Assembly (NCBI GenBank): GCA_013289585.1
Contig: JABCZR010000003.1
Coordinates: 124,001 to 188,000 of the forward strand
Direction: 5' to 3'
Source of the DNA: Acidobacteriota bacterium
GTDB lineage: Bacteria > Acidobacteriota > Terriglobia > Acidiferrales > UBA7541
Length of the DNA stretch: 64,000 nt
Of the stretch, positions 1 through 64,000 are shown piece by piece. Made by a program: the position numbers and the translations under genes. Each line of letters starts with the position of its first letter. The stretch's first letter is position 1. The notes below the pieces were generated by a model. That model searched no databases and was not told where the DNA came from. It worked only from the letters and a program-made list of their open reading frames with translations.

Positions 1-109
1 GATGCTGACGGCTATGTCTTATTTTTCGGTCGCCCTCGCGAAAATTCAAACTGAGACACCACCCTGTTTCCAGTCAAGAAGAGGGGGAGAGCTGGGTTCG
101 CACTAGTAA

Positions 110-139
110 GGGTGCAGCCCGCCGCGGCGGGCCGCGCCC
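110..139 (-). terminator. GC-rich hairpin downstream of the secreted-protein gene
   Basis: A 30-bp near-palindrome with two mismatched pairs; its centre (117-132) is a perfect 16-bp palindrome. It starts 25 bp after the stop of the minus-strand gene that ends at 165. No T-tract follows on the minus strand, so it is not a classical intrinsic terminator. It may be a 3' end stabiliser or Rho-assisted end. Confidence 0.4.
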
Positions 140-164
140 CTGCAGCTGGCAACTGTTCGTCGCC

Positions 165-881
165 TCACTTTGGGGCCGAGTTTTTGGCGAGCATCGCAGA
201 CACGGTCTGGCTTTGCTGGCCCAGGAAGGGAGTCGCCAAGTTTTGCGCAAGGAGGGAATCGCTCTTCGCGCCGGCGATGGCTTTCTGTGCGTGCTGCCGG
301 TGTTCCTCTTGCGGACCGGAAAGCGTAATCAGCGCGGCGGCAAACTCCATTTGCGGATCCGCCCCGCGCAGAGTGATTGCCTTCTTCACCAGGGCATAGC
401 CGTCGACGCCGGCAGCAGGATTGGGATCCATTCGCATGCCGTCCGTCATGTGCGGCAAATTCTGTCCCAGCCATTGTTTGTAGGCTTCCGCCAGATAGCC
501 GGCGTCGAACCAAGCCAGCGCATCGGAGTGGCCGGATGATTCCGCGGAAGTCGCCCGCGCGTGAAGTCTCGCGAGAAGTTCCTTCGCCACCAAGGGATCC
601 TTGCGCGCGTAGAGCGTGGCGCGCCGAAGCGTTTCCATGCGCACCAGCACGGGCGTGTCCGGGCCGAGAATGTCCAGCGTGTCTCGAACGAGGTTCTTCA
701 CATCGTAGTTCTCGCCACCGCTGAGGTTCCAGCTGTGGCTGATCCACGGCAAGGACTTTGCTTGGCCGATCTCAATCGTATGGCAGATGAGCGGAGGACC
801 TGCTTGAGCGATGCTCGCAAAGCACAGCACGATGGCCAGGAATGCTGCGTGTTTTAGCGAATGATGAAGTGGATGTCTCAT
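165..881 (-). CDS. secreted protein of unknown function
   Basis: The gene encodes 238 aa. The start at 881 is chosen because GAAGGAGAT lies about 10 nt upstream and the first residues form a signal peptide (MRHPLHHSLKHAAFLAIVLC, then FASIAQA). The longer frame back to 998 would overlap the FecR gene and has no such signals. The mature part is helical and Ala/Leu-rich. Segments such as ETLRRATLYA, LLARLHARAT and YLAEAYKQWL look like tetratricopeptide-style helices, but no repeat is clear enough to assign. It is the last gene of a sigma factor - FecR protein - secreted protein cluster on the minus strand, so it may be an output or partner of that system. No enzymatic motif is visible. Confidence 0.75.
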   Translation of the reverse strand: MRHPLHHSLKHAAFLAIVLCFASIAQAGPPLICHTIEIGQAKSLPWISHSWNLSGGENYDVKNLVRDTLDILGPDTPVLVRMETLRRATLYARKDPLVAKELLARLHARATSAESSGHSDALAWFDAGYLAEAYKQWLGQNLPHMTDGMRMDPNPAAGVDGYALVKKAITLRGADPQMEFAAALITLSGPQEEHRQHAQKAIAGAKSDSLLAQNLATPFLGQQSQTVSAMLAKNSAPK

Positions 882-957
882 GCGTTTTCTAATCTCCTTC
901 CGAATTGACTGAACCTTCGAAAGACAAGACGCCCACAGAGAGACAGCTGTTAACAAC

Positions 958-2025
958 TTACTTGCCGGTGGGCGCCGGCTGGGACCAAACATGTTCATAC
1001 GTGCGCCACAAGTAGATGTCGCCGTAGCCGAGGGAGTTCCACCAGGTATCGAGCATCTGGCGGTCGAGGTGCAGAATGCCTTCGCGAGTTACGCCCGCCG
1101 GGGGCGGAGCGAGCGCCGCAAGACGGTCATAAACACCGGGGCGGTCTGCATCACTGACGCCGGAGAGCAGATGCCAAAGTGTGAGTGCGTCGCTTTTGCG
1201 CGCGTCTACAAGGATGATCCCAAGCAGGGCATTTCGTTCCGCAGGCGTATTCGAAGAGAAATCAAATCTAGACAGCGCGTCACGAAATGCGGGCGTGGCG
1301 TCCTCTAGATACGGAGTTCCCGGGCCGATCTTCGGTCGCGTGGCGCAGACGGCGCCCGCGGGAATGAAGGATTCGTGGCCATTCAGTTTGAAGCCGACCC
1401 ATCCCATAGTAGTGCGCAGAAGGCCGGCTCCGGATTCGTCCACGTGCAGCGTGTAAACGCATCCCAAATCCACCGCGACAGCGGAAGGCGTGTCCACGAC
1501 AAACTGGCCGGGAGGCGCCCAGATGGTGGCATGAATCGTGCCGAGTTCCAGCGAGAGGCGCTTGCGGCCTGGGCCGTTGGTGACCAGCTGGAGACGCGAG
1601 CCTGCGTCAACCTCAACGCGGCCGGTTTCATCCAGCGAAATTGTGGCTCTCGAGGAACTGTCGGTCACCAGTGTTTCCCCAACGCCAAGTTTCTCAACGC
1701 CAGAGTTCGCGCCCATCGTTTTCGATCCAACCCGCGGGGCGCCCTCTACGCGCGCGACATCCCAGGCCGTACCAAGATTGGGAACCGTGCGAGTTCGCAC
1801 ATAAACAAATGCCATGGCCGCAATGAGGAGAACGGCTGCTGCCCCGAACGCGAAGGACAGCCGGAAATTCAGAAAGCGGAGGCGCGTTTTCTCTATCCGA
1901 AGATCCGCGATCCGTTCGAACGTCGGTGCGGGACGATCGTGCCGATAACGCCCCAGCGCACTCTCGAGTTTTTGAATCTCGGGATCAGGCTCGCCGGAGC
2001 CATCCCACAAATAATCATCTTTCAT
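958..2025 (-). CDS. FecR-domain membrane protein (putative sigma regulator)
   Basis: The gene encodes 355 aa: a cytoplasmic N-terminus of about 55 residues, one membrane helix at about 56-76 (ending IAAMAFVYV), then an extracytoplasmic FecR-like beta-rich domain (about 88-215, with GVGETLVTDSSSRATISLDE and a WAPPGQFVVDTPSAVAVDLG segment). The C-terminal 130 residues are not recognised. FecR-family proteins relay an envelope signal to the partner ECF sigma factor. Here the sigma gene lies 66 bp upstream on the same strand, which supports that pairing. The start has AAGGA 8 nt upstream. No adjacent TonB receptor is present, so this is not a classical iron-citrate type system. The signal sensed is unknown. 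Confidence 0.85.
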   Translation of the reverse strand: MKDDYLWDGSGEPDPEIQKLESALGRYRHDRPAPTFERIADLRIEKTRLRFLNFRLSFAFGAAAVLLIAAMAFVYVRTRTVPNLGTAWDVARVEGAPRVGSKTMGANSGVEKLGVGETLVTDSSSRATISLDETGRVEVDAGSRLQLVTNGPGRKRLSLELGTIHATIWAPPGQFVVDTPSAVAVDLGCVYTLHVDESGAGLLRTTMGWVGFKLNGHESFIPAGAVCATRPKIGPGTPYLEDATPAFRDALSRFDFSSNTPAERNALLGIILVDARKSDALTLWHLLSGVSDADRPGVYDRLAALAPPPAGVTREGILHLDRQMLDTWWNSLGYGDIYLWRTYEHVWSQPAPTGK

Positions 2026-2091
2026 CGGTCATTCCTTCTCATCATTACCACGTTGCGCTCTCCAGGAGTCACTTGCTTCGCGGCTTTTCGG

Positions 2092-2703
2092 TCAAGAGGC
2101 GCCTCTCGCCTTCTCATCCAGCTTCTCGCGCAAGAGCTGCATGCCGCGGCAAAGATTCACCCGCACGGACCCGTGCGTCAGCCCCGTGCGCGCGGCGATC
2201 TCCGGACCCGTCATGCCCTCCACCAGACGCAGCACAAGCGGCTCGCGATAGGCTTCAGGAAGCGTCCGAACCACGGCCAGGATCACGGCAGCCTCTTGCT
2301 GCGCGGCAGGGTCGTTCCCGCGGCTTTCGATCTGTTCCTCGGAAACAGGTTCGGTAAGGGCTGCTTCCGGTCCGGATTTCCGGTAATGATCGTTGGCGCG
2401 GTTGCGGGTGATGGCCGCGAGCCACGCGCCGAAGCGGGGTACCTCTCGCAACGCGTGAAGCTGGCGGAGCGCCGCGAGAAAAACCTCCTGAACCAAATCA
2501 TCCACCTCTCGTGGTGGCACCCGAGCGAGCAGGATGCCATGTACCATGCGCGCGTAAAGGTCGTAGAGGCGTCCAAAGGCGGCGCGGTCCCCATCGCGGG
2601 CGGCGCGGACCAGCCCGTCTTCTTCGTTTGATTGGGACGAAGGCCAGGCAATCACAACCCGACGTTCCCCGCTTGCTCTTCGGAAGTCAACAGTGTCTTC
2701 CAC
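2092..2703 (-). CDS. ECF-type RNA polymerase sigma factor
   Basis: The gene encodes 203 aa from a GTG start. Region 2 spans about 42-110, with the helix DDLVQEVFLAALRQL typical of promoter melting. Region 4 spans about 148-196, with a helix-turn-helix (MTGPEIAARTGLTHGSVRVN). Both regions are present and intact, without region 3, as expected for extracytoplasmic-function sigma factors. It is first in the minus-strand cluster with the FecR protein and a secreted protein. The N-terminal ~20 residues before PSSQSNEEDG are not conserved-looking, so the true start could lie slightly downstream. The target regulon cannot be read from the sequence. Confidence 0.9.
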   Translation of the reverse strand: MEDTVDFRRASGERRVVIAWPSSQSNEEDGLVRAARDGDRAAFGRLYDLYARMVHGILLARVPPREVDDLVQEVFLAALRQLHALREVPRFGAWLAAITRNRANDHYRKSGPEAALTEPVSEEQIESRGNDPAAQQEAAVILAVVRTLPEAYREPLVLRLVEGMTGPEIAARTGLTHGSVRVNLCRGMQLLREKLDEKARGAS

Positions 2704-3090
2704 GGTTAAGCCATCCCATCTAAACGGCGGTGGCCCTGCATTCTAGACGGAGCGGGTGCGGAGAGTGTTAACGTCCGCCCTTATTTTATTGGTCGCAAAG
2801 CAGATAGCGCGCTAAGAATGACCCTGCAAGCGCCCGGATCCGGCATTAGTTTGGCCCGCGGTGACAACAGTTCCGGTCTTTCGTGCGTCCAATAGGGTGG
2901 AGAACAAAAATCGCAAGGCAAACCCGGCCGTTAGGACAGTTATTGCTCCGTGGCATCCAATTAAGGTAGAAACCCTCTTGAAACAGAGGTGTTATACTTT
3001 CTGATGCTGGATCCGGCAGGATGGGGCGAGCCGGAGGGCAGCTGAACTGTCGAAAACGGCTGTGGGGCTAATCAGACAGGAGCACGGACT
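2704..3090. other. divergent intergenic region between sigma and protease genes
   Basis: This 387-bp gap holds the regulatory DNA for the minus-strand sigma gene and the plus-strand HtrA-type gene. A TAGAAT hexamer reads toward the sigma gene at 2745-2740. A small inverted repeat and TATACT lie at 2974-2998 facing the protease. No open frame with coding character and no RNA gene was recognised in the rest. Confidence 0.6.
2974..2998 (+). promoter_or_regulatory. possible heat-shock-like promoter of the HtrA gene
   Basis: CTTGAAA (2977-2983), resembling a sigma-32 -35 box, is embedded in a small inverted repeat (CCTCT at 2974, AGAGG at 2985). TATACT follows at 2993-2998. The spacing is too short for a housekeeping promoter, so the elements may not act together. 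A role in stress control is inference from the protease function. Confidence 0.3.
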
Positions 3091-4662
3091 ATGGGAGAGC
3101 AAGTGAAAGAACTTTTCAATTGGGCGCGAAGGAGAAAAATCCTCGCGACCGTCTTTGTGGCATTGACGCTGATGGTTGGAATCATGATTGGTTCAGTGGT
3201 TTCCGGCCGCGTCTCGGCGATGAAAACCCTCGGATTTGGCGGCACCACGGCGACCGCTCTGGCTGTGCCGGATCCCATTCCTGCCTCGAGTTCCTTCGCA
3301 TCCATCGTGAATCGCGTCGAGCCCGCGGTGGTGAATATCGCCACGACACAGGTAATGGAGCGCCGGCAGGCCAAGAAGCGCCGCACCGTGCCCAACGATC
3401 AAGACGACCCCATGCAGGATTTCTTCGACCGCTTTTTTGATGGGCGGCAAGACGGACCTCCGCAGGCGGAGCGCAGTCTGGGTTCCGGCGTTATCGTAGA
3501 TAAGGCGGGTTTCATCCTCACGAACAACCATGTGGTGGAGCAAGCCACGAAAATCCAGGTTCAATTGAATGGCGACACAACCCGATATACGGCAAAGGTT
3601 GTCGGTATCGACGAAGATACGGACCTTGCAGTCATAAAGATTGACGCGCACAAAGATCTCCCGATAGCCAAGCTTGGAAACTCGGACGGCGTGCAAGTTG
3701 GCGACTGGGTGCTCGCGATCGGTAGCCCGTTCGGTTTGCAGGCCACCGTGACTGCGGGAATCATCAGCGCCAAGGATCGCGGCGGCATCGGGCACCAGTT
3801 CCAGAGATTTCTCCAGACAGATGCAGCCATTAACCCGGGAAACTCCGGCGGGCCGCTGGTGGATCTGGCCGGTCAGGTGATTGGCATCAATACGGCGATC
3901 ATTACCGGTAGCCGCGGGTATGAGGGAGTTGGCTTTGCGCTGCCTTCATCCACGGCCATCAGCGTCTACGACCAGATCGTCAAGCAAGGGCGCGTGACGC
4001 GAGGGTCGATCGGCGTGAGCTTCCAGGAAGAGCCGAGCACAAATCCGATTACGTTGAAATCCCTTGGAGCACCTTACGGCTTGGTGATTGAGGGCGTGGA
4101 GCCCGGGAGCCCTGCAGAGAAAGCGGGCTTGAAGGGCGGCGACGTCATCACCAGTGTGAACGGACAGCCGGTGAAGACCGGGAATGACCTGGTAAATCCC
4201 ATCGCGCAAGCCGCAATTGGGAGCAAAGTAAAACTGACCTACATTCGTGATCGTGCGCAGAAGGAAACCATGGCCACGGTCGAAGACCGAACTCGCGTAT
4301 TCCCGAACACCGCGGGTCGCATGGGCGACCAGCCCGGCGAAGCTGCACCCGCCGAGTTCGGGCTGCACGTCGAAGAGCTGACGCCTGCCCGCGGCCAACG
4401 CGTGGGAATGGAAGGCCAGAAGGGCGCCATCGTAACCGAAATTGACCCGGCTACGTTTGCCGACGATCTGGGATTCACCCGCGGAGATGTGATTACGGAA
4501 ATCAACCGCGTAGCCGTAAGCTCCGTTGGCGACTATCGCAAGGCGGTATCGGCGCTGAAGCCGGGCGAAGACGTGGTGTTCAAGGTTCTTCGCCGTCAGG
4601 ACAGCGACCGGGTCCTGACCCTGTACTTGTCCGGCAAGGTTCCGGCGGACAACCAGCAGTAG
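3091..4662 (+). CDS. HtrA/Deg-family periplasmic serine protease
   Basis: The gene encodes 523 aa with AGGAG 8 nt before the ATG. An N-terminal membrane anchor (about 17-38) is followed by a trypsin-like domain with the full catalytic triad: His147 (TNNHVV), Asp178 (DTDLAVIKI) and Ser252 (GNSGGPL). Two PDZ domains follow, one around 315-395 and one near the C-terminus (about 425-510). This is the layout of DegP/DegQ/DegS-type proteases, which degrade or refold misfolded envelope proteins. The retained anchor suggests it stays membrane-tethered. The next gene, a peptidoglycan-binding protein, starts 28 bp later and may be co-transcribed. Assignment to DegP versus DegQ versus DegS cannot be made from sequence alone. 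Confidence 0.95.
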   Translation: MGEQVKELFNWARRRKILATVFVALTLMVGIMIGSVVSGRVSAMKTLGFGGTTATALAVPDPIPASSSFASIVNRVEPAVVNIATTQVMERRQAKKRRTVPNDQDDPMQDFFDRFFDGRQDGPPQAERSLGSGVIVDKAGFILTNNHVVEQATKIQVQLNGDTTRYTAKVVGIDEDTDLAVIKIDAHKDLPIAKLGNSDGVQVGDWVLAIGSPFGLQATVTAGIISAKDRGGIGHQFQRFLQTDAAINPGNSGGPLVDLAGQVIGINTAIITGSRGYEGVGFALPSSTAISVYDQIVKQGRVTRGSIGVSFQEEPSTNPITLKSLGAPYGLVIEGVEPGSPAEKAGLKGGDVITSVNGQPVKTGNDLVNPIAQAAIGSKVKLTYIRDRAQKETMATVEDRTRVFPNTAGRMGDQPGEAAPAEFGLHVEELTPARGQRVGMEGQKGAIVTEIDPATFADDLGFTRGDVITEINRVAVSSVGDYRKAVSALKPGEDVVFKVLRRQDSDRVLTLYLSGKVPADNQQ

Positions 4663-4690
4663 TGATTTAGCGAAATACGAACAAACGCCT

Positions 4691-5155
4691 ATGCGCGTGC
4701 AAAATGCGACTCGCCTGGCCCTGACGCTGCTCTTTGCAGCAGGGCTGGGTGTGTCCGCGGTTTCCACGCACGCGCAAAGCGCGTCGCAAAACAAAACCGC
4801 CACTTCCGCTTCCAAGAGCAAATCGCACAAAAAGAAATCTGCAAAGCAACCGAGCCGGTGGGAGAAGGGACAGAAGGTGCCCACGCCCGCGCGAATTTCC
4901 GAAATTCAGCTGGCATTGGCGAAGGACGGCTCGTTCACCGGCGCACCTAACGGGAAGTGGGACGATTCCACAGTCGAGGCCATGAGAAAATTCCAGGACG
5001 CGCACGGGCTGAATCCCAGCGGCAAGCTCGATGCGAAAACCTTGCAACAGTTGGGCCTTGGTTCCAGCACCGCCGGCTTGGGGGCCCCGATGCCGCCCAC
5101 CAGCTCCACAAGCGCAACCGTCAAGCCCGCCGAAACGGCTCGCCGGCAGCAGTAG
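4691..5155 (+). CDS. secreted peptidoglycan-binding domain protein
   Basis: The gene encodes 154 aa. A signal peptide covers about 1-28 (ending STHAQ). A Lys/Ser-rich basic linker (about 30-60) leads to one peptidoglycan-binding domain of the PG_binding_1 type (about 66-123), with the helical pattern ISEIQLALAKDG, VEAMRKFQDAHGL and GKLDAKTLQQLGL. No hydrolase domain is attached, so the protein probably only anchors or senses the cell wall. It lies just after the Deg-type protease. No clear Shine-Dalgarno sequence precedes it, so translation may depend on coupling or on a weak site. Confidence 0.85.
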   Translation: MRVQNATRLALTLLFAAGLGVSAVSTHAQSASQNKTATSASKSKSHKKKSAKQPSRWEKGQKVPTPARISEIQLALAKDGSFTGAPNGKWDDSTVEAMRKFQDAHGLNPSGKLDAKTLQQLGLGSSTAGLGAPMPPTSSTSATVKPAETARRQQ

Positions 5156-5247
5156 TTTGCAGTTCTTCGCGGTTGCATTCCTTTTGCAACTGAATTAGAA
5201 ATCAGAGGCTGCGCGGCAGGAATATGCGCACCCGAGGGATTTGTGTG

Positions 5248-6555
5248 ATGAAAACAGTGCGGATTTTTCTCCTGATTTTACTGGCCACTTTTCACGTGGT
5301 GGAATGTGGCGCGCAGGAAAAAGCTGGAGCAAAAACGATCCGGGCTGTGAAATTCGGGAAACTGTGGGACGGCAAGGGGAAACTGTGGACCAATGCGATT
5401 GTCATTGTTGACGGCGATCGGATTCGAACCGTGACGACGGACCCAGCGGCAATCCCTGCCGGCGCGGAAGTCATCGACTTGTCGAAATTTACTGGGTTGC
5501 CCGGGCTGATCGACGTGCACACCCACATGACGATGTACACAGACGAAACGCCGGGACAGCCGATGTTGAAACAGCTCACCAGCAATGCGCCGGCGGTAGA
5601 ACTTTTCCTCGCGCGCAAAGGAGCCATGCGCACGCTGGAGGCCGGCGTTACCACCGTGCGCGATCTCGGCGCTGACCAATACCTGGACATCGCCATGCGC
5701 GACCTGATCAATCGCGGCGAAATGACCGGACCTCGCATGTTTGTCTGCGGATATGGCCTCTACATCACCAACACGCCCTACAAGCCCGGTCTGAACCTGC
5801 CAGCGGGCGGCATTGCCGACGGCGTGCCGGAAGTGCTCAAGGTAGTCAGGCAGCAGGTCTCGGCCGGCGCCGACGTAATCAAAATGTACGCCTCGACCGG
5901 AACGGACGACGACGTGACCGGCTTTGAGACTTACAGCTATGAAGAAATCAAAGCTGCGGTGGATGCTGCACACCAGTTCGGCAAAAAAATTGCCATTCAT
6001 TCTTATGGCCTGGCTGGCGCGCGGGACGCAGTCCGCGCCGGGACCGACTCGCTGGAACACGCCACGGATATGGACGACGCAACGATCCAGGAGATGGCCA
6101 AACGCGGAACGTACTACGTCCCGACGATTGATCACAACCGCTATTACCTGGATAACTGGCAGAAGATTGGCTATGCCAACGGTTTTCAGGAAAAGACCAA
6201 GGCGTTCGTTGAGCGCAACCTGGAGACGGCGCGGAAAGCGCACAAAGCAGGAGTGAAATTCGCCATGGGTTCTGACGCCATCTACACCATGTTTGGGGAA
6301 AACACGCGAGAGCTGGGCTGGTTCGTGAAAGCAGGGATGACTCCCGAACAGGCCCTGCGCACCGCCACCACGAACGCCGCCGAATTATTGGGCAAGGAGA
6401 AAGAACTCGGCGCCGTTGCGCCGGGTTATTTTGGCGACTTGGTGGCCGTAGAAGGCGATCCACTGGCGGACATCGATGTCGCCATTTACAAGGTGAAATG
6501 GGTCATGAAGGGCGGCGCGGTCGTGGCGGACAAGACCAAGGGACAAGTTCGCTAG
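5248..6555 (+). CDS. secreted metal-dependent amidohydrolase
   Basis: The gene encodes 435 aa. The start at 5248 is preferred over 5224 because GAGGGA lies 9 nt upstream and a signal peptide begins there (MKTVRIFLLILLATFHVVEC). The binuclear metal set of the amidohydrolase superfamily is complete: His91 and His93 (DVHTHM), Lys212 (VIKMYAS), His251 (IAIHSYG), His271 (LEHATD) and Asp343 (MGSDAIY). The fold class is that of imidazolonepropionase-like and Xaa-Pro dipeptidase-like enzymes exported by soil bacteria. Substrate is unknown; a dipeptide, cyclic amide or related compound is plausible. A UUCG-type hairpin follows downstream. Confidence 0.9.
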   Translation: MKTVRIFLLILLATFHVVECGAQEKAGAKTIRAVKFGKLWDGKGKLWTNAIVIVDGDRIRTVTTDPAAIPAGAEVIDLSKFTGLPGLIDVHTHMTMYTDETPGQPMLKQLTSNAPAVELFLARKGAMRTLEAGVTTVRDLGADQYLDIAMRDLINRGEMTGPRMFVCGYGLYITNTPYKPGLNLPAGGIADGVPEVLKVVRQQVSAGADVIKMYASTGTDDDVTGFETYSYEEIKAAVDAAHQFGKKIAIHSYGLAGARDAVRAGTDSLEHATDMDDATIQEMAKRGTYYVPTIDHNRYYLDNWQKIGYANGFQEKTKAFVERNLETARKAHKAGVKFAMGSDAIYTMFGENTRELGWFVKAGMTPEQALRTATTNAAELLGKEKELGAVAPGYFGDLVAVEGDPLADIDVAIYKVKWVMKGGAVVADKTKGQVR

Positions 6556-6588
6556 TGAAAAACCAAAGCGCAGAAGGATCCACGCTTT

Positions 6589-6603
6589 CCTGCCTTCGGC
6601 AGG
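6589..6603. terminator. small UUCG-capped hairpin between convergent genes
   Basis: CCTGCC and GGCAGG are separated by TTC, forming a stable C(UUCG)G-type loop. It lies between the plus-strand amidohydrolase (ends 6555) and the minus-strand HTH gene (ends 6682). No T-tract follows on either strand, so it is only a candidate terminator. Confidence 0.4.
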
Positions 6604-6681
6604 CAGGCAAGCAAGAACCAAAGACGAAACGGTGGGGCACCGAGAATCGTCTCGCGGGTCAATCTATGCTCCACTCGCCAT

Positions 6682-6870
6682 TCATATCGCTTCCTTTTCC
6701 GGTGTGCGCCTGAACTCCAACAGGTCACCTGGCTGGCACTGCAGTTCCTTACAAATGGCCTCGAGCGTGGAGAATCGGACGGCCCGAGCCTTTCCGGTTT
6801 TCAGGATCGACAGGTTGGCGAGCGTGATCCCGATTCTCTCGGACAGCTCCGTGAGCCGCGTGCCCCGCAC
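6682..6870 (-). CDS. short XRE-type HTH regulator, probably N-terminally truncated
   Basis: The gene encodes 62 aa from a GTG with AAGGG close upstream. The sequence LTELSERIGITLANLSILKT followed by GKARAVRFSTLEAICKELQC and QPGDLLEF is a near-complete Cro/CI helix-turn-helix of the YozG-like family. Relatives known to me have about 10 more residues before the first helix and usually sit beside a DUF2975 membrane protein. Here the upstream frame has no ATG, GTG or TTG before a stop, and no membrane partner is present. It may be a functional short repressor or a remnant. It lies downstream of vapC on the same strand. Confidence 0.5.
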   Translation of the reverse strand: MRGTRLTELSERIGITLANLSILKTGKARAVRFSTLEAICKELQCQPGDLLEFRRTPEKEAI

Positions 6871-6937
6871 GCCGCCCTTGCGTGTGGGGACTTTGAACTT
6901 TCCCCAGGGCTGGGTTTTGCGAAGTGACCAAGACAGA

Positions 6938-7351
6938 CTAGGTGAGTTTCAGTTCCGGAAAGTCCCGCGCATAGCGCTTGGGATCGAGCGTCATAAAACG
7001 ATCCGCGTGCACCATGGCATGTGATCCAATAATGAAATCAGCCAGCAAACGCTTCGCTCCCTGACGCGCAGATCTTCGACGCCGTTTCGCATAACGCGCA
7101 AAACGACGGCCGGCCTCAACCCACACGGGCTGTTCAAACGCAAAGTCCACCGTGATGCCCGTGTCTGCAAGAAAATCATTCACGAAGGATTCTGTGGCCT
7201 TCGGATAGGCGAGCAATTCCGCATACACCGGACCGCAGACGACAAGACCTCCTTCCGCCTTGGCAGCGCCAAGAATTCTTGAGATCTGTGAAGCTGACGG
7301 TTCCTTGGACCAGAGGGCCGAGAGGACGTTAGTATCGATTGCCGTTCTCAC
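6938..7351 (-). CDS. vapC: VapC-family PIN-domain toxin
   Basis: The gene encodes 137 aa with the acidic PIN residues expected of an RNase: Asp6 in AIDTNVLSAL, a glutamate in YAELLAYP, and aspartates in LADFIIGSHA and ADRFMTLDP. VapC toxins cleave RNA, often initiator tRNA or rRNA, when released from their antitoxin. The start lies 6 bp after the stop of the AbrB-type antitoxin gene, a normal arrangement of antitoxin before toxin. All key residues are present, so it looks functional. Target RNA cannot be read from the sequence. Confidence 0.9.
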   Translation of the reverse strand: MRTAIDTNVLSALWSKEPSASQISRILGAAKAEGGLVVCGPVYAELLAYPKATESFVNDFLADTGITVDFAFEQPVWVEAGRRFARYAKRRRRSARQGAKRLLADFIIGSHAMVHADRFMTLDPKRYARDFPELKLT

Positions 7352-7357
7352 CGTTGC

Positions 7358-7600
7358 TCAACTTTCTTCGTCGCGCAACCGGCGCACCCACGCATTTGCC
7401 TGATGGATGCTGGAGAAAGCAGGGAGCGCCCCGACATACTTTTCGAAGGGATTTTCCGGCGAGCGTGCGGGACGGATGGTGGTTCGATCCTTGTCGACCA
7501 CAAATTCCACACGGTCTCCCTTCTTCAGTCCAAGCCGATTGCGAATCTCGAGAGGGACGGTGATTTGCCCCTTGCTGCTGATTGTGCTGGAAGGTGCCAT
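7358..7600 (-). CDS. vapB: VapB-family antitoxin with AbrB/SpoVT fold
   Basis: The gene encodes 80 aa. The N-terminal half is a swapped-hairpin AbrB domain (SSTISSKGQITVPLEIRNRL, GLKKGDRVEFVV) that binds DNA. The C-terminal half (NPFEKYVGALPAFSS to the end) is the usual toxin-wrapping segment. A strong AAAGGAGG lies 9 nt before the ATG. It sits directly upstream of vapC and is expected to neutralise it and autorepress the operon through the repeats at 7614-7642. Confidence 0.9.
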   Translation of the reverse strand: MAPSSTISSKGQITVPLEIRNRLGLKKGDRVEFVVDKDRTTIRPARSPENPFEKYVGALPAFSSIHQANAWVRRLRDEES

Positions 7601-7613
7601 CTTTACCTGCCTC

Positions 7614-7642
7614 CTTTACAGTAAGGATATCATGCTTTACAG
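7614..7642 (-). promoter_or_regulatory. candidate VapB operator with paired repeats
   Basis: CTTTACAG occurs twice as a direct repeat (7614-7621 and 7635-7642) exactly 21 bp apart, two helical turns, just upstream of vapB. The same DNA also contains an imperfect palindrome at 7621-7640 (GTAAGG...CTTTAC around GATATC). AbrB-type antitoxins usually bind such repeats to repress their own operon. It overlaps the stop codon of the upstream HNH gene. Confidence 0.55.
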
Positions 7643-8140
7643 CGATTCGGATAGGCCCTTAACGACCACGGCGGGTGGCCGCCCCTTAATTCCGAAAACG
7701 CCTTTGCGTGGCCCTTGCGGGGGAGCGGATTGCCGGATGCGGATTCCTGCTTCTCCTTTACTTCCTTTACCTCCTATATTTCCCTGACTTTCAAGCGGAG
7801 GGCGGAGTTTGCCGGCGGCCAAATCATCCATGGCGCGCAGGCGCCCGCCCAGTTCGGCGTCGCTCAATCGCCGCCCGCGGAACAACCAAGGCAGATACTC
7901 CGCCGCCGACTGCTCTCCTTTTTGTGAATTGCAATCCACGCAGCAAGACACCAAATTGCGGTAGGAATTGCCGCCCCCTTGCGCCTGTGGCACAACATGG
8001 TCCAGGCACTTGCGGTCGCCCGGGCTTCGCCGTACGACCGTAAGTGCCCAAGAGCATGCCGGGAAGCGGAGAATGATTTGCGGCATGGAATCCTCCACCC
8101 ATTTCCCGTAAACTTCGCGGGCGAGGAACGTGTGAATCAT
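7637..8140 (-). CDS. HNH endonuclease domain protein
   Basis: The gene encodes 167 aa. The HNH core is clear: CLDHVVPQAQGGGNSYRNL followed by VSCCVDCNSQKG, giving the catalytic His, the Asn and a downstream Cys pair. The upstream CxxC knuckle found in many HNH proteins is absent; only one Cys lies in PACSWALTV, so the zinc site may be incomplete. The C-terminal 50 residues are low complexity. Its 5' end overlaps the start of the divergent MFS gene by about 9 bp, an odd arrangement that could mean a later true start. It lies upstream of vapBC on the same strand. It may act on DNA during restriction or mobile-element activity, but the role is unknown. Confidence 0.7.
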   Translation of the reverse strand: MIHTFLAREVYGKWVEDSMPQIILRFPACSWALTVVRRSPGDRKCLDHVVPQAQGGGNSYRNLVSCCVDCNSQKGEQSAAEYLPWLFRGRRLSDAELGGRLRAMDDLAAGKLRPPLESQGNIGGKGSKGEAGIRIRQSAPPQGPRKGVFGIKGRPPAVVVKGLSESL

Positions 8141-9487
8141 TCCCAGGAAAAGGCCCGCTATACACTTTTCATTCTGTTTGCCATCAACCTGCTGAATTTT
8201 TACGATCGCTACATTCCTGGTGCATTGGCCGAACCAATCCGCAAGGAATGGGGGCTGACCGACTCCCAGCTCGGATGGCTGGCCACTGCTTTTACGCTTC
8301 TATACGCCGTGGTTGGCGTGCCGTTGGGACGATGGTCGGATCGCGGGAAGCGTTCGCAAATACTCGCTTGGGGAGTCGCCTTATGGAGCCTCCTCACGGC
8401 CGCTTCCGGAATGGCCTGGAACTATGGCTCCATGTTTGCCGTGCGTCTGGGAGTTGGCGTGGGCGAAGCGGCCTGTGCTCCTGCGTCCAACTCTCTCATC
8501 GGCGATTTGTATCCCGCCGCACAGCGCGCTCGCGCCCTCGCGTTCTTCATGCTCGGGCTTCCCTTGGGAGGTTTTCTAGGTACTTACGTTAGCGGACACA
8601 TTGCGGCCGCGTACGGCTGGCGCATGGCTTTCTACGTCGGCTGCATTCCCGGCCTGCTGCTCACAATACCCGTCATGCGCTTGCTGGATCCCCCGCGTGG
8701 CGCGGCGGAGATTCTGCCGCTTGCGGCGCAGTCCAACAAACCCTCTTCGTTCTGGGCATCGTGTTGGAAGATCCTGAGGATTCCGTGCATCCGCTGGATC
8801 GCTCTCACCGGCGCTCTTTATAACGCCAATATGTACACCCTTGCCGCTTTCTTGCCTGCTTATCTCCACCGCTACCACACGCTGGATCAGAAGCAATCCA
8901 CAACCATTGCCGCGATTCTGTTTGGAGCCAGCGGCGTTTTAGGACTTTTGCTGGGCGGCTGGGCCGCGGATCGCGTAGCCGCGGTCCGCGCCAATGGACG
9001 GCTGCTCGTCGCCGCCGTGTCGGCACTTCTCATGGCCTTAGGCACATACTTCGCGCTCAACCAGAAACCCGGTCAGACAATTCTCTTTATGTTCATCATG
9101 ACCGCCGGTTGCACGGTGGGTTACGTTTATTACGCCTCTGTCTACGCCACCATCCAGGACCTCGTCCCTCCCAACCTTCGCGGAACCGCCATGGCCCTCT
9201 ACTTTTTTGCCATGTACGCCCTCGGCGGAAGTTTCGGAACCGTGCTCGCCGGGAGGCTCAGCGACCATTTTGCAAAGCAAGCCATGGCCGCAGCTGGCGC
9301 GAGCGCACTGAACGAACACTTCAAGGCTGTAGGTCTGCACAGTGCCATGTATATGATTCCTGTCTGCAGTGCGCTTCTGACGGTGTTCCTGCTTTTCGCT
9401 GCCCGCACCGTCCCCAAGGATGGGAGCCAGTTGCAAGCCCGCATGTCGTCCCCGGGAAGCCAGCCGCTTGCTGAAGCGAACAACTGA
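8132..9487 (+). CDS. major facilitator superfamily transporter
   Basis: The gene encodes 451 aa. GTG at 8132, with GAGGAAC just upstream, is preferred to the frame start at 7979, which would run through the HNH gene. The protein has about 12 hydrophobic segments. The loop after segment 2 carries the MFS signature PLGRWSDRGKRSQIL, and a second related loop is GWAADRVAAVRANGR. The N-terminal INLLNFYDRYIPGALAEPI resembles the Spns/hexuronate-type branch. These are proton-coupled or facilitated transporters of organic anions or sugars. No substrate can be assigned. It stands alone and no pathway neighbour explains it. Confidence 0.9.
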   Translation: MNHSQEKARYTLFILFAINLLNFYDRYIPGALAEPIRKEWGLTDSQLGWLATAFTLLYAVVGVPLGRWSDRGKRSQILAWGVALWSLLTAASGMAWNYGSMFAVRLGVGVGEAACAPASNSLIGDLYPAAQRARALAFFMLGLPLGGFLGTYVSGHIAAAYGWRMAFYVGCIPGLLLTIPVMRLLDPPRGAAEILPLAAQSNKPSSFWASCWKILRIPCIRWIALTGALYNANMYTLAAFLPAYLHRYHTLDQKQSTTIAAILFGASGVLGLLLGGWAADRVAAVRANGRLLVAAVSALLMALGTYFALNQKPGQTILFMFIMTAGCTVGYVYYASVYATIQDLVPPNLRGTAMALYFFAMYALGGSFGTVLAGRLSDHFAKQAMAAAGASALNEHFKAVGLHSAMYMIPVCSALLTVFLLFAARTVPKDGSQLQARMSSPGSQPLAEANN

Positions 9488-9625
9488 AAGGGTCCTCAAC
9501 TCCAGAATTTGACCTGCCTGGAACTGGGTGCTAAGTTTTTCATTCCACGCGGTTTTGGCTTACGCTTGAACCCACAGGGAACCATAGATCATCCAATAGG
9601 CGGTTAAAAGAGATTGGGAGGCAGT

Positions 9626-11128
9626 ATGGCTACGGCAGTCGCGCCACGGTTGTTCAAGAACTTTATCAACGGCGAATGGGTGGAATCGCGCAGCGGGAAA
9701 GCTTACGAGAACCGCAATCCCGCGAACACCGATGAATTGATCGGCATGTTTGTTTCTTCGACAAAGGAAGATGTTGATGCAGCCGTCGATGCCGCGAAAG
9801 AAGCCTACAAATCGTGGCGCCTGGTGCCCGCGCCGAAGCGCGCCGAGATTCTGTTTCGCGCCGCGGAGCTGCTGCTCCAGCGAAAAGAAGAATTCTCCAA
9901 AGACATGACGCGTGAAATGGGCAAAGTCCTCGCCGAGACGCGCGGCGACGTTCAGGAAGCCATCGACATGACCTATTACATGGCCGGCGAAGGGCGCCGC
10001 CTTTTTGGGCAGACTACGCCTTCGGAGTTACCAAACAAGTTTGCCATGAGCGTGCGACAGTCCATCGGCGTCTGCGGCATGATCACGCCGTGGAATTTTC
10101 CGATGGCCATTCCTTCCTGGAAAATGATGCCGGCGCTCATCAGCGGAAATACGGTTGTGCTGAAGCCAGCCGAAGACACGCCGCTGTCTTCGTACCATCT
10201 CGTCCAGATTCTGACGGAGGCTGGCGTTCCCCGCGGCGTTGTGAATTTGGTGAGTGGCGACGGGCCCAACGCCGGCGCGCCGCTCTCGCAGCACAAAGAA
10301 GTTCCCGTCGTGAGTTTTACAGGCTCAACTTCCGTGGGCCGCATTATTGCTCAGGCGTGCGCGCCGGACTTCAAACACTACAGCCTGGAGATGGGCGGCA
10401 AAAACATCATCATCGTGATGGAAGATGCGAATCTCGATCTTGCCGTTGATGGCGCGATTTGGGGCGGGTTCGGCACCTCGGGCCAGCGTTGCACTGCCGC
10501 AAGCCGCGTCGCCGTACACAAAAATGTCTATAAAGAATTCGTTGAGCGTTTCGTCGAACGCGCCAAATCACTGAAAGTTGGAAACGGTTTGGACGCCGCA
10601 ACGGAAATGGGCCCCTGCATCAACGAACAGCAACTGAAAACGGTGATGAGTTACGTGGAAATCGGCAAGAACGAAGGCGCAAAGTTGCTGACCGGCGGAA
10701 ACCGTCTGGACGGTGGCGCGCTGGCCAAAGGCTGGTTCCACGCGCCAACCGTTTTTGGTGATTGCTCGCCAAGAATGCGCATTGCCCAGGAAGAAATTTT
10801 CGGCCCGGTGGTCTCGGTGATGCCTATCGAAAGTTTGGAGCAAGCGATCGAAGTTGCCAATGGCGTCCCTTACGGTTTGTCCGCTTCCATTTACACGCGC
10901 AACGTGAACCGCGCTTTCGCCGCCATGCGCGATCTCTACACTGGAATCGTTTACGTAAACGCCCCAACGATTGGCGCGGAAACGCATCTGCCTTTCGGAG
11001 GCACCAAGCAAACCGGCAACGGCCACCGCGAAGCCGCCATCGCCGCCATCGATTTTTTCACCGAGTGGAAAACCGTCTACATCGACTACTCCGACAAACT
11101 CCAGCGCGCCCAAATCGATAATGCCTAG
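9626..11128 (+). CDS. NAD(P)-dependent aldehyde dehydrogenase
   Basis: The gene encodes 500 aa. The start is the ATG at 9626 with GGGAGG 4 nt upstream, rather than the in-frame TTG at 9614. Catalytic Glu255 (LEMGGKN) and nucleophile Cys289 (GQRCTAASR) are present, as are the substrate/cofactor motifs [14 protein letters not shown] and SFTGSTSVG. It belongs to the ALDH superfamily and resembles semialdehyde dehydrogenases such as alpha-ketoglutarate-semialdehyde or succinate-semialdehyde types. It converts an aldehyde to the carboxylic acid in the cytoplasm. A weak promoter-like pair (TTGACC at 9509, TAAGTT at 9532, 17 bp apart) lies upstream. The exact substrate is not decided by the sequence. 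Confidence 0.93.
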
Positions 11129-11154
11129 CCGATTCGAACGCCGATTCGAACGCG

Positions 11155-11183
11155 TTGACGCTGCTTGACACCATTCCTACAAT
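11155..11183 (+). promoter_or_regulatory. housekeeping-type promoter of hrcA
   Basis: TTGACG (11155-11160) and TACAAT (11178-11183) are separated by exactly 17 bp, a good sigma-70 promoter. Transcription would start near 11190, directly at the CIRCE-like repeats, so HrcA binding would block it. Confidence 0.7.
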
Positions 11184-11198
11184 AGTAGGTAGCGCTCG

Positions 11199-11222
11199 TT
11201 AGCACAGGGAGTAGAGTGCTGC
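11199..11222 (+). promoter_or_regulatory. CIRCE-like operator with a short spacer
   Basis: TTAGCACAG (11199-11207) and GAGTGCTGC (11214-11222) each match 7 of 9 positions of the CIRCE half-sites, but the spacer is 6 bp instead of the canonical 9. A further half-site-like AGCGCTC lies at 11191-11197. The position between promoter and hrcA start fits autorepression by HrcA. Confidence 0.55.
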
Positions 11223-11223
11223 T

Positions 11224-12267
11224 ATGAGAAATTCAGCCCTACAGGAACGCCGCAACCGCCAAATTCTGGCCGACATTGTCCGCACGTACATCGAGACGGG
11301 CGAGCCGGTTTCGTCGCGTGCGATCTCGAAACGATTCGAAGAGACGCTCAGTACTGCGACGATTCGCAATTTAATGGCAGATCTGGAAGACGGTGGTTAT
11401 CTTTATCAGCCACATACTTCCGCCGGTCGTGTTCCCACAGCGGCGGCGTATCGTTTTTTTGCGCAGGAGATCGCCTCCCAAGCCACCATCACCGTAGGAG
11501 ACCGCGAATGGATTCAGCGGGAGATGGGCGGAGCCACCAGCGCTGCGGAGATTACCGAACGCGCCGGCCACATCCTCGCGGAAGTTTCGAATGGCCTGGG
11601 GATCATCGTTTCGCCGCCGCTCGGCAAAACTGTCCTTGAGCACGTGCGCATGTGGCTGCTGCCCGACACGCGGGTGGTGGTGGTTCTGATTTCGCCCGGA
11701 GGCACCACTCGCGATAAAATATTGAAGCCTGTCCGGCCTTTTGCGCAGCCCGAATTGGATGCGACCGCCGACTTTTTGAACCGGCAGTATTCCGGATGGA
11801 CGCTCGAAGCCATCCGTGACGACTTGCTTCAAAAGTTGGCCACGGAGCGTGAGCGCTACGAAGGCATCGTCCAGAGCGCTCTTTCGCTCTGCGATCCGGC
11901 CGTACTGGGCGATGAATCCACGCTGCACGTCCACGTGGAAGGTACTCCGCAGATCGTCGGCATGGCCGAATTTGCGGACCAGGCGCAGTTGCGCGATTTA
12001 CTCGCGGCCATCGAGCAAAAGCATCGTCTCGTGACCGTGCTGAATGCCTGTATCGAGACGCCCGAGCCCGTACACGTCCAGATCGGGGTGAAGGAAATCT
12101 CGCAGTCGGGTGAAAACCTGGCGCTGATCAGCGCGGCCTACACGCGAAACGATATGGTGCAGGGTTCTCTCGGCGTCCTTGGGCCGACACGCATGCATTA
12201 TGAACGCGCAATGACGGCGGTAGCCTACGTGGCCCAGCTCTTTAGCGAAGCGCTGAACAAAATTTGA
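11224..12267 (+). CDS. hrcA: heat-inducible transcription repressor HrcA
   Basis: The gene encodes 347 aa, the usual family length. The N-terminal winged helix (ERRNRQILADIVRTYIETGE, PVSSRAISKRFEETLSTATI) and the signature NLMADLEDGGYLYQPHTSAG are typical. The rest is the GAF-like and dimerisation domain. HrcA binds CIRCE elements and represses chaperone genes; its folding depends on GroEL. It is the first gene of hrcA-grpE-dnaJ and has a promoter with CIRCE-like repeats directly upstream, so it probably controls itself and the next two genes. Confidence 0.96.
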   Translation: MRNSALQERRNRQILADIVRTYIETGEPVSSRAISKRFEETLSTATIRNLMADLEDGGYLYQPHTSAGRVPTAAAYRFFAQEIASQATITVGDREWIQREMGGATSAAEITERAGHILAEVSNGLGIIVSPPLGKTVLEHVRMWLLPDTRVVVVLISPGGTTRDKILKPVRPFAQPELDATADFLNRQYSGWTLEAIRDDLLQKLATERERYEGIVQSALSLCDPAVLGDESTLHVHVEGTPQIVGMAEFADQAQLRDLLAAIEQKHRLVTVLNACIETPEPVHVQIGVKEISQSGENLALISAAYTRNDMVQGSLGVLGPTRMHYERAMTAVAYVAQLFSEALNKI

Positions 12268-12298
12268 AAAAAATACTTGCTGCATGGGAATCATGAAA

Positions 12299-12883
12299 AT
12301 GGGTGACGCAGACGTGAAGATCAATCTGAACAAGAACACGGATAGCTCCGAACTGGAGCAATCCGCCGAAGCCAAGGCTGTCGCCGCCGATTCGGCCAAG
12401 GCCGACGCCGAGATGGCCAAGCTGGCATCTGATCTGGAAGAATTGCGCCAAACGCTCCTCCGCCGCCAGGCCGACTTCGACAATTATCGCAAACGCGTCG
12501 AGAAAGAGCGTTCTGAGGATTCGAAACGCGCCACCGCTCGCGTGATTGAAGGACTGATCCCCATCATCGACGGATTCGAAAATGCTCTCTCCGCCCACCG
12601 TGAAGCCGAATACGAGAATTACCGCAAAGGCTTCGAATTGATTTACAAGCAGCTCCTGGACAATGTCGCGCGCCTGGGAGCCGAACGCATCGACCCGGTC
12701 GGAAAACCTTTCGATCCCCACCTGCACCAGGCCGTGGATCGCGCGGAAACCACCGAGCATGCCGACGGCACGATCCTCCAGGTGTTCCAGCCGGGCTACG
12801 TATTTCACGGACGCGTGCTGCGTCCGGCGATGGTCCGTGTAGCCGTGCATCCAAATCCGGCATCAAAACAAGCGGTGAACTAA
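12299..12883 (+). CDS. grpE: nucleotide exchange factor GrpE
   Basis: The gene encodes 194 aa. Three ATGs are possible (12284, 12293, 12299). The last is preferred because GGGAA lies 8 nt upstream; the first has no ribosome site. The long N-terminal coiled coil (about 15-95, including LASDLEELRQTLLRRQADFD) leads to the beta domain ending in FQPGYVFHGRVLRPAMVRVA, the family signature. GrpE releases ADP from DnaK. It lies between hrcA and dnaJ. No dnaK lies in the cluster, so it must act on a DnaK encoded elsewhere. Confidence 0.95.
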   Translation: MGDADVKINLNKNTDSSELEQSAEAKAVAADSAKADAEMAKLASDLEELRQTLLRRQADFDNYRKRVEKERSEDSKRATARVIEGLIPIIDGFENALSAHREAEYENYRKGFELIYKQLLDNVARLGAERIDPVGKPFDPHLHQAVDRAETTEHADGTILQVFQPGYVFHGRVLRPAMVRVAVHPNPASKQAVN

Positions 12884-12901
12884 AGGAGATTGCAGGTTTT
12901 C

Positions 12902-14044
12902 ATGACCAAGGGGACGCAAAGAGATTTTTACGAAGTACTCGCTGTCTCGCGGACTGCGACGGTCGAGGAGATTAAATCCGCGTATCGTAAAGCCGCGCTC
13001 AAATGGCACCCGGATCGCAACCCGGAAAACAAAACCGAAGCGGAGGGGAAGTTCCGCGAATGCACGGAAGCTTACAGCGTCCTGAGCGATCCCAAGAAAA
13101 AACAGGTTTATGACACCTACGGCCACGCCGGCCTTTCCAGCGCGGGCATGGGCCAGGGATTTGACAATACGATTTTCCAAGACTTCCACGATATCTTTGG
13201 CGATTTTTTCGGCTTCGAGGATCTCTTCGGCGGCGGTGGCGGCCGGCGCGGCCGCGGCCGGGCACAGCGCGGAGCCGATCTGCGCTATGACATGACGCTC
13301 TCCTTCGAAGAGGCCTCGGCAGGCGTGACAACCAAGATTAAATTGCCGCGCCAGGAATATTGCGAGGCATGTAACGGCACCGGCGCGAAAAAGGGCGCAG
13401 GCGTCGTTGCCTGCCAGACCTGCGCTGGACGCGGGCAGCTTGCCTACCAGCAGGGTTTTTTCACCATCACGCGGACTTGCCCCGCGTGCCAGGGCGCGGG
13501 ACAGATTGTGCGCGAGCGCTGCCCCGAGTGCCGGGGGCAAGGACGATTCGAACGCGAGAAAACGATCGAGCTGCGCATTCCGCCGGGAGTTGACACTGGA
13601 ACGCGCCTGCGCGTGGGAGGCGAAGGCGAGCCTGGGCCCAACGGTGGCCCGGCGGGCGATTTGTACGTCGTGCTCGATGTCAAGGAGCACCCCTTTTTCG
13701 AGCGCCGTGGCGCGGATTTATACTGCACTATTCCATTGAGCATCGCGCAGGCCACACTCGGGACAGAACTGCAAGTCCCCGGATTGAATGGCGAAGAGCG
13801 GCTGAAGATTCCTGAAGGCACGCAGAGCGGCGCCGTATTCCGCATCAAGGGCAGAGGCCTTGCCGATCCGCGCGGCGGCGGCAAGGGCGATCTGTACTAT
13901 CACGTCCGTGTCTTGACGCCCACGAAGCTCACCCGCGACCAGCGCAAACTGATCGAGCAGCTTGGCGCCACTTTGAAAGTGGAAAACAAGCCCGCCGACC
14001 GCAACTCCTCCATATTCGAAAAAGTCAAAGACATCTTCGGCTAG
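12902..14044 (+). CDS. dnaJ: chaperone protein DnaJ
   Basis: The gene encodes 380 aa from the ATG at 12902. The J domain carries His36-Pro37-Asp38 (KWHPDRN). A Gly/Phe-rich stretch follows, then a zinc domain with four CxxCxGxG motifs (CEACNGTG, CQTCAGRG, CPACQGAG, CPECRGQG), then the C-terminal substrate-binding domain. It stimulates DnaK ATPase and delivers unfolded proteins. The order hrcA-grpE-dnaJ without dnaK is notable. AAAGGAG is a little far (about 13 nt) from the chosen ATG, but the in-frame alternative at 12890 is too close to it. Confidence 0.96.
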   Translation: MTKGTQRDFYEVLAVSRTATVEEIKSAYRKAALKWHPDRNPENKTEAEGKFRECTEAYSVLSDPKKKQVYDTYGHAGLSSAGMGQGFDNTIFQDFHDIFGDFFGFEDLFGGGGGRRGRGRAQRGADLRYDMTLSFEEASAGVTTKIKLPRQEYCEACNGTGAKKGAGVVACQTCAGRGQLAYQQGFFTITRTCPACQGAGQIVRERCPECRGQGRFEREKTIELRIPPGVDTGTRLRVGGEGEPGPNGGPAGDLYVVLDVKEHPFFERRGADLYCTIPLSIAQATLGTELQVPGLNGEERLKIPEGTQSGAVFRIKGRGLADPRGGGKGDLYYHVRVLTPTKLTRDQRKLIEQLGATLKVENKPADRNSSIFEKVKDIFG

Positions 14045-14146
14045 AGGAGAACTCTCCCCATCAGTTGCTCCTCTGTGCCCTTGGCACCTCCGCAACCTAT
14101 TTTCGTCTCTCCTCTTTCCCTTCGGCGGCAAGCCGCTCACCTGAGA

Positions 14147-14152
14147 TAGAAT
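14147..14152 (+). promoter_or_regulatory. TAGAAT -10 box of rsmE, leaderless candidate
   Basis: TAGAAT lies only 6 bp before the GTG start of rsmE and no Shine-Dalgarno sequence is present. Transcription would begin at or next to the start codon. No matching -35 element is visible 17 bp upstream. Confidence 0.4.
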
Positions 14153-14158
14153 CCTCGC

Positions 14159-14878
14159 GTGCGCAGGCGATTCTTCGTCGAACAATTTGTAGGCGATCGC
14201 GCGGTCATGGAAGGTGAGGCCGCTCACCATCTGGGCCGAGTACTGCGCGCACAAACAGGCCAACTCTACGAACTCAGCGACGGCTTCCGTGTGTGCCTCG
14301 GCCGGATCGAAAGTGTTGGCCGCGACAAAGTCGAATTCGCTCTCCTGGAAGACTTGCCCGCTCACCATCCGAGCCTGGACTTAACGCTACTCCTCGCCGT
14401 GGTGAAGTTCGACATGTTCGAATGGGCCATCGAGAAAGCCACGGAACTCGGCGTGACCACGATTGTTCCGCTGGCGGCAGCGAGAAGCGAGAAGGCGCTG
14501 CTTTCCGCAGCCGCGAAGCGGGCGGAACGCTGGAATAAACTCTTGCTCGAAGCATCGCAACAATCTCGTCGCTTGCGGGTCCCGGTCCTCCTGGAAATCA
14601 CCAAACCAGAGGCCGCATTTGCCTCCGAGAAGAACGGTTTGTGCGTGATGCTTTCCGAACGCGCAGACGCTCCGCCGCTGCGGAAAGTTCTCGCGGGCCA
14701 ACAAACAGCGAAAGCCACGCTGGCGATTGGGCCGGAAGGCGGCTGGACCGATGCCGAATTTGAGGCCGCCCGCCAAGGGGGTTTTCAGGAGGCCTCCCTC
14801 GGGAAACTGATTCTCCGCACGGAAACGGCCGTGGTCACAGCGCTGGCGTCCTTGAACTACGCACTAGGTGATGATTAA
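14159..14878 (+). CDS. rsmE: 16S rRNA (uracil1498-N3)-methyltransferase
   Basis: The gene encodes 239 aa from GTG (protein begins MRRRFFVEQ). An N-terminal PUA-like domain (AHHLGRVLRAQTGQLYELSD) precedes a SPOUT methyltransferase domain with the deep-knot motifs WAIEKATELGVTTIVPL, LAIGPEGGWTDAEFEAA and LGKLILRTETAVVTALASLN. The family adds a methyl group to U1498 of 16S rRNA using S-adenosylmethionine. Length and motifs are normal. It follows dnaJ after 114 bp and appears to have its own promoter. Confidence 0.95.
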   Translation: MRRRFFVEQFVGDRAVMEGEAAHHLGRVLRAQTGQLYELSDGFRVCLGRIESVGRDKVEFALLEDLPAHHPSLDLTLLLAVVKFDMFEWAIEKATELGVTTIVPLAAARSEKALLSAAAKRAERWNKLLLEASQQSRRLRVPVLLEITKPEAAFASEKNGLCVMLSERADAPPLRKVLAGQQTAKATLAIGPEGGWTDAEFEAARQGGFQEASLGKLILRTETAVVTALASLNYALGDD

Positions 14879-15046
14879 GCTTTAGAAACGAATTCAATCA
14901 CGTTTTGACGAGCAACGTTCAGGCCCCCGCAGCGAATCTTACCCTTCGCAAGTAAATTAGCGCTCCGCCGCGCCCGCACGTCACCGCCGCAAAACGCATC
15001 TGGCGCGCGCCGCGACGGACATGCTATAAATACTAGGCAGCTGAAA

Positions 15047-15715
15047 ATGGAAAACTCGGACGAGAAACGCCTCGCAAACGCCGCTTCACCGGATAGCACA
15101 ACGCCGGCCTCTCCTCCCATTATGACCTCGGCTTCGACGGGCATCGCACCAACTGTGGACCGGCCAACGCCCCCTCACTCTCTCCGTAACGAAATTCGCG
15201 TGTGGACCCGCGACCTGTTGATCGCCATCGGTCTTGCCCTGGTCATCATCGTGTTCCTGTACCAGCCGGTCAAAGTCGAAGGCACCAGCATGGCCCCTTT
15301 GCTCTCCGACCAGGAACGCATCTTCATCAACAAATTTGTCTACCGTTTCGAACCGATTGAGCGCGGCGATGTCGTGGTCTTCTGGTATCCGCTGGATCGC
15401 TCGAAATCGTTCATCAAGCGCGTGGTTGGATTGCCTGGCGAAGTTGTGGAAATTCGGCGCGGCGCCGTCTACGTCAACGAAAAGATGGTGCCGGAACCCT
15501 ATGTTCCGCCGCAGTACGAAGACGTTAGCGATTTCGGACCGGTACGCGTGCCCCGCGACAGCTATTTCGTCATGGGCGACCATCGCATCAGTTCCAACGA
15601 TTCGCGCGTATTTGGACCCGTAGCCAGCCGCTATATTTATGGGCGCGCCGTTTTTGCTTACTGGCCCGTGGATCATTTCGGCTCGCTTTCGATGACCGAA
15701 GCCAGTTCCAAATGA
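15047..15715 (+). CDS. lepB: signal peptidase I
   Basis: The gene encodes 222 aa. A Pro/Thr-rich N-terminus of about 60 residues precedes one membrane helix (about 57-77, LLIAIGLALVIIVFL). The catalytic dyad is Ser81 (VEGTSMAPLL) and Lys124 (FIKRVVGLPGE), and box E is FVMGDHRISSNDSR. It cleaves signal peptides of exported proteins at the outer face of the inner membrane. Only one membrane segment is present, like Bacillus SipS rather than E. coli LepB. The carA gene follows 35 bp later. TATAAA lies 17-22 bp before the start but lacks a good -35. Confidence 0.95.
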   Translation: MENSDEKRLANAASPDSTTPASPPIMTSASTGIAPTVDRPTPPHSLRNEIRVWTRDLLIAIGLALVIIVFLYQPVKVEGTSMAPLLSDQERIFINKFVYRFEPIERGDVVVFWYPLDRSKSFIKRVVGLPGEVVEIRRGAVYVNEKMVPEPYVPPQYEDVSDFGPVRVPRDSYFVMGDHRISSNDSRVFGPVASRYIYGRAVFAYWPVDHFGSLSMTEASSK

Positions 15716-15740
15716 CCGGCAAATTTTCATGAGAAATACG

Positions 15741-15753
15741 GGAGGACCCACTG
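15741..15753 (+). promoter_or_regulatory. ribosome site deciding the CTG start of carA
   Basis: GGAGG (15741-15745) lies 5 nt before CTG (15751-15753). Upstream in the same frame only eight codons remain before a stop at 15730, and none is ATG, GTG or TTG. Conserved CarA sequence begins about 8 residues after this CTG. Confidence 0.75.
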
Positions 15754-16935
15754 ACCGAAGTTCAGCACCGACCCGCGATCCTCGCGCTGGAAGACGGGCG
15801 CGTCTTTAACGGCCGCGCGGCGGGCGCGATTACGCGCCGCGGCGGAGAAGTTGTTTTCAATACCAGCCTCACCGGTTACCAGGAAGTTTTCACCGATCCC
15901 AGTTATGCCGGACAGATCGTCTGCCTCACGTATCCGCACATCGGAAACGTAGGAGCGAACCTCGACGATGAGGAATCTCCGCGGCCATACATCGAATCGC
16001 TCATCGTGCGGGAATTCTCGCAGATGGCTTCGAACTGGAGATCGGCGGAAACGGCTCAGCTCTATCTGAACCGCCACAAGATACCCGTCATCTGGGACAT
16101 TGATACGCGCGCGCTGGTGCGCCACTTGCGAAATGTCGGCGCTTTGCGCGGAATCGTGGCAACCGATGGCACGCCAGCGGAGCAGTTGATTTTCGAAGCG
16201 AAACAATTGCCGAGCATGACCGGCCAGGAACTCGCGAGCCGCGTCACTTGCGGCAAGGGTTACGGTTGGGAAAAAGGCTCCGTTGAGGTCGCTACTTCAC
16301 CTTGGACGGAACAAATGGGTGAATCGGACGCGCACTCGGAAGCGCGAAAACACCGCGTAGTCGCCTACGACTTCGGTATCAAACAAAACATCCTCCGTTT
16401 GCTCGTGGATCATCAATGCGAAGTGCAAGTCGTCCCAGCGCAAACATCGGCCGAAGATGTTCTGGAGATGAAACCCGATGGGGTATTTCTTTCGAATGGC
16501 CCCGGCGATCCGGAGCCCATCGGCTACGCCGTGGAAAATATTCGAAATCTGATCGGCCACGTGCCGGTCTTCGGCATTTGCCTGGGCCACCAGTTGTGCG
16601 GCCTCGCGCTCGGCGGTAAGACGTTTAAGCTGAAATTCGGCCATCACGGTTCGAACCACCCCGTGAAAAACCTTCTCACGGAGCAAGTCGAAATCACCGC
16701 CCAGAATCACGGGTTTTGCGTGGACCCGGAATCGCTCCCCTCCAGCAAAGTCGAAATTACCCACGTCAATTTGAACGATCTAACGAATGAAGGTATGCGC
16801 CACAAGTCGCTGCCGCTCTTCAGCGTGCAGTATCACCCCGAGGCCTCGCCCGGCCCGCACGATTCGCACTACCTGTTCACACAGTTCACCGATTTGATGA
16901 AGGAATTCGCGCAGCCCGGCAGTTCGCGGCGCTAA
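15751..16935 (+). CDS. carA: carbamoyl-phosphate synthase small subunit
   Basis: The gene encodes 394 aa when started at the CTG at 15751. A start at the next GTG (16006) would drop 85 conserved residues, including AILALEDGRVF, NTSLTGYQEVFTDPSYAGQI and TYPHIGN. The C-terminal class I glutamine amidotransferase has the triad Cys277 (FGICLGHQ), His362 and Glu364 (QYHPEASPGPHD). It supplies ammonia from glutamine to CarB for carbamoyl phosphate, feeding arginine and pyrimidine synthesis. carB follows 18 bp later. The unusual start codon with a strong ribosome site may limit expression. Confidence 0.95.
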   Translation: MTEVQHRPAILALEDGRVFNGRAAGAITRRGGEVVFNTSLTGYQEVFTDPSYAGQIVCLTYPHIGNVGANLDDEESPRPYIESLIVREFSQMASNWRSAETAQLYLNRHKIPVIWDIDTRALVRHLRNVGALRGIVATDGTPAEQLIFEAKQLPSMTGQELASRVTCGKGYGWEKGSVEVATSPWTEQMGESDAHSEARKHRVVAYDFGIKQNILRLLVDHQCEVQVVPAQTSAEDVLEMKPDGVFLSNGPGDPEPIGYAVENIRNLIGHVPVFGICLGHQLCGLALGGKTFKLKFGHHGSNHPVKNLLTEQVEITAQNHGFCVDPESLPSSKVEITHVNLNDLTNEGMRHKSLPLFSVQYHPEASPGPHDSHYLFTQFTDLMKEFAQPGSSRR

Positions 16936-16953
16936 AGAGTTTTACGGGAGACT

Positions 16954-20214
<3,261 letters not shown>

Positions 20215-20217
20215 ATC

Positions 20218-21114
20218 TTGGATTTCTCCGGAGTTTTTCCCGCGCTCACGACGCCGTTCGAAGCCGACGGTTCCGTTTCGCTTGCGGATCTCAAACACAA
20301 CATCCACAAATACAACGCCACGGACCTCGCAGGCTACGTCGTGCTCGGTTCGACGGGCGAATCCGTCCTGCTCAAACCGGCAGAGATGGACGGTATTCTT
20401 GCTACCGTCAAAGAAGCTGCCGCCAAGGGAAAAAAACTGATTGCCGGAACGGGCGCCGAGTCGACGGCGGAAACAATCGAGCGCACAAAGCGTGCCGCGG
20501 AACTCGGTTATCACGCAGCTCTGGTAAAAACGCCGCATTATTACAAGCCTTCGTACAAACCCGAAGTGCTCGTTGCGCATTACCGGCGCGTAGCCGACGA
20601 GTCTCCGATCCCGGTGCTGCTGTATTCCGTTCCGCAATTTACCGGCGTGGCATTGGAATCGCCCGAGACCGTTTTGCTTGCCGAGCATGCGAACATCATT
20701 GGCATCAAAGAAAGTTCCGGAAATGTGCAGCGCATCGCGGAGATGATCGCCGGCACTCCGCCGGCATTTCAGGTATTGGTCGGCTCGGCGCCAACGGTTT
20801 ATCCTTCGTTGGTCGTTGGCGCGCGGGGTGCCATTCTTGCATTAGCGTCCGCTCTCCCGGAAAAGTGTGTGGCGCTGTTCGAACTCGCTCGCCAGGGTCA
20901 TCATGAAAAAGCTCGCGAGCTCCAGTCCGTCCTGGTGCGCGCTTCGAAACGAATCGTATCTGAAGCGGGAATCGCCGGACTGAAGCACGTGATGGACCAG
21001 CGAGGATATCGCGGCGGTCTCCCGCGCTTGCCGCTGCTCCCCCTGCAGCATGAACAAAAGAAACGTCTTAACGAGTTTGTTACCAGCCTGGAACCAGCCG
21101 TTGCCAAAGCCTGA
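20218..21114 (+). CDS. DapA/HOGA-type aldolase family protein
   Basis: The gene encodes 298 aa from a TTG start with GGAG about 8 nt upstream, 3 bp after carB. The fold signature is clear: GVFPALTTPF, VLGSTGES, the Schiff-base Lys164 (IGIKESSG) and Tyr136 (LLYSVPQFTG). Bacterial DapA usually has YNVP, while 4-hydroxy-2-oxoglutarate aldolase (HOGA) has YSVP and a following TG. The sequence is therefore closer to HOGA-type members. It could make dihydrodipicolinate or cleave a 2-keto-4-hydroxy acid. The coupling to carAB is unusual and does not settle the role. Confidence 0.85.
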   Translation: MDFSGVFPALTTPFEADGSVSLADLKHNIHKYNATDLAGYVVLGSTGESVLLKPAEMDGILATVKEAAAKGKKLIAGTGAESTAETIERTKRAAELGYHAALVKTPHYYKPSYKPEVLVAHYRRVADESPIPVLLYSVPQFTGVALESPETVLLAEHANIIGIKESSGNVQRIAEMIAGTPPAFQVLVGSAPTVYPSLVVGARGAILALASALPEKCVALFELARQGHHEKARELQSVLVRASKRIVSEAGIAGLKHVMDQRGYRGGLPRLPLLPLQHEQKKRLNEFVTSLEPAVAKA

Positions 21115-21172
21115 TTTAGAAGAGCGGACAGATTTGATGAGACGTTTCCTCGCAAGTATCATCTAAGGGCTC

Positions 21173-22789
21173 ATGGATTGTCGTCCCCTCGCGTTTCGCC
21201 AACTCCCCCACCAGCCAAAACTCTTTCTGGATTACCTCGATCGCTTTGAGCGTGTGAAGGCGTTTTACGTTCTTCCGCCCACCATGAAAGCGGCCACGCG
21301 CGCGGCACGGAAGTTCGACTACCCGATTGAGCGGCGTGCGGAAGTGGCGCGGATTCTGCGGGCGCAGAACACCGCGTACGGCGCGGGTGAGGAGACACAG
21401 ACAAATCTGGAGCGGCTCGAAAAGGGTGCGGTCGCCGTTGTCACGGGCCAGCAGGTCGGATTGTTCAGCGGTCCGGCATATGCAATCTACAAAGCGCTGA
21501 CAGCTGTGCAGATCGCGGAGGAACTGACGCGCGGCGGAATTCAGGCGGTACCGGTCTTCTGGATGGCGACGGAAGATCACGATGTAGATGAAGTGAGGCA
21601 TGCGACCTGGTTTGAACAGGGAAAGCTGAAACGGTTTGAATTGCCGGCGTCGAAGGCGGAAGCGGGAAGACCGGTTGGGGAAATTGTACTTGGGCCAGAA
21701 ATCGAGCCGCTGGCCGGAGAAGCTGCGGAATTACTCTCGAATCAGGGAAGCGATTTGCTGGCGCAGTTCCTGACGGAGAGTTACCGCGCGGAAGAGACGT
21801 ACGGCAGCGCGTTCGGAAAACTGTTTGCGCGACTTTTCGCGCAGCAGGGATTGATTCTCATGAATCCGCTCGATCCGGGATTGCATCGCGTTGCCGCGCC
21901 GCTGTATCAGCATGCGCTGGCGGAGCGGGATGTCCTGAACGAAAAGTTATTGCAGCGCGGAAAGGACCTGGATCGGGCGGGATACGATGCGCAGGTCAAG
22001 GTGACGTCGCGGAGCACGCTGTTGTTTTATCTCGGCGGCTGGGTGCGGCAAGTCGTGACGGCGAGCGCTGACAAATTTCAAGCGGGGGGAAAAACCTGGA
22101 CCCGGGATGAACTCGTTCATCTGACCCATACCGAACCGGAGAAATTCAGTCCGAATGCGTTGTTCCGGCCAGTGGTGCAGGATTATCTGTTGCCGACCGC
22201 AGCGTATGTCGCGGGGCCGGCGGAGATTTCCTATTTCGCGCAATCCGAAGTTGTGTACCGGCAACTGCTGGGCCGCATGCCGGTGATGCTGCCACGCGCG
22301 GGATTTACGCTGGTGGATGCGAAGGCCGCGAAACTGCTGCGCAAGTACAGCCTGAAAGTCGAGGACGTCTGGGCGGGTTCGCAGGATTTGCGGCACAAGA
22401 TGGAAGGCGCATCGGTGCCGAAGGGCTTGTCGAAAATATTCGAGCGCGACCAGAAGCAGATTCAGAAATTGCTGACGCAGCTCGGAAAACAGATTACAAA
22501 ACTCGATTCCACGCTGCAGGACACGGTGGAACGAACAAAAAAGAGAATCGAATTCCACCTCGAGAAGCTGCGGCGGAAAGCAGGAAAAGCGCAAGACCGA
22601 AAGGCCGGGTTGATCTCCGCACACATGCAATACCTGGAATCGCTCCTGAATCCGCACAAAGGTCTGCAATCCCGCGAATTGTGTCTTCTTCCATTTCTGG
22701 CGCGGTGGGGCTCGGGAGGATTAAACGAGCTGCAAAAACTCTCTTCGGGAAAAAAAATCGGGCATCACTTCATCGTACAACTTCCGTAG
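21173..22789 (+). CDS. bshC: bacillithiol biosynthesis cysteine-adding enzyme BshC
   Basis: The gene encodes 538 aa, the normal family length. Diagnostic segments are AVVTGQQVGLFSGPAYAIYK, VPVFWMATEDHDVDEV, LPTAAYVAGPAEISYFAQS and a C-terminal coiled coil (about 410-480). BshC is thought to join cysteine to glucosaminyl-malate in the last step of bacillithiol synthesis. The other two genes, bshA and bshB, are not in the window. Presence supports a bacillithiol-using organism outside Firmicutes, which is known for Acidobacteria, Bacteroidetes and Deinococci. Confidence 0.93.
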   Translation: MDCRPLAFRQLPHQPKLFLDYLDRFERVKAFYVLPPTMKAATRAARKFDYPIERRAEVARILRAQNTAYGAGEETQTNLERLEKGAVAVVTGQQVGLFSGPAYAIYKALTAVQIAEELTRGGIQAVPVFWMATEDHDVDEVRHATWFEQGKLKRFELPASKAEAGRPVGEIVLGPEIEPLAGEAAELLSNQGSDLLAQFLTESYRAEETYGSAFGKLFARLFAQQGLILMNPLDPGLHRVAAPLYQHALAERDVLNEKLLQRGKDLDRAGYDAQVKVTSRSTLLFYLGGWVRQVVTASADKFQAGGKTWTRDELVHLTHTEPEKFSPNALFRPVVQDYLLPTAAYVAGPAEISYFAQSEVVYRQLLGRMPVMLPRAGFTLVDAKAAKLLRKYSLKVEDVWAGSQDLRHKMEGASVPKGLSKIFERDQKQIQKLLTQLGKQITKLDSTLQDTVERTKKRIEFHLEKLRRKAGKAQDRKAGLISAHMQYLESLLNPHKGLQSRELCLLPFLARWGSGGLNELQKLSSGKKIGHHFIVQLP

Positions 22790-22846
22790 AACTCTTTTTC
22801 GTTGCTGAATCGTTCAAAAAACGGCTACACAAGCTCTGACGAAGCT

Positions 22847-23215
22847 TTACCGCCGAAATGCCGAATCTCCTTTATTCGCGACGTACTTGGTTTCGACTTG
22901 AATCGTCTTTACTGAAATTATGCGAATCTCGTTGGTATCCCGAACCCGGGAGAACTGACATTTTACTTTGACCAGTTGACCCACAAAGTCCTTCAAAAGT
23001 TCGGGATTGGTCACGAGCAAGAGATAGTTCTTGCTGGACGTGAAAGTTTTGCCGTCTTCGCCGACCTTGCCGGAAATGTTTGCCGGCTTCGAGAGAGCCG
23101 GCTGGTTGTGGGAGCTATCTCGATCGGGAGCGCTTGGCTTTGCGGTATCCTGACCGAGAGCGCTGACAGGCACGAACAGGACAACAGAAAGAAGGACGAA
23201 GATCAGTTTTTTCAT
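22847..23215 (-). CDS. small secreted protein of unknown function
   Basis: The gene encodes 122 aa from the ATG at 23215, which has AAAGGA 7 nt upstream and begins a signal peptide (MKKLIFVLLSVVLFVPVSAL). The longer frame to 23305 lacks these. After a short polar linker, the core (ISGKVGEDGKTFTSSKNYLL to RIISVKTIQVE) alternates strands and includes GQLVKVKCQFSR, like small OB-fold envelope proteins. That fold is only a suggestion. It is convergent with bshC and divergent from the yjbQ-family gene. Confidence 0.75.
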   Translation of the reverse strand: MKKLIFVLLSVVLFVPVSALGQDTAKPSAPDRDSSHNQPALSKPANISGKVGEDGKTFTSSKNYLLLVTNPELLKDFVGQLVKVKCQFSRVRDTNEIRIISVKTIQVETKYVANKGDSAFRR

Positions 23216-23363
23216 TAGGCGTCCTTTCCGTGGACCGAGGCAAGAATAGTCAGATCGTAAAGCGATTACGATCAGGGTCAAGCGCGAAATTCCGATGAAA
23301 CGCATTCAAAATCCAGATTGAAAATTCTCAATACGGCTAAGCCGGCTGCCAGGAGCGAACTGC

Positions 23364-23771
23364 ATGAAAATCCTAAGCGTCAAGACTGACCGGCGCACGC
23401 AACTTGTGGATGTTACCGCGCAGGTTCAGAAGGCCGTGGCGGCGTCCGGCGTGGCACGGGGTGTGTGTTACCTCTACGTGCCGCACACTACGGCGGCGAT
23501 CACCATCAATGAATGTGCAGACCCGGACGTGGCGCGCGATGTCGAAGGCGCGCTGGACCGGCTAATCCCGAAGAGGGGGCCTTTCCGCCACAGCGAAGGG
23601 AATTCGGATTCGCATGTGAAGGCGGTACTGGTGGGCTCCAGCCAGATGGTCCTGGTGGAGGACGGCAAGCTGGCGCTGGGGCGGTGGCAGGGTGTTTTCT
23701 TCTGCGAATTCGACGGACCGCGCGAGCGGCGGCTCCAGGTAAAGGTTGTGGCCGATGAAGCGAAGTCCTAG
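23364..23771 (+). CDS. YjbQ/UPF0047 family protein
   Basis: The gene encodes 135 aa. The conserved family segments are LYVPHTTAAITINE, HSEGNSDSHVKAVLVGSS and LALGRWQGVFFCEFDGPR. The family is a small trimeric beta-rich protein; some members have weak thiamine-phosphate synthase activity and are called secondary thiamine-phosphate synthases. Length and motifs are normal. The real cellular role is poorly known. It stands alone between two small secreted-protein genes. Confidence 0.93.
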   Translation: MKILSVKTDRRTQLVDVTAQVQKAVAASGVARGVCYLYVPHTTAAITINECADPDVARDVEGALDRLIPKRGPFRHSEGNSDSHVKAVLVGSSQMVLVEDGKLALGRWQGVFFCEFDGPRERRLQVKVVADEAKS

Positions 23772-23835
23772 GCAAAAGGATTAGAAACTACCCCGCTCGC
23801 ATTTCTGTAAGTGTTGTTTATAAAGGAGTTAGTGT

Positions 23836-23863
23836 TACCTTAAGTAGTTTAAGCTACAAGGTA
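23836..23863. terminator. hairpin between convergent genes
   Basis: TACCTT-AA-GTAG pairs with CTAC-AAGGTA across a six-base loop, with a two-base bulge. It lies between the convergent yjbQ-family gene and a secreted-protein gene. No T-tract follows, so terminator function is uncertain. Confidence 0.35.
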
Positions 23864-23920
23864 GATCGAGGGTTAACCTTGCCGCTCCAATACCCCTTTA
23901 TCGCAGCTTCGGGGGTTTGA

Positions 23921-24256
23921 TTACGGTTTTTTGGGCTTGCGCGCGCTTGCTTTGCGCTTGTCGTCGATTGTCCCGGAAGCGGGTTGAGCAGAGGCGGAAG
24001 AATCGCGCCTAGAGGCCAGCTGCAGAGTGGCAGGCGGATTGGTCTCGTGAGTGCGCGCCTGCGAAGCTGACGGTGTCTGCTTGTCCTTAGCTGGCGAGAC
24101 CTTCCGTGGAGCCGACTGGGAAGCAACCCAGGGTTCCGAGCCGTCAAAATGATCGGGTGCGACTTCTGACTGAGCTTTGCACGCGGGGGCGATAATTATG
24201 GCAACCCCAAAACCGAGCAGCATTACCGGTATATTCAAGATTCTAAAAGACTTCAT
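23921..24256 (-). CDS. small secreted basic protein of unknown function
   Basis: The gene encodes 111 aa from the ATG at 24256, which has GGAGG 6 nt upstream; the frame back to 24364 lacks a site. It begins with a signal peptide (MKSFRILNIPVMLLGFGVAI to APACKAQ). The mature part is Ser/Thr/Pro/Gln-rich without visible fold and ends in a basic run (DDKRKASARKPKKP). No family is recognised. It could be a disordered envelope protein. Confidence 0.6.
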   Translation of the reverse strand: MKSFRILNIPVMLLGFGVAIIIAPACKAQSEVAPDHFDGSEPWVASQSAPRKVSPAKDKQTPSASQARTHETNPPATLQLASRRDSSASAQPASGTIDDKRKASARKPKKP

Positions 24257-24530
24257 TGTGGACCTCCACTTAATCGATCGCCCGGGGCCCGAGGGTTCCC
24301 AACCCATCTCGATCAGTGACGGATTAGAATTAGCTAAACTCCTGCCATTTTCCGCAGTGGCCATGCAGAGGCCAATAGGACAGCGGTACTAGCGTGTATC
24401 GGGTCGGTCAATAGCATTGGCACGGGCACGGGTTCTCTTTGTGCCGTTTGCGGGGGCGAAGGGCGGTGTGAATCAAAGACGAGGTACGCATCTGAGGATT
24501 GCGGCGGGGATGTGCTAGAGTTTTTGTGCG

Positions 24531-25733
24531 ATGAAGAAACTTGGAATCTATGTGCAGGTGCCGTTTTGTCAGACGAAGTGTACGTATTGCAATTTCCATA
24601 CGGGAGTTGTTTCGACTTCCCGATTTGCCCCTTATGCCGAGGCAGTCTGTAGTGAGATTCGCGGGCATAAGGAATTGTTGAAGGCGGCCGGGGTAGGGTT
24701 GAACCAAGATATTGCAGGATTCCAGACCAGACAGGATTCGTTGCTCCACAAAGATCTGGTGGACACGGTTTACATCGGCGGGGGTACGCCAAGCCTTCTG
24801 GATCCCATCCACCTTCAAAATATTCTGGATGCGATAAGAAGTGTATTTATCACGGACCTTTCAGAGGTGACGCTGGAGGCCGATCCGGAGACGATCGAGG
24901 GGGAGAAGGCGGCAGCGTGGGTGCGGGCGGGGATTAACCGCGTTAGTTTTGGGTTACAGTCGTTCGTGGATCGGGAGCTGGTTGCCTCGGGACGTATGCA
25001 CCGGCGGGCCGATATTTACATGGCAGCACCAATTCTCCGCCAGGCTGGGATTTCCAACATCAGCTTTGATTTGATTGCGGGGCTGCCTCACCAGACGAGG
25101 GAGAGCTGGCGGCAATCGCTGGATGAACTGCTCGGGTTGGCGTCGGAGCATGTTTCGGTCTACATGCTGGAGGTGGATGAGGGCAGCCGGTTGGGAAAAG
25201 AGTTGATTCAGGGCGGCGGGCGCTACAGCGCGGGGGCGGTGCCTAGCGAAGACGAGATGGCTGAGTTTTATGAAACGGGGCAAGAGGTTTTGTAGGGCGC
25301 GGGCTATCACCACTATGAGATTTCGAATTGGGCGAAGCCGGGGTATGAATCGCGGCACAATTTGAAGTATTGGCGGCGCGAGCCATATTTGGGATTTGGG
25401 GCGGGGGCGCACTCGTTTTCGGGAATGGAGCGCTGGGCGAATGCCCACGATGCGGCGGAATATGTGAAGGCGATTGAGGCCGGGCGGGTGCCGCTGGAAC
25501 AGCATGAGAAATTGACGGCGGAGAGCGCGCTGGAAGAGGAATTGTTTTTGGGTTTGAGACAACTTGATGGAATCGATCTCGCGCAGATTGAGCGGGGATA
25601 TGGTGTGAGTTTGGCGGGGCGGTTTGAAAGGCTGTCCACAGCAGGATTAGTGGAGAGAGCGGGCAACGTGGTGAAGCTTGCAGCGGGCAGATTGAGTGTT
25701 TCGAATGAGGTGTTTGTGGAGTTGATGCGGTAA
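24531..25733 (+). pseudogene. hemW: HemW-like radical SAM protein interrupted by an in-frame TAG
   Basis: The frame runs 401 codons but codon 255 (25293-25295) is TAG. Before it are the radical SAM cysteines Cys13, Cys17 and Cys20 (CQTKCTYCNF), IGGGTPSLL and ISFDLIAGLPHQTRESW. After it, in the same frame, HYEISNWAKPGYESRHNLKYW-type HemW sequence continues (YEISNWAKPGYESRHN, FGAGAHSF) to a normal end. So a single amber codon splits an otherwise intact protein between VL and GAGYHHYE. HemW is a heme chaperone related to coproporphyrinogen oxidase HemN. An extra segment of about 18 residues near 58-76 is also unusual. The cause may be mutation, sequencing error or suppression. TAGAGT lies 9 bp before the ATG. 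Confidence 0.85.
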
Positions 25734-25814
25734 AAGCCTAGGACAGAGGCGGGAATTTACACAGAGAATATTGAGAACGCAGAGATCGCAGAGAAGAGAA
25801 GAAAAGGGAAAAAC

Positions 25815-26939
25815 ATGAGTTACACGATGGCAAAGGGGAATCAGCGGGTGGATCCAGATCAACTGGAAGAAGAGCTAAAAAGTCCAGCGGGGATTGTGGA
25901 TCTGCGCAGCGACACGGTGACGCGGCCGACGGCGGAGATGCGCCGGGCGATGGCAGGGGCCGAAGTCGGCGATGACGTTTACGGGGAAGACCCGACGGTC
26001 AACCGGCTGGAACGGCGCGCGGCGGAGATTTTCGGGAAAGAAGCGGCGCTGTTTGTGCCGACGGGCTGCATGGGGAATCTCATCGCGATCAAGACGTGGA
26101 CGCATCATGGCGACGAGGTAATTTGCGAAGAACGGAGCCATGTGAATTTGTATGAGTTGGCTTCGATGTCGGCGATTGCCGGGTGCATGCCGCGCGTTGC
26201 GCGCGGAGAGGACGGAATTCTGAGGTGGCAGGAAATTGAGGCGGTGATCCGGCCGAAAATTTATTACGATTCGCAGACGGCGCTGATCTGCTTGGAAAAC
26301 ACGATGAATATGTGGGGCGGGACCGTCTATCCGACTTCGCAGGTGGAGGAGATTTGCGATCACGCACACGCGGCGGGATTGAAGGTGCACCTGGATGGTG
26401 CGCGAGTTTTCAATGCGGCGACGGCGCTGGGGGAAAAAGTCGCGCATATGACGCGCAAAGTCGATTCCGTGATGTTCTGCCTTTCGAAAGGATTGGGCGC
26501 GCCGGTGGGATCGATGATTGCAGGGTCGAAGGCGTTCATCGAGAAGGGGCGCGTGTATCGCAAGATGTTTGGCGGGGGCATGCGGCAGGCGGGAGTGATC
26601 GCGGCGGCTGGGCTGATCGCGCTGGAGAAGTCGCCAGGGCGATTGCATGTGGACCACGAGAATGCCAAGCGGCTGGCCGAGGGGATCGCGGAAATTCCGG
26701 GATTAGGGATTGACCCGAAGAAAGTGCGATCCAATATTGTGATTTTTGATTGTTCGAAAACAGGAAAGACGGCGGTGGAGCTGTGCGATGCGCTGCATCC
26801 ACAAGGAGTCTGGGCACAGGATACCGCGCTGCATTCGGTGCGAATGGTGACGCATTGTGATGTGGATCGGGCGGGAGTGGAACGGGCGCTGGTGGTGTTG
26901 AGGGATGTCGTGGCGAAAACACAGAGGAAGGGTGCATGA
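25815..26939 (+). CDS. threonine aldolase family PLP enzyme
   Basis: The gene encodes 374 aa. It is a fold-type I pyridoxal-phosphate enzyme: [20 protein letters not shown] at the start, [37 protein letters not shown] and Lys225 ([12 protein letters not shown]), the cofactor lysine. The family cleaves L-threonine or L-allo-threonine to glycine and acetaldehyde. The N-terminus is about 25 residues longer than usual; the ATG at 25827 is another possible start. The stop overlaps the start of the M2 peptidase by 4 bp (ATGA), so the two are translationally coupled. Confidence 0.92.
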
Positions 26940-28795
26940 GAATTCGAATCGGGAATGCTTTTGAGAAGGTTGCCCTAGCGGCATTAGCGGTAATGGCGTC
27001 GAGCTTGATTGCGGTGGCGCAGGATGCTGCTCCGAAAAAGCCGGGGCAGAGGACGCCTCCCACCGTTGCAGAGGCGACTGCGTTTGTGAATGACGCAGAG
27101 GAGCGCTACTACGAGCTGACGAACAAGGCGCAAAGAGCGCAGTGGGTGCAGGAGAATTTCATCACCGACGATACAGAGGGAATCGCGGCGCAGGCGGGCG
27201 AGGAGTTGAATTCGTTCAGTGCGGAGATGTCCAAGCAAGCGCACCGATTCGATACGTTGCAGCTGTCGCCGGAATTGGCGCGAAAGATGCTGCTGCTGAA
27301 ACTTTCGACAAACTTTCCCGCGCCTGCGGATCCAAAGGAACAAAAAGAGCTGGCGCAGGTCCTGGCGTCGCTGGATGGCGATTATGGGAAAGGGAAGTGG
27401 TGTCCCGGAGGCGCAGGCGAAAAGTGCCTGGATATTACGGCCATCGAAAAGATCATGGCGAAAAGCCGTGACCCGGAAGAGTTGAAGAAAGCGTGGATCG
27501 GCTGGCATGCCGTGGGCGCGCCGATGCGGCAGCGCTATGCGGAGATGGTGGAGCTGGGGGACAAAGGGTCGCGGGAATTGGGTTTTGCGGATGCGGGTGC
27601 GTTGTGGCGTTCGAATTACGACATGCCGCCGGACCAGCTCGCGAAAGAAGCGGACCGGCTGTGGGAGCAATTGAGGCCGCTGTATCTATCGCTGCATGCG
27701 TATGTGCGCGGACAACTGCGGAAGAAATATGGAAACGAACTGGTGCCGCTGAACGGTCCGATTCCGGCTCATTTGCTGGGCAACCTCTGGAGCCAGGAAT
27801 GGAACAACGTTTATTCGCTGATGGATTCGCCGAAGCCTCCGCAGAGTTTTGACCTGACAAAGATTTTGCAGGACCGGCACACCGATGCGAGGGGCATGGT
27901 GCGGTATGGCGAAGGATTTTTCACCTCGCTGGGATTTGCGCCGCTGCCGAAGACATTTTGGGAGCGGTCGCTGTTTACAAAGCCGGCCGATCGCGACGTG
28001 GTTTGCCATGCCAGCGCGTGGGACGTGAATTCGAAAGACGATCTGCGAATCAAGATGTGCATCCAGGTGACGGAGGAAGACTTCCGAACGATCCATCACG
28101 AACTGGGGCACAATTTTTATCAGCGCGCCTATAACACGCAGCCGCCGCTTTTTCAAAACAGTGCAAACGACGGGTTTCATGAGGCGGTGGGGGACACGAT
28201 TGCGCTTTCGGTTACGCCGGAATATCTCAGGCAGATTGGGCTGATTGATGCAGTGCCGCCGGCGTCCGGGGACATCGACTATCTCATGCAGCAAGCATTG
28301 GAGAAGGTGGCGTTTCTGCCGTTCGGGTTGCTGGTGGACAAATGGCGGTGGGAAGTGTTCGCGGGCCAGGTGACGCCGGAGAACTACAACAAGGCGTGGT
28401 GGGAATTGCGGAAGAAGTATCAAGGAATCGCGCCGCCGGTCGAACGGACGGAAGCGGAATTTGATCCGGGGGCAAAATATCATGTAGCGGGAAACGTGCC
28501 GTATATGCGGTATTTTCTTGCGCGCATCCTGCAATTTCAGTTTCAGAGAGCGCTTTGCCGAGAGGCGGGGTACAGCGGTCCGCTGCATCGCTGCTCGATC
28601 TATGGGAACAAAACTGCCGGTGAGAGATTGAATAAGATGCTGGCGATGGGGCAGAGCAAGCCGTGGCAGGAAGAGCTGGAGACGCTGACGGGCGAGAAGC
28701 AGATGGACGCTTCGGCGCTGGCGGACTATTTTGCGCCGCTGAAAACGTGGCTCGACGAGCAGAACAAGGCCAATCACTATCCGGTGGGCTGGTAG
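26936..28795 (+). CDS. M2-family (angiotensin-converting enzyme-like) peptidase
   Basis: The gene encodes 619 aa with a signal peptide (about 1-29, ending SSLIAVAQ). Zinc ligands His388, His392 and Glu416 lie in [10 protein letters not shown] and [12 protein letters not shown], with the same 24-residue spacing as in human ACE. The C-terminal half has the ACE-like [19 protein letters not shown] and [21 protein letters not shown]2 peptidases remove C-terminal dipeptides. It is exported and probably works on peptides in the periplasm or outside the cell. It starts inside the stop of the threonine aldolase gene. Confidence 0.95.
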
Positions 28796-28888
28796 CGGCG
28801 TCGGAATAATGTCCAAAATGTTGGTGGATGGAGCCACAGGCAGCAGCGATGCCGCGCTCCTGCAACGGAAGTTCATGTAAAATTAAAG

Positions 28889-28896
28889 TATAAAAT
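28889..28896 (+). promoter_or_regulatory. AT-rich -10 region of the acyl-CoA dehydrogenase gene
   Basis: TATAAAAT stands out in an AT-rich stretch about 46 bp before the GTG start. No convincing -35 box is present 17 bp upstream. Confidence 0.4.
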
Positions 28897-28942
28897 AATG
28901 TTTAGCCGAGCACAGCCTAGAGACGCCAGTTGCGAGGTCCTT

Positions 28943-30091
28943 GTGGAATTTAACTTTACCGATGAGCAGGTGCAGCTTCGCCGGAGCGTGCGCGAATTCG
29001 CGGAGGCGGAGATAGCCCCGCATGTGATGGAGTGGGACGAAGCTTCCCATTTTCCGATGGAAATTATTCCCAAGCTTGGGGAGATGGGGCTGCTTGGGGT
29101 GATATTTCCGGAACAGTATGGTGGCGCGGGATTGGGCTACATTGAATACGCGCTGGCCATCGAAGAGCTCGCGCGCGTGGATGGGTCGGTGGGGTTGATT
29201 GTGGCGGCGCACAATTCATTGTGCTCGAACCACATTTTCAAGTTCGGCACGGAAGCGCAAAAGAAAAAATATCTTGTGCCGCTGGCGCAAGGAAAAAAGA
29301 TTGGGGCGTGGTCGCTGACGGAGCCGGAAGCGGGCTCAGACGCGGGCGGGACGCGCACAACCGCGGTTCGCGATGGAAATCACTGGGTATTGAACGGAGC
29401 AAAGACTTTCACGACGAACGGGCACTATGCGGATTATTGCGTGGCTATGGCGGTGACGGACAAGTCGAAAAGTTCTCACGGCATCAGCGCGTTTATCCTG
29501 GAAAAGGGCATGGCAGGGTTCAAACCGGGGAAAAAAGAGAACAAGCTGGGGATGCGGGCGAGCGACACCTCAGAAGTTATTTTTAGCGATTGTCGCGTGC
29601 CGTTGGAAAATCTGCTTGGGCCGGAGGGGGAAGGATTTACCGGCAGCCTGAAGATTCTGGATGGGGGGCGCATTTCGATTGCCGCGCTGGGGCTGGGGAT
29701 GGCGCAGGGCGCGGTGGATGCGGCGATCAAGTATGCGAAGCAGCGCAAACAGTTTGGGCAGGCGATCAGCGAATTTCAAGCGGTGCAATTCAAACTCGCG
29801 GACATGGCCACGGAAGTGGAAGCGGCGCGGCTGCTGGTGTACCAAGCGGCGTGGCTGGCGGATAAGCAGGATGTGCGGTTCACGCGGGAATCGAGCATGG
29901 CGAAACTGTTTGCCAGCGAAGTGGCAGTGCGCGTGGCGAATGAATGCGTGCAGATTCACGGTGGGTACGGGTTCATCAAGGATTATCCGGCGGAGAAATA
30001 TTACCGCGACGTGAAACTATGCACGATTGGGGAAGGCACCAGCGAAATTCAGCGTTTAGTGATTGCCCGCCAGCTACTTGGTAAGAAATAA
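28943..30091 (+). CDS. acyl-CoA dehydrogenase
   Basis: The gene encodes 382 aa when started at GTG 28943, which has GAGG 5 nt upstream and gives the normal N-terminus ([20 protein letters not shown]); the frame to 28898 adds 15 unlike residues. FAD and substrate motifs are [18 protein letters not shown] and [20 protein letters not shown]. The catalytic base is probably Glu364 in [12 protein letters not shown]. It oxidises a short or branched acyl-CoA and passes electrons to ETF. The MeaB gene follows, which hints at branched-chain or propionate breakdown. Confidence 0.93.
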
Positions 30092-30136
30092 TCGAGGCAT
30101 GCGCCTGGCCTCTCGCTTCGGTTCCATAGGACAACG

Positions 30137-31105
30137 ATGAGTTCGCCGGTTGAGACTTGGGCGGAACAGGTGCGCGCGGGTGATGTGCGCGCGGTGTCGC
30201 GCGCGATTACCGCGATTGAAAATCATCAGGCTGAAGCGGAAGCGCTGCTTCGGCTGCTCTTTCCACATACCGGAAATGCGTATTTGACCGGCGTCACCGG
30301 GGCGCCGGGAACGGGGAAGAGCACGCTCGTAGACCGGCTTGCTGCTTATCACCGCAAGCGGAACGAACAGGTTGGCGTGATCGCGGTGGATCCGACGAGC
30401 CCGTATTCGGGCGGTGCGATTTTAGGCGACCGCATTCGAATGCAAAGCCACGCGAGCGATGGCGGAATGTTTATCCGCTCGATGGCCACGCGGGGATTTT
30501 TGGGCGGGCTTGCGCGGGCGACGGCGGAAGTGGCGCTGCTGCTCGATGCTGCGGGGAAAAAGCACGTGCTGATCGAAACGGTCGGCGTCGGGCAAGACGA
30601 AATCGATATCGTGCGGCTGGCGGATTGCGTGCTGGTGGTGATGGTGCCGGGGCTTGGCGATGACATTCAGAACATGAAAGCCGGGCTGATGGAGATCGGC
30701 GACATTTTTGTACTGAACAAGGCGGATCGCGAAGGCGCGGACCGGCTGGAGCAACAACTGCTGGCGATGCTCTCGCTTGTGATGCCACGCGACGGATGGC
30801 AGCCGTGCATTGTGCGAACGGTGGCATCAGAGAACAAAGGCATCGAAGATCTGGCAGCGACAGTCGCAAAGTTTCGCAAACATTTCGAATCGAGCGGCGA
30901 GCGGCAGCGGAAGCATGTGGAGCACTGGAAAAACCGGCTGATCGAGCTGCTGCAGTCGCGGTTGCTGGAGCGCGCGCTGGGCGGAGCGGGCGGAGAAGCG
31001 CGGCTTGCGGAGCTTGCAGCGGAAGTGGCGGAGCGGAAGAAGGATCCGTTTACGGCGGTAAATGAAATTCTGAAGAGCAGCGGCCTGGCGGAACGAAGCA
31101 GCTGA
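30137..31105 (+). CDS. meaB: methylmalonyl-CoA mutase-associated GTPase MeaB
   Basis: The gene encodes 322 aa. The P-loop is GAPGTGKST (about 55-63). Other conserved parts are VGVIAVDPTSPYSGGAILGD, IETVGVGQDEIDI and the GTP base motif NKAD. MeaB guards adenosylcobalamin loading and repairs methylmalonyl-CoA mutase. No mutase subunit is in the window. It lies just after acyl-CoA dehydrogenase, consistent with propionyl-CoA metabolism from branched-chain amino or fatty acids. Confidence 0.94.
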   Translation: MSSPVETWAEQVRAGDVRAVSRAITAIENHQAEAEALLRLLFPHTGNAYLTGVTGAPGTGKSTLVDRLAAYHRKRNEQVGVIAVDPTSPYSGGAILGDRIRMQSHASDGGMFIRSMATRGFLGGLARATAEVALLLDAAGKKHVLIETVGVGQDEIDIVRLADCVLVVMVPGLGDDIQNMKAGLMEIGDIFVLNKADREGADRLEQQLLAMLSLVMPRDGWQPCIVRTVASENKGIEDLAATVAKFRKHFESSGERQRKHVEHWKNRLIELLQSRLLERALGGAGGEARLAELAAEVAERKKDPFTAVNEILKSSGLAERSS

Positions 31106-31127
31106 AGTGTTCACGGAGAAAAAGAAA

Positions 31128-32033
31128 ATGGCGGCGAAGAAAATCGGGAAGTCGAAGAGCGCCAAGTTGGATAAGAAAGTGGCTATTGGCATTATCGGCG
31201 GGAGCGGGCTCTATTCGATGAGTGGTTTGACAGAGATCCGCGAAGTGCGAGTAAAGACGCCGTTCGGAGATCCCTCCGATGCGATCGTGCTAGGCACTCT
31301 GGAAAGAAAACGGGTTGCGTTTCTTGCGCGGCATGGGCGCGGGCACCGCATTCTGCCCGGGGAAATTAATTATCGCGCGAATGTTTACGCGATGAAGATG
31401 CTTGGGGTGGAGCGCATTATTTCGGTAAGTGCGGTGGGATCGCTGCAGGAAGATTTGCGACCCGGAGAGTTTCTGGTGCCGGACCAATTCTTCGACAGGA
31501 CCAAAAACCGTGTTTCCACATTTTTTGGCGATGGGCTTGTTGCCCATGTTGCACTGGCGCACCCAACCTGCGGGCAGGTCGGAGGAGTACTGGCGGATTG
31601 CTGCGTGCACGAAGCTATAAAGGTTCACCGCCGCGGGACGTACATTTGCATGGAAGGGCCGCAATTTTCGACGCTCGCGGAAGCGCAGGTGCACCGGCAA
31701 TTGGGATTTGAAGTGATCGGCATGACCAACGTGACGGAGGCCAAGCTCGCGCGTGAGGCGGAGATTTGTTACGCGGCGATCGCCATGATAACGGACTACG
31801 ACTGCTGGCATCCGGAGCACGAATCGGTGACGGCGTCGCAGATCATCGCAACACTCAATCAAAATGCGGAAAACGCGCAGCGAGTTCTGCGAGCCGCGGT
31901 GCGCGCGCTGCCCGCAGGGCGAAGTTGCAAATGTGGTTCGGCGTTGCAGCATGCGCTGGTCACGGATATGAAACTTGTTCCTGTGGCCACCAAAAAGCGA
32001 CTCGGGGCCATCATTGGAAAGTATCTTTCCTAG
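31128..32033 (+). CDS. mtnP: S-methyl-5'-thioadenosine phosphorylase
   Basis: The gene encodes 301 aa. ATG 31128 with GGAG 9 nt upstream is preferred to the GTG at 31107. The protein carries a Lys-rich leader of about 20 residues, then the purine phosphorylase fold: IGIIGGSGLYSM, FLARHGRGHRILPGEINYRA, SVSAVGSLQEDL, CMEGPQFSTLAEAQ and MTDYDCW-like ITDYDCWH. It splits methylthioadenosine to adenine and methylthioribose phosphate in methionine salvage. A PfkB kinase gene follows 9 bp later. The AEAQ in place of the usual AESQ is a minor change near the substrate site. Confidence 0.93.
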   Translation: MAAKKIGKSKSAKLDKKVAIGIIGGSGLYSMSGLTEIREVRVKTPFGDPSDAIVLGTLERKRVAFLARHGRGHRILPGEINYRANVYAMKMLGVERIISVSAVGSLQEDLRPGEFLVPDQFFDRTKNRVSTFFGDGLVAHVALAHPTCGQVGGVLADCCVHEAIKVHRRGTYICMEGPQFSTLAEAQVHRQLGFEVIGMTNVTEAKLAREAEICYAAIAMITDYDCWHPEHESVTASQIIATLNQNAENAQRVLRAAVRALPAGRSCKCGSALQHALVTDMKLVPVATKKRLGAIIGKYLS

Positions 32034-32042
32034 GAGAAAACC

Positions 32043-32951
32043 GTGTCCTTACTGGTAGTCGGTTCCGTGGCGTTTGATGCGCTCGAAAGCCCGTACGGAA
32101 AGGTGGACCGGGCCGTAGGTGGCGCCGCGACGTATTTCGCGGTGGCGGCCAGTTTTTTTACCCCGGTGAGTCTCGTGGCGATCGTCGGTGACGATTTCAC
32201 TTCGAGGGATGAAGAGATCTTTCGCGGGCGGCACATTGACACGGATGGCCTGGAGCATGCCGCAGGCAAGACATTTTTCTGGGCGGGGCGCTATTCGGAG
32301 AACTTGAACGAGCGGGTGACGCTGGCCACGGACCTGAATGTGTTCGCGGAATTCAAGCCGCGGCTGCCGGAAAAATATCGCAAGTTAAAATACGTTTTTC
32401 TGGCGAACATCGCGCCGGAGTTGCAGCGCGACGTGCTGCACCAGGTGAAGGTGCGGCCCAAGCTTGCGGCACTGGACACCATGAACTACTGGATCGAGCG
32501 TTCGAACGCCGAACTGCGCGAGACGCTGAAACACGTGGACATCCTGATGATCAACGATTCGGAGACGCGCGAGCTTTCGAATGAACACAATCTTTTGCGC
32601 GCCGCGAAGCACATTTTCAAAATGGGGCCCACGACCCTGGTGGTGAAACGCGGGGAATACGGCGCGATGATGGTGGACAAGCGGGGAGTATTTTGTGTGC
32701 CGGCATTTCCGCTGGAAGAACCACACGATCCCACCGGCGCAGGCGACAGCTTTGCCGGGGGATTCATGGGTTATCTGGCGGGCTGCGGCGAGAAAAGCGA
32801 CGCCGCCCTACGGCGGGCAATGGTTTACGGGTCCGTGTTGGGAAGCTTTGCGGTGGAAAAATTCGGTGTGGAGCGCCTGCGCCACCTTAAGCGCAGCGAG
32901 ATACCCGCCAGAGCACGCCACTTTGCGAAACTGACGCAATTCAAACTCTAA
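32043..32951 (+). CDS. PfkB-family carbohydrate/nucleoside kinase
   Basis: The gene encodes 302 aa from a GTG, 9 bp after mtnP. The PfkB signature with catalytic Asp is DPTGAGDSFAGGFMGYLAG. The N-terminus LLVVGSVAFDALESPYGKVD, then VGGAATYFAVAASFFTPV, resembles adenosine or sugar kinases that sit next to MTA phosphorylase. Its coupling with mtnP suggests a nucleoside or salvage-related substrate, but this is inference. No signal peptide or membrane segment is present, so it is cytoplasmic. Confidence 0.88.
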   Translation: MSLLVVGSVAFDALESPYGKVDRAVGGAATYFAVAASFFTPVSLVAIVGDDFTSRDEEIFRGRHIDTDGLEHAAGKTFFWAGRYSENLNERVTLATDLNVFAEFKPRLPEKYRKLKYVFLANIAPELQRDVLHQVKVRPKLAALDTMNYWIERSNAELRETLKHVDILMINDSETRELSNEHNLLRAAKHIFKMGPTTLVVKRGEYGAMMVDKRGVFCVPAFPLEEPHDPTGAGDSFAGGFMGYLAGCGEKSDAALRRAMVYGSVLGSFAVEKFGVERLRHLKRSEIPARARHFAKLTQFKL

Positions 32952-32956
32952 TTATG

Positions 32957-32962
32957 TAGAAT
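32957..32962 (+). promoter_or_regulatory. TAGAAT -10-like box before the SulP gene
   Basis: TAGAAT lies 20 bp before the ATG of the SulP gene, right after the kinase stop codon. No good -35 element is found at the normal distance. Confidence 0.35.
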
Positions 32963-32982
32963 CCGCTCGCGCGGGCGGTGGC

Positions 32983-34665
32983 ATGACACGATTTCCTCTG
33001 TTCCAAGGGTTGCGGCCGGTGCAGTGGTCGGAGGTACCGAGGAATCTCCTGGCCGGAATCACGCTTGCGGCCATGAACATACCGCAGTCGCTCGGTTATG
33101 CGAGCATAGCCGGCACTCCAGTCATTACGGGCCTGTACACACTTCTCTTCCCGCTTGTTGCTTTTGCTGCCTTTGGTTCGTCGCGCTATCTGGTAGTGGC
33201 TGCGGATTCCGCTACAGCAGCCATACTCGCGGGGAGTCTAACGACGTTGGCTCCGATCGGGAGCGAACGGTATGTGGCGCTCGCGGGCTTAGTAGCGTTG
33301 TTTACCGGTTTTTTCCTTCTGCTCGCGCGGCTACTGAAGCTTGGATTCCTTGCGGATTTCCTGTCTCGAACGGTTCTGCTTGGTTTTCTCACCGGCGTGG
33401 GTTTTCAAGTCGGCATCGCCGTGCTTGGTCAAATGTTGGGTATCAACGTCCACAGCCGCCGGACCATCGGCCAATTTCTCGAGGTGCTGCGCGCGCTGCC
33501 GCAGGCTCATCTCCTATCGTTGGAGATTTCCTTTGCGGTTATTGCCTGCATTCTCGTGTTTCGCCGCTTTGCTCCAAAGTTGCCGGGTCCGCTCTTTGCG
33601 GTTGTGGGGTCAATTGCGGCCAGTGCGATGTTCAACCTTGCAGGGCGGGGCGTGACTGTGCTGGGCCCCGTGCCCAGTGGCTTGCCTCATCTGGGTTTGC
33701 ATGGGATTGGCTGGCAGGACGTGCAACTGCTTCTTCCCGTTGCCGGGTCTTGCTTTGTAATGATAATTGCGCAGAGCGCGGCAACGGCACGTGTCTATGC
33801 CACGCGCCATCATCAAGAACCAGACGAGAATACCGACCTGGTAGGCCTGGCCGCGGCCAACACTGCCGCGGCGTTCAGCGGGACGTTTGTCGTAAATGGC
33901 AGCCCTACACAAACCGCCATGGTCGAAAGTTCGGGCGGGACAAACCAGATAGCGCATCTTGCCACCGCCGGCGTCGTCGCCCTGGTGCTTCTCTTCTTCA
34001 CCGGCCCGCTACAGTTTCTCCCTCACTGTGTCCTTGGTGCCGTGGTGTTCACGATCGCGGTGCGCTTGATCGATGTGCGTGCTCTGCGGGCGATCCGCGT
34101 TGAGAGCCCCGGCGAGTTTGCTCTGGCAGTGACCACGGCGGTGGTCGTCGTTTTCGTCGGAGTGGAGCAGGGCATTCTGCTTGCCATGGCTTTGTCGCTG
34201 TTCCGAATCGTCAATCATAGCTACCGTCCGCATACCGCGGTGCTTAAACAGACTCCTAATGGAATCTGGCATTTGGAACCCGTCGTTCCCGGCGCGCTAA
34301 CCGAACCCGGCATGATTATCTATCGTTTCGGCGCGCCACTCTTCTACGCCAACGCCAATCGATTTTCCGAGGAAGTCCGGATGCTGGCAACGACAGCGCC
34401 TCCGCCATTACATTGGTTAGTCGTTGACGCGGGTGCCATCACTAAAGTGGATTTCACCGCGGCGCGTGTTTTGCTCGAAGTCCAGAAGGCCCTCGCCGCG
34501 CGAGGCACGGGGCTCGTTTTTGCACACGTACAGTCGGACCTTCGGCCCGATCTGGATCGTCATCATCTGACGGAGGCGATCGGGGCTAATCGTATTTTTG
34601 ACACGTTGCACGAAGCTTGCTCCACGCTCCGGGGCACCGTGCCAGCGGGCGGCAAGACGCAATGA
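32983..34665 (+). CDS. SulP-family anion transporter with STAS domain
   Basis: The gene encodes 560 aa. About 11-14 hydrophobic segments fill residues 20-410, beginning with the SulP pattern NLLAGITLAAMNIPQSLGYA and SIAGTPVITGLYTLLFPLVA. A C-terminal STAS domain covers about 435-550 (FGAPLFYANANRF, WLVVDAGAITKVDFTA). Such proteins import sulfate, bicarbonate or other small anions. Its last 4 bp overlap the start of a CLC chloride channel gene, so an anion-exchange or pH function is plausible. The exact anion is unknown. Confidence 0.93.
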   Translation: MTRFPLFQGLRPVQWSEVPRNLLAGITLAAMNIPQSLGYASIAGTPVITGLYTLLFPLVAFAAFGSSRYLVVAADSATAAILAGSLTTLAPIGSERYVALAGLVALFTGFFLLLARLLKLGFLADFLSRTVLLGFLTGVGFQVGIAVLGQMLGINVHSRRTIGQFLEVLRALPQAHLLSLEISFAVIACILVFRRFAPKLPGPLFAVVGSIAASAMFNLAGRGVTVLGPVPSGLPHLGLHGIGWQDVQLLLPVAGSCFVMIIAQSAATARVYATRHHQEPDENTDLVGLAAANTAAAFSGTFVVNGSPTQTAMVESSGGTNQIAHLATAGVVALVLLFFTGPLQFLPHCVLGAVVFTIAVRLIDVRALRAIRVESPGEFALAVTTAVVVVFVGVEQGILLAMALSLFRIVNHSYRPHTAVLKQTPNGIWHLEPVVPGALTEPGMIIYRFGAPLFYANANRFSEEVRMLATTAPPPLHWLVVDAGAITKVDFTAARVLLEVQKALAARGTGLVFAHVQSDLRPDLDRHHLTEAIGANRIFDTLHEACSTLRGTVPAGGKTQ

Positions 34666-35969
34666 ACAGTGAACCGGAACAACCCGCCGGACGCGGCAAT
34701 TTGTTCAAGCTCGCGTCCCTGGCGCTGGTGGCGGGGACAGCGTCAGGATTGATCGGGGCGGGATTCCGCCTGATGCTCCGGAGCGCGGATAATTTCCGGA
34801 ACTGGTTTCTAGCCTGGGCGCATGGCTACCGAGTTTTTGGTTGTTTGCTGGTCATTGTAGCCTGCGCGTTCGCGACCGGACTTGCTGCCTGGCTGGTACG
34901 GCGGTTTTCGCCGGAAGCAACGGGAAGTGGCATCCCACACGTGGAGGCCGAGGCGGAAGGAAAGTGGTCCGGTAACCCGCTGCGCATCATCCCGGTGAAA
35001 TTCATTGGTGGGCTGCTGTCAATAGGTTCGGGTCTCGCGCTGGGTCGCGAGGGACCCAGCATTCAAATGGGGGCCAGCGCAGCGCATCTCATTGGAGCCG
35101 TATTCCGATGCAGCGATGAGGAATGCAGGGCATTGCTGGTGGCGGGCGGCGGAGCTGGTCTGGCGACCGCCTTCAATGCACCAATCGCCGGCGTAGCGTT
35201 TGTAATGGAAGAGATTCTGCGGCGATTCAGTCTACGAGTCTCGATCACCACGCTCTTCGCGTCGGCGAGCGCGATCGCTGTGGCCCGCTTTTTTCTGGGG
35301 CAAGCTCCTGACTTTCATGTCCAACCAATGGGCTATCCCGGCTTCGGAACAATCGCAACTCATATCGGATTGGGCGCATTCGCCGGCGTTCTGGGTGTCG
35401 GCTACAACAGGGCGATCCTTGGCGCGCTTTCCGTAAGCGACCGGTTGCACCGCTTTCCGGTGGAACTGCGTGCCGCGGTGATTGGAGGCGCAGTGGGACT
35501 GCTGGCGTGGTTCGCGCCGGCGATGGTCGGGGGCGGCGACACAATCACTCAACAGATGTTGCTTGGCACGAGTGTGGTTTTTGCCTACGGACTTCATTTT
35601 GCAGTGCGCTTTGGACTTGGGGCGGTCTCCTACGCGGCGCAGACACCGGGGGGACTGTTTGCCCCGATGCTGGTGCTAGGAGCGGAGATTGGCCTCTTTT
35701 TCGGGACTATTTGCCATCACTTCTTCCCCATAATCGCTTCGAATCCTGCTGAATTCACTGTTGTTGGGTTGGCGGCATTTTTCACCGCTGTGGTGCGGGC
35801 CCCGCTTACCGGAATCATCCTGGCCATCGAACTGACAGGCAGTTTTACATTGCTGCTGCCGATGCTGGGAGCTTGCGCCGTAGCGATGCTGATTCCGACC
35901 TTGCTGAATAATCCTCCCATCTATGATTCGTTGCGGAATCGTGCATCGTCGGCCCAGCCAAACCGTTAG
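34662..35969 (+). CDS. CLC-family chloride channel/exchanger
   Basis: The gene encodes 435 aa from ATG 34662, which overlaps the SulP stop (ATGA). All three selectivity motifs are present: GSGIPHVE, GREGPSIQMG (with the gating glutamate) and GGLFAPMLVLGAEIG. About 11-12 hydrophobic segments are seen. No CBS domain is attached. The gating glutamate fits a chloride/proton exchanger, but separating channel from exchanger needs the internal proton glutamate, which I did not pin down. It is coupled with the SulP transporter. Confidence 0.93.
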   Translation: MNSEPEQPAGRGNLFKLASLALVAGTASGLIGAGFRLMLRSADNFRNWFLAWAHGYRVFGCLLVIVACAFATGLAAWLVRRFSPEATGSGIPHVEAEAEGKWSGNPLRIIPVKFIGGLLSIGSGLALGREGPSIQMGASAAHLIGAVFRCSDEECRALLVAGGGAGLATAFNAPIAGVAFVMEEILRRFSLRVSITTLFASASAIAVARFFLGQAPDFHVQPMGYPGFGTIATHIGLGAFAGVLGVGYNRAILGALSVSDRLHRFPVELRAAVIGGAVGLLAWFAPAMVGGGDTITQQMLLGTSVVFAYGLHFAVRFGLGAVSYAAQTPGGLFAPMLVLGAEIGLFFGTICHHFFPIIASNPAEFTVVGLAAFFTAVVRAPLTGIILAIELTGSFTLLLPMLGACAVAMLIPTLLNNPPIYDSLRNRASSAQPNR

Positions 35970-36206
35970 AGATGTGGGATGCGCAGCCAAATGCCGATCG
36001 CTCAGGGAAGTTATCCATGTGCAACGGCCTTCCAAAGCGCCGGGCACAGCTTTGGGGGCGGTGTTAAAGTGAGATTGGAATTCGGCGTCAAGGGGGAAAC
36101 GCGGGACCGTGCAAATATCCGAACGATGCTTGTGTGTTTTCGGAGCAAGCGAGAATCCGGCGATGGGAAGCAATTCTGAGGCGACTCTGTTGAAGGGTTA
36201 TCGCGA

Positions 36207-37154
36207 ATGACCGGGAGAAATGGGACTCCAAGAAAACCAAAGGCGCTGGCCTCCGGTTCCCGGCTCGGCGTATTCGCCCCTGCGTCTCCGGCACCGGCTG
36301 TCGACATGATTGCAGGACTCACGGAATTGAAACGGCTCGGTTTTCAAGTGGTCGCGAATCAGGACACCAAAGCGGAAGGATATTTTGCAGGTTCGTCTCT
36401 GGAAAGAGTGGGTGGATTTCAGTCCGCTGTGAATTCCGATCAGGTGGAGGGGTTGATTGCCTTGCGTGGCGGCTACGGTTCAAACTACTTGTTGGATTAC
36501 AAGCTGGAGAAAAGTCTCGCAAGTCCGAAATGCCTGATTGGTTTTAGTGACATCACATCCCTGCAGATCTATCTCTGGCAGAAATGCGGCTGGGTGACTT
36601 TTTACGGGCCGATGGTTGCGGCGGGTTTGAACTCGGGCCCCGGCGTAACGAAGGGCTATGACGAGAATGCTTTCCTGCAGGCCGTTGGCAGGAAGGAAGC
36701 CGGCTGGAAGTTGCGGTTGCGGGGAGGGCCGATGTTGACCGGTAAAGCCACGGGAAGAGTGCTGGGCGGCTGCATGACCTTGCTGGAGGCCACCATTGGA
36801 ACGCCGTGGGAACTGGACACGCGCGATTCAATACTCATTCTCGAAGACCGCGCGATGAAGCCGTATCAGGTCGACCGCGTGCTCATGCATTTGAAGCAGT
36901 GCGGTAAGTTTGAAGGCGTGCGCGGAATAGTGTTGGGCGACTTTCCTGAGAGTGAGCCAGCCGTAGCTGGAGCTCCGACCGTGCGGGAAGTGTGCGCACG
37001 AATTTTAAGGCTGCTGGGAGTGCCATTGATCTTTGGAGCGCCGGTGGGGCATACGACGCGGCCCATGCTGACAATTCCGCTGGGCATAACAGCGCGGCTG
37101 GATGCGGATGACGAGGGAACGCTCGAATTTCTGGAACCGGCGGTGGTGGCTTGA
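36207..37154 (+). CDS. ldcA: LD-carboxypeptidase (S66 family)
   Basis: The gene encodes 315 aa with AAGGG about 10 nt upstream. The family parts are LGVFAPASPA, the nucleophile region VEGLIALRGGYGSNYLLD, IGFSDITSLQIYLWQKCGWV and the C-terminal GAPVGHTTRPMLTIPLGITA. LdcA removes terminal D-alanine from murein tetrapeptides during cell-wall recycling; MccF-like members cleave microcin C. Overlap with mpl (TTGA) favours the recycling role. No signal peptide is seen, matching a cytoplasmic enzyme. The 237-bp gap before it (35970-36206) shows no clear promoter or gene. Confidence 0.9.
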   Translation: MTGRNGTPRKPKALASGSRLGVFAPASPAPAVDMIAGLTELKRLGFQVVANQDTKAEGYFAGSSLERVGGFQSAVNSDQVEGLIALRGGYGSNYLLDYKLEKSLASPKCLIGFSDITSLQIYLWQKCGWVTFYGPMVAAGLNSGPGVTKGYDENAFLQAVGRKEAGWKLRLRGGPMLTGKATGRVLGGCMTLLEATIGTPWELDTRDSILILEDRAMKPYQVDRVLMHLKQCGKFEGVRGIVLGDFPESEPAVAGAPTVREVCARILRLLGVPLIFGAPVGHTTRPMLTIPLGITARLDADDEGTLEFLEPAVVA

Positions 37155-38599
37155 GCGATACGAAGCATGTACATGTGATCGGGATTGGCGGGTCGGCCAT
37201 GGCGCCGCTAGCGGGAATGCTCCGGGAAAGCGGCTACCGCGTGACGGGTTCGGATGCGGGCGTTTATCCGCCTGCATCCACGCTGCTGGCGAGCCTCGAC
37301 ATTTCGTTCTTCAACGAATTTGACGCGGCACATTTGCAACCGGCCCCGGACTTGGTGGTGGTGGGTAACATCATCGCGCGCGGAAATCCGGAACTCGAAG
37401 AAGTGCTGGACAGAAATATTCCCTATCGTTCGCTCCCCGAGATTCTGGAAGAAATATTTCTGCCCGGGAAACACTCGATCGTCGTTAGCGGAACGCACGG
37501 CAAGACCACGACCACGGCGATGCTGGCGTGGATTTTTGAAACCGCAGGGAAGAAGCCGAACTTTCTGGTGGGAGGCGTCGCGGAGAATTTCGGTAAGAGC
37601 TATGGGCTTGGCGGCGGTTCGGAATTCATCCTCGAGGGCGATGAGTATGAGACGGCGTTCTGGGACCGCGGACCGAAATTCTTTCACTACCATCCGGATG
37701 ACCTGATTATTACGTCGCTGGAATACGACCACGCGGATATTTATGCGGACTTTGAGACATATCAGTTGGCTTTTCGCAGGCTGGTGAATCTGGTGCCGCG
37801 GCGGGGGAGAGTGGTCGTTTGGGGCGACGCTGCGGAATCAGGGCCCGCGTTGCGCAGGGCGGCGGAGAAAGCATTCTGTCCCGTTGAAACTTATGGTTTC
37901 GATAACGCGAATGATTGGGTAGCGAGCGACTTCGCAATCGATGGTGACAAGATGCGGTTTCGCGTGGCGCATCATGGCAAAGCATTCGGAGAGTTCACTA
38001 TGGCTGCGCTGGGGCGGCACAACGTCTTGAATGCATTGGCGGCTATCGTGATTGCGCAAGGACGCGGAATTAGCGCTGAAGTGTTGGCCAGAGCACTCGC
38101 GACGTTTCGCAGCGTGAAGCGTCGAATGGACGTGAAGGGCGAAGTCGGTGGAGTGCTCGTGGTGGATGACTTCGCGCATCATCCCACGGCGGTGAAAGCG
38201 ACGATTGAGGCTGCGCGGGGGCGCTGGCCGGGGCGGCGGCTTTGGGCGATTCTTGAACCGCGTTCGAATTCGATGCGCCGCAAAGTGTTTCAGGAGGCGC
38301 TGCCGCAGGCGCTTGCTCTCGGAGATCGGGTGATTCTGGGCGGCGTGTTTCGCGCGCAGCAGCTTGGCGGCGAAAATCGGCTGGATCCGGAGTCGGTCGC
38401 GGAGAGTGTCCGCGCGCTGGGGAAAGTGGCTCGCGTATTTCCCAGCTCCGAGGCCATTGCGGAGCATCTTGCGGTGGAAGCCAAGGCAGGGGACCTGCTG
38501 CTCATCATGTCTAACGGCAGCTTTGATGGCTTGTGCGAAAAGCTTTTGAAGAAGCTCGGCGAGGCCGACCGAGTTCCCAGTGAGGCGAAAACTCGGTGA
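37151..38599 (+). CDS. mpl: UDP-N-acetylmuramate:tripeptide ligase Mpl
   Basis: The gene encodes 482 aa from TTG 37151, overlapping the ldcA stop by 4 bp. It is a Mur ligase with the N-terminal HVHVIGIGGSAMAPLAGMLR, ATP loop SGTHGKTTTTAML, a central DDLIITSLEYDHADIYADFE region and the C-terminal VVDDFAHHPTAVKATIEAAR. The spacing and EYDHADI segment are typical of Mpl rather than MurC. Mpl joins recycled L-Ala-gamma-D-Glu-meso-Dap to UDP-MurNAc. Together with ldcA it forms a murein-recycling unit. The stop overlaps the GTG of the M61 gene. Confidence 0.92.
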   Translation: MSDTKHVHVIGIGGSAMAPLAGMLRESGYRVTGSDAGVYPPASTLLASLDISFFNEFDAAHLQPAPDLVVVGNIIARGNPELEEVLDRNIPYRSLPEILEEIFLPGKHSIVVSGTHGKTTTTAMLAWIFETAGKKPNFLVGGVAENFGKSYGLGGGSEFILEGDEYETAFWDRGPKFFHYHPDDLIITSLEYDHADIYADFETYQLAFRRLVNLVPRRGRVVVWGDAAESGPALRRAAEKAFCPVETYGFDNANDWVASDFAIDGDKMRFRVAHHGKAFGEFTMAALGRHNVLNALAAIVIAQGRGISAEVLARALATFRSVKRRMDVKGEVGGVLVVDDFAHHPTAVKATIEAARGRWPGRRLWAILEPRSNSMRRKVFQEALPQALALGDRVILGGVFRAQQLGGENRLDPESVAESVRALGKVARVFPSSEAIAEHLAVEAKAGDLLLIMSNGSFDGLCEKLLKKLGEADRVPSEAKTR

Positions 38600-40407
38600 C
38601 CTTTATTTCACTTCGAAGCAAGTTTCTGCGTCCGGCAATTCTTTCCCTTTTGTTTACATTGACTCTCAGCAGTTCCAGCAAAGCGACGATTCAGTACGCT
38701 GTGTCGCTGGAGCATCCGGAGCAGCACTTATTTCATGTAACGATGACCATTCCGGATGTGACTGGCGAAGTGGTTGCGAAGATGCCGGCGTGGAATGCGC
38801 TGTACCAGATTCGTGATTTCAGTTATCACGTGCGGCAGGTCGAGGCATTCGTTGGTTCCGAGAGGGCACCAATCGAAAAGCTGGACAAGCAAACGTGGCG
38901 CATCCGTGGCACGGGGACGATTAAGATTTCATACGCAATGTATTGGGATGAGAATGGCCCTTTTGCATCGCAACTGAACTCGGGCCACGCCTTTATCAAC
39001 CCCGCGATGATCCTTATGTATATCCCGGATCGCCGGGCCGAACCCACGTCGCTTTTCTTGAACGATGTCCCATTGGACTGGGGAATCGAGACGGCGTCAC
39101 CTTGGAGCATTTTTCAGAGCGGCCCCAACCGCGTGCTTGCGGTTCAGAGCCCGAACTATGACGAGCTCGTGGACGGCCCGATTGAGGTTGGTAAATTTCA
39201 AGAGTTCGACTTACCAGGGGTATCGCCGCGCGTAACTGTAGTCATAGATGGGGATAACTGGAAGAAGAAAAAAGTCGAAGAGGACCTGAGACGCATCTGC
39301 CAGTACGAGTTGAAGCTGATGGACGGAGCGCCATTCGAACGCTACACATTTATCCTGCACATTGGAAAAGGTTCCGGCGGTGGAGGAATGGAACACATGA
39401 ACTCGACCGCAATTGGCGTGCCGTCGGATGAATTCCTGGACGGAGTGGCGGCGCACGAATTCTTTCATTTGTGGAATGTGAAGCGCATACGGCCCGCGTC
39501 ATTGGAGCCGGTGGACTATTCGAAGGAACAGTACACGCGCGCACTGTGGTTTGCGGAGGGCGTGACGAGCACTTACGGGTCGTACACGCTGGTGCGCAGC
39601 GGACTCTGGAGCAAGGAGCAGTTCTACCTTGACCTGAGCCAGCAGATCAGCGAACTGGAAAACCGCCCCGCCAATCGATGGCAGAGCGCTGAGCAATCGA
39701 GCCTGGATGCCTGGCTGGAGAGATATCCGCTCTACAATCAGCCGGAATATAGCGTTTCCTACTACACCAAGGGGCAAGTGTTGGGAGATTTGCTGGACAT
39801 TTTGATTCGAGACCGCACCAACAACGAGAGAAGTCTGGACGATGTCATGCGCGCGATGAACACGGATTTCGCGAAGCAGGGGAAACCCTATCGGGACAGC
39901 CTGGACATCCGCTTGACGGCGGAAGAGGTTGCGGGTGGATCGTTTGCGGATTTTTTCCAGAAATACGTTGCGGGCACTGAGCCGTTCCCTTATCAGCGGG
40001 TTCTGGCGTTGGCTGGGATGGAGCTGCGAATGACGGAGCATAGCCGGCCAACTCTTGGCTTTTCCATGGAACGTGATGCGACCGGCGCCGTGAGCGTGCA
40101 GGCTGTGATTGCCGAAAGCCCCGCCGCCGAAGCCGGTCTGCGCGCGGGGGATGTCATCTTCACATGGAATGGCGCTGAACCTCCACGCCGTTTGGAGCGC
40201 TGGCTGCGGGAACAGAAGGCCGGTGACATTTTGAAGTTGAAGGTTCGCAGGGAAGAGAAAGAAGTGACGATCGAAGTGCGGTTGGGTGAAATCAAAGAGA
40301 CGTTTTATGGCGTGTCTGAGGATTCGCATGCGAACGAAAAGGCTCGGCGAATCCGCGACGGTTTGCTGCATGGCGTGACCAGCGCCGTCACAGTTCCCGT
40401 TCACTAA
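38596..40407 (+). CDS. secreted M61-family peptidase with PDZ domain
   Basis: The gene encodes 603 aa from a GTG overlapping the mpl stop (GTGA). A signal peptide covers about 1-28. The N-terminal M61 beta domain leads to the zinc site His287, His291 and probably Glu321 (AAHEFFHLWNVKRIRP, LWFAEGVTSTYG). A PDZ domain (about 465-570, VIAESPAAEAGLRAGDVIFT) ends the protein. M61 enzymes are glycyl aminopeptidases that prefer N-terminal Gly or Ala. It is exported. Coupling to two murein-recycling genes is notable but does not prove a shared pathway. Confidence 0.93.
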   Translation: MTFISLRSKFLRPAILSLLFTLTLSSSSKATIQYAVSLEHPEQHLFHVTMTIPDVTGEVVAKMPAWNALYQIRDFSYHVRQVEAFVGSERAPIEKLDKQTWRIRGTGTIKISYAMYWDENGPFASQLNSGHAFINPAMILMYIPDRRAEPTSLFLNDVPLDWGIETASPWSIFQSGPNRVLAVQSPNYDELVDGPIEVGKFQEFDLPGVSPRVTVVIDGDNWKKKKVEEDLRRICQYELKLMDGAPFERYTFILHIGKGSGGGGMEHMNSTAIGVPSDEFLDGVAAHEFFHLWNVKRIRPASLEPVDYSKEQYTRALWFAEGVTSTYGSYTLVRSGLWSKEQFYLDLSQQISELENRPANRWQSAEQSSLDAWLERYPLYNQPEYSVSYYTKGQVLGDLLDILIRDRTNNERSLDDVMRAMNTDFAKQGKPYRDSLDIRLTAEEVAGGSFADFFQKYVAGTEPFPYQRVLALAGMELRMTEHSRPTLGFSMERDATGAVSVQAVIAESPAAEAGLRAGDVIFTWNGAEPPRRLERWLREQKAGDILKLKVRREEKEVTIEVRLGEIKETFYGVSEDSHANEKARRIRDGLLHGVTSAVTVPVH

Positions 40408-40473
40408 TCCGGCGGGCGGTTCCACGTTGCGCTTGACCCACGACTCAGGATTCGAGACAGTGCTGCCAGCTTC

Positions 40474-41253
40474 ATGCTTCGCACTCTTTTCATCGCGGTA
40501 TTTCTTTCCGTCTACATCCTGCTGGTCGGGCCGCCGCTGCTGGTCTATACGCTGATCAGCGGGAATCCTGATCCAATCTATTGGGCGGGAATCAATGGAG
40601 TGATGTTTTTCGTTCGCGCAGTGGGCGTGCGAGTCCGCGTGGAGGGCCGGGAGCGGATTCCGCCGGGAGTTTGTCTTTTCGTGGCGAACCACACCAGCTC
40701 CGCGGATGCGCCGGCCGTTGTCGGCGCAATTCCGCGGAGGATTGCGATTCTTCTGAAGGAGTCTTTATTCAAGTGGCCGATCGTCGGCCAGGCGTTCCGG
40801 TCGGTGCACTTTATTCCTGTGAACCGAGGCCTGCATGAGTCGGCCATCGCCAGCGTGGAGAAGGCCGCAGAAGCGATGCGAGGTGGGCAATCGTTGTTGA
40901 TCTATCCGGAGGGCACGCGCAGCCCCGATGGGCGGCTGCAGCGGTTCAAGAAGGGCGCCGTGGTCATGGCTATCAAAGCGGGTGTGCCGATTGTGCCGAT
41001 CGCCTGTTCGGGGGCGCAGAAGATCATGGAAAAGCGATCGATGGTGATTCGTCCAGGGGAAATTGTGGTCGAATTTCTGGAACCGATAGATTCTGCGAAG
41101 TATTCACTCGACGAGCGGGAGACGCTGAATGAGCGCGTTCGAATGGCTCTCGCGGCAGCCTTGCCTTCCGACCAGCAACCCAACGATGCGCGCGACGGGG
41201 CACCGCTTTCGGGTGGAGTTGATCAGGAAACCGAGGATGCCAATGCGAGTTAA
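40474..41253 (+). CDS. plsC: 1-acylglycerol-3-phosphate acyltransferase
   Basis: The gene encodes 259 aa. An N-terminal membrane segment (about 4-25) precedes the acyltransferase motifs: HTSSAD in FVANHTSSADAPAVVG (HX4D), FIPVNRG, and LIYPEGTRSPDGRLQRFKKG. It adds the second acyl chain to lysophosphatidic acid to give phosphatidic acid at the inner membrane. Motifs and length are normal. The NIF3-like gene starts 11 bp before its end. Confidence 0.93.
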   Translation: MLRTLFIAVFLSVYILLVGPPLLVYTLISGNPDPIYWAGINGVMFFVRAVGVRVRVEGRERIPPGVCLFVANHTSSADAPAVVGAIPRRIAILLKESLFKWPIVGQAFRSVHFIPVNRGLHESAIASVEKAAEAMRGGQSLLIYPEGTRSPDGRLQRFKKGAVVMAIKAGVPIVPIACSGAQKIMEKRSMVIRPGEIVVEFLEPIDSAKYSLDERETLNERVRMALAAALPSDQQPNDARDGAPLSGGVDQETEDANAS

Positions 41254-42130
41254 CAAGAGGATGGTGAAAGCGTGCTCGTTCCTCGGCATAGGTACGCTAG
41301 TCTTGTTGAGACTAGTGGCCGCGCAGCAAAAGCAACTGACGGCGCACGAGGTAGTCGCGCTCATACAGCAGCATGTGGGAGTGCCGTGGCAGGCCGAGAC
41401 AGTGGACACGTTCAAGGCCGGCAACCCGGACGCCGCCGTAACAGGAATCGCGGTGACGATGATGGCCACGATGGACGTTCTTCAGCGTGCGGCGGCTTCC
41501 GGCGACAATCTGATCATTACTCACGAGCCGACTTTCTACAATCATCTGGATAAACTCGATCAGCTTGGAGAAAAGGAGAACGATCCGGTCCTGGCCGCAA
41601 AGCTGGCGTTCATTGCAGAACACAAGCTCGTCGTGTGGCGGTTTCACGATCACTGGCATAGGCGCCGGCCGGACGGGATTATCGCCGGAATGGTGCACGC
41701 GCTCGGGTGGGAAAAGTATCAGGACGCCAAAAACGATTTCCTCTTTTCTATTCCTGAAACGACTTTCGAGAAGCTAGCGGGAGAACTCAAGTCGCGGTTA
41801 TCTACGCACGCAATGCGCATTATTGGCGATCCGATGCTGAAAGTGAAGCGCGTAGCGTTTGTTCCAGGCGCTTCGGGATTTGCGGCGGAGACGCGCGCGC
41901 TGGAAATGCCCGGTGTCGATGTTCTCATAACGGGTGAATCGCGCGAATGGGAAACCGTGGAGTATGTGGCCGACGCGGTTACTCAGGGAAAGAGCAAGGG
42001 GCTGATTATTCTTGGCCACATTCCGTCTGAACAGGCGGGCATGGAGGAGTGCGCGCGCTGGCTGAAGACGTTCATGAACGGGGTGCGTGTCGATTTCGTG
42101 GTGACGGACGATCCGTTCTGGAAGAATTAG
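41243..42130 (+). CDS. NIF3-like metal-site protein with signal sequence
   Basis: The gene encodes 295 aa from ATG 41243 (GAGGA 6 nt upstream), overlapping plsC by 11 bp. Residues 1-27 look like a signal peptide or anchor (VKACSFLGIGTLVLLRLVAA). The rest is NIF3/DUF34-like: GIAVTMMATMDVLQRA, NLIITHEPTFYNHLD, HDHWHRRRPDGI and the C-terminal GVDVLITGESREWETVEYV and GLIILGHIPSEQAGM. NIF3 proteins hold two metal ions in hexamers and are normally cytosolic with unclear function. An exported member is uncommon. The THEPTFY motif stands where many family members have THHP. Confidence 0.82.
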   Translation: MRVNKRMVKACSFLGIGTLVLLRLVAAQQKQLTAHEVVALIQQHVGVPWQAETVDTFKAGNPDAAVTGIAVTMMATMDVLQRAAASGDNLIITHEPTFYNHLDKLDQLGEKENDPVLAAKLAFIAEHKLVVWRFHDHWHRRRPDGIIAGMVHALGWEKYQDAKNDFLFSIPETTFEKLAGELKSRLSTHAMRIIGDPMLKVKRVAFVPGASGFAAETRALEMPGVDVLITGESREWETVEYVADAVTQGKSKGLIILGHIPSEQAGMEECARWLKTFMNGVRVDFVVTDDPFWKN

Positions 42131-43161
42131 GATTTGAGCCGCTCAATTTCTGATTCCAGTTCGCGGACGCGCCTTTGCAAGTCTGGAAGCCGGTTGAGGG
42201 CCGCTACAGTTTTCAGCCATTCGCGATTCTCTACCGCTGGATATCCCGAATAAAGCGATTGCGGCGGTACGTCGTTGGGAACGCCGCTTTGCGCCGTCAG
42301 AACGGAACCGTCGCCGACGGTGAGGTGCCCAGCAGTACCCACCTGGCCAGCAAGGATACAGTTCTTCCCGATTCTGGTTGAGCCGGCAAGGCCGACCTGG
42401 CCGCAGAGCAGCGTGTTGGCGCCCACGCGTGAGGCGTGCCCCACCAGAACGAGATCATCGAGCTTGGCGCCACGGCCGATGCGCGTCTCGCCTACGGTTG
42501 CGCGATCGACGCAGGCGTTGGCCTGGACTTCCACGTCGTCTTCGAGCACGGCCGGGCCCGGCTGCTGCATTTTGTACCAGCCGCCGTCTTTCTGTTTGGC
42601 GAAGCCGAAACCGTCCCCGCCGATGATCGCCCCATTTTGCAGAATTACACGATGGCCGACGCGGCAGAACTCGCGCACAATCGCGTGCGCATGAGCGAAG
42701 AAATCATCGCCAATCTTCGCTCCGCGATAAATGGTTACGGAGCTGTGGAGGACCGCGTTGCGCCCGATTTCAACATCCTCATCCACGAAACAGTAGGGTC
42801 CTACGTGCGCTCCTTCTCCGATACGCGCGGTTTTCGCGATGACAGCTGTCGGATGAATCGCCGGGGCATAGCGCGGCGGTTGATAGAAAAGTTCAATGGC
42901 GTGCGCGAAAGCCAGGTAGGGGTTCGCCGTGCGCAGAGCCGCCAAAGGGGGGAGGGATGGATCGCGAGTCAGCGCGATGCCTTCTTCGACGAGAACCGCG
43001 GATGCGCGAGTGGTCTTTAGAAGCGGGAAGTAGCGCCGGTTAGCGAGAAAGGTAATTTGACCGGTTTCGGCTTGCTCAATTCCGGCAACCGCGCCAATTT
43101 CAATGTCGGGCGAGCCCTCCAGGCGGCATCCCAGTTTCTGCGCGACTTCAGAAAGTTTCAT
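42127..43161 (-). CDS. lpxD: UDP-3-O-acylglucosamine N-acyltransferase LpxD
   Basis: The gene encodes 344 aa from ATG 43161 (GAGGAG 8 nt upstream). The N-terminal uridine-binding domain (ITFLANRRYFPLLKTTRASA) is followed by a left-handed beta helix of hexapeptide repeats (IHPTAVIAKTARIGEGAHVG to HLTVGDGSVLTAQSGV), with the conserved NGAIIGGDGFGF region and catalytic His in LVLVGHASRVG. A short coiled tail (LPDLQRRVRELESEIERL) ends it. It adds the N-linked acyl chain in lipid A synthesis. No other lpx gene is adjacent. It shows the host makes lipopolysaccharide. Confidence 0.95.
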   Translation of the reverse strand: MKLSEVAQKLGCRLEGSPDIEIGAVAGIEQAETGQITFLANRRYFPLLKTTRASAVLVEEGIALTRDPSLPPLAALRTANPYLAFAHAIELFYQPPRYAPAIHPTAVIAKTARIGEGAHVGPYCFVDEDVEIGRNAVLHSSVTIYRGAKIGDDFFAHAHAIVREFCRVGHRVILQNGAIIGGDGFGFAKQKDGGWYKMQQPGPAVLEDDVEVQANACVDRATVGETRIGRGAKLDDLVLVGHASRVGANTLLCGQVGLAGSTRIGKNCILAGQVGTAGHLTVGDGSVLTAQSGVPNDVPPQSLYSGYPAVENREWLKTVAALNRLPDLQRRVRELESEIERLKS

Positions 43162-43238
43162 GGAGCGGCTCCTCAAGAGTTTTTGGGCCTTCGTGCGAGT
43201 CTCGCATAGGCCAAAGAGGGAAGTACAGGCGGTCGGGC

Positions 43239-43733
43239 TTACTCGTTGAAGAGGCGGGGTTGAGCGGCGGCCGCCGCAGCGGCTGCAGGCTTTCTACGGG
43301 CAATTCCCACCACTCCGAGGACTGTGACTTCAGAGAGTGCGGCGCGCGGAACGAAGATGCGGTCGGTGGTCGAATTCAGGTCCGGATGTGTGATTTGTAC
43401 TCCATTGTCGAGCAGCGAAAGCAAATCGTTGGGAACGACACCTTCCAAGGTCTCACCATCGGTATAGCGAAGCCGGACCCAAAGTCCATCGAGTTTTGGC
43501 CGGCTAAGGAACGCTTTGCGTTCCGGTTCGAAATCGTCTGAAAACTCTCGAACGAAAAAAACGGAGCGAACTTTGCCCAGGGGAATCTCAACGTGTTCGC
43601 CATCGGGGGTCAAGAGGTCAACGGGATCGCACTGCCCCAGGCGAACAGGATTCAGATACCCGCGCAACGGTCTCTTGTCGGCGAGCACAATGATGACCTT
43701 CTTGTGAGTGGTGGCTGGGGTTCTATTCTTCAA
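43239..43733 (-). CDS. conserved-looking protein of unknown function
   Basis: The gene encodes 164 aa without signal peptide or membrane helix. Two similar beta-rich parts are seen: VIIVLADKRPLRGYLNPV with VDLLTPDGEHVEIPLGKVRS, and LWVRLRYTDGETLEGVVPND with the segment ending DRIFVPRAALSEVTVLGVV. The pattern of a strand, a ligand-like loop and IPL/VPR turn suggests a duplicated small barrel. The C-terminus is Ala-rich (PAAAAAAAAQP). It lies between lpxD and the divergent murJ. I do not recognise a named function. Confidence 0.75.
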   Translation of the reverse strand: MKNRTPATTHKKVIIVLADKRPLRGYLNPVRLGQCDPVDLLTPDGEHVEIPLGKVRSVFFVREFSDDFEPERKAFLSRPKLDGLWVRLRYTDGETLEGVVPNDLLSLLDNGVQITHPDLNSTTDRIFVPRAALSEVTVLGVVGIARRKPAAAAAAAAQPRLFNE

Positions 43734-43766
43734 GATTTAGCCGTTCGCAGGCCCGGATGGCCCGAA

Positions 43767-43796
43767 TTTGCCAATCGGCAAAATGTATGTTATGTT
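43767..43796 (+). promoter_or_regulatory. murJ promoter with palindrome over the -35 box
   Basis: TTGCCA (43768-43773) and TATGTT (43791-43796) are exactly 17 bp apart. A perfect 6-bp inverted repeat (TTTGCC-AATC-GGCAAA, 43767-43782) covers the -35 box, so a repressor could bind there. The region also lies upstream of the divergent unknown gene. Confidence 0.6.
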
Positions 43797-43857
43797 AAGC
43801 TCGTTTTCCTGTCAACTCATTGTTTTCATTAGGGTTAGGGCCCCGGAGCGCCGCCCG

Positions 43858-45456
43858 TTGACCGAAAAAAAAGACATCCTCAAGTCGGCTTCGATCATCA
43901 CCCTGGTCACCATCGTCAGCCGCGTACTCGGCTACGTGCGTGACCAGCGCATCACGCTTCTCCTTGGAACCACGTTTGCCGCCGACGCGTACGTTCTAGC
44001 GTACCGCATACCCAACCTTTTCCGACGCCTGGTGGCCGAAGGCTCGATGACGGCCTCCTTTATCCCTGTCTTCACCGGGTATCTGAGAGAGAAGCCGAAA
44101 AAGGACGTCTGGGAGTTCGCGAATAAGCTTTTCTGGACATTGGCACTTGTCGCCGCGGTGATCACCATTCTGGGCATGGTTTTCTCCCCCGCGGTCGTTC
44201 AATTGTTCTCGGGGGCTAATGTAGCCCGAAGCCAGGCTGTGGACCTGAACCGCATCATCTTCCCTTATCTGTTCTTCATCTCGCTGGCGGCGCTGGCGAT
44301 GGGCATTCTCAACTGCTTTCACGTGTTTGGACTGCCCGCCGCGACGCCGGTGCTGCTCAATGTGGCGACTATCCTCTTTTCGTTCGGGATTGTGTGGCAT
44401 TACATCGGAGACCCGGCCAAATCACTGGCGATTGGGGTTCTAGTCGGAGGCGTTCTTCAATTCCTGGTGCAAGTGCCTTCGCTGGTGCAGCGCGGGATGA
44501 AGTTCACTTTCGGCATTTCCTTTACCCACCCGGCAATCAAGGATGTGGCCCGTTTGATGCTCCCGCGGCTTTTCGGCATTGGCATCGGGCAGATCAACCT
44601 TCTGATCGATACGAAGTTTGCGACCGCCAGCCGCATGCCTAGTGGCAGCCTTGCCGCGCTCTACGTTGCCGATCGCGTAATGGAGCTGGTGCTTGGCGGT
44701 TACGCCATCGCGGTGGCGACTGCAATTCTGCCCATGATGTCGCATCAGGCGGCCGCCAAGGATTTTGAATCCCTCAAGAAAACGCTGTCCTTCTCCGTTC
44801 GAATCGTTGCATTTATCACCATCCCCGCGGCTTTGGGCTTGATGATCTTGCGCGAACCGATTATTCGCGTGCTCTTTCAGCACGGCCAGTTCGTCGCCGA
44901 ATCCACGCGGCTGACGGCCCGCGCCTTGCTTTACTACTCCATCGGGTTGCCGGCGCTGGCATCGGTCAAGTTGATCGTCCCGGCATTCTACTCCACTCGC
45001 GACACGCGCACGCCCGTGATCGTAGCTTCGATCTCCCTGGTCCTGAACATCGTGCTCAACATCGTTTTCATCCAGTTTTTCTTCAAGCGCGTTCAGAACG
45101 GAGGCCCGGCGCTGGCCACGGCCCTGGCGACGTTCTTCGATTTCTTCGCGCTCTTTATCATCTTTCGAATTCGGTATGGCGCGATGGGAACCATGGACAT
45201 CCTGCGTTCGTTTTCCAAAGTGTTTCTGTGCTCCAGCCTGATGGGCGTAGCTTGCTGGTTTGGAAACTACTACACGGCATTCACCGTGCACTCGCGGTTT
45301 CTCGTGCAACTCCTTGTTTTTGCCGGACTGATCGGCGGCGCCACGGTGCTCTACCTGGCCCTGGCCTGGCTTTTTCGATGCCATGAGATCGAAGAGGTTT
45401 ATGGTATCGCCACACGGCGCACGGCCGGCGGTGGCAACGGTTACGCGGAGCCCTGA
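43858..45456 (+). CDS. murJ: lipid II flippase MurJ
   Basis: The gene encodes 532 aa from TTG 43858 (GGAGCG 9 nt upstream). About 14 membrane segments are present. The family segments are ITLVTIVSRVLGYVRDQRIT, FAADAYVLAYRIPNLFRRLV, EGSMTASFIPVFTGYL and VRIVAFITIPAALGLMILRE. MurJ flips lipid-linked murein precursor across the inner membrane. Upstream extension to 43768 would run through the promoter and is unlikely. The xer gene starts in its stop (TGATG). Confidence 0.94.
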   Translation: MTEKKDILKSASIITLVTIVSRVLGYVRDQRITLLLGTTFAADAYVLAYRIPNLFRRLVAEGSMTASFIPVFTGYLREKPKKDVWEFANKLFWTLALVAAVITILGMVFSPAVVQLFSGANVARSQAVDLNRIIFPYLFFISLAALAMGILNCFHVFGLPAATPVLLNVATILFSFGIVWHYIGDPAKSLAIGVLVGGVLQFLVQVPSLVQRGMKFTFGISFTHPAIKDVARLMLPRLFGIGIGQINLLIDTKFATASRMPSGSLAALYVADRVMELVLGGYAIAVATAILPMMSHQAAAKDFESLKKTLSFSVRIVAFITIPAALGLMILREPIIRVLFQHGQFVAESTRLTARALLYYSIGLPALASVKLIVPAFYSTRDTRTPVIVASISLVLNIVLNIVFIQFFFKRVQNGGPALATALATFFDFFALFIIFRIRYGAMGTMDILRSFSKVFLCSSLMGVACWFGNYYTAFTVHSRFLVQLLVFAGLIGGATVLYLALAWLFRCHEIEEVYGIATRRTAGGGNGYAEP

Positions 45457-46349
45457 TGGAAATCTCAGCTGCAATTTCGTCGTTTTTGACTCACGTTAAG
45501 GTCGAAAAAGGCCTGTCCTCTAACACGGTCTCCGCCTATCACCGTGACCTGGCAAAGTTCGATGAGTTTGCCAAGAAATCCAGGCTCAGCCTGGAGTCCG
45601 TCAGCCGGGACGACCTGGTTGATTTCCTGGCGTCGCTCTATCGCCAGAAGCTGGAGAGCAAGACCGTGGCGCGGCATCTCGTTACTCTGCGGAATTTCTT
45701 TCGCTACGCGCAAATCCAGGATTTGATTGCCGCCGATCCCTCGGTGAACCTGGAATCGCCAAAAATCCGACGCTCGTTGCCGGGATACCTCCGCCTGGAG
45801 GAAGTCGAACGGCTCCTAGCGGAGCCCGATTCGAAAACTTCACTCGGATTGAGGGACCGCGCCATGCTCGAGGTCTTGTACTCCACGGGCCTGCGCGTTT
45901 CCGAACTCACCGGCCTGCGTGTTACCGACCTTGACACCAAGGTGGGTTGCGTACGTTGCATCGGCAAGGGGGACAAGGAGCGCATCGTTCCCGTTGGTAA
46001 GAAGGCGCTGGGAATGGTGGACAAATATCTTCGCGATGCCCGGCCGAAACTTCTTGCCAAGGGCGCGAGTACTCCGACTCTGTTCGTCAATCGCAGAGGG
46101 CGTCAATTAAGCCGCGTGGGAGTCTGGAAAATTCTCTCAGCCTACGGGCGCCGAGCGGGTCTTCGTACGGCGCTGACGCCGCACATGCTCCGCCACAGTT
46201 TTGCGACCCATTTACTCGAACGTGGCGCGGACCTGCGATCCGTGCAGCTCATGCTGGGGCACGCGGACATTTCGACGACACAAATCTATACGCACGTCGT
46301 CGAAGAGCGGTTGAAGCAGATTTACAAAGCGCATCACCCGCGTGCATAA
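45456..46349 (+). CDS. xerD: Xer-type tyrosine recombinase
   Basis: The gene encodes 297 aa. The N-terminal SAM-like core-binding domain (about 8-90) has LSSNTVSAYHRDLAKF. The catalytic set is complete: Arg147 (STGLRVSEL), Lys171 (GKGDKERIVP), His243 and Arg246 (HMLRHSFATHLL), His269 (LGHADISTTQIYTHV) and Tyr278. It resolves chromosome dimers at dif sites with its XerC/D partner. The HMLRHSFATHLLERGADLRS region favours XerD over XerC. It is coupled to murJ by a 1-bp overlap. Confidence 0.93.
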   Translation: MEISAAISSFLTHVKVEKGLSSNTVSAYHRDLAKFDEFAKKSRLSLESVSRDDLVDFLASLYRQKLESKTVARHLVTLRNFFRYAQIQDLIAADPSVNLESPKIRRSLPGYLRLEEVERLLAEPDSKTSLGLRDRAMLEVLYSTGLRVSELTGLRVTDLDTKVGCVRCIGKGDKERIVPVGKKALGMVDKYLRDARPKLLAKGASTPTLFVNRRGRQLSRVGVWKILSAYGRRAGLRTALTPHMLRHSFATHLLERGADLRSVQLMLGHADISTTQIYTHVVEERLKQIYKAHHPRA

Positions 46350-46425
46350 CGCGGCAGGCCAAAGGAAACAATTGCGGGTGCCTCCGGCGCGTTCTGCGCG
46401 GACACCCTGAAGCTGAAGGAGCGCA

Positions 46426-47943
46426 ATGCCAGACTATATGTTTTTGTTGGAAAGCCGGCTCTCGCCGGAACAACGCGCCGCGATGATGCGCGTGCAGGAA
46501 CTCTCCGCGGCTCTAGGATTCAACGTCTATCTGACCGGCGGGACCGTCCGCGATCTCGTCACCGGCGCATCTCTCCGCGATCTGGACTTCACCGTGGAAG
46601 GCAATCCCTCGAAGATCGCTCATGAATTGGAGAAGGGCGGCGCGAAAATCCTGGTCGACGACGAAAAACTTCGCCAGGTCGAATTGCTCTTTGCCGGCGA
46701 TTGCGATGGCAGCATTTCCGGAGCTCGTGACGACCACTATGTTCGCCCGGGAACCCGCCCGGAGATTCGCTGGTCGACGATCATGGAGGATCTCCGACGC
46801 CGCGATTTCTCCCTCAATGCCATCGCCATTTCCCTGAACCCCGCCTCGCGCGGCCTGCTCCTCGACCCGACGAACGGGCTGTCAGATATCGAGCGTGCCG
46901 AAGTGCGCGCGCTGACTATTCACAGTTTCACGAATCGGCCGGTCCGTCTGTTGCGCGTGTTGCGCTTCGCGGCGCGCATGGGGTTCAAGGTGGAAGCGCG
47001 GACGCAGGAATGGTTCGACCTGGCGATCGAGCGCGAGCTCCAGAACACGATTACTCCCGAGGATGCCGGCGGGGAACTTCGCGCCGCAGCTCGCGAGGAA
47101 CGGCCGGCGGTTGTGCTGAAATCCTGGGAGGAGCACGATCTCCTCGAGGCGGTGAATCCCGTCCTGGCAAAGAAGCATCCGGACTACGATGCCATCAACC
47201 GGCTGATGAAAGTGCGGGAAGATTTGTTCACCGCGGGATTCCGGCCTCGTCTTGCTACGCCCATGCTGCTGGCCATTCTAGGGCGCTTGAAGGATAGAGA
47301 GCAGGCGAACCTTCTCGGAAAAGCGGGATTCCGCTCGGCCGAAGTGGCGACGGTGCTGGAATTCGAAAACGAGGCGCTGGAAGCACAGAAGGAGCTGCTT
47401 GGACGGAAAATGAATGCTCCCGTGGATTCCTACCGGTTCCTGGAAAAGCTTCCGCTCGATCAAATGGCTTATCTGTTGGCAGAGTCGAACAAGTCCGCGG
47501 CACTCTCGAAAATCCGTGCGTATCTCAACAAGTGGCGACCGATCCGCCTCGGAGTCCCCGTCGTGGCTTCTGAACTAGAAGCTCTGGGAATGCCGCGAGG
47601 GCCGAAATTTGACCAGGTTGTTGAACAGGTATTCGCCATGCAGCTTACCGGCCGGGGAAAGACGCCCGAAGAGCGTGTAAAGATTCTGCGAAAGCTTTCT
47701 GGGATCAAGGAACAGCCGAAAAAGAAGGAAAAAGAAAAGAAGCCGGCGAAGGGCACGGACAAAGCTCACGCTGCGGCGGCGATGGGCGACGCCGCCAAAC
47801 ACAAGCATGCTGCTGCTGCGGCCGACGCCAAACACGCGGGGAAAGAAAAACCCGTGTCATCAAAAGCGGCAGGGAAGCATGCCGCAGCGGTGCATCGCGC
47901 CAAAGCTGCGGCCTTCGCAAAGAAGCACGGAAAGCGCAAGTAG
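46426..47943 (+). CDS. CCA-adding/poly(A) polymerase-family enzyme with H1-like tail
   Basis: The gene encodes 505 aa. The nucleotidyltransferase head has GGTVRD (38-43), the metal aspartates in RDLDF (52-54) and RRRDFSLNAIA; RLLRVLRFAARMGFKVEART and the helical neck follow. It may add CCA to tRNA or, as a split A-adding or CC-adding form, part of it. From about residue 430 the protein turns into a Lys/Ala/His-rich tail (KKKEKEKKPAKGTDKAHAAA to AKAAAFAKKHGKRK) like histone H1 or AlgP. Such a tail is not normal for the family. CCA, A or CC specificity is not decided. Confidence 0.88.
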   Translation: MPDYMFLLESRLSPEQRAAMMRVQELSAALGFNVYLTGGTVRDLVTGASLRDLDFTVEGNPSKIAHELEKGGAKILVDDEKLRQVELLFAGDCDGSISGARDDHYVRPGTRPEIRWSTIMEDLRRRDFSLNAIAISLNPASRGLLLDPTNGLSDIERAEVRALTIHSFTNRPVRLLRVLRFAARMGFKVEARTQEWFDLAIERELQNTITPEDAGGELRAAAREERPAVVLKSWEEHDLLEAVNPVLAKKHPDYDAINRLMKVREDLFTAGFRPRLATPMLLAILGRLKDREQANLLGKAGFRSAEVATVLEFENEALEAQKELLGRKMNAPVDSYRFLEKLPLDQMAYLLAESNKSAALSKIRAYLNKWRPIRLGVPVVASELEALGMPRGPKFDQVVEQVFAMQLTGRGKTPEERVKILRKLSGIKEQPKKKEKEKKPAKGTDKAHAAAAMGDAAKHKHAAAAADAKHAGKEKPVSSKAAGKHAAAVHRAKAAAFAKKHGKRK

Positions 47944-48016
47944 GGCTTGTGCTCCACGAGCTTAGTGGCCTGTGGGAAACGTCAGAATGCGTAATGCAAT
48001 TCTCCTGAGGGAGCCG

Positions 48017-48022
48017 TAGAAT
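48017..48022 (+). promoter_or_regulatory. TAGAAT -10 box of dnaE, leaderless candidate
   Basis: TAGAAT ends 8 bp before the dnaE ATG and there is no Shine-Dalgarno sequence at the right distance (the GAGGGAG run is too far and precedes the box). The transcript would have almost no leader. Confidence 0.4.
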
Positions 48023-48030
48023 CGAGTCTC

Positions 48031-51000
48031 ATGGGCCAACCGCAGTTCGTTCATCTGCACGTTCACACGGATTTCAGCCTGCTCGACGGGGCTTGCGAAA
48101 CCACCGAGCTCCTGGATGAAGCTTCGCGCCAGAAAATGCCTGCCGTGGCCATCACCGATCACGGCAACCTCTTTGCGGCTGCGAACTTCTATTACGAAGC
48201 CAGCAAGCGCGACGTCAAACCGATCATCGGTTGCGAAGTTTACGTCGCCAAGGGCAGCCGGCATGAGCGCGGCGAAAAAACGAATGGCAGTAATGGCAAG
48301 GATCGCGCGGATGCTGAGCCAGGGATGCGCGGCACCAACCATCTTGTGCTGCTGTGCGAATCGCTCGAGGGCTATCACAATCTAATCAAGCTGGTGTCTG
48401 CGGGGTTTCTCGAAGGCTTCTATTACAAGCCGCGCATTGACTACGACCTGCTTTCGAAACACAGCAAGGGCCTGATCGCGTTGTCCGCCTGCCTGCGCGG
48501 TCCGGTGACCGAAGCGGTCGTGGATGAAAAATACGACCAGGCACGCGAGAATGCCTACCGTTTGCGCGAAGTCTTCGGCAAAGGCAATTTCTTTCTGGAA
48601 ATCCAGGATCAGGGGCTGGAAGTCGAGAAACGCGTCAACGTCGATCTTGTCCGGCTTTCGAAAGAAACCGGCATCCCTCTCGTCGCCACCAACGATTGCC
48701 ACTACCTTCATCACGATGATGCGCACGCCCAGGAAGTGCTGCTGTGCATTCAGACCGGCAAGACCATGAGCGATACGCACCGCATGAAGTTCGCGACCGA
48801 CCAGTTTTATTTCAAGACGGCTGCGGAGATGGCTCAGGTATTTGGCGAGCTTCCGGAAGCCTTGAGCCGCACGGTGGGCATTGCCGCGCGATGCAATGTG
48901 AAGATTGAACGCATTCCGAATCCGTTCCCGGAATTCAAAGTTCCCGAAGGGCATACTTCCGCAAGCTATTTTGAGAAGGTAGTGCGCGAAGGATTTGCCA
49001 CGCGCGTGCCGTATCTGGAGCGGCTGGCAAAACAGGGCACGCTTGCAAATTCGCTCGCCGAGTACGAACGGCGTCTCACTTTTGAAATCGAGATGATCAA
49101 GAAGATGCGCTATGAAGGCTACTTCCTGATCGTCTGGGATTTCATTCATTACGCGCGTGCGCAGGACGTTCCCGTTGGCCCCGGCCGCGGCTCTGCTGCG
49201 GGGAGCCTTGTCAGCTACGCGCTTCGAATCACCGATGTCGATCCTCTGCAGTACAACCTGCTGTTCGAACGCTTTCTGAATCCCGAGCGCATTTCCATGC
49301 CGGACATCGACATCGATTTCTGCATGCGGCGCCGCGGCGAGCTGATCGAATACGTCACGCAAAAGTACGGGCGGGAAAACGTAGCGCAGATCATTACGTT
49401 TGGAACCATGGCGGCGAAGGCGGCGGTGAAAGACGTTGGCCGCGCGATGGACATTCCCTACGGCGAGGTCGATCGGCTGGCGAAGCTCATTCCCACGACG
49501 CTGGGAATTGAATTGAAGGATGCGCTGCAAGAAGCGCCGCAATTGAAAGCCGCGATCAACAGCGATGAGCGGCTGAAGGACTTGATGGCTGTGGCGCTGA
49601 GGCTGGAGGGCTTGTCACGGCACGCCTCCACGCATGCGGCAGGCGTGGTGATTTCACCGCGGCCGCTCACGGACGTTGTACCGGTTTACAAGACGAACCG
49701 TGACGAAATCACGACGCAGTACGACATGAATGCGCTGGAGCGCATTGGCCTGCTGAAGATGGATTTTCTCGGACTGACGACGCTTACGGTGCTACACGAC
49801 GCGGTTCGAATGGTCGAGCAGAACCGCGGCATTAAAATCGAAATCGACAATCTCGCGCTGGATGACGCCGAAGCTTATAAATTATTCGCGCGCGGCGAGA
49901 CCACGGCCATTTTTCAGTTCGAATCCCACGGCATGCGCGACATCCTTCGCCGCTATCAGCCCACGCGCATCGAGGACCTGACCGCTCTCAACGCTCTCTA
50001 CCGCCCGGGCCCGATCCAGGGCGGCATGATCGATGACTTCATCAACCGCAAGCAGGGTAAGACGAAGGTCAGCTACGAACTCCCTCAACTCAAAGATATT
50101 CTCGAAGAGACCTACGGCGTCATTCTTTATCAGGAACAGGTGATGCAGATTGCCAATCGCCTGGCGAATTTTTCCCTGGGCGAAGCCGACATCCTTCGCC
50201 GCGCGATGGGCAAGAAGAAAAAGGAAGAGATGGCCGCGCAGCGCGCCAAGTTCATGACCGGTTGCGCGTCCAACAAGATAGCGGAGAAAAAAGCCGAACG
50301 CATCTTCAATCTGATGGAAGAGTTCGCAGGCTACGGCTTCAACAAATCACACTCCTGTGCGTATGCGCTGCTCGCCTATCAAACGGCCTATCTGAAGACG
50401 CACTATCCTGTCGAATTCATGGCCGCGCTATTGACGTCGGATGCCGGCAACACCGAAAAAGTCGTGAAGTATATCAATGAAGCGCGCGGCATGGGCATTT
50501 CCATCCTGCCGCCGGATGTGAATGAGAGCGATCTCTATTTCACTCCGATTGGCGAGTCCATCCGCTTCGGCCTCGCAGCCATCAAGAACGTCGGAGAAAA
50601 TACGGCGAAGGCCATTCGCGAGTCCCGGCTGGGCCAGGATGAATTCAAATCGCTCTACGATTTTTGCGAGCGCATCGAATCGCGCTTCCTTAATAAGCGC
50701 GTTTTCGAAAGCCTCATCAAGTCTGGCGCGGTGGATTCACTCGGCGCGCGCGAATCGATGCTGGCGTCTGTGGACGATGCCATCACCGCGGTGCAACGCG
50801 CTTCGCGCACTCGCGAATCCGGGCAGCATGGTTTGTTCGGCACGGCGGCCGCCCCGGCGATATCGCCGTTCGAATTGCGGGAAGCTGCTCCCTGGGGCGA
50901 GGAGGAACGGCTTGCCAGCGAATACGCCATGCTCGGTTACTACGTTTCGGGCCACCCTCTCGCGAAGTATTCTTCACGGCTCCAGGATCTGAAAACGATT

Positions 51001-51534
51001 TCGCTCGACCAGGTCGAAGAGCAGCGCAACGGAAAAGAAATCACCGTGGGGTCACTGATCGTCGGCACCAGGCCGATGCGTTCAAAAAAGGGCGCGCGCT
51101 GGGCCATCTTTACAATTCAGGACATGACCGGGGTCCAGGAGCTGCTGGCGTTTCCGGAAAGCTTTGCTCGCCTTGAACAAGTCCTAAAACCCGGCAACCC
51201 GCTCCTCCTCAAAGTGCGCGTGCAAGTGGAGGAAGCGGGCACGCGGCTGTCTCTCCAGGAAGCCCGGCGGCTCGACGAATTAGCGGATGATGCGGGGCCA
51301 AAGGAATTCCGCGTGCGACTTGAGATGCCCTCGATAACGGAAGAGGCGCTCGACCGTTTGGAAGATTTGTTCACCGGTTTCCCGGGATCTTGCCAGGTAG
51401 TCTTCGAACTGTGCTCGGCGGATGGCTCCCTGGCAGTCTTGCCGGCGCAGCAGCGCGTCAAAGCTACCCAGGAATTGATGGATGAGGTCCGGCGAATTTG
51501 CGGCGAGAGCGCCGTTGCGGCGGTAGGGGAATGA
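48031..51534 (+). CDS. dnaE: DNA polymerase III alpha subunit
   Basis: The gene encodes 1167 aa, full length. An N-terminal PHP domain ([20 protein letters not shown]) is followed by the polymerase core with catalytic Asp425 and Asp427 ([19 protein letters not shown]), the tandem HhH region ([28 protein letters not shown]-type [20 protein letters not shown]), and a C-terminal OB fold ([20 protein letters not shown]). It replicates the chromosome. Its stop overlaps accA (ATGA). That coupling links replication and fatty-acid synthesis genes, an order also known in other bacteria. Confidence 0.97.
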
Positions 51535-52514
51535 GCGCGCGGGAAAAGAGCAAAGTGGAAGCGCCTTCCCTGGATCGCCAGAAGGAGATCGAGCGCTTGG
51601 AAAAAGACGTGGAAGAGTTGCGGCATCTGGCGGGCGATGCCGATGCGGACGCGGAGCTGGAGCGCCTGCGCCAGCAGGTGACGGAGCTCCGGCGTGAATT
51701 TTACGCGCACCTGGGTCCCTGGCAACGCGCGCAGATTGCGCGTCACCAGCAGCGGCCCTATACGCTGGATTTTATCGGATTTTTGTTTACGGATTTCGTC
51801 GAACTGCACGGTGACCGCGGCTACGCCGACGACAAAGCCATTGTCGCCGGGCTCGCCAAGTTTCACGGGCGGCCCGTGGCGGTCATCGGCCATCAGAAGG
51901 GGCGCGACACGAAACAGCGCTTGATTCGCAATTTCGGCCAGCCAAAACCGGAGGGTTACCGGAAAGCGCTGCGCGTGATGCATCTCGCTGCGAAATTTGG
52001 GCGCCCGATTCTTACCTTTATTGATACGCCGGGCGCGTATCCCGGCATCGATGCCGAAGAGCGCGGCCAGGGTGAGGCCATCGCGCGCAACCTGCTAGAG
52101 ATGGCCCGTTTGCCGGTGCCCGTCATTGTAACGGTCACGGGAGAAGGCGGCTCCGGGGGAGCATTAGCGATTGCCGTCGGCGATCGCATCAACATTTTAG
52201 AGAATAGTTTCTACTCGGTCATTTCGCCCGAGGGCTGCGCCTCGATTATCTGGCGCGACCCCTCCAAAGCAGAGACCGCCGCTGCCGCGATGAAGATCAC
52301 GGCGAAGGATTTGAAAGAGTTGGGCATCGTGGACGAAATCGTTCCCGAGCCGGAGGGCGGGGCGCACACCGACCACGAGGGGGCTGCCCGGTTCCTCGAT
52401 GAAGTGCTGGATCGGCAACTGGTTGCGCTGACGAACCACCCCGCCCGGGACTTGCTTGCGGCGCGCTATGAAAAATTCCGTAAGATGGGGCAATTCTTCG
52501 ATCTGGGAAACTGA
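51531..52514 (+). CDS. accA: acetyl-CoA carboxylase carboxyltransferase alpha subunit
   Basis: The gene encodes 327 aa from ATG 51531, inside the dnaE stop; the frame back to 51498 lies in dnaE and is not used. An N-terminal helical part ([20 protein letters not shown]) precedes the crotonase-fold domain with [60 protein letters not shown] and [17 protein letters not shown]. With AccD it moves the carboxyl group from biotin to acetyl-CoA, giving malonyl-CoA. Length and motifs are normal. Confidence 0.96.
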
Positions 52515-52571
52515 CTCTTCACTCATTCGATAGTTCTCGAACAACTCTGACAGAACCGTACTGCGAAATTC

Positions 52572-53828
52572 TCACGGATTCGCCCGCGGCATGAACAGTT
52601 TCAGATTCTCCGCCTTCCAGCGCATGGCGTCGTGGATGCGGTTGCGCCCACTGGGGTGGTCGTAGAAAAGCCACTCTTCGAAAGGCCCAGGACTCATTTT
52701 GCGGTATTCGCCGAGGTGGATGGCGGCCTGCGCGAATCCATCCGGCTGGCGGCTGGCGTTCAATCCATACATATCGGCTTCGTGTTCATTGGTTCGAATG
52801 TGCGTGTTGAAGAAGGGCGTTAGAACGAAAACGAAAATCGAGACAATCAATAGGGCGAGCGGAAGCACGGCGGTGTCGCCAATACCGCGAATCTGCCATT
52901 TCTCTCCCCAGCGTTGCAGTGACCAATCGAGAGTCCATCGCAACAACGCGAAAAACACTACGATTACCACAAGAAAGAAGAGCAAGTCCTTTTGGATGTG
53001 GTGAAGAACGTAGTGGCCCATCTCATGACCCACAACGGATTGGATTTCTTCGGGTGACCCGCGTCGAAGGAGATTGTCGTTGAGGGTGATGCGCATGGTC
53101 TTGCCGAAACCGCTGACGTTAGCGCTCATGCGCGTGGTCTGGCGCGAAGCGTCGATTTGGTACACGTCGTTCACGGAAATACCGTTGGCGCGAGCCATGC
53201 TGAGGATTGGCTGCGTAACTTTGGGATCGTCCAACCGGGTGATCTTGTTAAATATGGGGAAGATGAATACAGGAGAGATAACTATGGCGAACGCCATAAA
53301 TATAAACGTGACGACTGCTCCCCAGATGTGCCACGTGCGAGGCAGGCGACGCACGATTCCAAACAGCAGAACCGTGATAATCCCGCCCAACACAATACCC
53401 ACCAACAGTCCTTTGCACTGATCCATCATCCTCGGGCCAAACGTCTGCGTCGCCAGGCCGTATTGGCGCTCACGGAAGTAGCCTTCGTAGACGGCCAACG
53501 GAAAGCCGAGGATCGATGTCACGATCAGGTATTCCGTCCAGTAAATCAGCGTTTGCAGGGGTTTGAACCGGGTCAGGCGCTCCGTGAAATTGCGCATGGC
53601 CGCGGACCAACGAAAATTCAGAAGTACGACGGCAATGGCCACGCCATAGAGAAAATCCCAGAGGATGAGCCAATAGCCGCCTTCGAAGTAAGCATCAGAA
53701 CGGGCGGTCGCGTTCGCGGGGATGCTCGCGAGATAGGCCTCGGTTGCAGCGTCAGCGTTGAAATGGACAGAGGGCTGAGCCTCCGGCGGAACGGTGATGA
53801 CGGAGGGCATGGCGGTGGCTGGCTGCAT
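52572..53828 (-). CDS. M48-family (Ste24-like) membrane metalloprotease
   Basis: The gene encodes at least 418 aa. The zinc site is VVGHEMGHYVLHH with a later NEHEADMYGLN, typical of CAAX prenyl protease 1/Ste24 relatives. Several membrane helices surround it (about 45-65, 95-115, 145-170, 190-215, 290-315, 330-355). No ATG, GTG, TTG or CTG lies in frame between the end of the upstream gene (53950) and ATG 53828. The expected signal-like N-terminus is visible in another frame from GTG 53935 (ending ISPEFALVRRAQ), so a frameshift near 53850 is possible. It probably degrades damaged membrane proteins. Confidence 0.85.
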   Translation of the reverse strand: MQPATAMPSVITVPPEAQPSVHFNADAATEAYLASIPANATARSDAYFEGGYWLILWDFLYGVAIAVVLLNFRWSAAMRNFTERLTRFKPLQTLIYWTEYLIVTSILGFPLAVYEGYFRERQYGLATQTFGPRMMDQCKGLLVGIVLGGIITVLLFGIVRRLPRTWHIWGAVVTFIFMAFAIVISPVFIFPIFNKITRLDDPKVTQPILSMARANGISVNDVYQIDASRQTTRMSANVSGFGKTMRITLNDNLLRRGSPEEIQSVVGHEMGHYVLHHIQKDLLFFLVVIVVFFALLRWTLDWSLQRWGEKWQIRGIGDTAVLPLALLIVSIFVFVLTPFFNTHIRTNEHEADMYGLNASRQPDGFAQAAIHLGEYRKMSPGPFEEWLFYDHPSGRNRIHDAMRWKAENLKLFMPRANP

Positions 53829-53949
53829 GCCCGGAGCAGGTGTCTGTTCTGCGCGCGCCGCACAAGGGCGAACTCCGGCGAAATGCCAGCGACCAGGGCC
53901 CGCCCCGCCGAACGAAGCGTAAAAGCCACCTGCACTCGTTCGAACGCGC

Positions 53950-54486
53950 CTACGTGCCCATGTAAGTGACGTGGACGTAGCCGCCGGTGTGAATGTTATA
54001 GGCCAAGTACCACCCTGGATGGTCCGGATCCTCGTAAACGGTGAAATCGTCACCGCAATCCCAGCACCAATCCGCGCAGAGCGGCCAATCCCAAGCCGCG
54101 ACTTCAAAGTAGAAGCCGCCGGGCAGCCAGAAACGGTGATGGTCGCGATCCACGCGAATGACGTTGTACCTGTATGAGGGACCAAAGTGCTCGAAATGGC
54201 CGTGGTCGTACGGATGGTCGACGTGATAGCGCTTGTCGTTCGGGCTGTCGTGACCGTACCAATGATCGTTGTTCACGTGCGGCGTGGTATTAACGTGCCC
54301 ACTTTGATGATGCTCCGGCTCCGGCTTGGCTTGAGGTTGTGGCCGGGGAGGGGGCGGCGGTGGAACGTGTCCCTGATTCGCGCGAGGCGGGTTTTGCGAC
54401 GGCGGGTGCTGGGCCGGTTGTTCCGAAAGCAACGGAAGAGCCGCAACGAAAACCAAAGCAGCCGGAAAAAGCAATCGTGGCTTCAT
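53950..54486 (-). CDS. secreted Pro/His-rich protein of unknown function
   Basis: The gene encodes 178 aa from ATG 54486 (GAGGAGA 6 nt upstream) with a signal peptide (MKPRLLFPAALVFVAALPLL). A Pro-rich linker with six prolines in a row and a His/Asn/Asp-rich stretch (about 58-103) follow. The C-terminal domain has RFWLPGGFYFEVAAWDWPLC, a Cys pair (CADWCWDC) and ends GWYLAYNIHTGGYVHVTYMG. The histidines and cysteines could bind metal. No family is recognised. The M48 protease gene follows downstream. Confidence 0.75.
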   Translation of the reverse strand: MKPRLLFPAALVFVAALPLLSEQPAQHPPSQNPPRANQGHVPPPPPPRPQPQAKPEPEHHQSGHVNTTPHVNNDHWYGHDSPNDKRYHVDHPYDHGHFEHFGPSYRYNVIRVDRDHHRFWLPGGFYFEVAAWDWPLCADWCWDCGDDFTVYEDPDHPGWYLAYNIHTGGYVHVTYMGT

Positions 54487-54576
54487 TCTCTTCTCCTCAA
54501 ATATTTTAATGTGCACACCGAGGGCTTGGCCTGCTGGTGCGACGTGTCGGAAGGGACCAGCGGGTACAAAGGGAAC

Positions 54577-55605
54577 TTAGTTGATCGTGCGGTGAAGGAC
54601 TGCAGCGATTTGTCGCATCTCCTCCGCAAGGATTGCAAATTCTTCGGGGAGAATCGACTGCATGCCGTCGGAGAGAGCTTTTTCCGGTTCATGATGGACT
54701 TCAATCAGCAGCCCGTCGGCGCCGACGGCCACCGCCGCGCGCGAGAGCGGCAAAACTTTGTGGCGCTTGCCGGTGCCGTGGCTGGGGTCAACGAGAATGG
54801 GCAGGTGGCTGCGCTTTTTCACTGCGGGAACAACGGCGAGATCCAGCGTGTTGCGCGAAAAATCGGAAAATGTGCGGACGCCGCGTTCGCACAACATGAC
54901 CTTGTAATTGCCTTCGGACATGACATACTCCGCGGCCATGAGAAATTCGTCGAGCGTCGCGGACATGCCCCGTTTCAGCAGCACCGGCTTCTTCGCGCGC
55001 CCGGCACGCTTGAGCAGCGAAAAATTCTGCATATTGCGCGCGCCGATTTGAATCACGTCCGCGTACTCCTCCACGAGGTCCAGGCTTTCGCTATCAATGG
55101 CTTCGGTGACGATTCCAAAACCGAATTCTTTACGAACTTTCGAAAGGATCTTCAACCCGGGTTCACCCAGCCCCTGAAAGCTGTACGGGGAAGTGCGCGG
55201 TTTGTAGGCCCCGCCGCGAAACAGTCTCGCGCCGGATTTCTTCACACGCTCGGCGATCGCCAGGCATTGTTCCTCGGTCTCGACGGCGCAAGGGCCGGCC
55301 ACCAGGGCGATGTGCTCTCCACCGACGATCACGTCACCGGAAGGCGTCGGGATTCGCAGGATCGTGTCTTCTTCTTTGGTGTCCCGGCTGACAAGTTTGT
55401 AAGGTTTGCTGACAGGAATGCATTCCACGACCCCGGCCATGGATTCCAGCACACCCAGGTCAATCGCACCCTTGTTCCCAGTAATGCCGATCGCGGTGCG
55501 CAGTGATCCCGGCATGGGGTGGGCCTTCAAGCCGAGGCTCTCAATGCGCCGACAGACGGCGCGAACCTGTTCCTCGGTGGCGTGCGATTGCATGACGACC
55601 AGCAT
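54577..55605 (-). CDS. aroF: 3-deoxy-7-phosphoheptulonate synthase
   Basis: The gene encodes 342 aa with GGGGGAG 7 nt before the ATG. An N-terminal ferredoxin-like domain of about 70 residues ([20 protein letters not shown]) precedes the TIM-barrel DAHP synthase: [67 protein letters not shown] and [13 protein letters not shown]. This is the type I-beta form found in Thermotoga and Bacillus. It joins phosphoenolpyruvate and erythrose 4-phosphate as the first step of aromatic amino-acid synthesis. The N-terminal domain gives feedback control by tyrosine or phenylalanine in relatives. Confidence 0.95.
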
Positions 55606-55683
55606 AGATGGCTCCCCCAGCTACTCGAGTAATCATTGAGTCTACGGCAAGCCGGCGAAGAGCCGCAAATCGCAGGTCTTGGA

Positions 55684-55983
55684 CTATGCAAGCACCAGGT
55701 CTTTGCTCTTCGCAGTATGTGGAAAAGGTCGCACTTTTGGCCGCTTAGACCGCTGTGCTCGCCACAGATCATGCTGGACTTGCATGCGCAGCCAGAATTC
55801 TGGCGACGTGCCCAGCGCGGCGGATAAACGCAGCGACATAGCCGCGCTGATTCCACCGTGTCCATTGAGGATGCGCGACAGGTGAGCTCGCGTCACCCCA
55901 AGGCGAGAGGCTGCTTCCTTGACGCTCAACTCCCCAAGGTAATCCCTCAATACTTCTCCGGGATGCGCTGGATTGAAAATCAT
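55684..55983 (-). CDS. higA: HigA-family antitoxin
   Basis: The gene encodes 99 aa. The HigA pattern is HPGEVLRDYLGELSVKEAAS, RLGVTRAHLSRILNGHGGIS and ALGTSPEFWLRMQVQHDLWR, an XRE helix-turn-helix with the family-specific tail. It neutralises HigB and represses the operon. It lies 15 bp after the toxin gene, the usual toxin-first order of hig loci. Confidence 0.92.
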   Translation of the reverse strand: MIFNPAHPGEVLRDYLGELSVKEAASRLGVTRAHLSRILNGHGGISAAMSLRLSAALGTSPEFWLRMQVQHDLWRAQRSKRPKVRPFPHTAKSKDLVLA

Positions 55984-55998
55984 AAGTCCGTCCTTCCC

Positions 55999-56274
55999 CT
56001 AGTGATAATCCTGGTAATCCAGAAGAATCACGTCTTCGCCCTCGAAAGTAAATGTCAGCCGCCAATTCCCATTCACTTTGAGAGACCAATGGCCTGCGAG
56101 TTCACCCTTTAAGGGATGCAAGTTGTTGCCGGGAGCATCCATGTCTCCGGGGTGCATTGCCACGTCCAAAGCGGTCAAAAGCCTTCTCAACCTCACGGAG
56201 TGCATCGGCTGGATCCCCGCCTTGGAACCTGTTTCAGCTAAGAGCTTCAGTCCCTTATGTCGGTAGCTCCGGAT
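55999..56274 (-). CDS. higB: HigB-family toxin with unclear start codon
   Basis: The protein is about 91 aa of RelE/ParE-like HigB: IRSYRHKGLKLLAETGSKAG, LRRLLTALDVAMHPGDMDAP, HPLKGELAGHWSLKVNGNWR and LTFTFEGEDVILLDYQDYH. HigB cleaves mRNA at the ribosome. Relatives begin MIRSF; here the matching codon is AGG (56277-56275), directly before ATC (56274). In-frame GTG 56298 and TTG 56331 exist, but the first lies in the palindrome and the second has no ribosome site. The gene may use ATC, may start far upstream, or may have lost its start. higA follows. Confidence 0.7.
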   Translation of the reverse strand: MRSYRHKGLKLLAETGSKAGIQPMHSVRLRRLLTALDVAMHPGDMDAPGNNLHPLKGELAGHWSLKVNGNWRLTFTFEGEDVILLDYQDYH

Positions 56275-56309
56275 CCTCCGTATAGTGTATAGAAACACTA
56301 TACGGAGGA
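56274..56309 (-). promoter_or_regulatory. 36-bp palindrome at the higBA promoter
   Basis: Two perfect 15-bp arms (TCCTCCGTATAGTGT and its complement) flank a 6-bp centre. It sits at the 5' end of higB, overlaps GGAGG and includes TATACA/TACACT -10-like boxes with TTGTCC 15-17 bp upstream. It is the natural operator for HigA. Confidence 0.75.
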
Positions 56310-56408
56310 CAAGGGAAGTCCCTGGAGCCAAATTGCACAGCGGCGGACGATTCGCGGTGGCGGATTTGGGAGAGGAGGCCCCAGCGAAAGCGTTTTTGCC
56401 GCGTGTGA

Positions 56409-56414
56409 TAGAAT
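56409..56414 (+). promoter_or_regulatory. extended -10 box of the endonuclease IV gene
   Basis: TGATAGAAT forms a TGn extended -10 element with TAGAAT at 56409-56414, 36 bp before the ATG. No good -35 box is present, which is acceptable for extended -10 promoters. Confidence 0.45.
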
Positions 56415-56450
56415 GGATGGTTTAAGACGGAGCAGAAATTCTCAATAGGC

Positions 56451-57593
56451 ATGCCTGAACAACCCATCATCCAACCGATAGAATTCGACCCCGAGGACGA
56501 GTATCGCCCGGAACCTGAGCCTGAACCGCAGCCGCCATCCTGGATGGATGGCAGCGTTCGAATTGGCATCCACACCTCCATCGTCGGCAGCTATCTGAAT
56601 GCGCTTGAGGCGGCCCGCAAGCTGGGTTGCAACGCGCTGCAAATCTTCTCCGCCAGCCCCAGAATGTGGCAGGGCGGATCGGCGCGCATTGCCGAAGTGG
56701 ATGCGCAGGCCTTTCGCGCGCGGCGGGAGGAACTCCGGCTCGGCCCGCTGGTGATTCACGCAAATTACCTGATCAACCTGGCATCCGCCCAGCGCATGCT
56801 GCAGACGCGCTCTATCCAGGCTTTCCACGATGAAGTGGTGCGAGCGATGGCGTTAGGCGCCGATTTTCTGGTGGTCCATCCCGGCGCACGCGGCGAAGCG
56901 ACTTCCGGGCAAGCGGTGTCCACCATCATCGAATCCATCAAGCAATCCGCCAAGCGCTCGCAGTTGGGCGGATTGCAGATATTGGTCGAAAATACTGCCG
57001 GAATGGGAACCGCAGTCGGGTCGCGGCTGGAAGAAGTTGCCGAAATCCTGCAGGGCCTTTCAAGCCTGCCGGTGGCCGCATGTTTGGACACCGCGCATCT
57101 GTTCGCCGCCGGTTATGACATTAAGACTGATGCAGGGCTGGCCTCTACGCTGGGACAAGTGGACAACACGATCGGCCTCGATCGCGTGCCGGTTTTGCAC
57201 GTGAACGATTCGAAGATTCCGCTCGGCGGCCGTGTGGACCGGCACGAGCACATCGGCAAGGGCAAAATCGGCGCGGAAGCATTTCAAAAAATTCTTCGTC
57301 ATCCCCGTTTGGGCGCGCTGCCGCCTGAAGGACTGGTGGGGCGCGCTTTCATTTTGGAAACACCCATCGACGAACCGGGCGATGACCGCCGAAACGTGGC
57401 AGCTCTCTGGGAGCTGGCGGGATTGAAGGATCAGGCGCCGGAAGCGGAGAAGGGCTTCTCCATGCTCACGCCTGCGCTTAAGAAAAAGATGGACGCGCAG
57501 ACTCCTCAGAGAAAGACCGTGAGTTCCAAAGCGAAAATCGCGAGGCCAGCAAAAGCACGAAAATCGGCGAGCAAGCCGAAGAAATCGAAGTAA
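56451..57593 (+). CDS. nfo: endonuclease IV with acidic head and basic tail
   Basis: The gene encodes 380 aa, about 90 longer than typical Nfo. The core (about 35-325) has VRIGIHTSIVGSYLNALEAA, FSASPRMWQGG, FLVVHPGARG, ILVENTAGMGTAVGS, ACLDTAHLFAAGYDI and HVNDSKIPLGGRVDRHEHIG with the zinc-binding His, Asp and Glu residues. It cuts DNA at abasic sites. Extra parts are an acidic Pro/Glu N-terminus (EFDPEDEYRPEPEPEPQPP) and a Lys/Ala-rich C-terminus (KAKIARPAKARKSASKPKKS) that may bind DNA. leuS follows after 15 bp. Confidence 0.93.
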   Translation: MPEQPIIQPIEFDPEDEYRPEPEPEPQPPSWMDGSVRIGIHTSIVGSYLNALEAARKLGCNALQIFSASPRMWQGGSARIAEVDAQAFRARREELRLGPLVIHANYLINLASAQRMLQTRSIQAFHDEVVRAMALGADFLVVHPGARGEATSGQAVSTIIESIKQSAKRSQLGGLQILVENTAGMGTAVGSRLEEVAEILQGLSSLPVAACLDTAHLFAAGYDIKTDAGLASTLGQVDNTIGLDRVPVLHVNDSKIPLGGRVDRHEHIGKGKIGAEAFQKILRHPRLGALPPEGLVGRAFILETPIDEPGDDRRNVAALWELAGLKDQAPEAEKGFSMLTPALKKKMDAQTPQRKTVSSKAKIARPAKARKSASKPKKSK

Positions 57594-57608
57594 GGGGAGC
57601 CGTGCGGC

Positions 57609-60113
57609 GTGGCGGATTACAACCCACAAGAAATTGAAGCCAAGTGGCAGAAGCGCTGGGCGGAAGCGCGCGTATTCGAATCGGAAGCCGACCCTTCGAA
57701 ACCGAAATACTACGTGCTGGAAATGCTGCCATATCCAAGCGGCACCATGCACATGGGCCACATGCGCAATTACACCATCGGAGACGTGGTGGCCCGCGTG
57801 AAGCGCATGCGCGGATTCAATGTACTGCATCCGATGGGCTGGGATGCCTTCGGCTTGCCCGCGGAAAATGCCGCGATCAAGAACAATACTCACCCTCGGA
57901 CGTGGACCAACAATAACATTGCGGAATTTCAGCGCGTGCTGCGGCGTTTTGGTTTCAGCTTTGACTGGCGGCGAGAGATTTCTACCTGCGAACCGGAATA
58001 TTACCGCTGGAACCAGTGGTTTTTCCTGCGCATGCTGGAGCGCGGCCTGGCCTACCGCAAAAAGAGCCGCGTCAACTGGTGCCCCAAGTGCTGCACCGTG
58101 CTGGCAAACGAACAGGTTGTGAATGGCGGTTACTGCTGGCGACACGAAGATACCCTGGTCGAATCGCGCGAGATCGAACAGTGGTTTCTGAAGACTACGG
58201 CGTACGCCGAGCGGTTGCTGGATGATTTGAACCAGCTCGAAGGAGGATGGCCCGAGCGCGTCATCCTCATGCAACGGAACTGGATCGGCAGATCGCAGGG
58301 CGCGAAAGTGAAGTTCGAGGTGGCGGACGTCGCCGGCGTCGAGGCCATCGAAGTTTTTACAACGCGCATCGACACGATTTACGGCGCGACTGCGGTGATC
58401 CTTGCGCCGTCGCATCCCTTCGTTTCGAAATTGCTCGAGGGTTCGCCGTTACGGGCGGCGGCCGAGCCCAAACTGGCCAAGATGCGCCAGAGTTCGGTCA
58501 AGACCGAAGACCTGGCCACCATGGAGAAGGAAGGCTTCTTTACTGGAAGGCATGCGGTAAATCCTTTCAGCGGCGAAAAGATCCCCATCTGGGTCGGAAA
58601 TTTCGTGCTCATGGAATATGGTACTGGCGCCATTATGGCCGTTCCGGCGCACGATGAGCGCGACCTCGAGTTCTGCCGTAAGTATGGGCTGCCGATTCGC
58701 GTGGTGATCCAACCGCTCGAGGGTGAGCTACTCGTCGCCGAGAAAATGACGGCGGCGTTCGACGCACACGAGAAAGGAAAGCTCGTGAATTCCGGTCCGT
58801 TCAACGGTCTCTCACCCGCAGAGGCCATAGCCAAAATGGCCGCGTTCGCTGAACAAAAAGGATTTGGCCGCGCGGAAACCATCTTCCGTCTTAAGGACTG
58901 GGGGATTTCGCGCCAACGCTACTGGGGCACCCCGATTCCGGTTGTTTATTGCCCGAACGATGGCATGGTCCCGGTACCGGATAAAGATTTGCCCGTTTTG
59001 CTCCCGCCGAATCCGAACTTGACTGGCATGGGCGATTCGCCGCTCGCAACGACCCCGGAGTTTGTGAATACCACGTGCCCGAAGTGCGGCGGCCCGGCTC
59101 GCCGCGAGACCGACACAATGGACACTTTCGTCGATTCTTCCTGGTATTTCTACCGCTACACCGATCCGCACAATGATAAGGCGCCGTTTGATTCCGCGAA
59201 AGCCGCCTATTGGTTTCCGATTGACCAATACATCGGTGGAATCACGCATGCCATTCTGCACCTGCTCTATTCGCGATTCTGGTGCAAGGTGATGCGCGAC
59301 ATGGGCTTGATCAGCCACAGCGAACCTGCCGCGCGGCTGTTTACCCAAGGCATGGTGCAAAAGGGCGGCGTGGCCATGTCCAAGTCGCGAGGAAACGTAG
59401 TCGGCGCGGAGGATATGGCGCAAAAATATGGCGCGGACACCGGCCGGCTGTATACGCTCTTCGCCGCGCCACCTGAAAAAGATCTGGAATGGAGCGAGGA
59501 GAGCATCGAAGGCTCCTGGCGCTTCCTGAACCGCGTCTACCGGCTTTTGGATCGTCATGCAGCTGCTCTCCGCGGCGTCAACTGTGGAAGGATCGATGCC
59601 GCCGCAACGACTGCGAAGGAAAAGACGCTGCTTCGCAAAGTGCACCAAACTCTGCGGCGTGTCACGCAGGATTTTGAAACGCGCTGGCATTTTAATTCCG
59701 CGATCGCCCTGATCATGGAGCTGACCAACGAAATCTATGCGCACGAGCCCCTCGATGAAGGAGTGCGCCCCGAGATTCGCAAGGAACTTTTGGAATTGCT
59801 GACGCTTATGCTGGCGCCCATGACGCCGCACCTCGCGGAAGAACTCTGGGAAATGCTCGGGCACTCGGACGGGCAGTGGATTGTGCCCTGGCCGTCCTTC
59901 GACGCGGAGTTGGCGCGGGAAGACGAGGTCGAGGTTCCGGTGCAGGTGAATGGGCGTCTGCGGGGCAAAGTGAAAGTTGCGGCGGGCACCGCGGAAGAAG
60001 TGGTTGTTAAACTTGCTCAGGCAGATTCAGCAATCGCGCATCACCTCAATGGCAAACGCATCGTGAAACGGATTTTCGTGCCGGACAAATTGTTGAATCT
60101 CGTCGTGGCGTAA
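57609..60113 (+). CDS. leuS: leucyl-tRNA synthetase
   Basis: The gene encodes 834 aa from a GTG. The class I signatures are HMGH (48-51) and MSKS (590-593, [12 protein letters not shown]). Editing domain CP1 (about 225-415) includes [20 protein letters not shown] and [21 protein letters not shown] Cys-rich zinc part ([20 protein letters not shown]) and the anticodon-binding helical end are present. It charges tRNA-Leu and edits wrong amino acids. Length is slightly shorter than E. coli LeuS. guaA follows closely. Confidence 0.97.
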
Positions 60114-60180
60114 AGGGGATGGCATGATGGAGAGCGCGGCAAAGCAAGCGGCGGAACCGGCCCGGCAACACGGAGGCAGG

Positions 60181-61755
60181 ATGAAGGCGGAACTCGGCGG
60201 CGTTGTAGTTCTTGATTTCGGAGGGCAATACACCCAGCTGATTGCACGCCGCATCCGCGAGCAACAGGTGTTCTCCGCTGTCTTGCCTTGCACAACCTCT
60301 CTCGATGAAATTCTCAAACTACAACCGGCGGGAATTGTTTTATCCGGGGGCCCGAGTTCCGTCTACGATCCGCAGGCGCCCAATTGCGATCCCGCAGTCC
60401 TGGCGCAGGACATTCCGGTACTCGGAATCTGTTATGGCATGCAGTGGATTACGCACGCCTTGGGCGGAAAAGTGGAGCCGGCGGAGCGGCGTGAATATGG
60501 CCGCGCGCAATTGAGCATCGAGGATTCGGAAGGGAACGACTGCTCCAATCTTTTTGCCGGAATTCCGAGCTCACTCCGTGTTTGGAACAGTCACGGAGAT
60601 CACGTCCAGACACTTCCGGAAGGTTTTCGAACCATCGGGCGCACGGAAAACGCGATCGCCGCCGTGGAAAACGCGAAGCGCAAGATTTATGCCGTGGAGT
60701 TTCATCCCGAAGTGAACCATACCGAACGCGGGACCGAGCTCCTGCGTAATTTTCTCTTCAAGGTTTGCAAAGCGGAGCCAAAGTGGAGCGGCGCGGCCTT
60801 CATCGAAGAAACCACGGCCGCAATCCGCGAAAAGGTTGGAAATAAGTGGGCCATCTGCGGGCTCAGCGGAGGCGTGGACTCCACAGTCGCAGCCGTCCTG
60901 GTGCATCGCGCGATGGGAACGCGGCTGACGAATATTTTCGTAAATACCGGCATGCTGCGAAAAAACGAATTTGCAGACACGCTCGAAATGCTTCGCGACC
61001 GCCTCCATCTCCACGTCATCGGCGTGGATGCCTCTGACAGGTTTCTCGATAAACTAAAAGGCATCACTGACCCGGAGCAGAAACGCAAGATCATTGGCGG
61101 TGAATTCATCGCCGTCTTCGCCGAAGAAGCCCAGCAGCTTCAGGCAGGCGAGGCTCACGGTGAGATTGGCTACCTCGTTCAAGGCACTCTCTATCCCGAC
61201 GTGATTGAGTCGGTTTCGGTGAAGGGCCCCTCCGCCACTATTAAAACGCACCACAATGTCGGCGGGCTGCCGGAGAAGATGCCGTTTGCCTTGATCGAAC
61301 CGCTTCGCGACCTCTTCAAGGATGAAGTGCGCCGCATTGGCAAGGATCTTGGCCTGCCCCAAGAAATTCTGGTAAAGCATCCGTTTCCTGGCCCGGGGCT
61401 GGCCGTGCGGCTCCTCGGGGAGATCACCCGTCCTCATTTAGCAACGCTTCAGAATGCCGACGCCGTCGTCGTGGAGGAAATCCGTCGCGCCGGTCTCTAC
61501 GAAAAGGTGTGGCAGGCGTTTGCTGTACTCTTGCCCGTTCGAAGCGTGGGAGTCATGGGAGACGGCCGGACCTACGGCCTTACCGTGGCGGTTCGGGTGG
61601 TTGAATCCGACGACGCCATGACTGCGGATTGGGTGCGGCTGCCCGGAGAAGTACTGGAGCGCATTTCCACGCGCATCGTCAACGAAGTGGCGGGCGTGAC
61701 CCGTGTCGTCTATGACATCAGTTCGAAACCGCCAAGTACGATCGAATGGGAGTAG
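60181..61755 (+). CDS. guaA: GMP synthase (glutamine-hydrolysing)
   Basis: The gene encodes 524 aa from ATG 60181, which has GGAGG 4 nt upstream and gives the usual start before VVVLDFGGQYTQLIARRIRE; ATG 60124 would add 19 unlike residues. The amidotransferase triad is Cys84 (GICYGMQW), His175 and Glu177 (EFHPEVNH). The ATP-pyrophosphatase loop is GLSGGVDSTVAAVL. The dimerisation domain ends KPPSTIEWE. It turns XMP into GMP using glutamine. It follows leuS. Confidence 0.96.
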   Translation: MKAELGGVVVLDFGGQYTQLIARRIREQQVFSAVLPCTTSLDEILKLQPAGIVLSGGPSSVYDPQAPNCDPAVLAQDIPVLGICYGMQWITHALGGKVEPAERREYGRAQLSIEDSEGNDCSNLFAGIPSSLRVWNSHGDHVQTLPEGFRTIGRTENAIAAVENAKRKIYAVEFHPEVNHTERGTELLRNFLFKVCKAEPKWSGAAFIEETTAAIREKVGNKWAICGLSGGVDSTVAAVLVHRAMGTRLTNIFVNTGMLRKNEFADTLEMLRDRLHLHVIGVDASDRFLDKLKGITDPEQKRKIIGGEFIAVFAEEAQQLQAGEAHGEIGYLVQGTLYPDVIESVSVKGPSATIKTHHNVGGLPEKMPFALIEPLRDLFKDEVRRIGKDLGLPQEILVKHPFPGPGLAVRLLGEITRPHLATLQNADAVVVEEIRRAGLYEKVWQAFAVLLPVRSVGVMGDGRTYGLTVAVRVVESDDAMTADWVRLPGEVLERISTRIVNEVAGVTRVVYDISSKPPSTIEWE

Positions 61756-61817
61756 CCTCGGAGGAGGTCCAGCGAAGGGGAGTAGCTTCGAAACGGGACT
61801 GGAGTACTACGGGCTAT

Positions 61818-61865
61818 AGTTTTAAAAGCAAAAACCAGGCCGCGCTGCGGGTTTGCGCGACCTGG
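61818..61865 (-). terminator. intrinsic terminator of the XRE regulator gene
   Basis: On the minus strand an 11-bp stem (one mismatch, CCAGG...CCTGG, 61835-61865) with a 9-base loop is followed at once by TTTTTGCTTTT. It lies 54 bp after the XRE gene stop. It is the clearest intrinsic terminator in the window. Confidence 0.8.
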
Positions 61866-61919
61866 TCGATGAGTTCGGACGGTTCGGACGATTCTTACCA
61901 GAGAAGTGTGATCGCTAAG

Positions 61920-62291
61920 CTATCGAACGGCCATTTTTTGGGCCATGTACAGAATCAGCTTGCGATCTCCTTCCTCCACTTTGCTCAACAAGCGGCGAAG
62001 CTTGTTGAGAAAGCGAGCGTCTTTGCCCATGCTGCCCCACGCGATGTCATCCGACGATTTCCGCTTGGGGAGATTTGGCAAAACGGGCGGCTCCTCGCCG
62101 TCATAAAAGAGTTGATAGAGTGGGCACTCGAGAGCGCGTGCCAGCTTTTCCAATGTTTCGATGGCCGGTACAGTGTGGCCATTTTCGACGCGGGAAATAT
62201 AACAGCGAAGCAAGCCGGTACGTTTTTCGATGTCGCCCTGGGAGAGTTTCTTTTCTTCGCGGAGTGCGCGAAGTCGGTCACCGATAATCAT
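61920..62291 (-). CDS. XRE-family transcriptional regulator
   Basis: The gene encodes 123 aa from ATG 62291; the frame to 62468 runs into the divergent sigma gene. The helix-turn-helix is at about 4-60 (GDRLRALREEKKLSQGDIEK, RTGLLRCYISRVENGHTVPA, IETLEKLARALECPLYQLFY). The C-terminal 55 residues are charged and helical (DARFLNKLRRLLSKVEEGDR) and may form a dimer. It is divergent from an ECF sigma operon (112 bp between starts), so it may control it. No Shine-Dalgarno is clear. Confidence 0.85.
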   Translation of the reverse strand: MIIGDRLRALREEKKLSQGDIEKRTGLLRCYISRVENGHTVPAIETLEKLARALECPLYQLFYDGEEPPVLPNLPKRKSSDDIAWGSMGKDARFLNKLRRLLSKVEEGDRKLILYMAQKMAVR

Positions 62292-62403
62292 GGCGGCATT
62301 ATTCCATGTCGGTAAGATGGGTTGCAAGTAAAAATTTGACCGGCCAGGGACCTGAAACATCTCGTGCAGTTCGGGGCATTCTGGCGATAATATCCGTAAC
62401 CAA

Positions 62404-63060
62404 ATGGCTATGGCACGCGTCCCAAAAGTAGAGCCGATTGGCTCGCCAGTTACTCCGGCGGGCGCCAAGGTTCGCGTCCGCGAGCCGGCGTCGACGGCCG
62501 ATGATCGCGAACTGGTTCGGCGGGCGCAAGCCGAGGATCAGGAGGCCTACGAGGAGCTTGTCCGGCGCCACCAGCACCGAGTCTTTGCGGTGGCGGGGGG
62601 AATCCTTCGCAGGCGCGAGGATGTCGAAGACATCGCGCAGCAAGTCTTCGTAAAAGCCTATTTCTCGCTTAAGCGATTTGACCAGCGAGCGGCTTTCAGC
62701 ACCTGGCTTTACAAGATTACGGTGAACGAGTGCTGGGACTTACTGAGAAAAAAGAAGGTGCGGCCGCTGGTTTATGAGTCGGATCTGAGTGAAGAGCAAG
62801 CCCGACAGATCGTGGCCGCGGAGGCTAAGGGAGCTATTGCGCCGGACATCAGCGAAAGGCTCGAAGCGCGGCAGCGCGTCGAGCAGTTGCTCGAAGGGCT
62901 GGACGATCGGGATCGGCTCATGCTGGTGCTGAAAGAAGTGGAAGGCTTTTCGATCGAAGAGGTCGCAGAAGTCCTGGACCTGAATGCCAATACGGTAAAG
63001 GTCAGACTGTTCCGGGCTCGGCGCCGCATCGTAAGCCTGGCCGCGAAGCGCGGAAATTAG
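62404..63060 (+). CDS. RpoE-like ECF sigma factor
   Basis: The gene encodes 218 aa. Region 2 (about 45-115) has AYEELVRRHQHRVFAVAGGI, EDVEDIAQQVFVKAYFSLKR and FSTWLYKITVNECWDLLRKK. Region 4 (about 160-215) has DDRDRLMLVLKEVEGFSIEE and VAEVLDLNANTVKVRLFRAR. The N-terminal 30 residues are variable; ATG 62410 is also possible. It is followed by a zinc anti-sigma factor and a CpxP-like sensor, so it probably answers envelope or metal stress. GATAAT lies 12 bp upstream of the start. Confidence 0.93.
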   Translation: MAMARVPKVEPIGSPVTPAGAKVRVREPASTADDRELVRRAQAEDQEAYEELVRRHQHRVFAVAGGILRRREDVEDIAQQVFVKAYFSLKRFDQRAAFSTWLYKITVNECWDLLRKKKVRPLVYESDLSEEQARQIVAAEAKGAIAPDISERLEARQRVEQLLEGLDDRDRLMLVLKEVEGFSIEEVAEVLDLNANTVKVRLFRARRRIVSLAAKRGN

Positions 63061-63130
63061 CCGGTGCGGTCCAAACGATTTTAGAAATGGGTTGTAGCAG
63101 ATAGAGATGGCAGTTAGCGAGGAGGCGGGT

Positions 63131-63646
63131 ATGTGGAGCCTGCTGACGAAAACGAAAAAAGAATGCAGTCAGATGCGAGACTTGCTGGAAAATGCCGCGG
63201 CAACGCATCCCCATGGCGCAAGCATCGAATTGTTCCTGGAGGCGCTGCCGCCAGCCCGGCGCGCCCATTTTTCCGAATGCCAAAACTGTCGCGAGGCGGC
63301 GCAGGACCTGTTTGTAACCCGCGAACTCCTTGCGGGAGCTGCTTCGAACGCGGAGGAACCGGGGCCATGGTTTGCTGGCCGGGTTATGGCGGCCATCGCA
63401 GCGCGCAAGCGGGAGCTCGCGCTACCAGTGAGCGCGTGGAGCGTTGTTCCAAGGTTTGCTTCGAGGCTTTCCTGGATGACCGCGGCTGTCCTGCTGGTGG
63501 GTAGCACCTGGTTGTTCGAACGGCCGGTTAACGCGCCGACCAGACAACCCAGTGCCGTGGCCGCTCCAGAGTATCTGTTCGAATCGCCACAACCTCCCAT
63601 GAATCAGGATGACGTCCTTATGAGCATGGCGGAGAAAAACCAATGA
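63131..63646 (+). CDS. zinc-type anti-sigma factor
   Basis: The gene encodes 171 aa from ATG 63131 with AGGAGG 5 nt upstream; the ATG at 63107 lacks such a site. The ZAS motif His-x3-Cys-x2-Cys is His46, Cys50 and Cys53 (HFSECQNC). One membrane helix (about 113-130, WMTAAVLLVGSTWLF) separates it from a short outer tail. Such proteins hold the partner sigma factor at the membrane and release it on stress. The stop overlaps the next gene (ATGA). Confidence 0.85.
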   Translation: MWSLLTKTKKECSQMRDLLENAAATHPHGASIELFLEALPPARRAHFSECQNCREAAQDLFVTRELLAGAASNAEEPGPWFAGRVMAAIAARKRELALPVSAWSVVPRFASRLSWMTAAVLLVGSTWLFERPVNAPTRQPSAVAAPEYLFESPQPPMNQDDVLMSMAEKNQ

Positions 63647-64000
63647 GTGAGACAACTCGGAGAGCGGCTTTCTGGGTTGGCGTAGTATTCCTGCTGGGCG
63701 CGGCGCTTGGCGGAATGCTGGGCTACGTTTTCGCGCACCATACCGCGATGGCGGCTCCCGCGCAGATGACCGATGCACAGAAAAGAGCGCAGAAGGTCGA
63801 CCGCCTGACGCAGGAATTGAATTTGACGGCGTCCCAGCAGCAGCAACTGGACGCCATCCTGACGAGCGTGCAGAGTGAATACAAAGTGATCCGCCAGTCG
63901 ACGGAGCCGCAGATCGATCAGGCGCGGCAGAAGGGCCGCGAGCAGATTCGCGCCATTCTGACGCCGGAGCAGAAACCCAAGTTTGAGGAATTTCTAAAGA
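63643..64000 (+). CDS. CpxP/Spy-like periplasmic sensor, cut by the window edge
   Basis: The first 119 residues are visible; the gene continues beyond the window. A signal-anchor helix (AAFWVGVVFLLGAALGGMLG) precedes a Gln-rich helical domain with LTQELNLTASQQQQLDAILT and RAILTPEQKPKFEEF, the LTxxQ-type helices of CpxP/Spy/CnrX proteins. These chaperone or sense misfolded proteins or metals in the periplasm. It starts inside the anti-sigma stop, so sigma, anti-sigma and sensor form one operon. Confidence 0.82.
   Translation, partial: MSETTRRAAFWVGVVFLLGAALGGMLGYVFAHHTAMAAPAQMTDAQKRAQKVDRLTQELNLTASQQQQLDAILTSVQSEYKVIRQSTEPQIDQARQKGREQIRAILTPEQKPKFEEFLK

Follow-up and report, generated by a model that had tools for sequence, protein, structure and literature searches.

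The locus raises the question of how a single TAG codon should be read when it lies within a frame that otherwise encodes the whole of the radical SAM heme chaperone HemW. The window analysed, a 64,000-nucleotide stretch from an Acidobacteriota bacterium, carries on its forward strand a hemW frame of 400 codons and a stop, running from the ATG at 24531 to the TAA at 25731-25733. The only internal stop is the TAG at 25293-25295, codon 255 of the 401. Under the standard code the product is 254 amino acids long (24531-25292) and contains the radical SAM domain (PF04055, residues 10-199) with the CxxxCxxC motif at residues 13-20. The sequence beyond the stop (25296-25730, same strand) remains conserved, with the YEISN and HNxxYW motifs and the HemN_C domain (PF06969). 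A sequence-only reading had proposed that this lone TAG interrupts an otherwise continuous HemW frame, and the profile comparison confirms it. The HemW profile TIGR00539 matches residues 6-254 at profile positions 3-221 (161.8 bits) and the part after the stop at positions 224-334 (91.9 bits), so that it runs straight across the TAG with neither shift nor gap. On the sequence comparison, homology of this extent on both sides of the stop cannot be a chance match. A frameshift at the TAG is ruled out as both sides are in the same frame. The whole-genome record has identical bases at the stop and one copy of the gene, though being the same assembly it is not an independent observation. No second intact HemW copy is present in the genome, the other match being to HemN only, and a plasmid search with the hemW gene gave no match.

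When read through the stop, the frame scores 270.7 bits against TIGR00539, above the curated cut-off of 205.4, which neither half passes alone. The assignment is also supported by full-length orthologues in the genus and by an AlphaFold model of the read-through product, with the stop modelled as alanine, which has a mean pLDDT of 90. As in other members of the HemW family, the read-through frame carries CxxxCxxC near the N-terminus, with C13, C17 and C20 invariant amongst 40 aligned sequences, together with HNxxYW and HemN_C; it differs in that just residues 1-254 would be made here under the standard code. In the same 40-sequence alignment 22 of the 61 invariant columns fall after the stop, including those of YEISN (residues 262-266) and HNxxYW (H276, N277, Y280 and W281; 25356-25373), and the latter is thus missing from the 254-residue product. 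HNxxYW is reported to be conserved in all bacterial HemW proteins, and in mycobacteria it has been linked to the binding of heme (PMC10320005). The interrupted gene belongs to the same superfamily as HemN, the oxygen-independent coproporphyrinogen III oxidase (TIGR00538), but it scores only 115 bits against that profile, far under the cut-off of 324.95, and is therefore not HemN. A separate intact HemN copy is found on contig C14, where it scores 568 bits.

Among named genomes, the closest relatives were assembled from soil metagenomes and belong to Acidobacteria group 2 and Candidatus Acidiferrales. In a protein search of 61 genomes HemW matches were found in 55, counting the window's own, although two of the 55, G026 and G051, gave weak matches only; none of the matches in relatives contains a stop. 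Within the genus, searched at the DNA level, 35 of 36 genomes carry hemW, the exception being an incomplete one, and the gene is present in all 24 good genomes. In the relatives the gene is one uninterrupted ORF, and the pair of separate genes that would have spoken against a nonsense change is not seen. Alignment at the TAG shows a sense codon in every relative aligned, as A, G, S, R, K, E or Q; since the column is so variable there is no single residue to be expected at this position. The codons at this column are those of loci L032 onward; for many of L003-L031 the codon letters came out wrong, probably through a reverse-strand location, but the residues are correct. One relative's hemW, L044 (G013:C3:10328-11452), lacks about 21 residues in frame (query 130-150). 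The gap takes in invariant residues of the GINRVSFGLQS stretch and may reflect either a true deletion or a fault in assembly.

Constraint was counted over columns invariant in all other sequences, using the window sequence and 26 relatives. The window hemW breaks none of the 48 such columns after the stop and two of the 72 before it, and the counts for the relatives lie in the same range except for L044 with its deletion. As a control for rate, the downstream neighbour was used, a threonine aldolase-like gene of the Beta_elim_lyase family (25815-26939, forward strand) that adjoins hemW in most relatives. In protein trees the terminal branch makes up 3.8% of the total tree length for the N-terminal part of hemW (0.21 of 5.56), 3.1% for the C-terminal part (0.14 of 4.47) and 2.9% for the neighbouring gene (0.065 of 2.23), and as these shares are alike hemW has not been accelerated. 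With the terminal branch at four-fold sites set between 0.3 substitutions per site, a deliberately low assumption, and 0.84, the value from the tree with the path to the root counted in, a simple Poisson calculation under a neutral model gives a rough upper bound on the time since loss of constraint of about 3-10% of the terminal branch. An old pseudogene, or one recognisable by decay, can be rejected on the single stop, the absence of any excess of broken invariant columns and the branch that is no faster. The suggestion that this is a single nonsense change rather than decay therefore holds, with relatives carrying single ORFs and no split gene; the stop is either false or no older than roughly the final 10% of the branch leading to this lineage.

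That the stop is false, with a single erroneous base, or a base from a minor strain picked by the assembler, standing in a draft genome of an organism whose hemW is intact, is a serious possibility, to which we give somewhat less than an even chance. It would account for the complete absence of decay and for the near universality of hemW in the genus, and a miscall in so variable a column would be betrayed by nothing else. The window genome, in 32 contigs and 97% complete, is probably a metagenome-assembled genome, as nearly all the named close relatives are labelled to be. The frequency of similar interruptions bears on this. About 43.6 kb of the window is covered by genes of relatives, and there, over non-overlapping ORFs, the hemW TAG is the only clean interruption, a stop at which eight relatives have sense codons and on either side of which identity is strong. 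To the extent of this coverage, the proposal that the window holds no other interrupted conserved frame stands. A homology-free scan for coding sequence by codon usage, run over 698 kb of the genome, picked out 25 same-frame pairs. In the majority of these the stop is followed by a start codon no more than a few codons away, as between neighbouring genes. In none of the five pairs checked with a more distant start does one Pfam domain or family extend across the stop, several having no Pfam match at all. With no other such split in about 698 kb, nonsense errors are not frequent in the assembly, which counts against a generally error-prone sequence; yet a single miscalled base could occur in an otherwise sound assembly.

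The sequence-only reading had left error, recent mutation and readthrough side by side. The last of these has become unlikely and the other two remain. Readthrough or suppression would insert an amino acid at the UAG at a useful frequency and so yield full-length HemW, perhaps to control its dosage. In its favour are the in-frame coding sequence past the stop, which is conserved and has been under selection, and a survey (PMC7918605) that argues for readthrough at some in-frame stops in bacteria. Programmed UAG readthrough would be expected to leave a conserved stop at the same codon, but none of the relatives has one. Nor was there evidence for a decoding system: release factor 1 (RF1) is intact, no amber suppressor with a CUA anticodon is found among the 44 tRNAs of the genome, a list that may be incomplete, and no pyrrolysine synthetase PylS was found, the sole PF01409 match being a single gene taken as PheS. 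RNA downstream of the stop is about as stably folded as shuffled sequences (z -1.07), and no Rfam family matches near it. Readthrough is accordingly considered very unlikely, and its more specific form, in which regulated readthrough of the UAG by some tRNA would give low-level hemW expression, a means particular to this lineage of adjusting heme delivery by dosage, is more doubtful still. Of the expected isoacceptors, the tRNA set lacks Gln-UUG, Arg-UCU, Ser-UGA and Ser-GGA, which is why the list may be incomplete, and has Asn-GUU and Cys-GCA twice each. A weak tRNA-Asp-like sequence with an offset anticodon (36.8 bits; G000:C9:182215-182273, L155 507-582) lies downstream of tRNA-Ile(gat) and is perhaps a remnant, or else a degenerate tRNA gene.

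The in-frame TAG is the one observation that would suggest a sense meaning for this codon in the organism. Twelve other ORFs in the window, chosen by length, end in TAG, and with RF1 present and no cognate tRNA found this reading is already contradicted and has hardly any credibility. Two open frames can be drawn, one of 254 residues and one of 123 residues from the TTG at 25362, as though HemW worked as two separately translated pieces. The next in-frame start, however, is 22 codons past the stop, so that a second part translated on its own would be short of motifs too, dropping YEISN and beginning inside HNxxYW. In the predicted structure position 255 lies close to where a helix (240-256) ends, more strands following from 260 on, and the split would fall at the helix end just before further strands of the barrel. 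Together with the single gene in relatives, this makes two working pieces extremely improbable. The 254-residue fragment is itself probably inactive, as it is without HNxxYW, the final barrel strands and the HemN_C domain.

The best explanation would seem to be a real and recent single-base nonsense change in an otherwise normal hemW that was under selection until very recently, a reading to which we give an even chance. The base would then be real in the organism. Taken at face value, ribosomes would terminate at codon 255 via RF1, and the fragment would retain the iron-sulphur site and lose the HNxxYW motif, the last strands of the barrel and HemN_C, such that HemW function would be lost in the strain. 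In-frame stops proved to be widespread and mostly short-lived, in the manner of polymorphisms, when bacterial genomes were surveyed (PMC7918605), and hemW fits this pattern without any special mechanism. It shares with those cases one nonsense codon, the lack of surrounding decay and a recent origin; it differs in being known from a single genome, which by itself shows neither polymorphism nor persistence. Against a real mutation, hemW is absent from just one of the 36 genomes of the genus, the incomplete one, and with the gene so nearly universal a fixed loss is unlikely a priori; the TAG may be a minor allele or a short-lived one. The observations are matched just as well by a consensus error, and sequence alone does not separate a real mutation from an error. 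The TAG is real in the sequence as given but is an ordinary kind of event.

For annotation, automatic pipelines would label hemW here as a pseudogene or as two fragments. In reconstructing the heme metabolism of this lineage of soil Acidobacteria, loss of HemW should not be inferred from one unverified base; if the base is real, this lineage lost a nearly universal heme chaperone only very recently. The surrounding genes include a BshC-family gene of bacillithiol biosynthesis upstream of hemW (21173-22789; PF10079 and PF24850). Two genes downstream of hemW is a full-length M2 peptidase of the angiotensin-converting enzyme family (26936-28795; PF01401, 770.8 bits).
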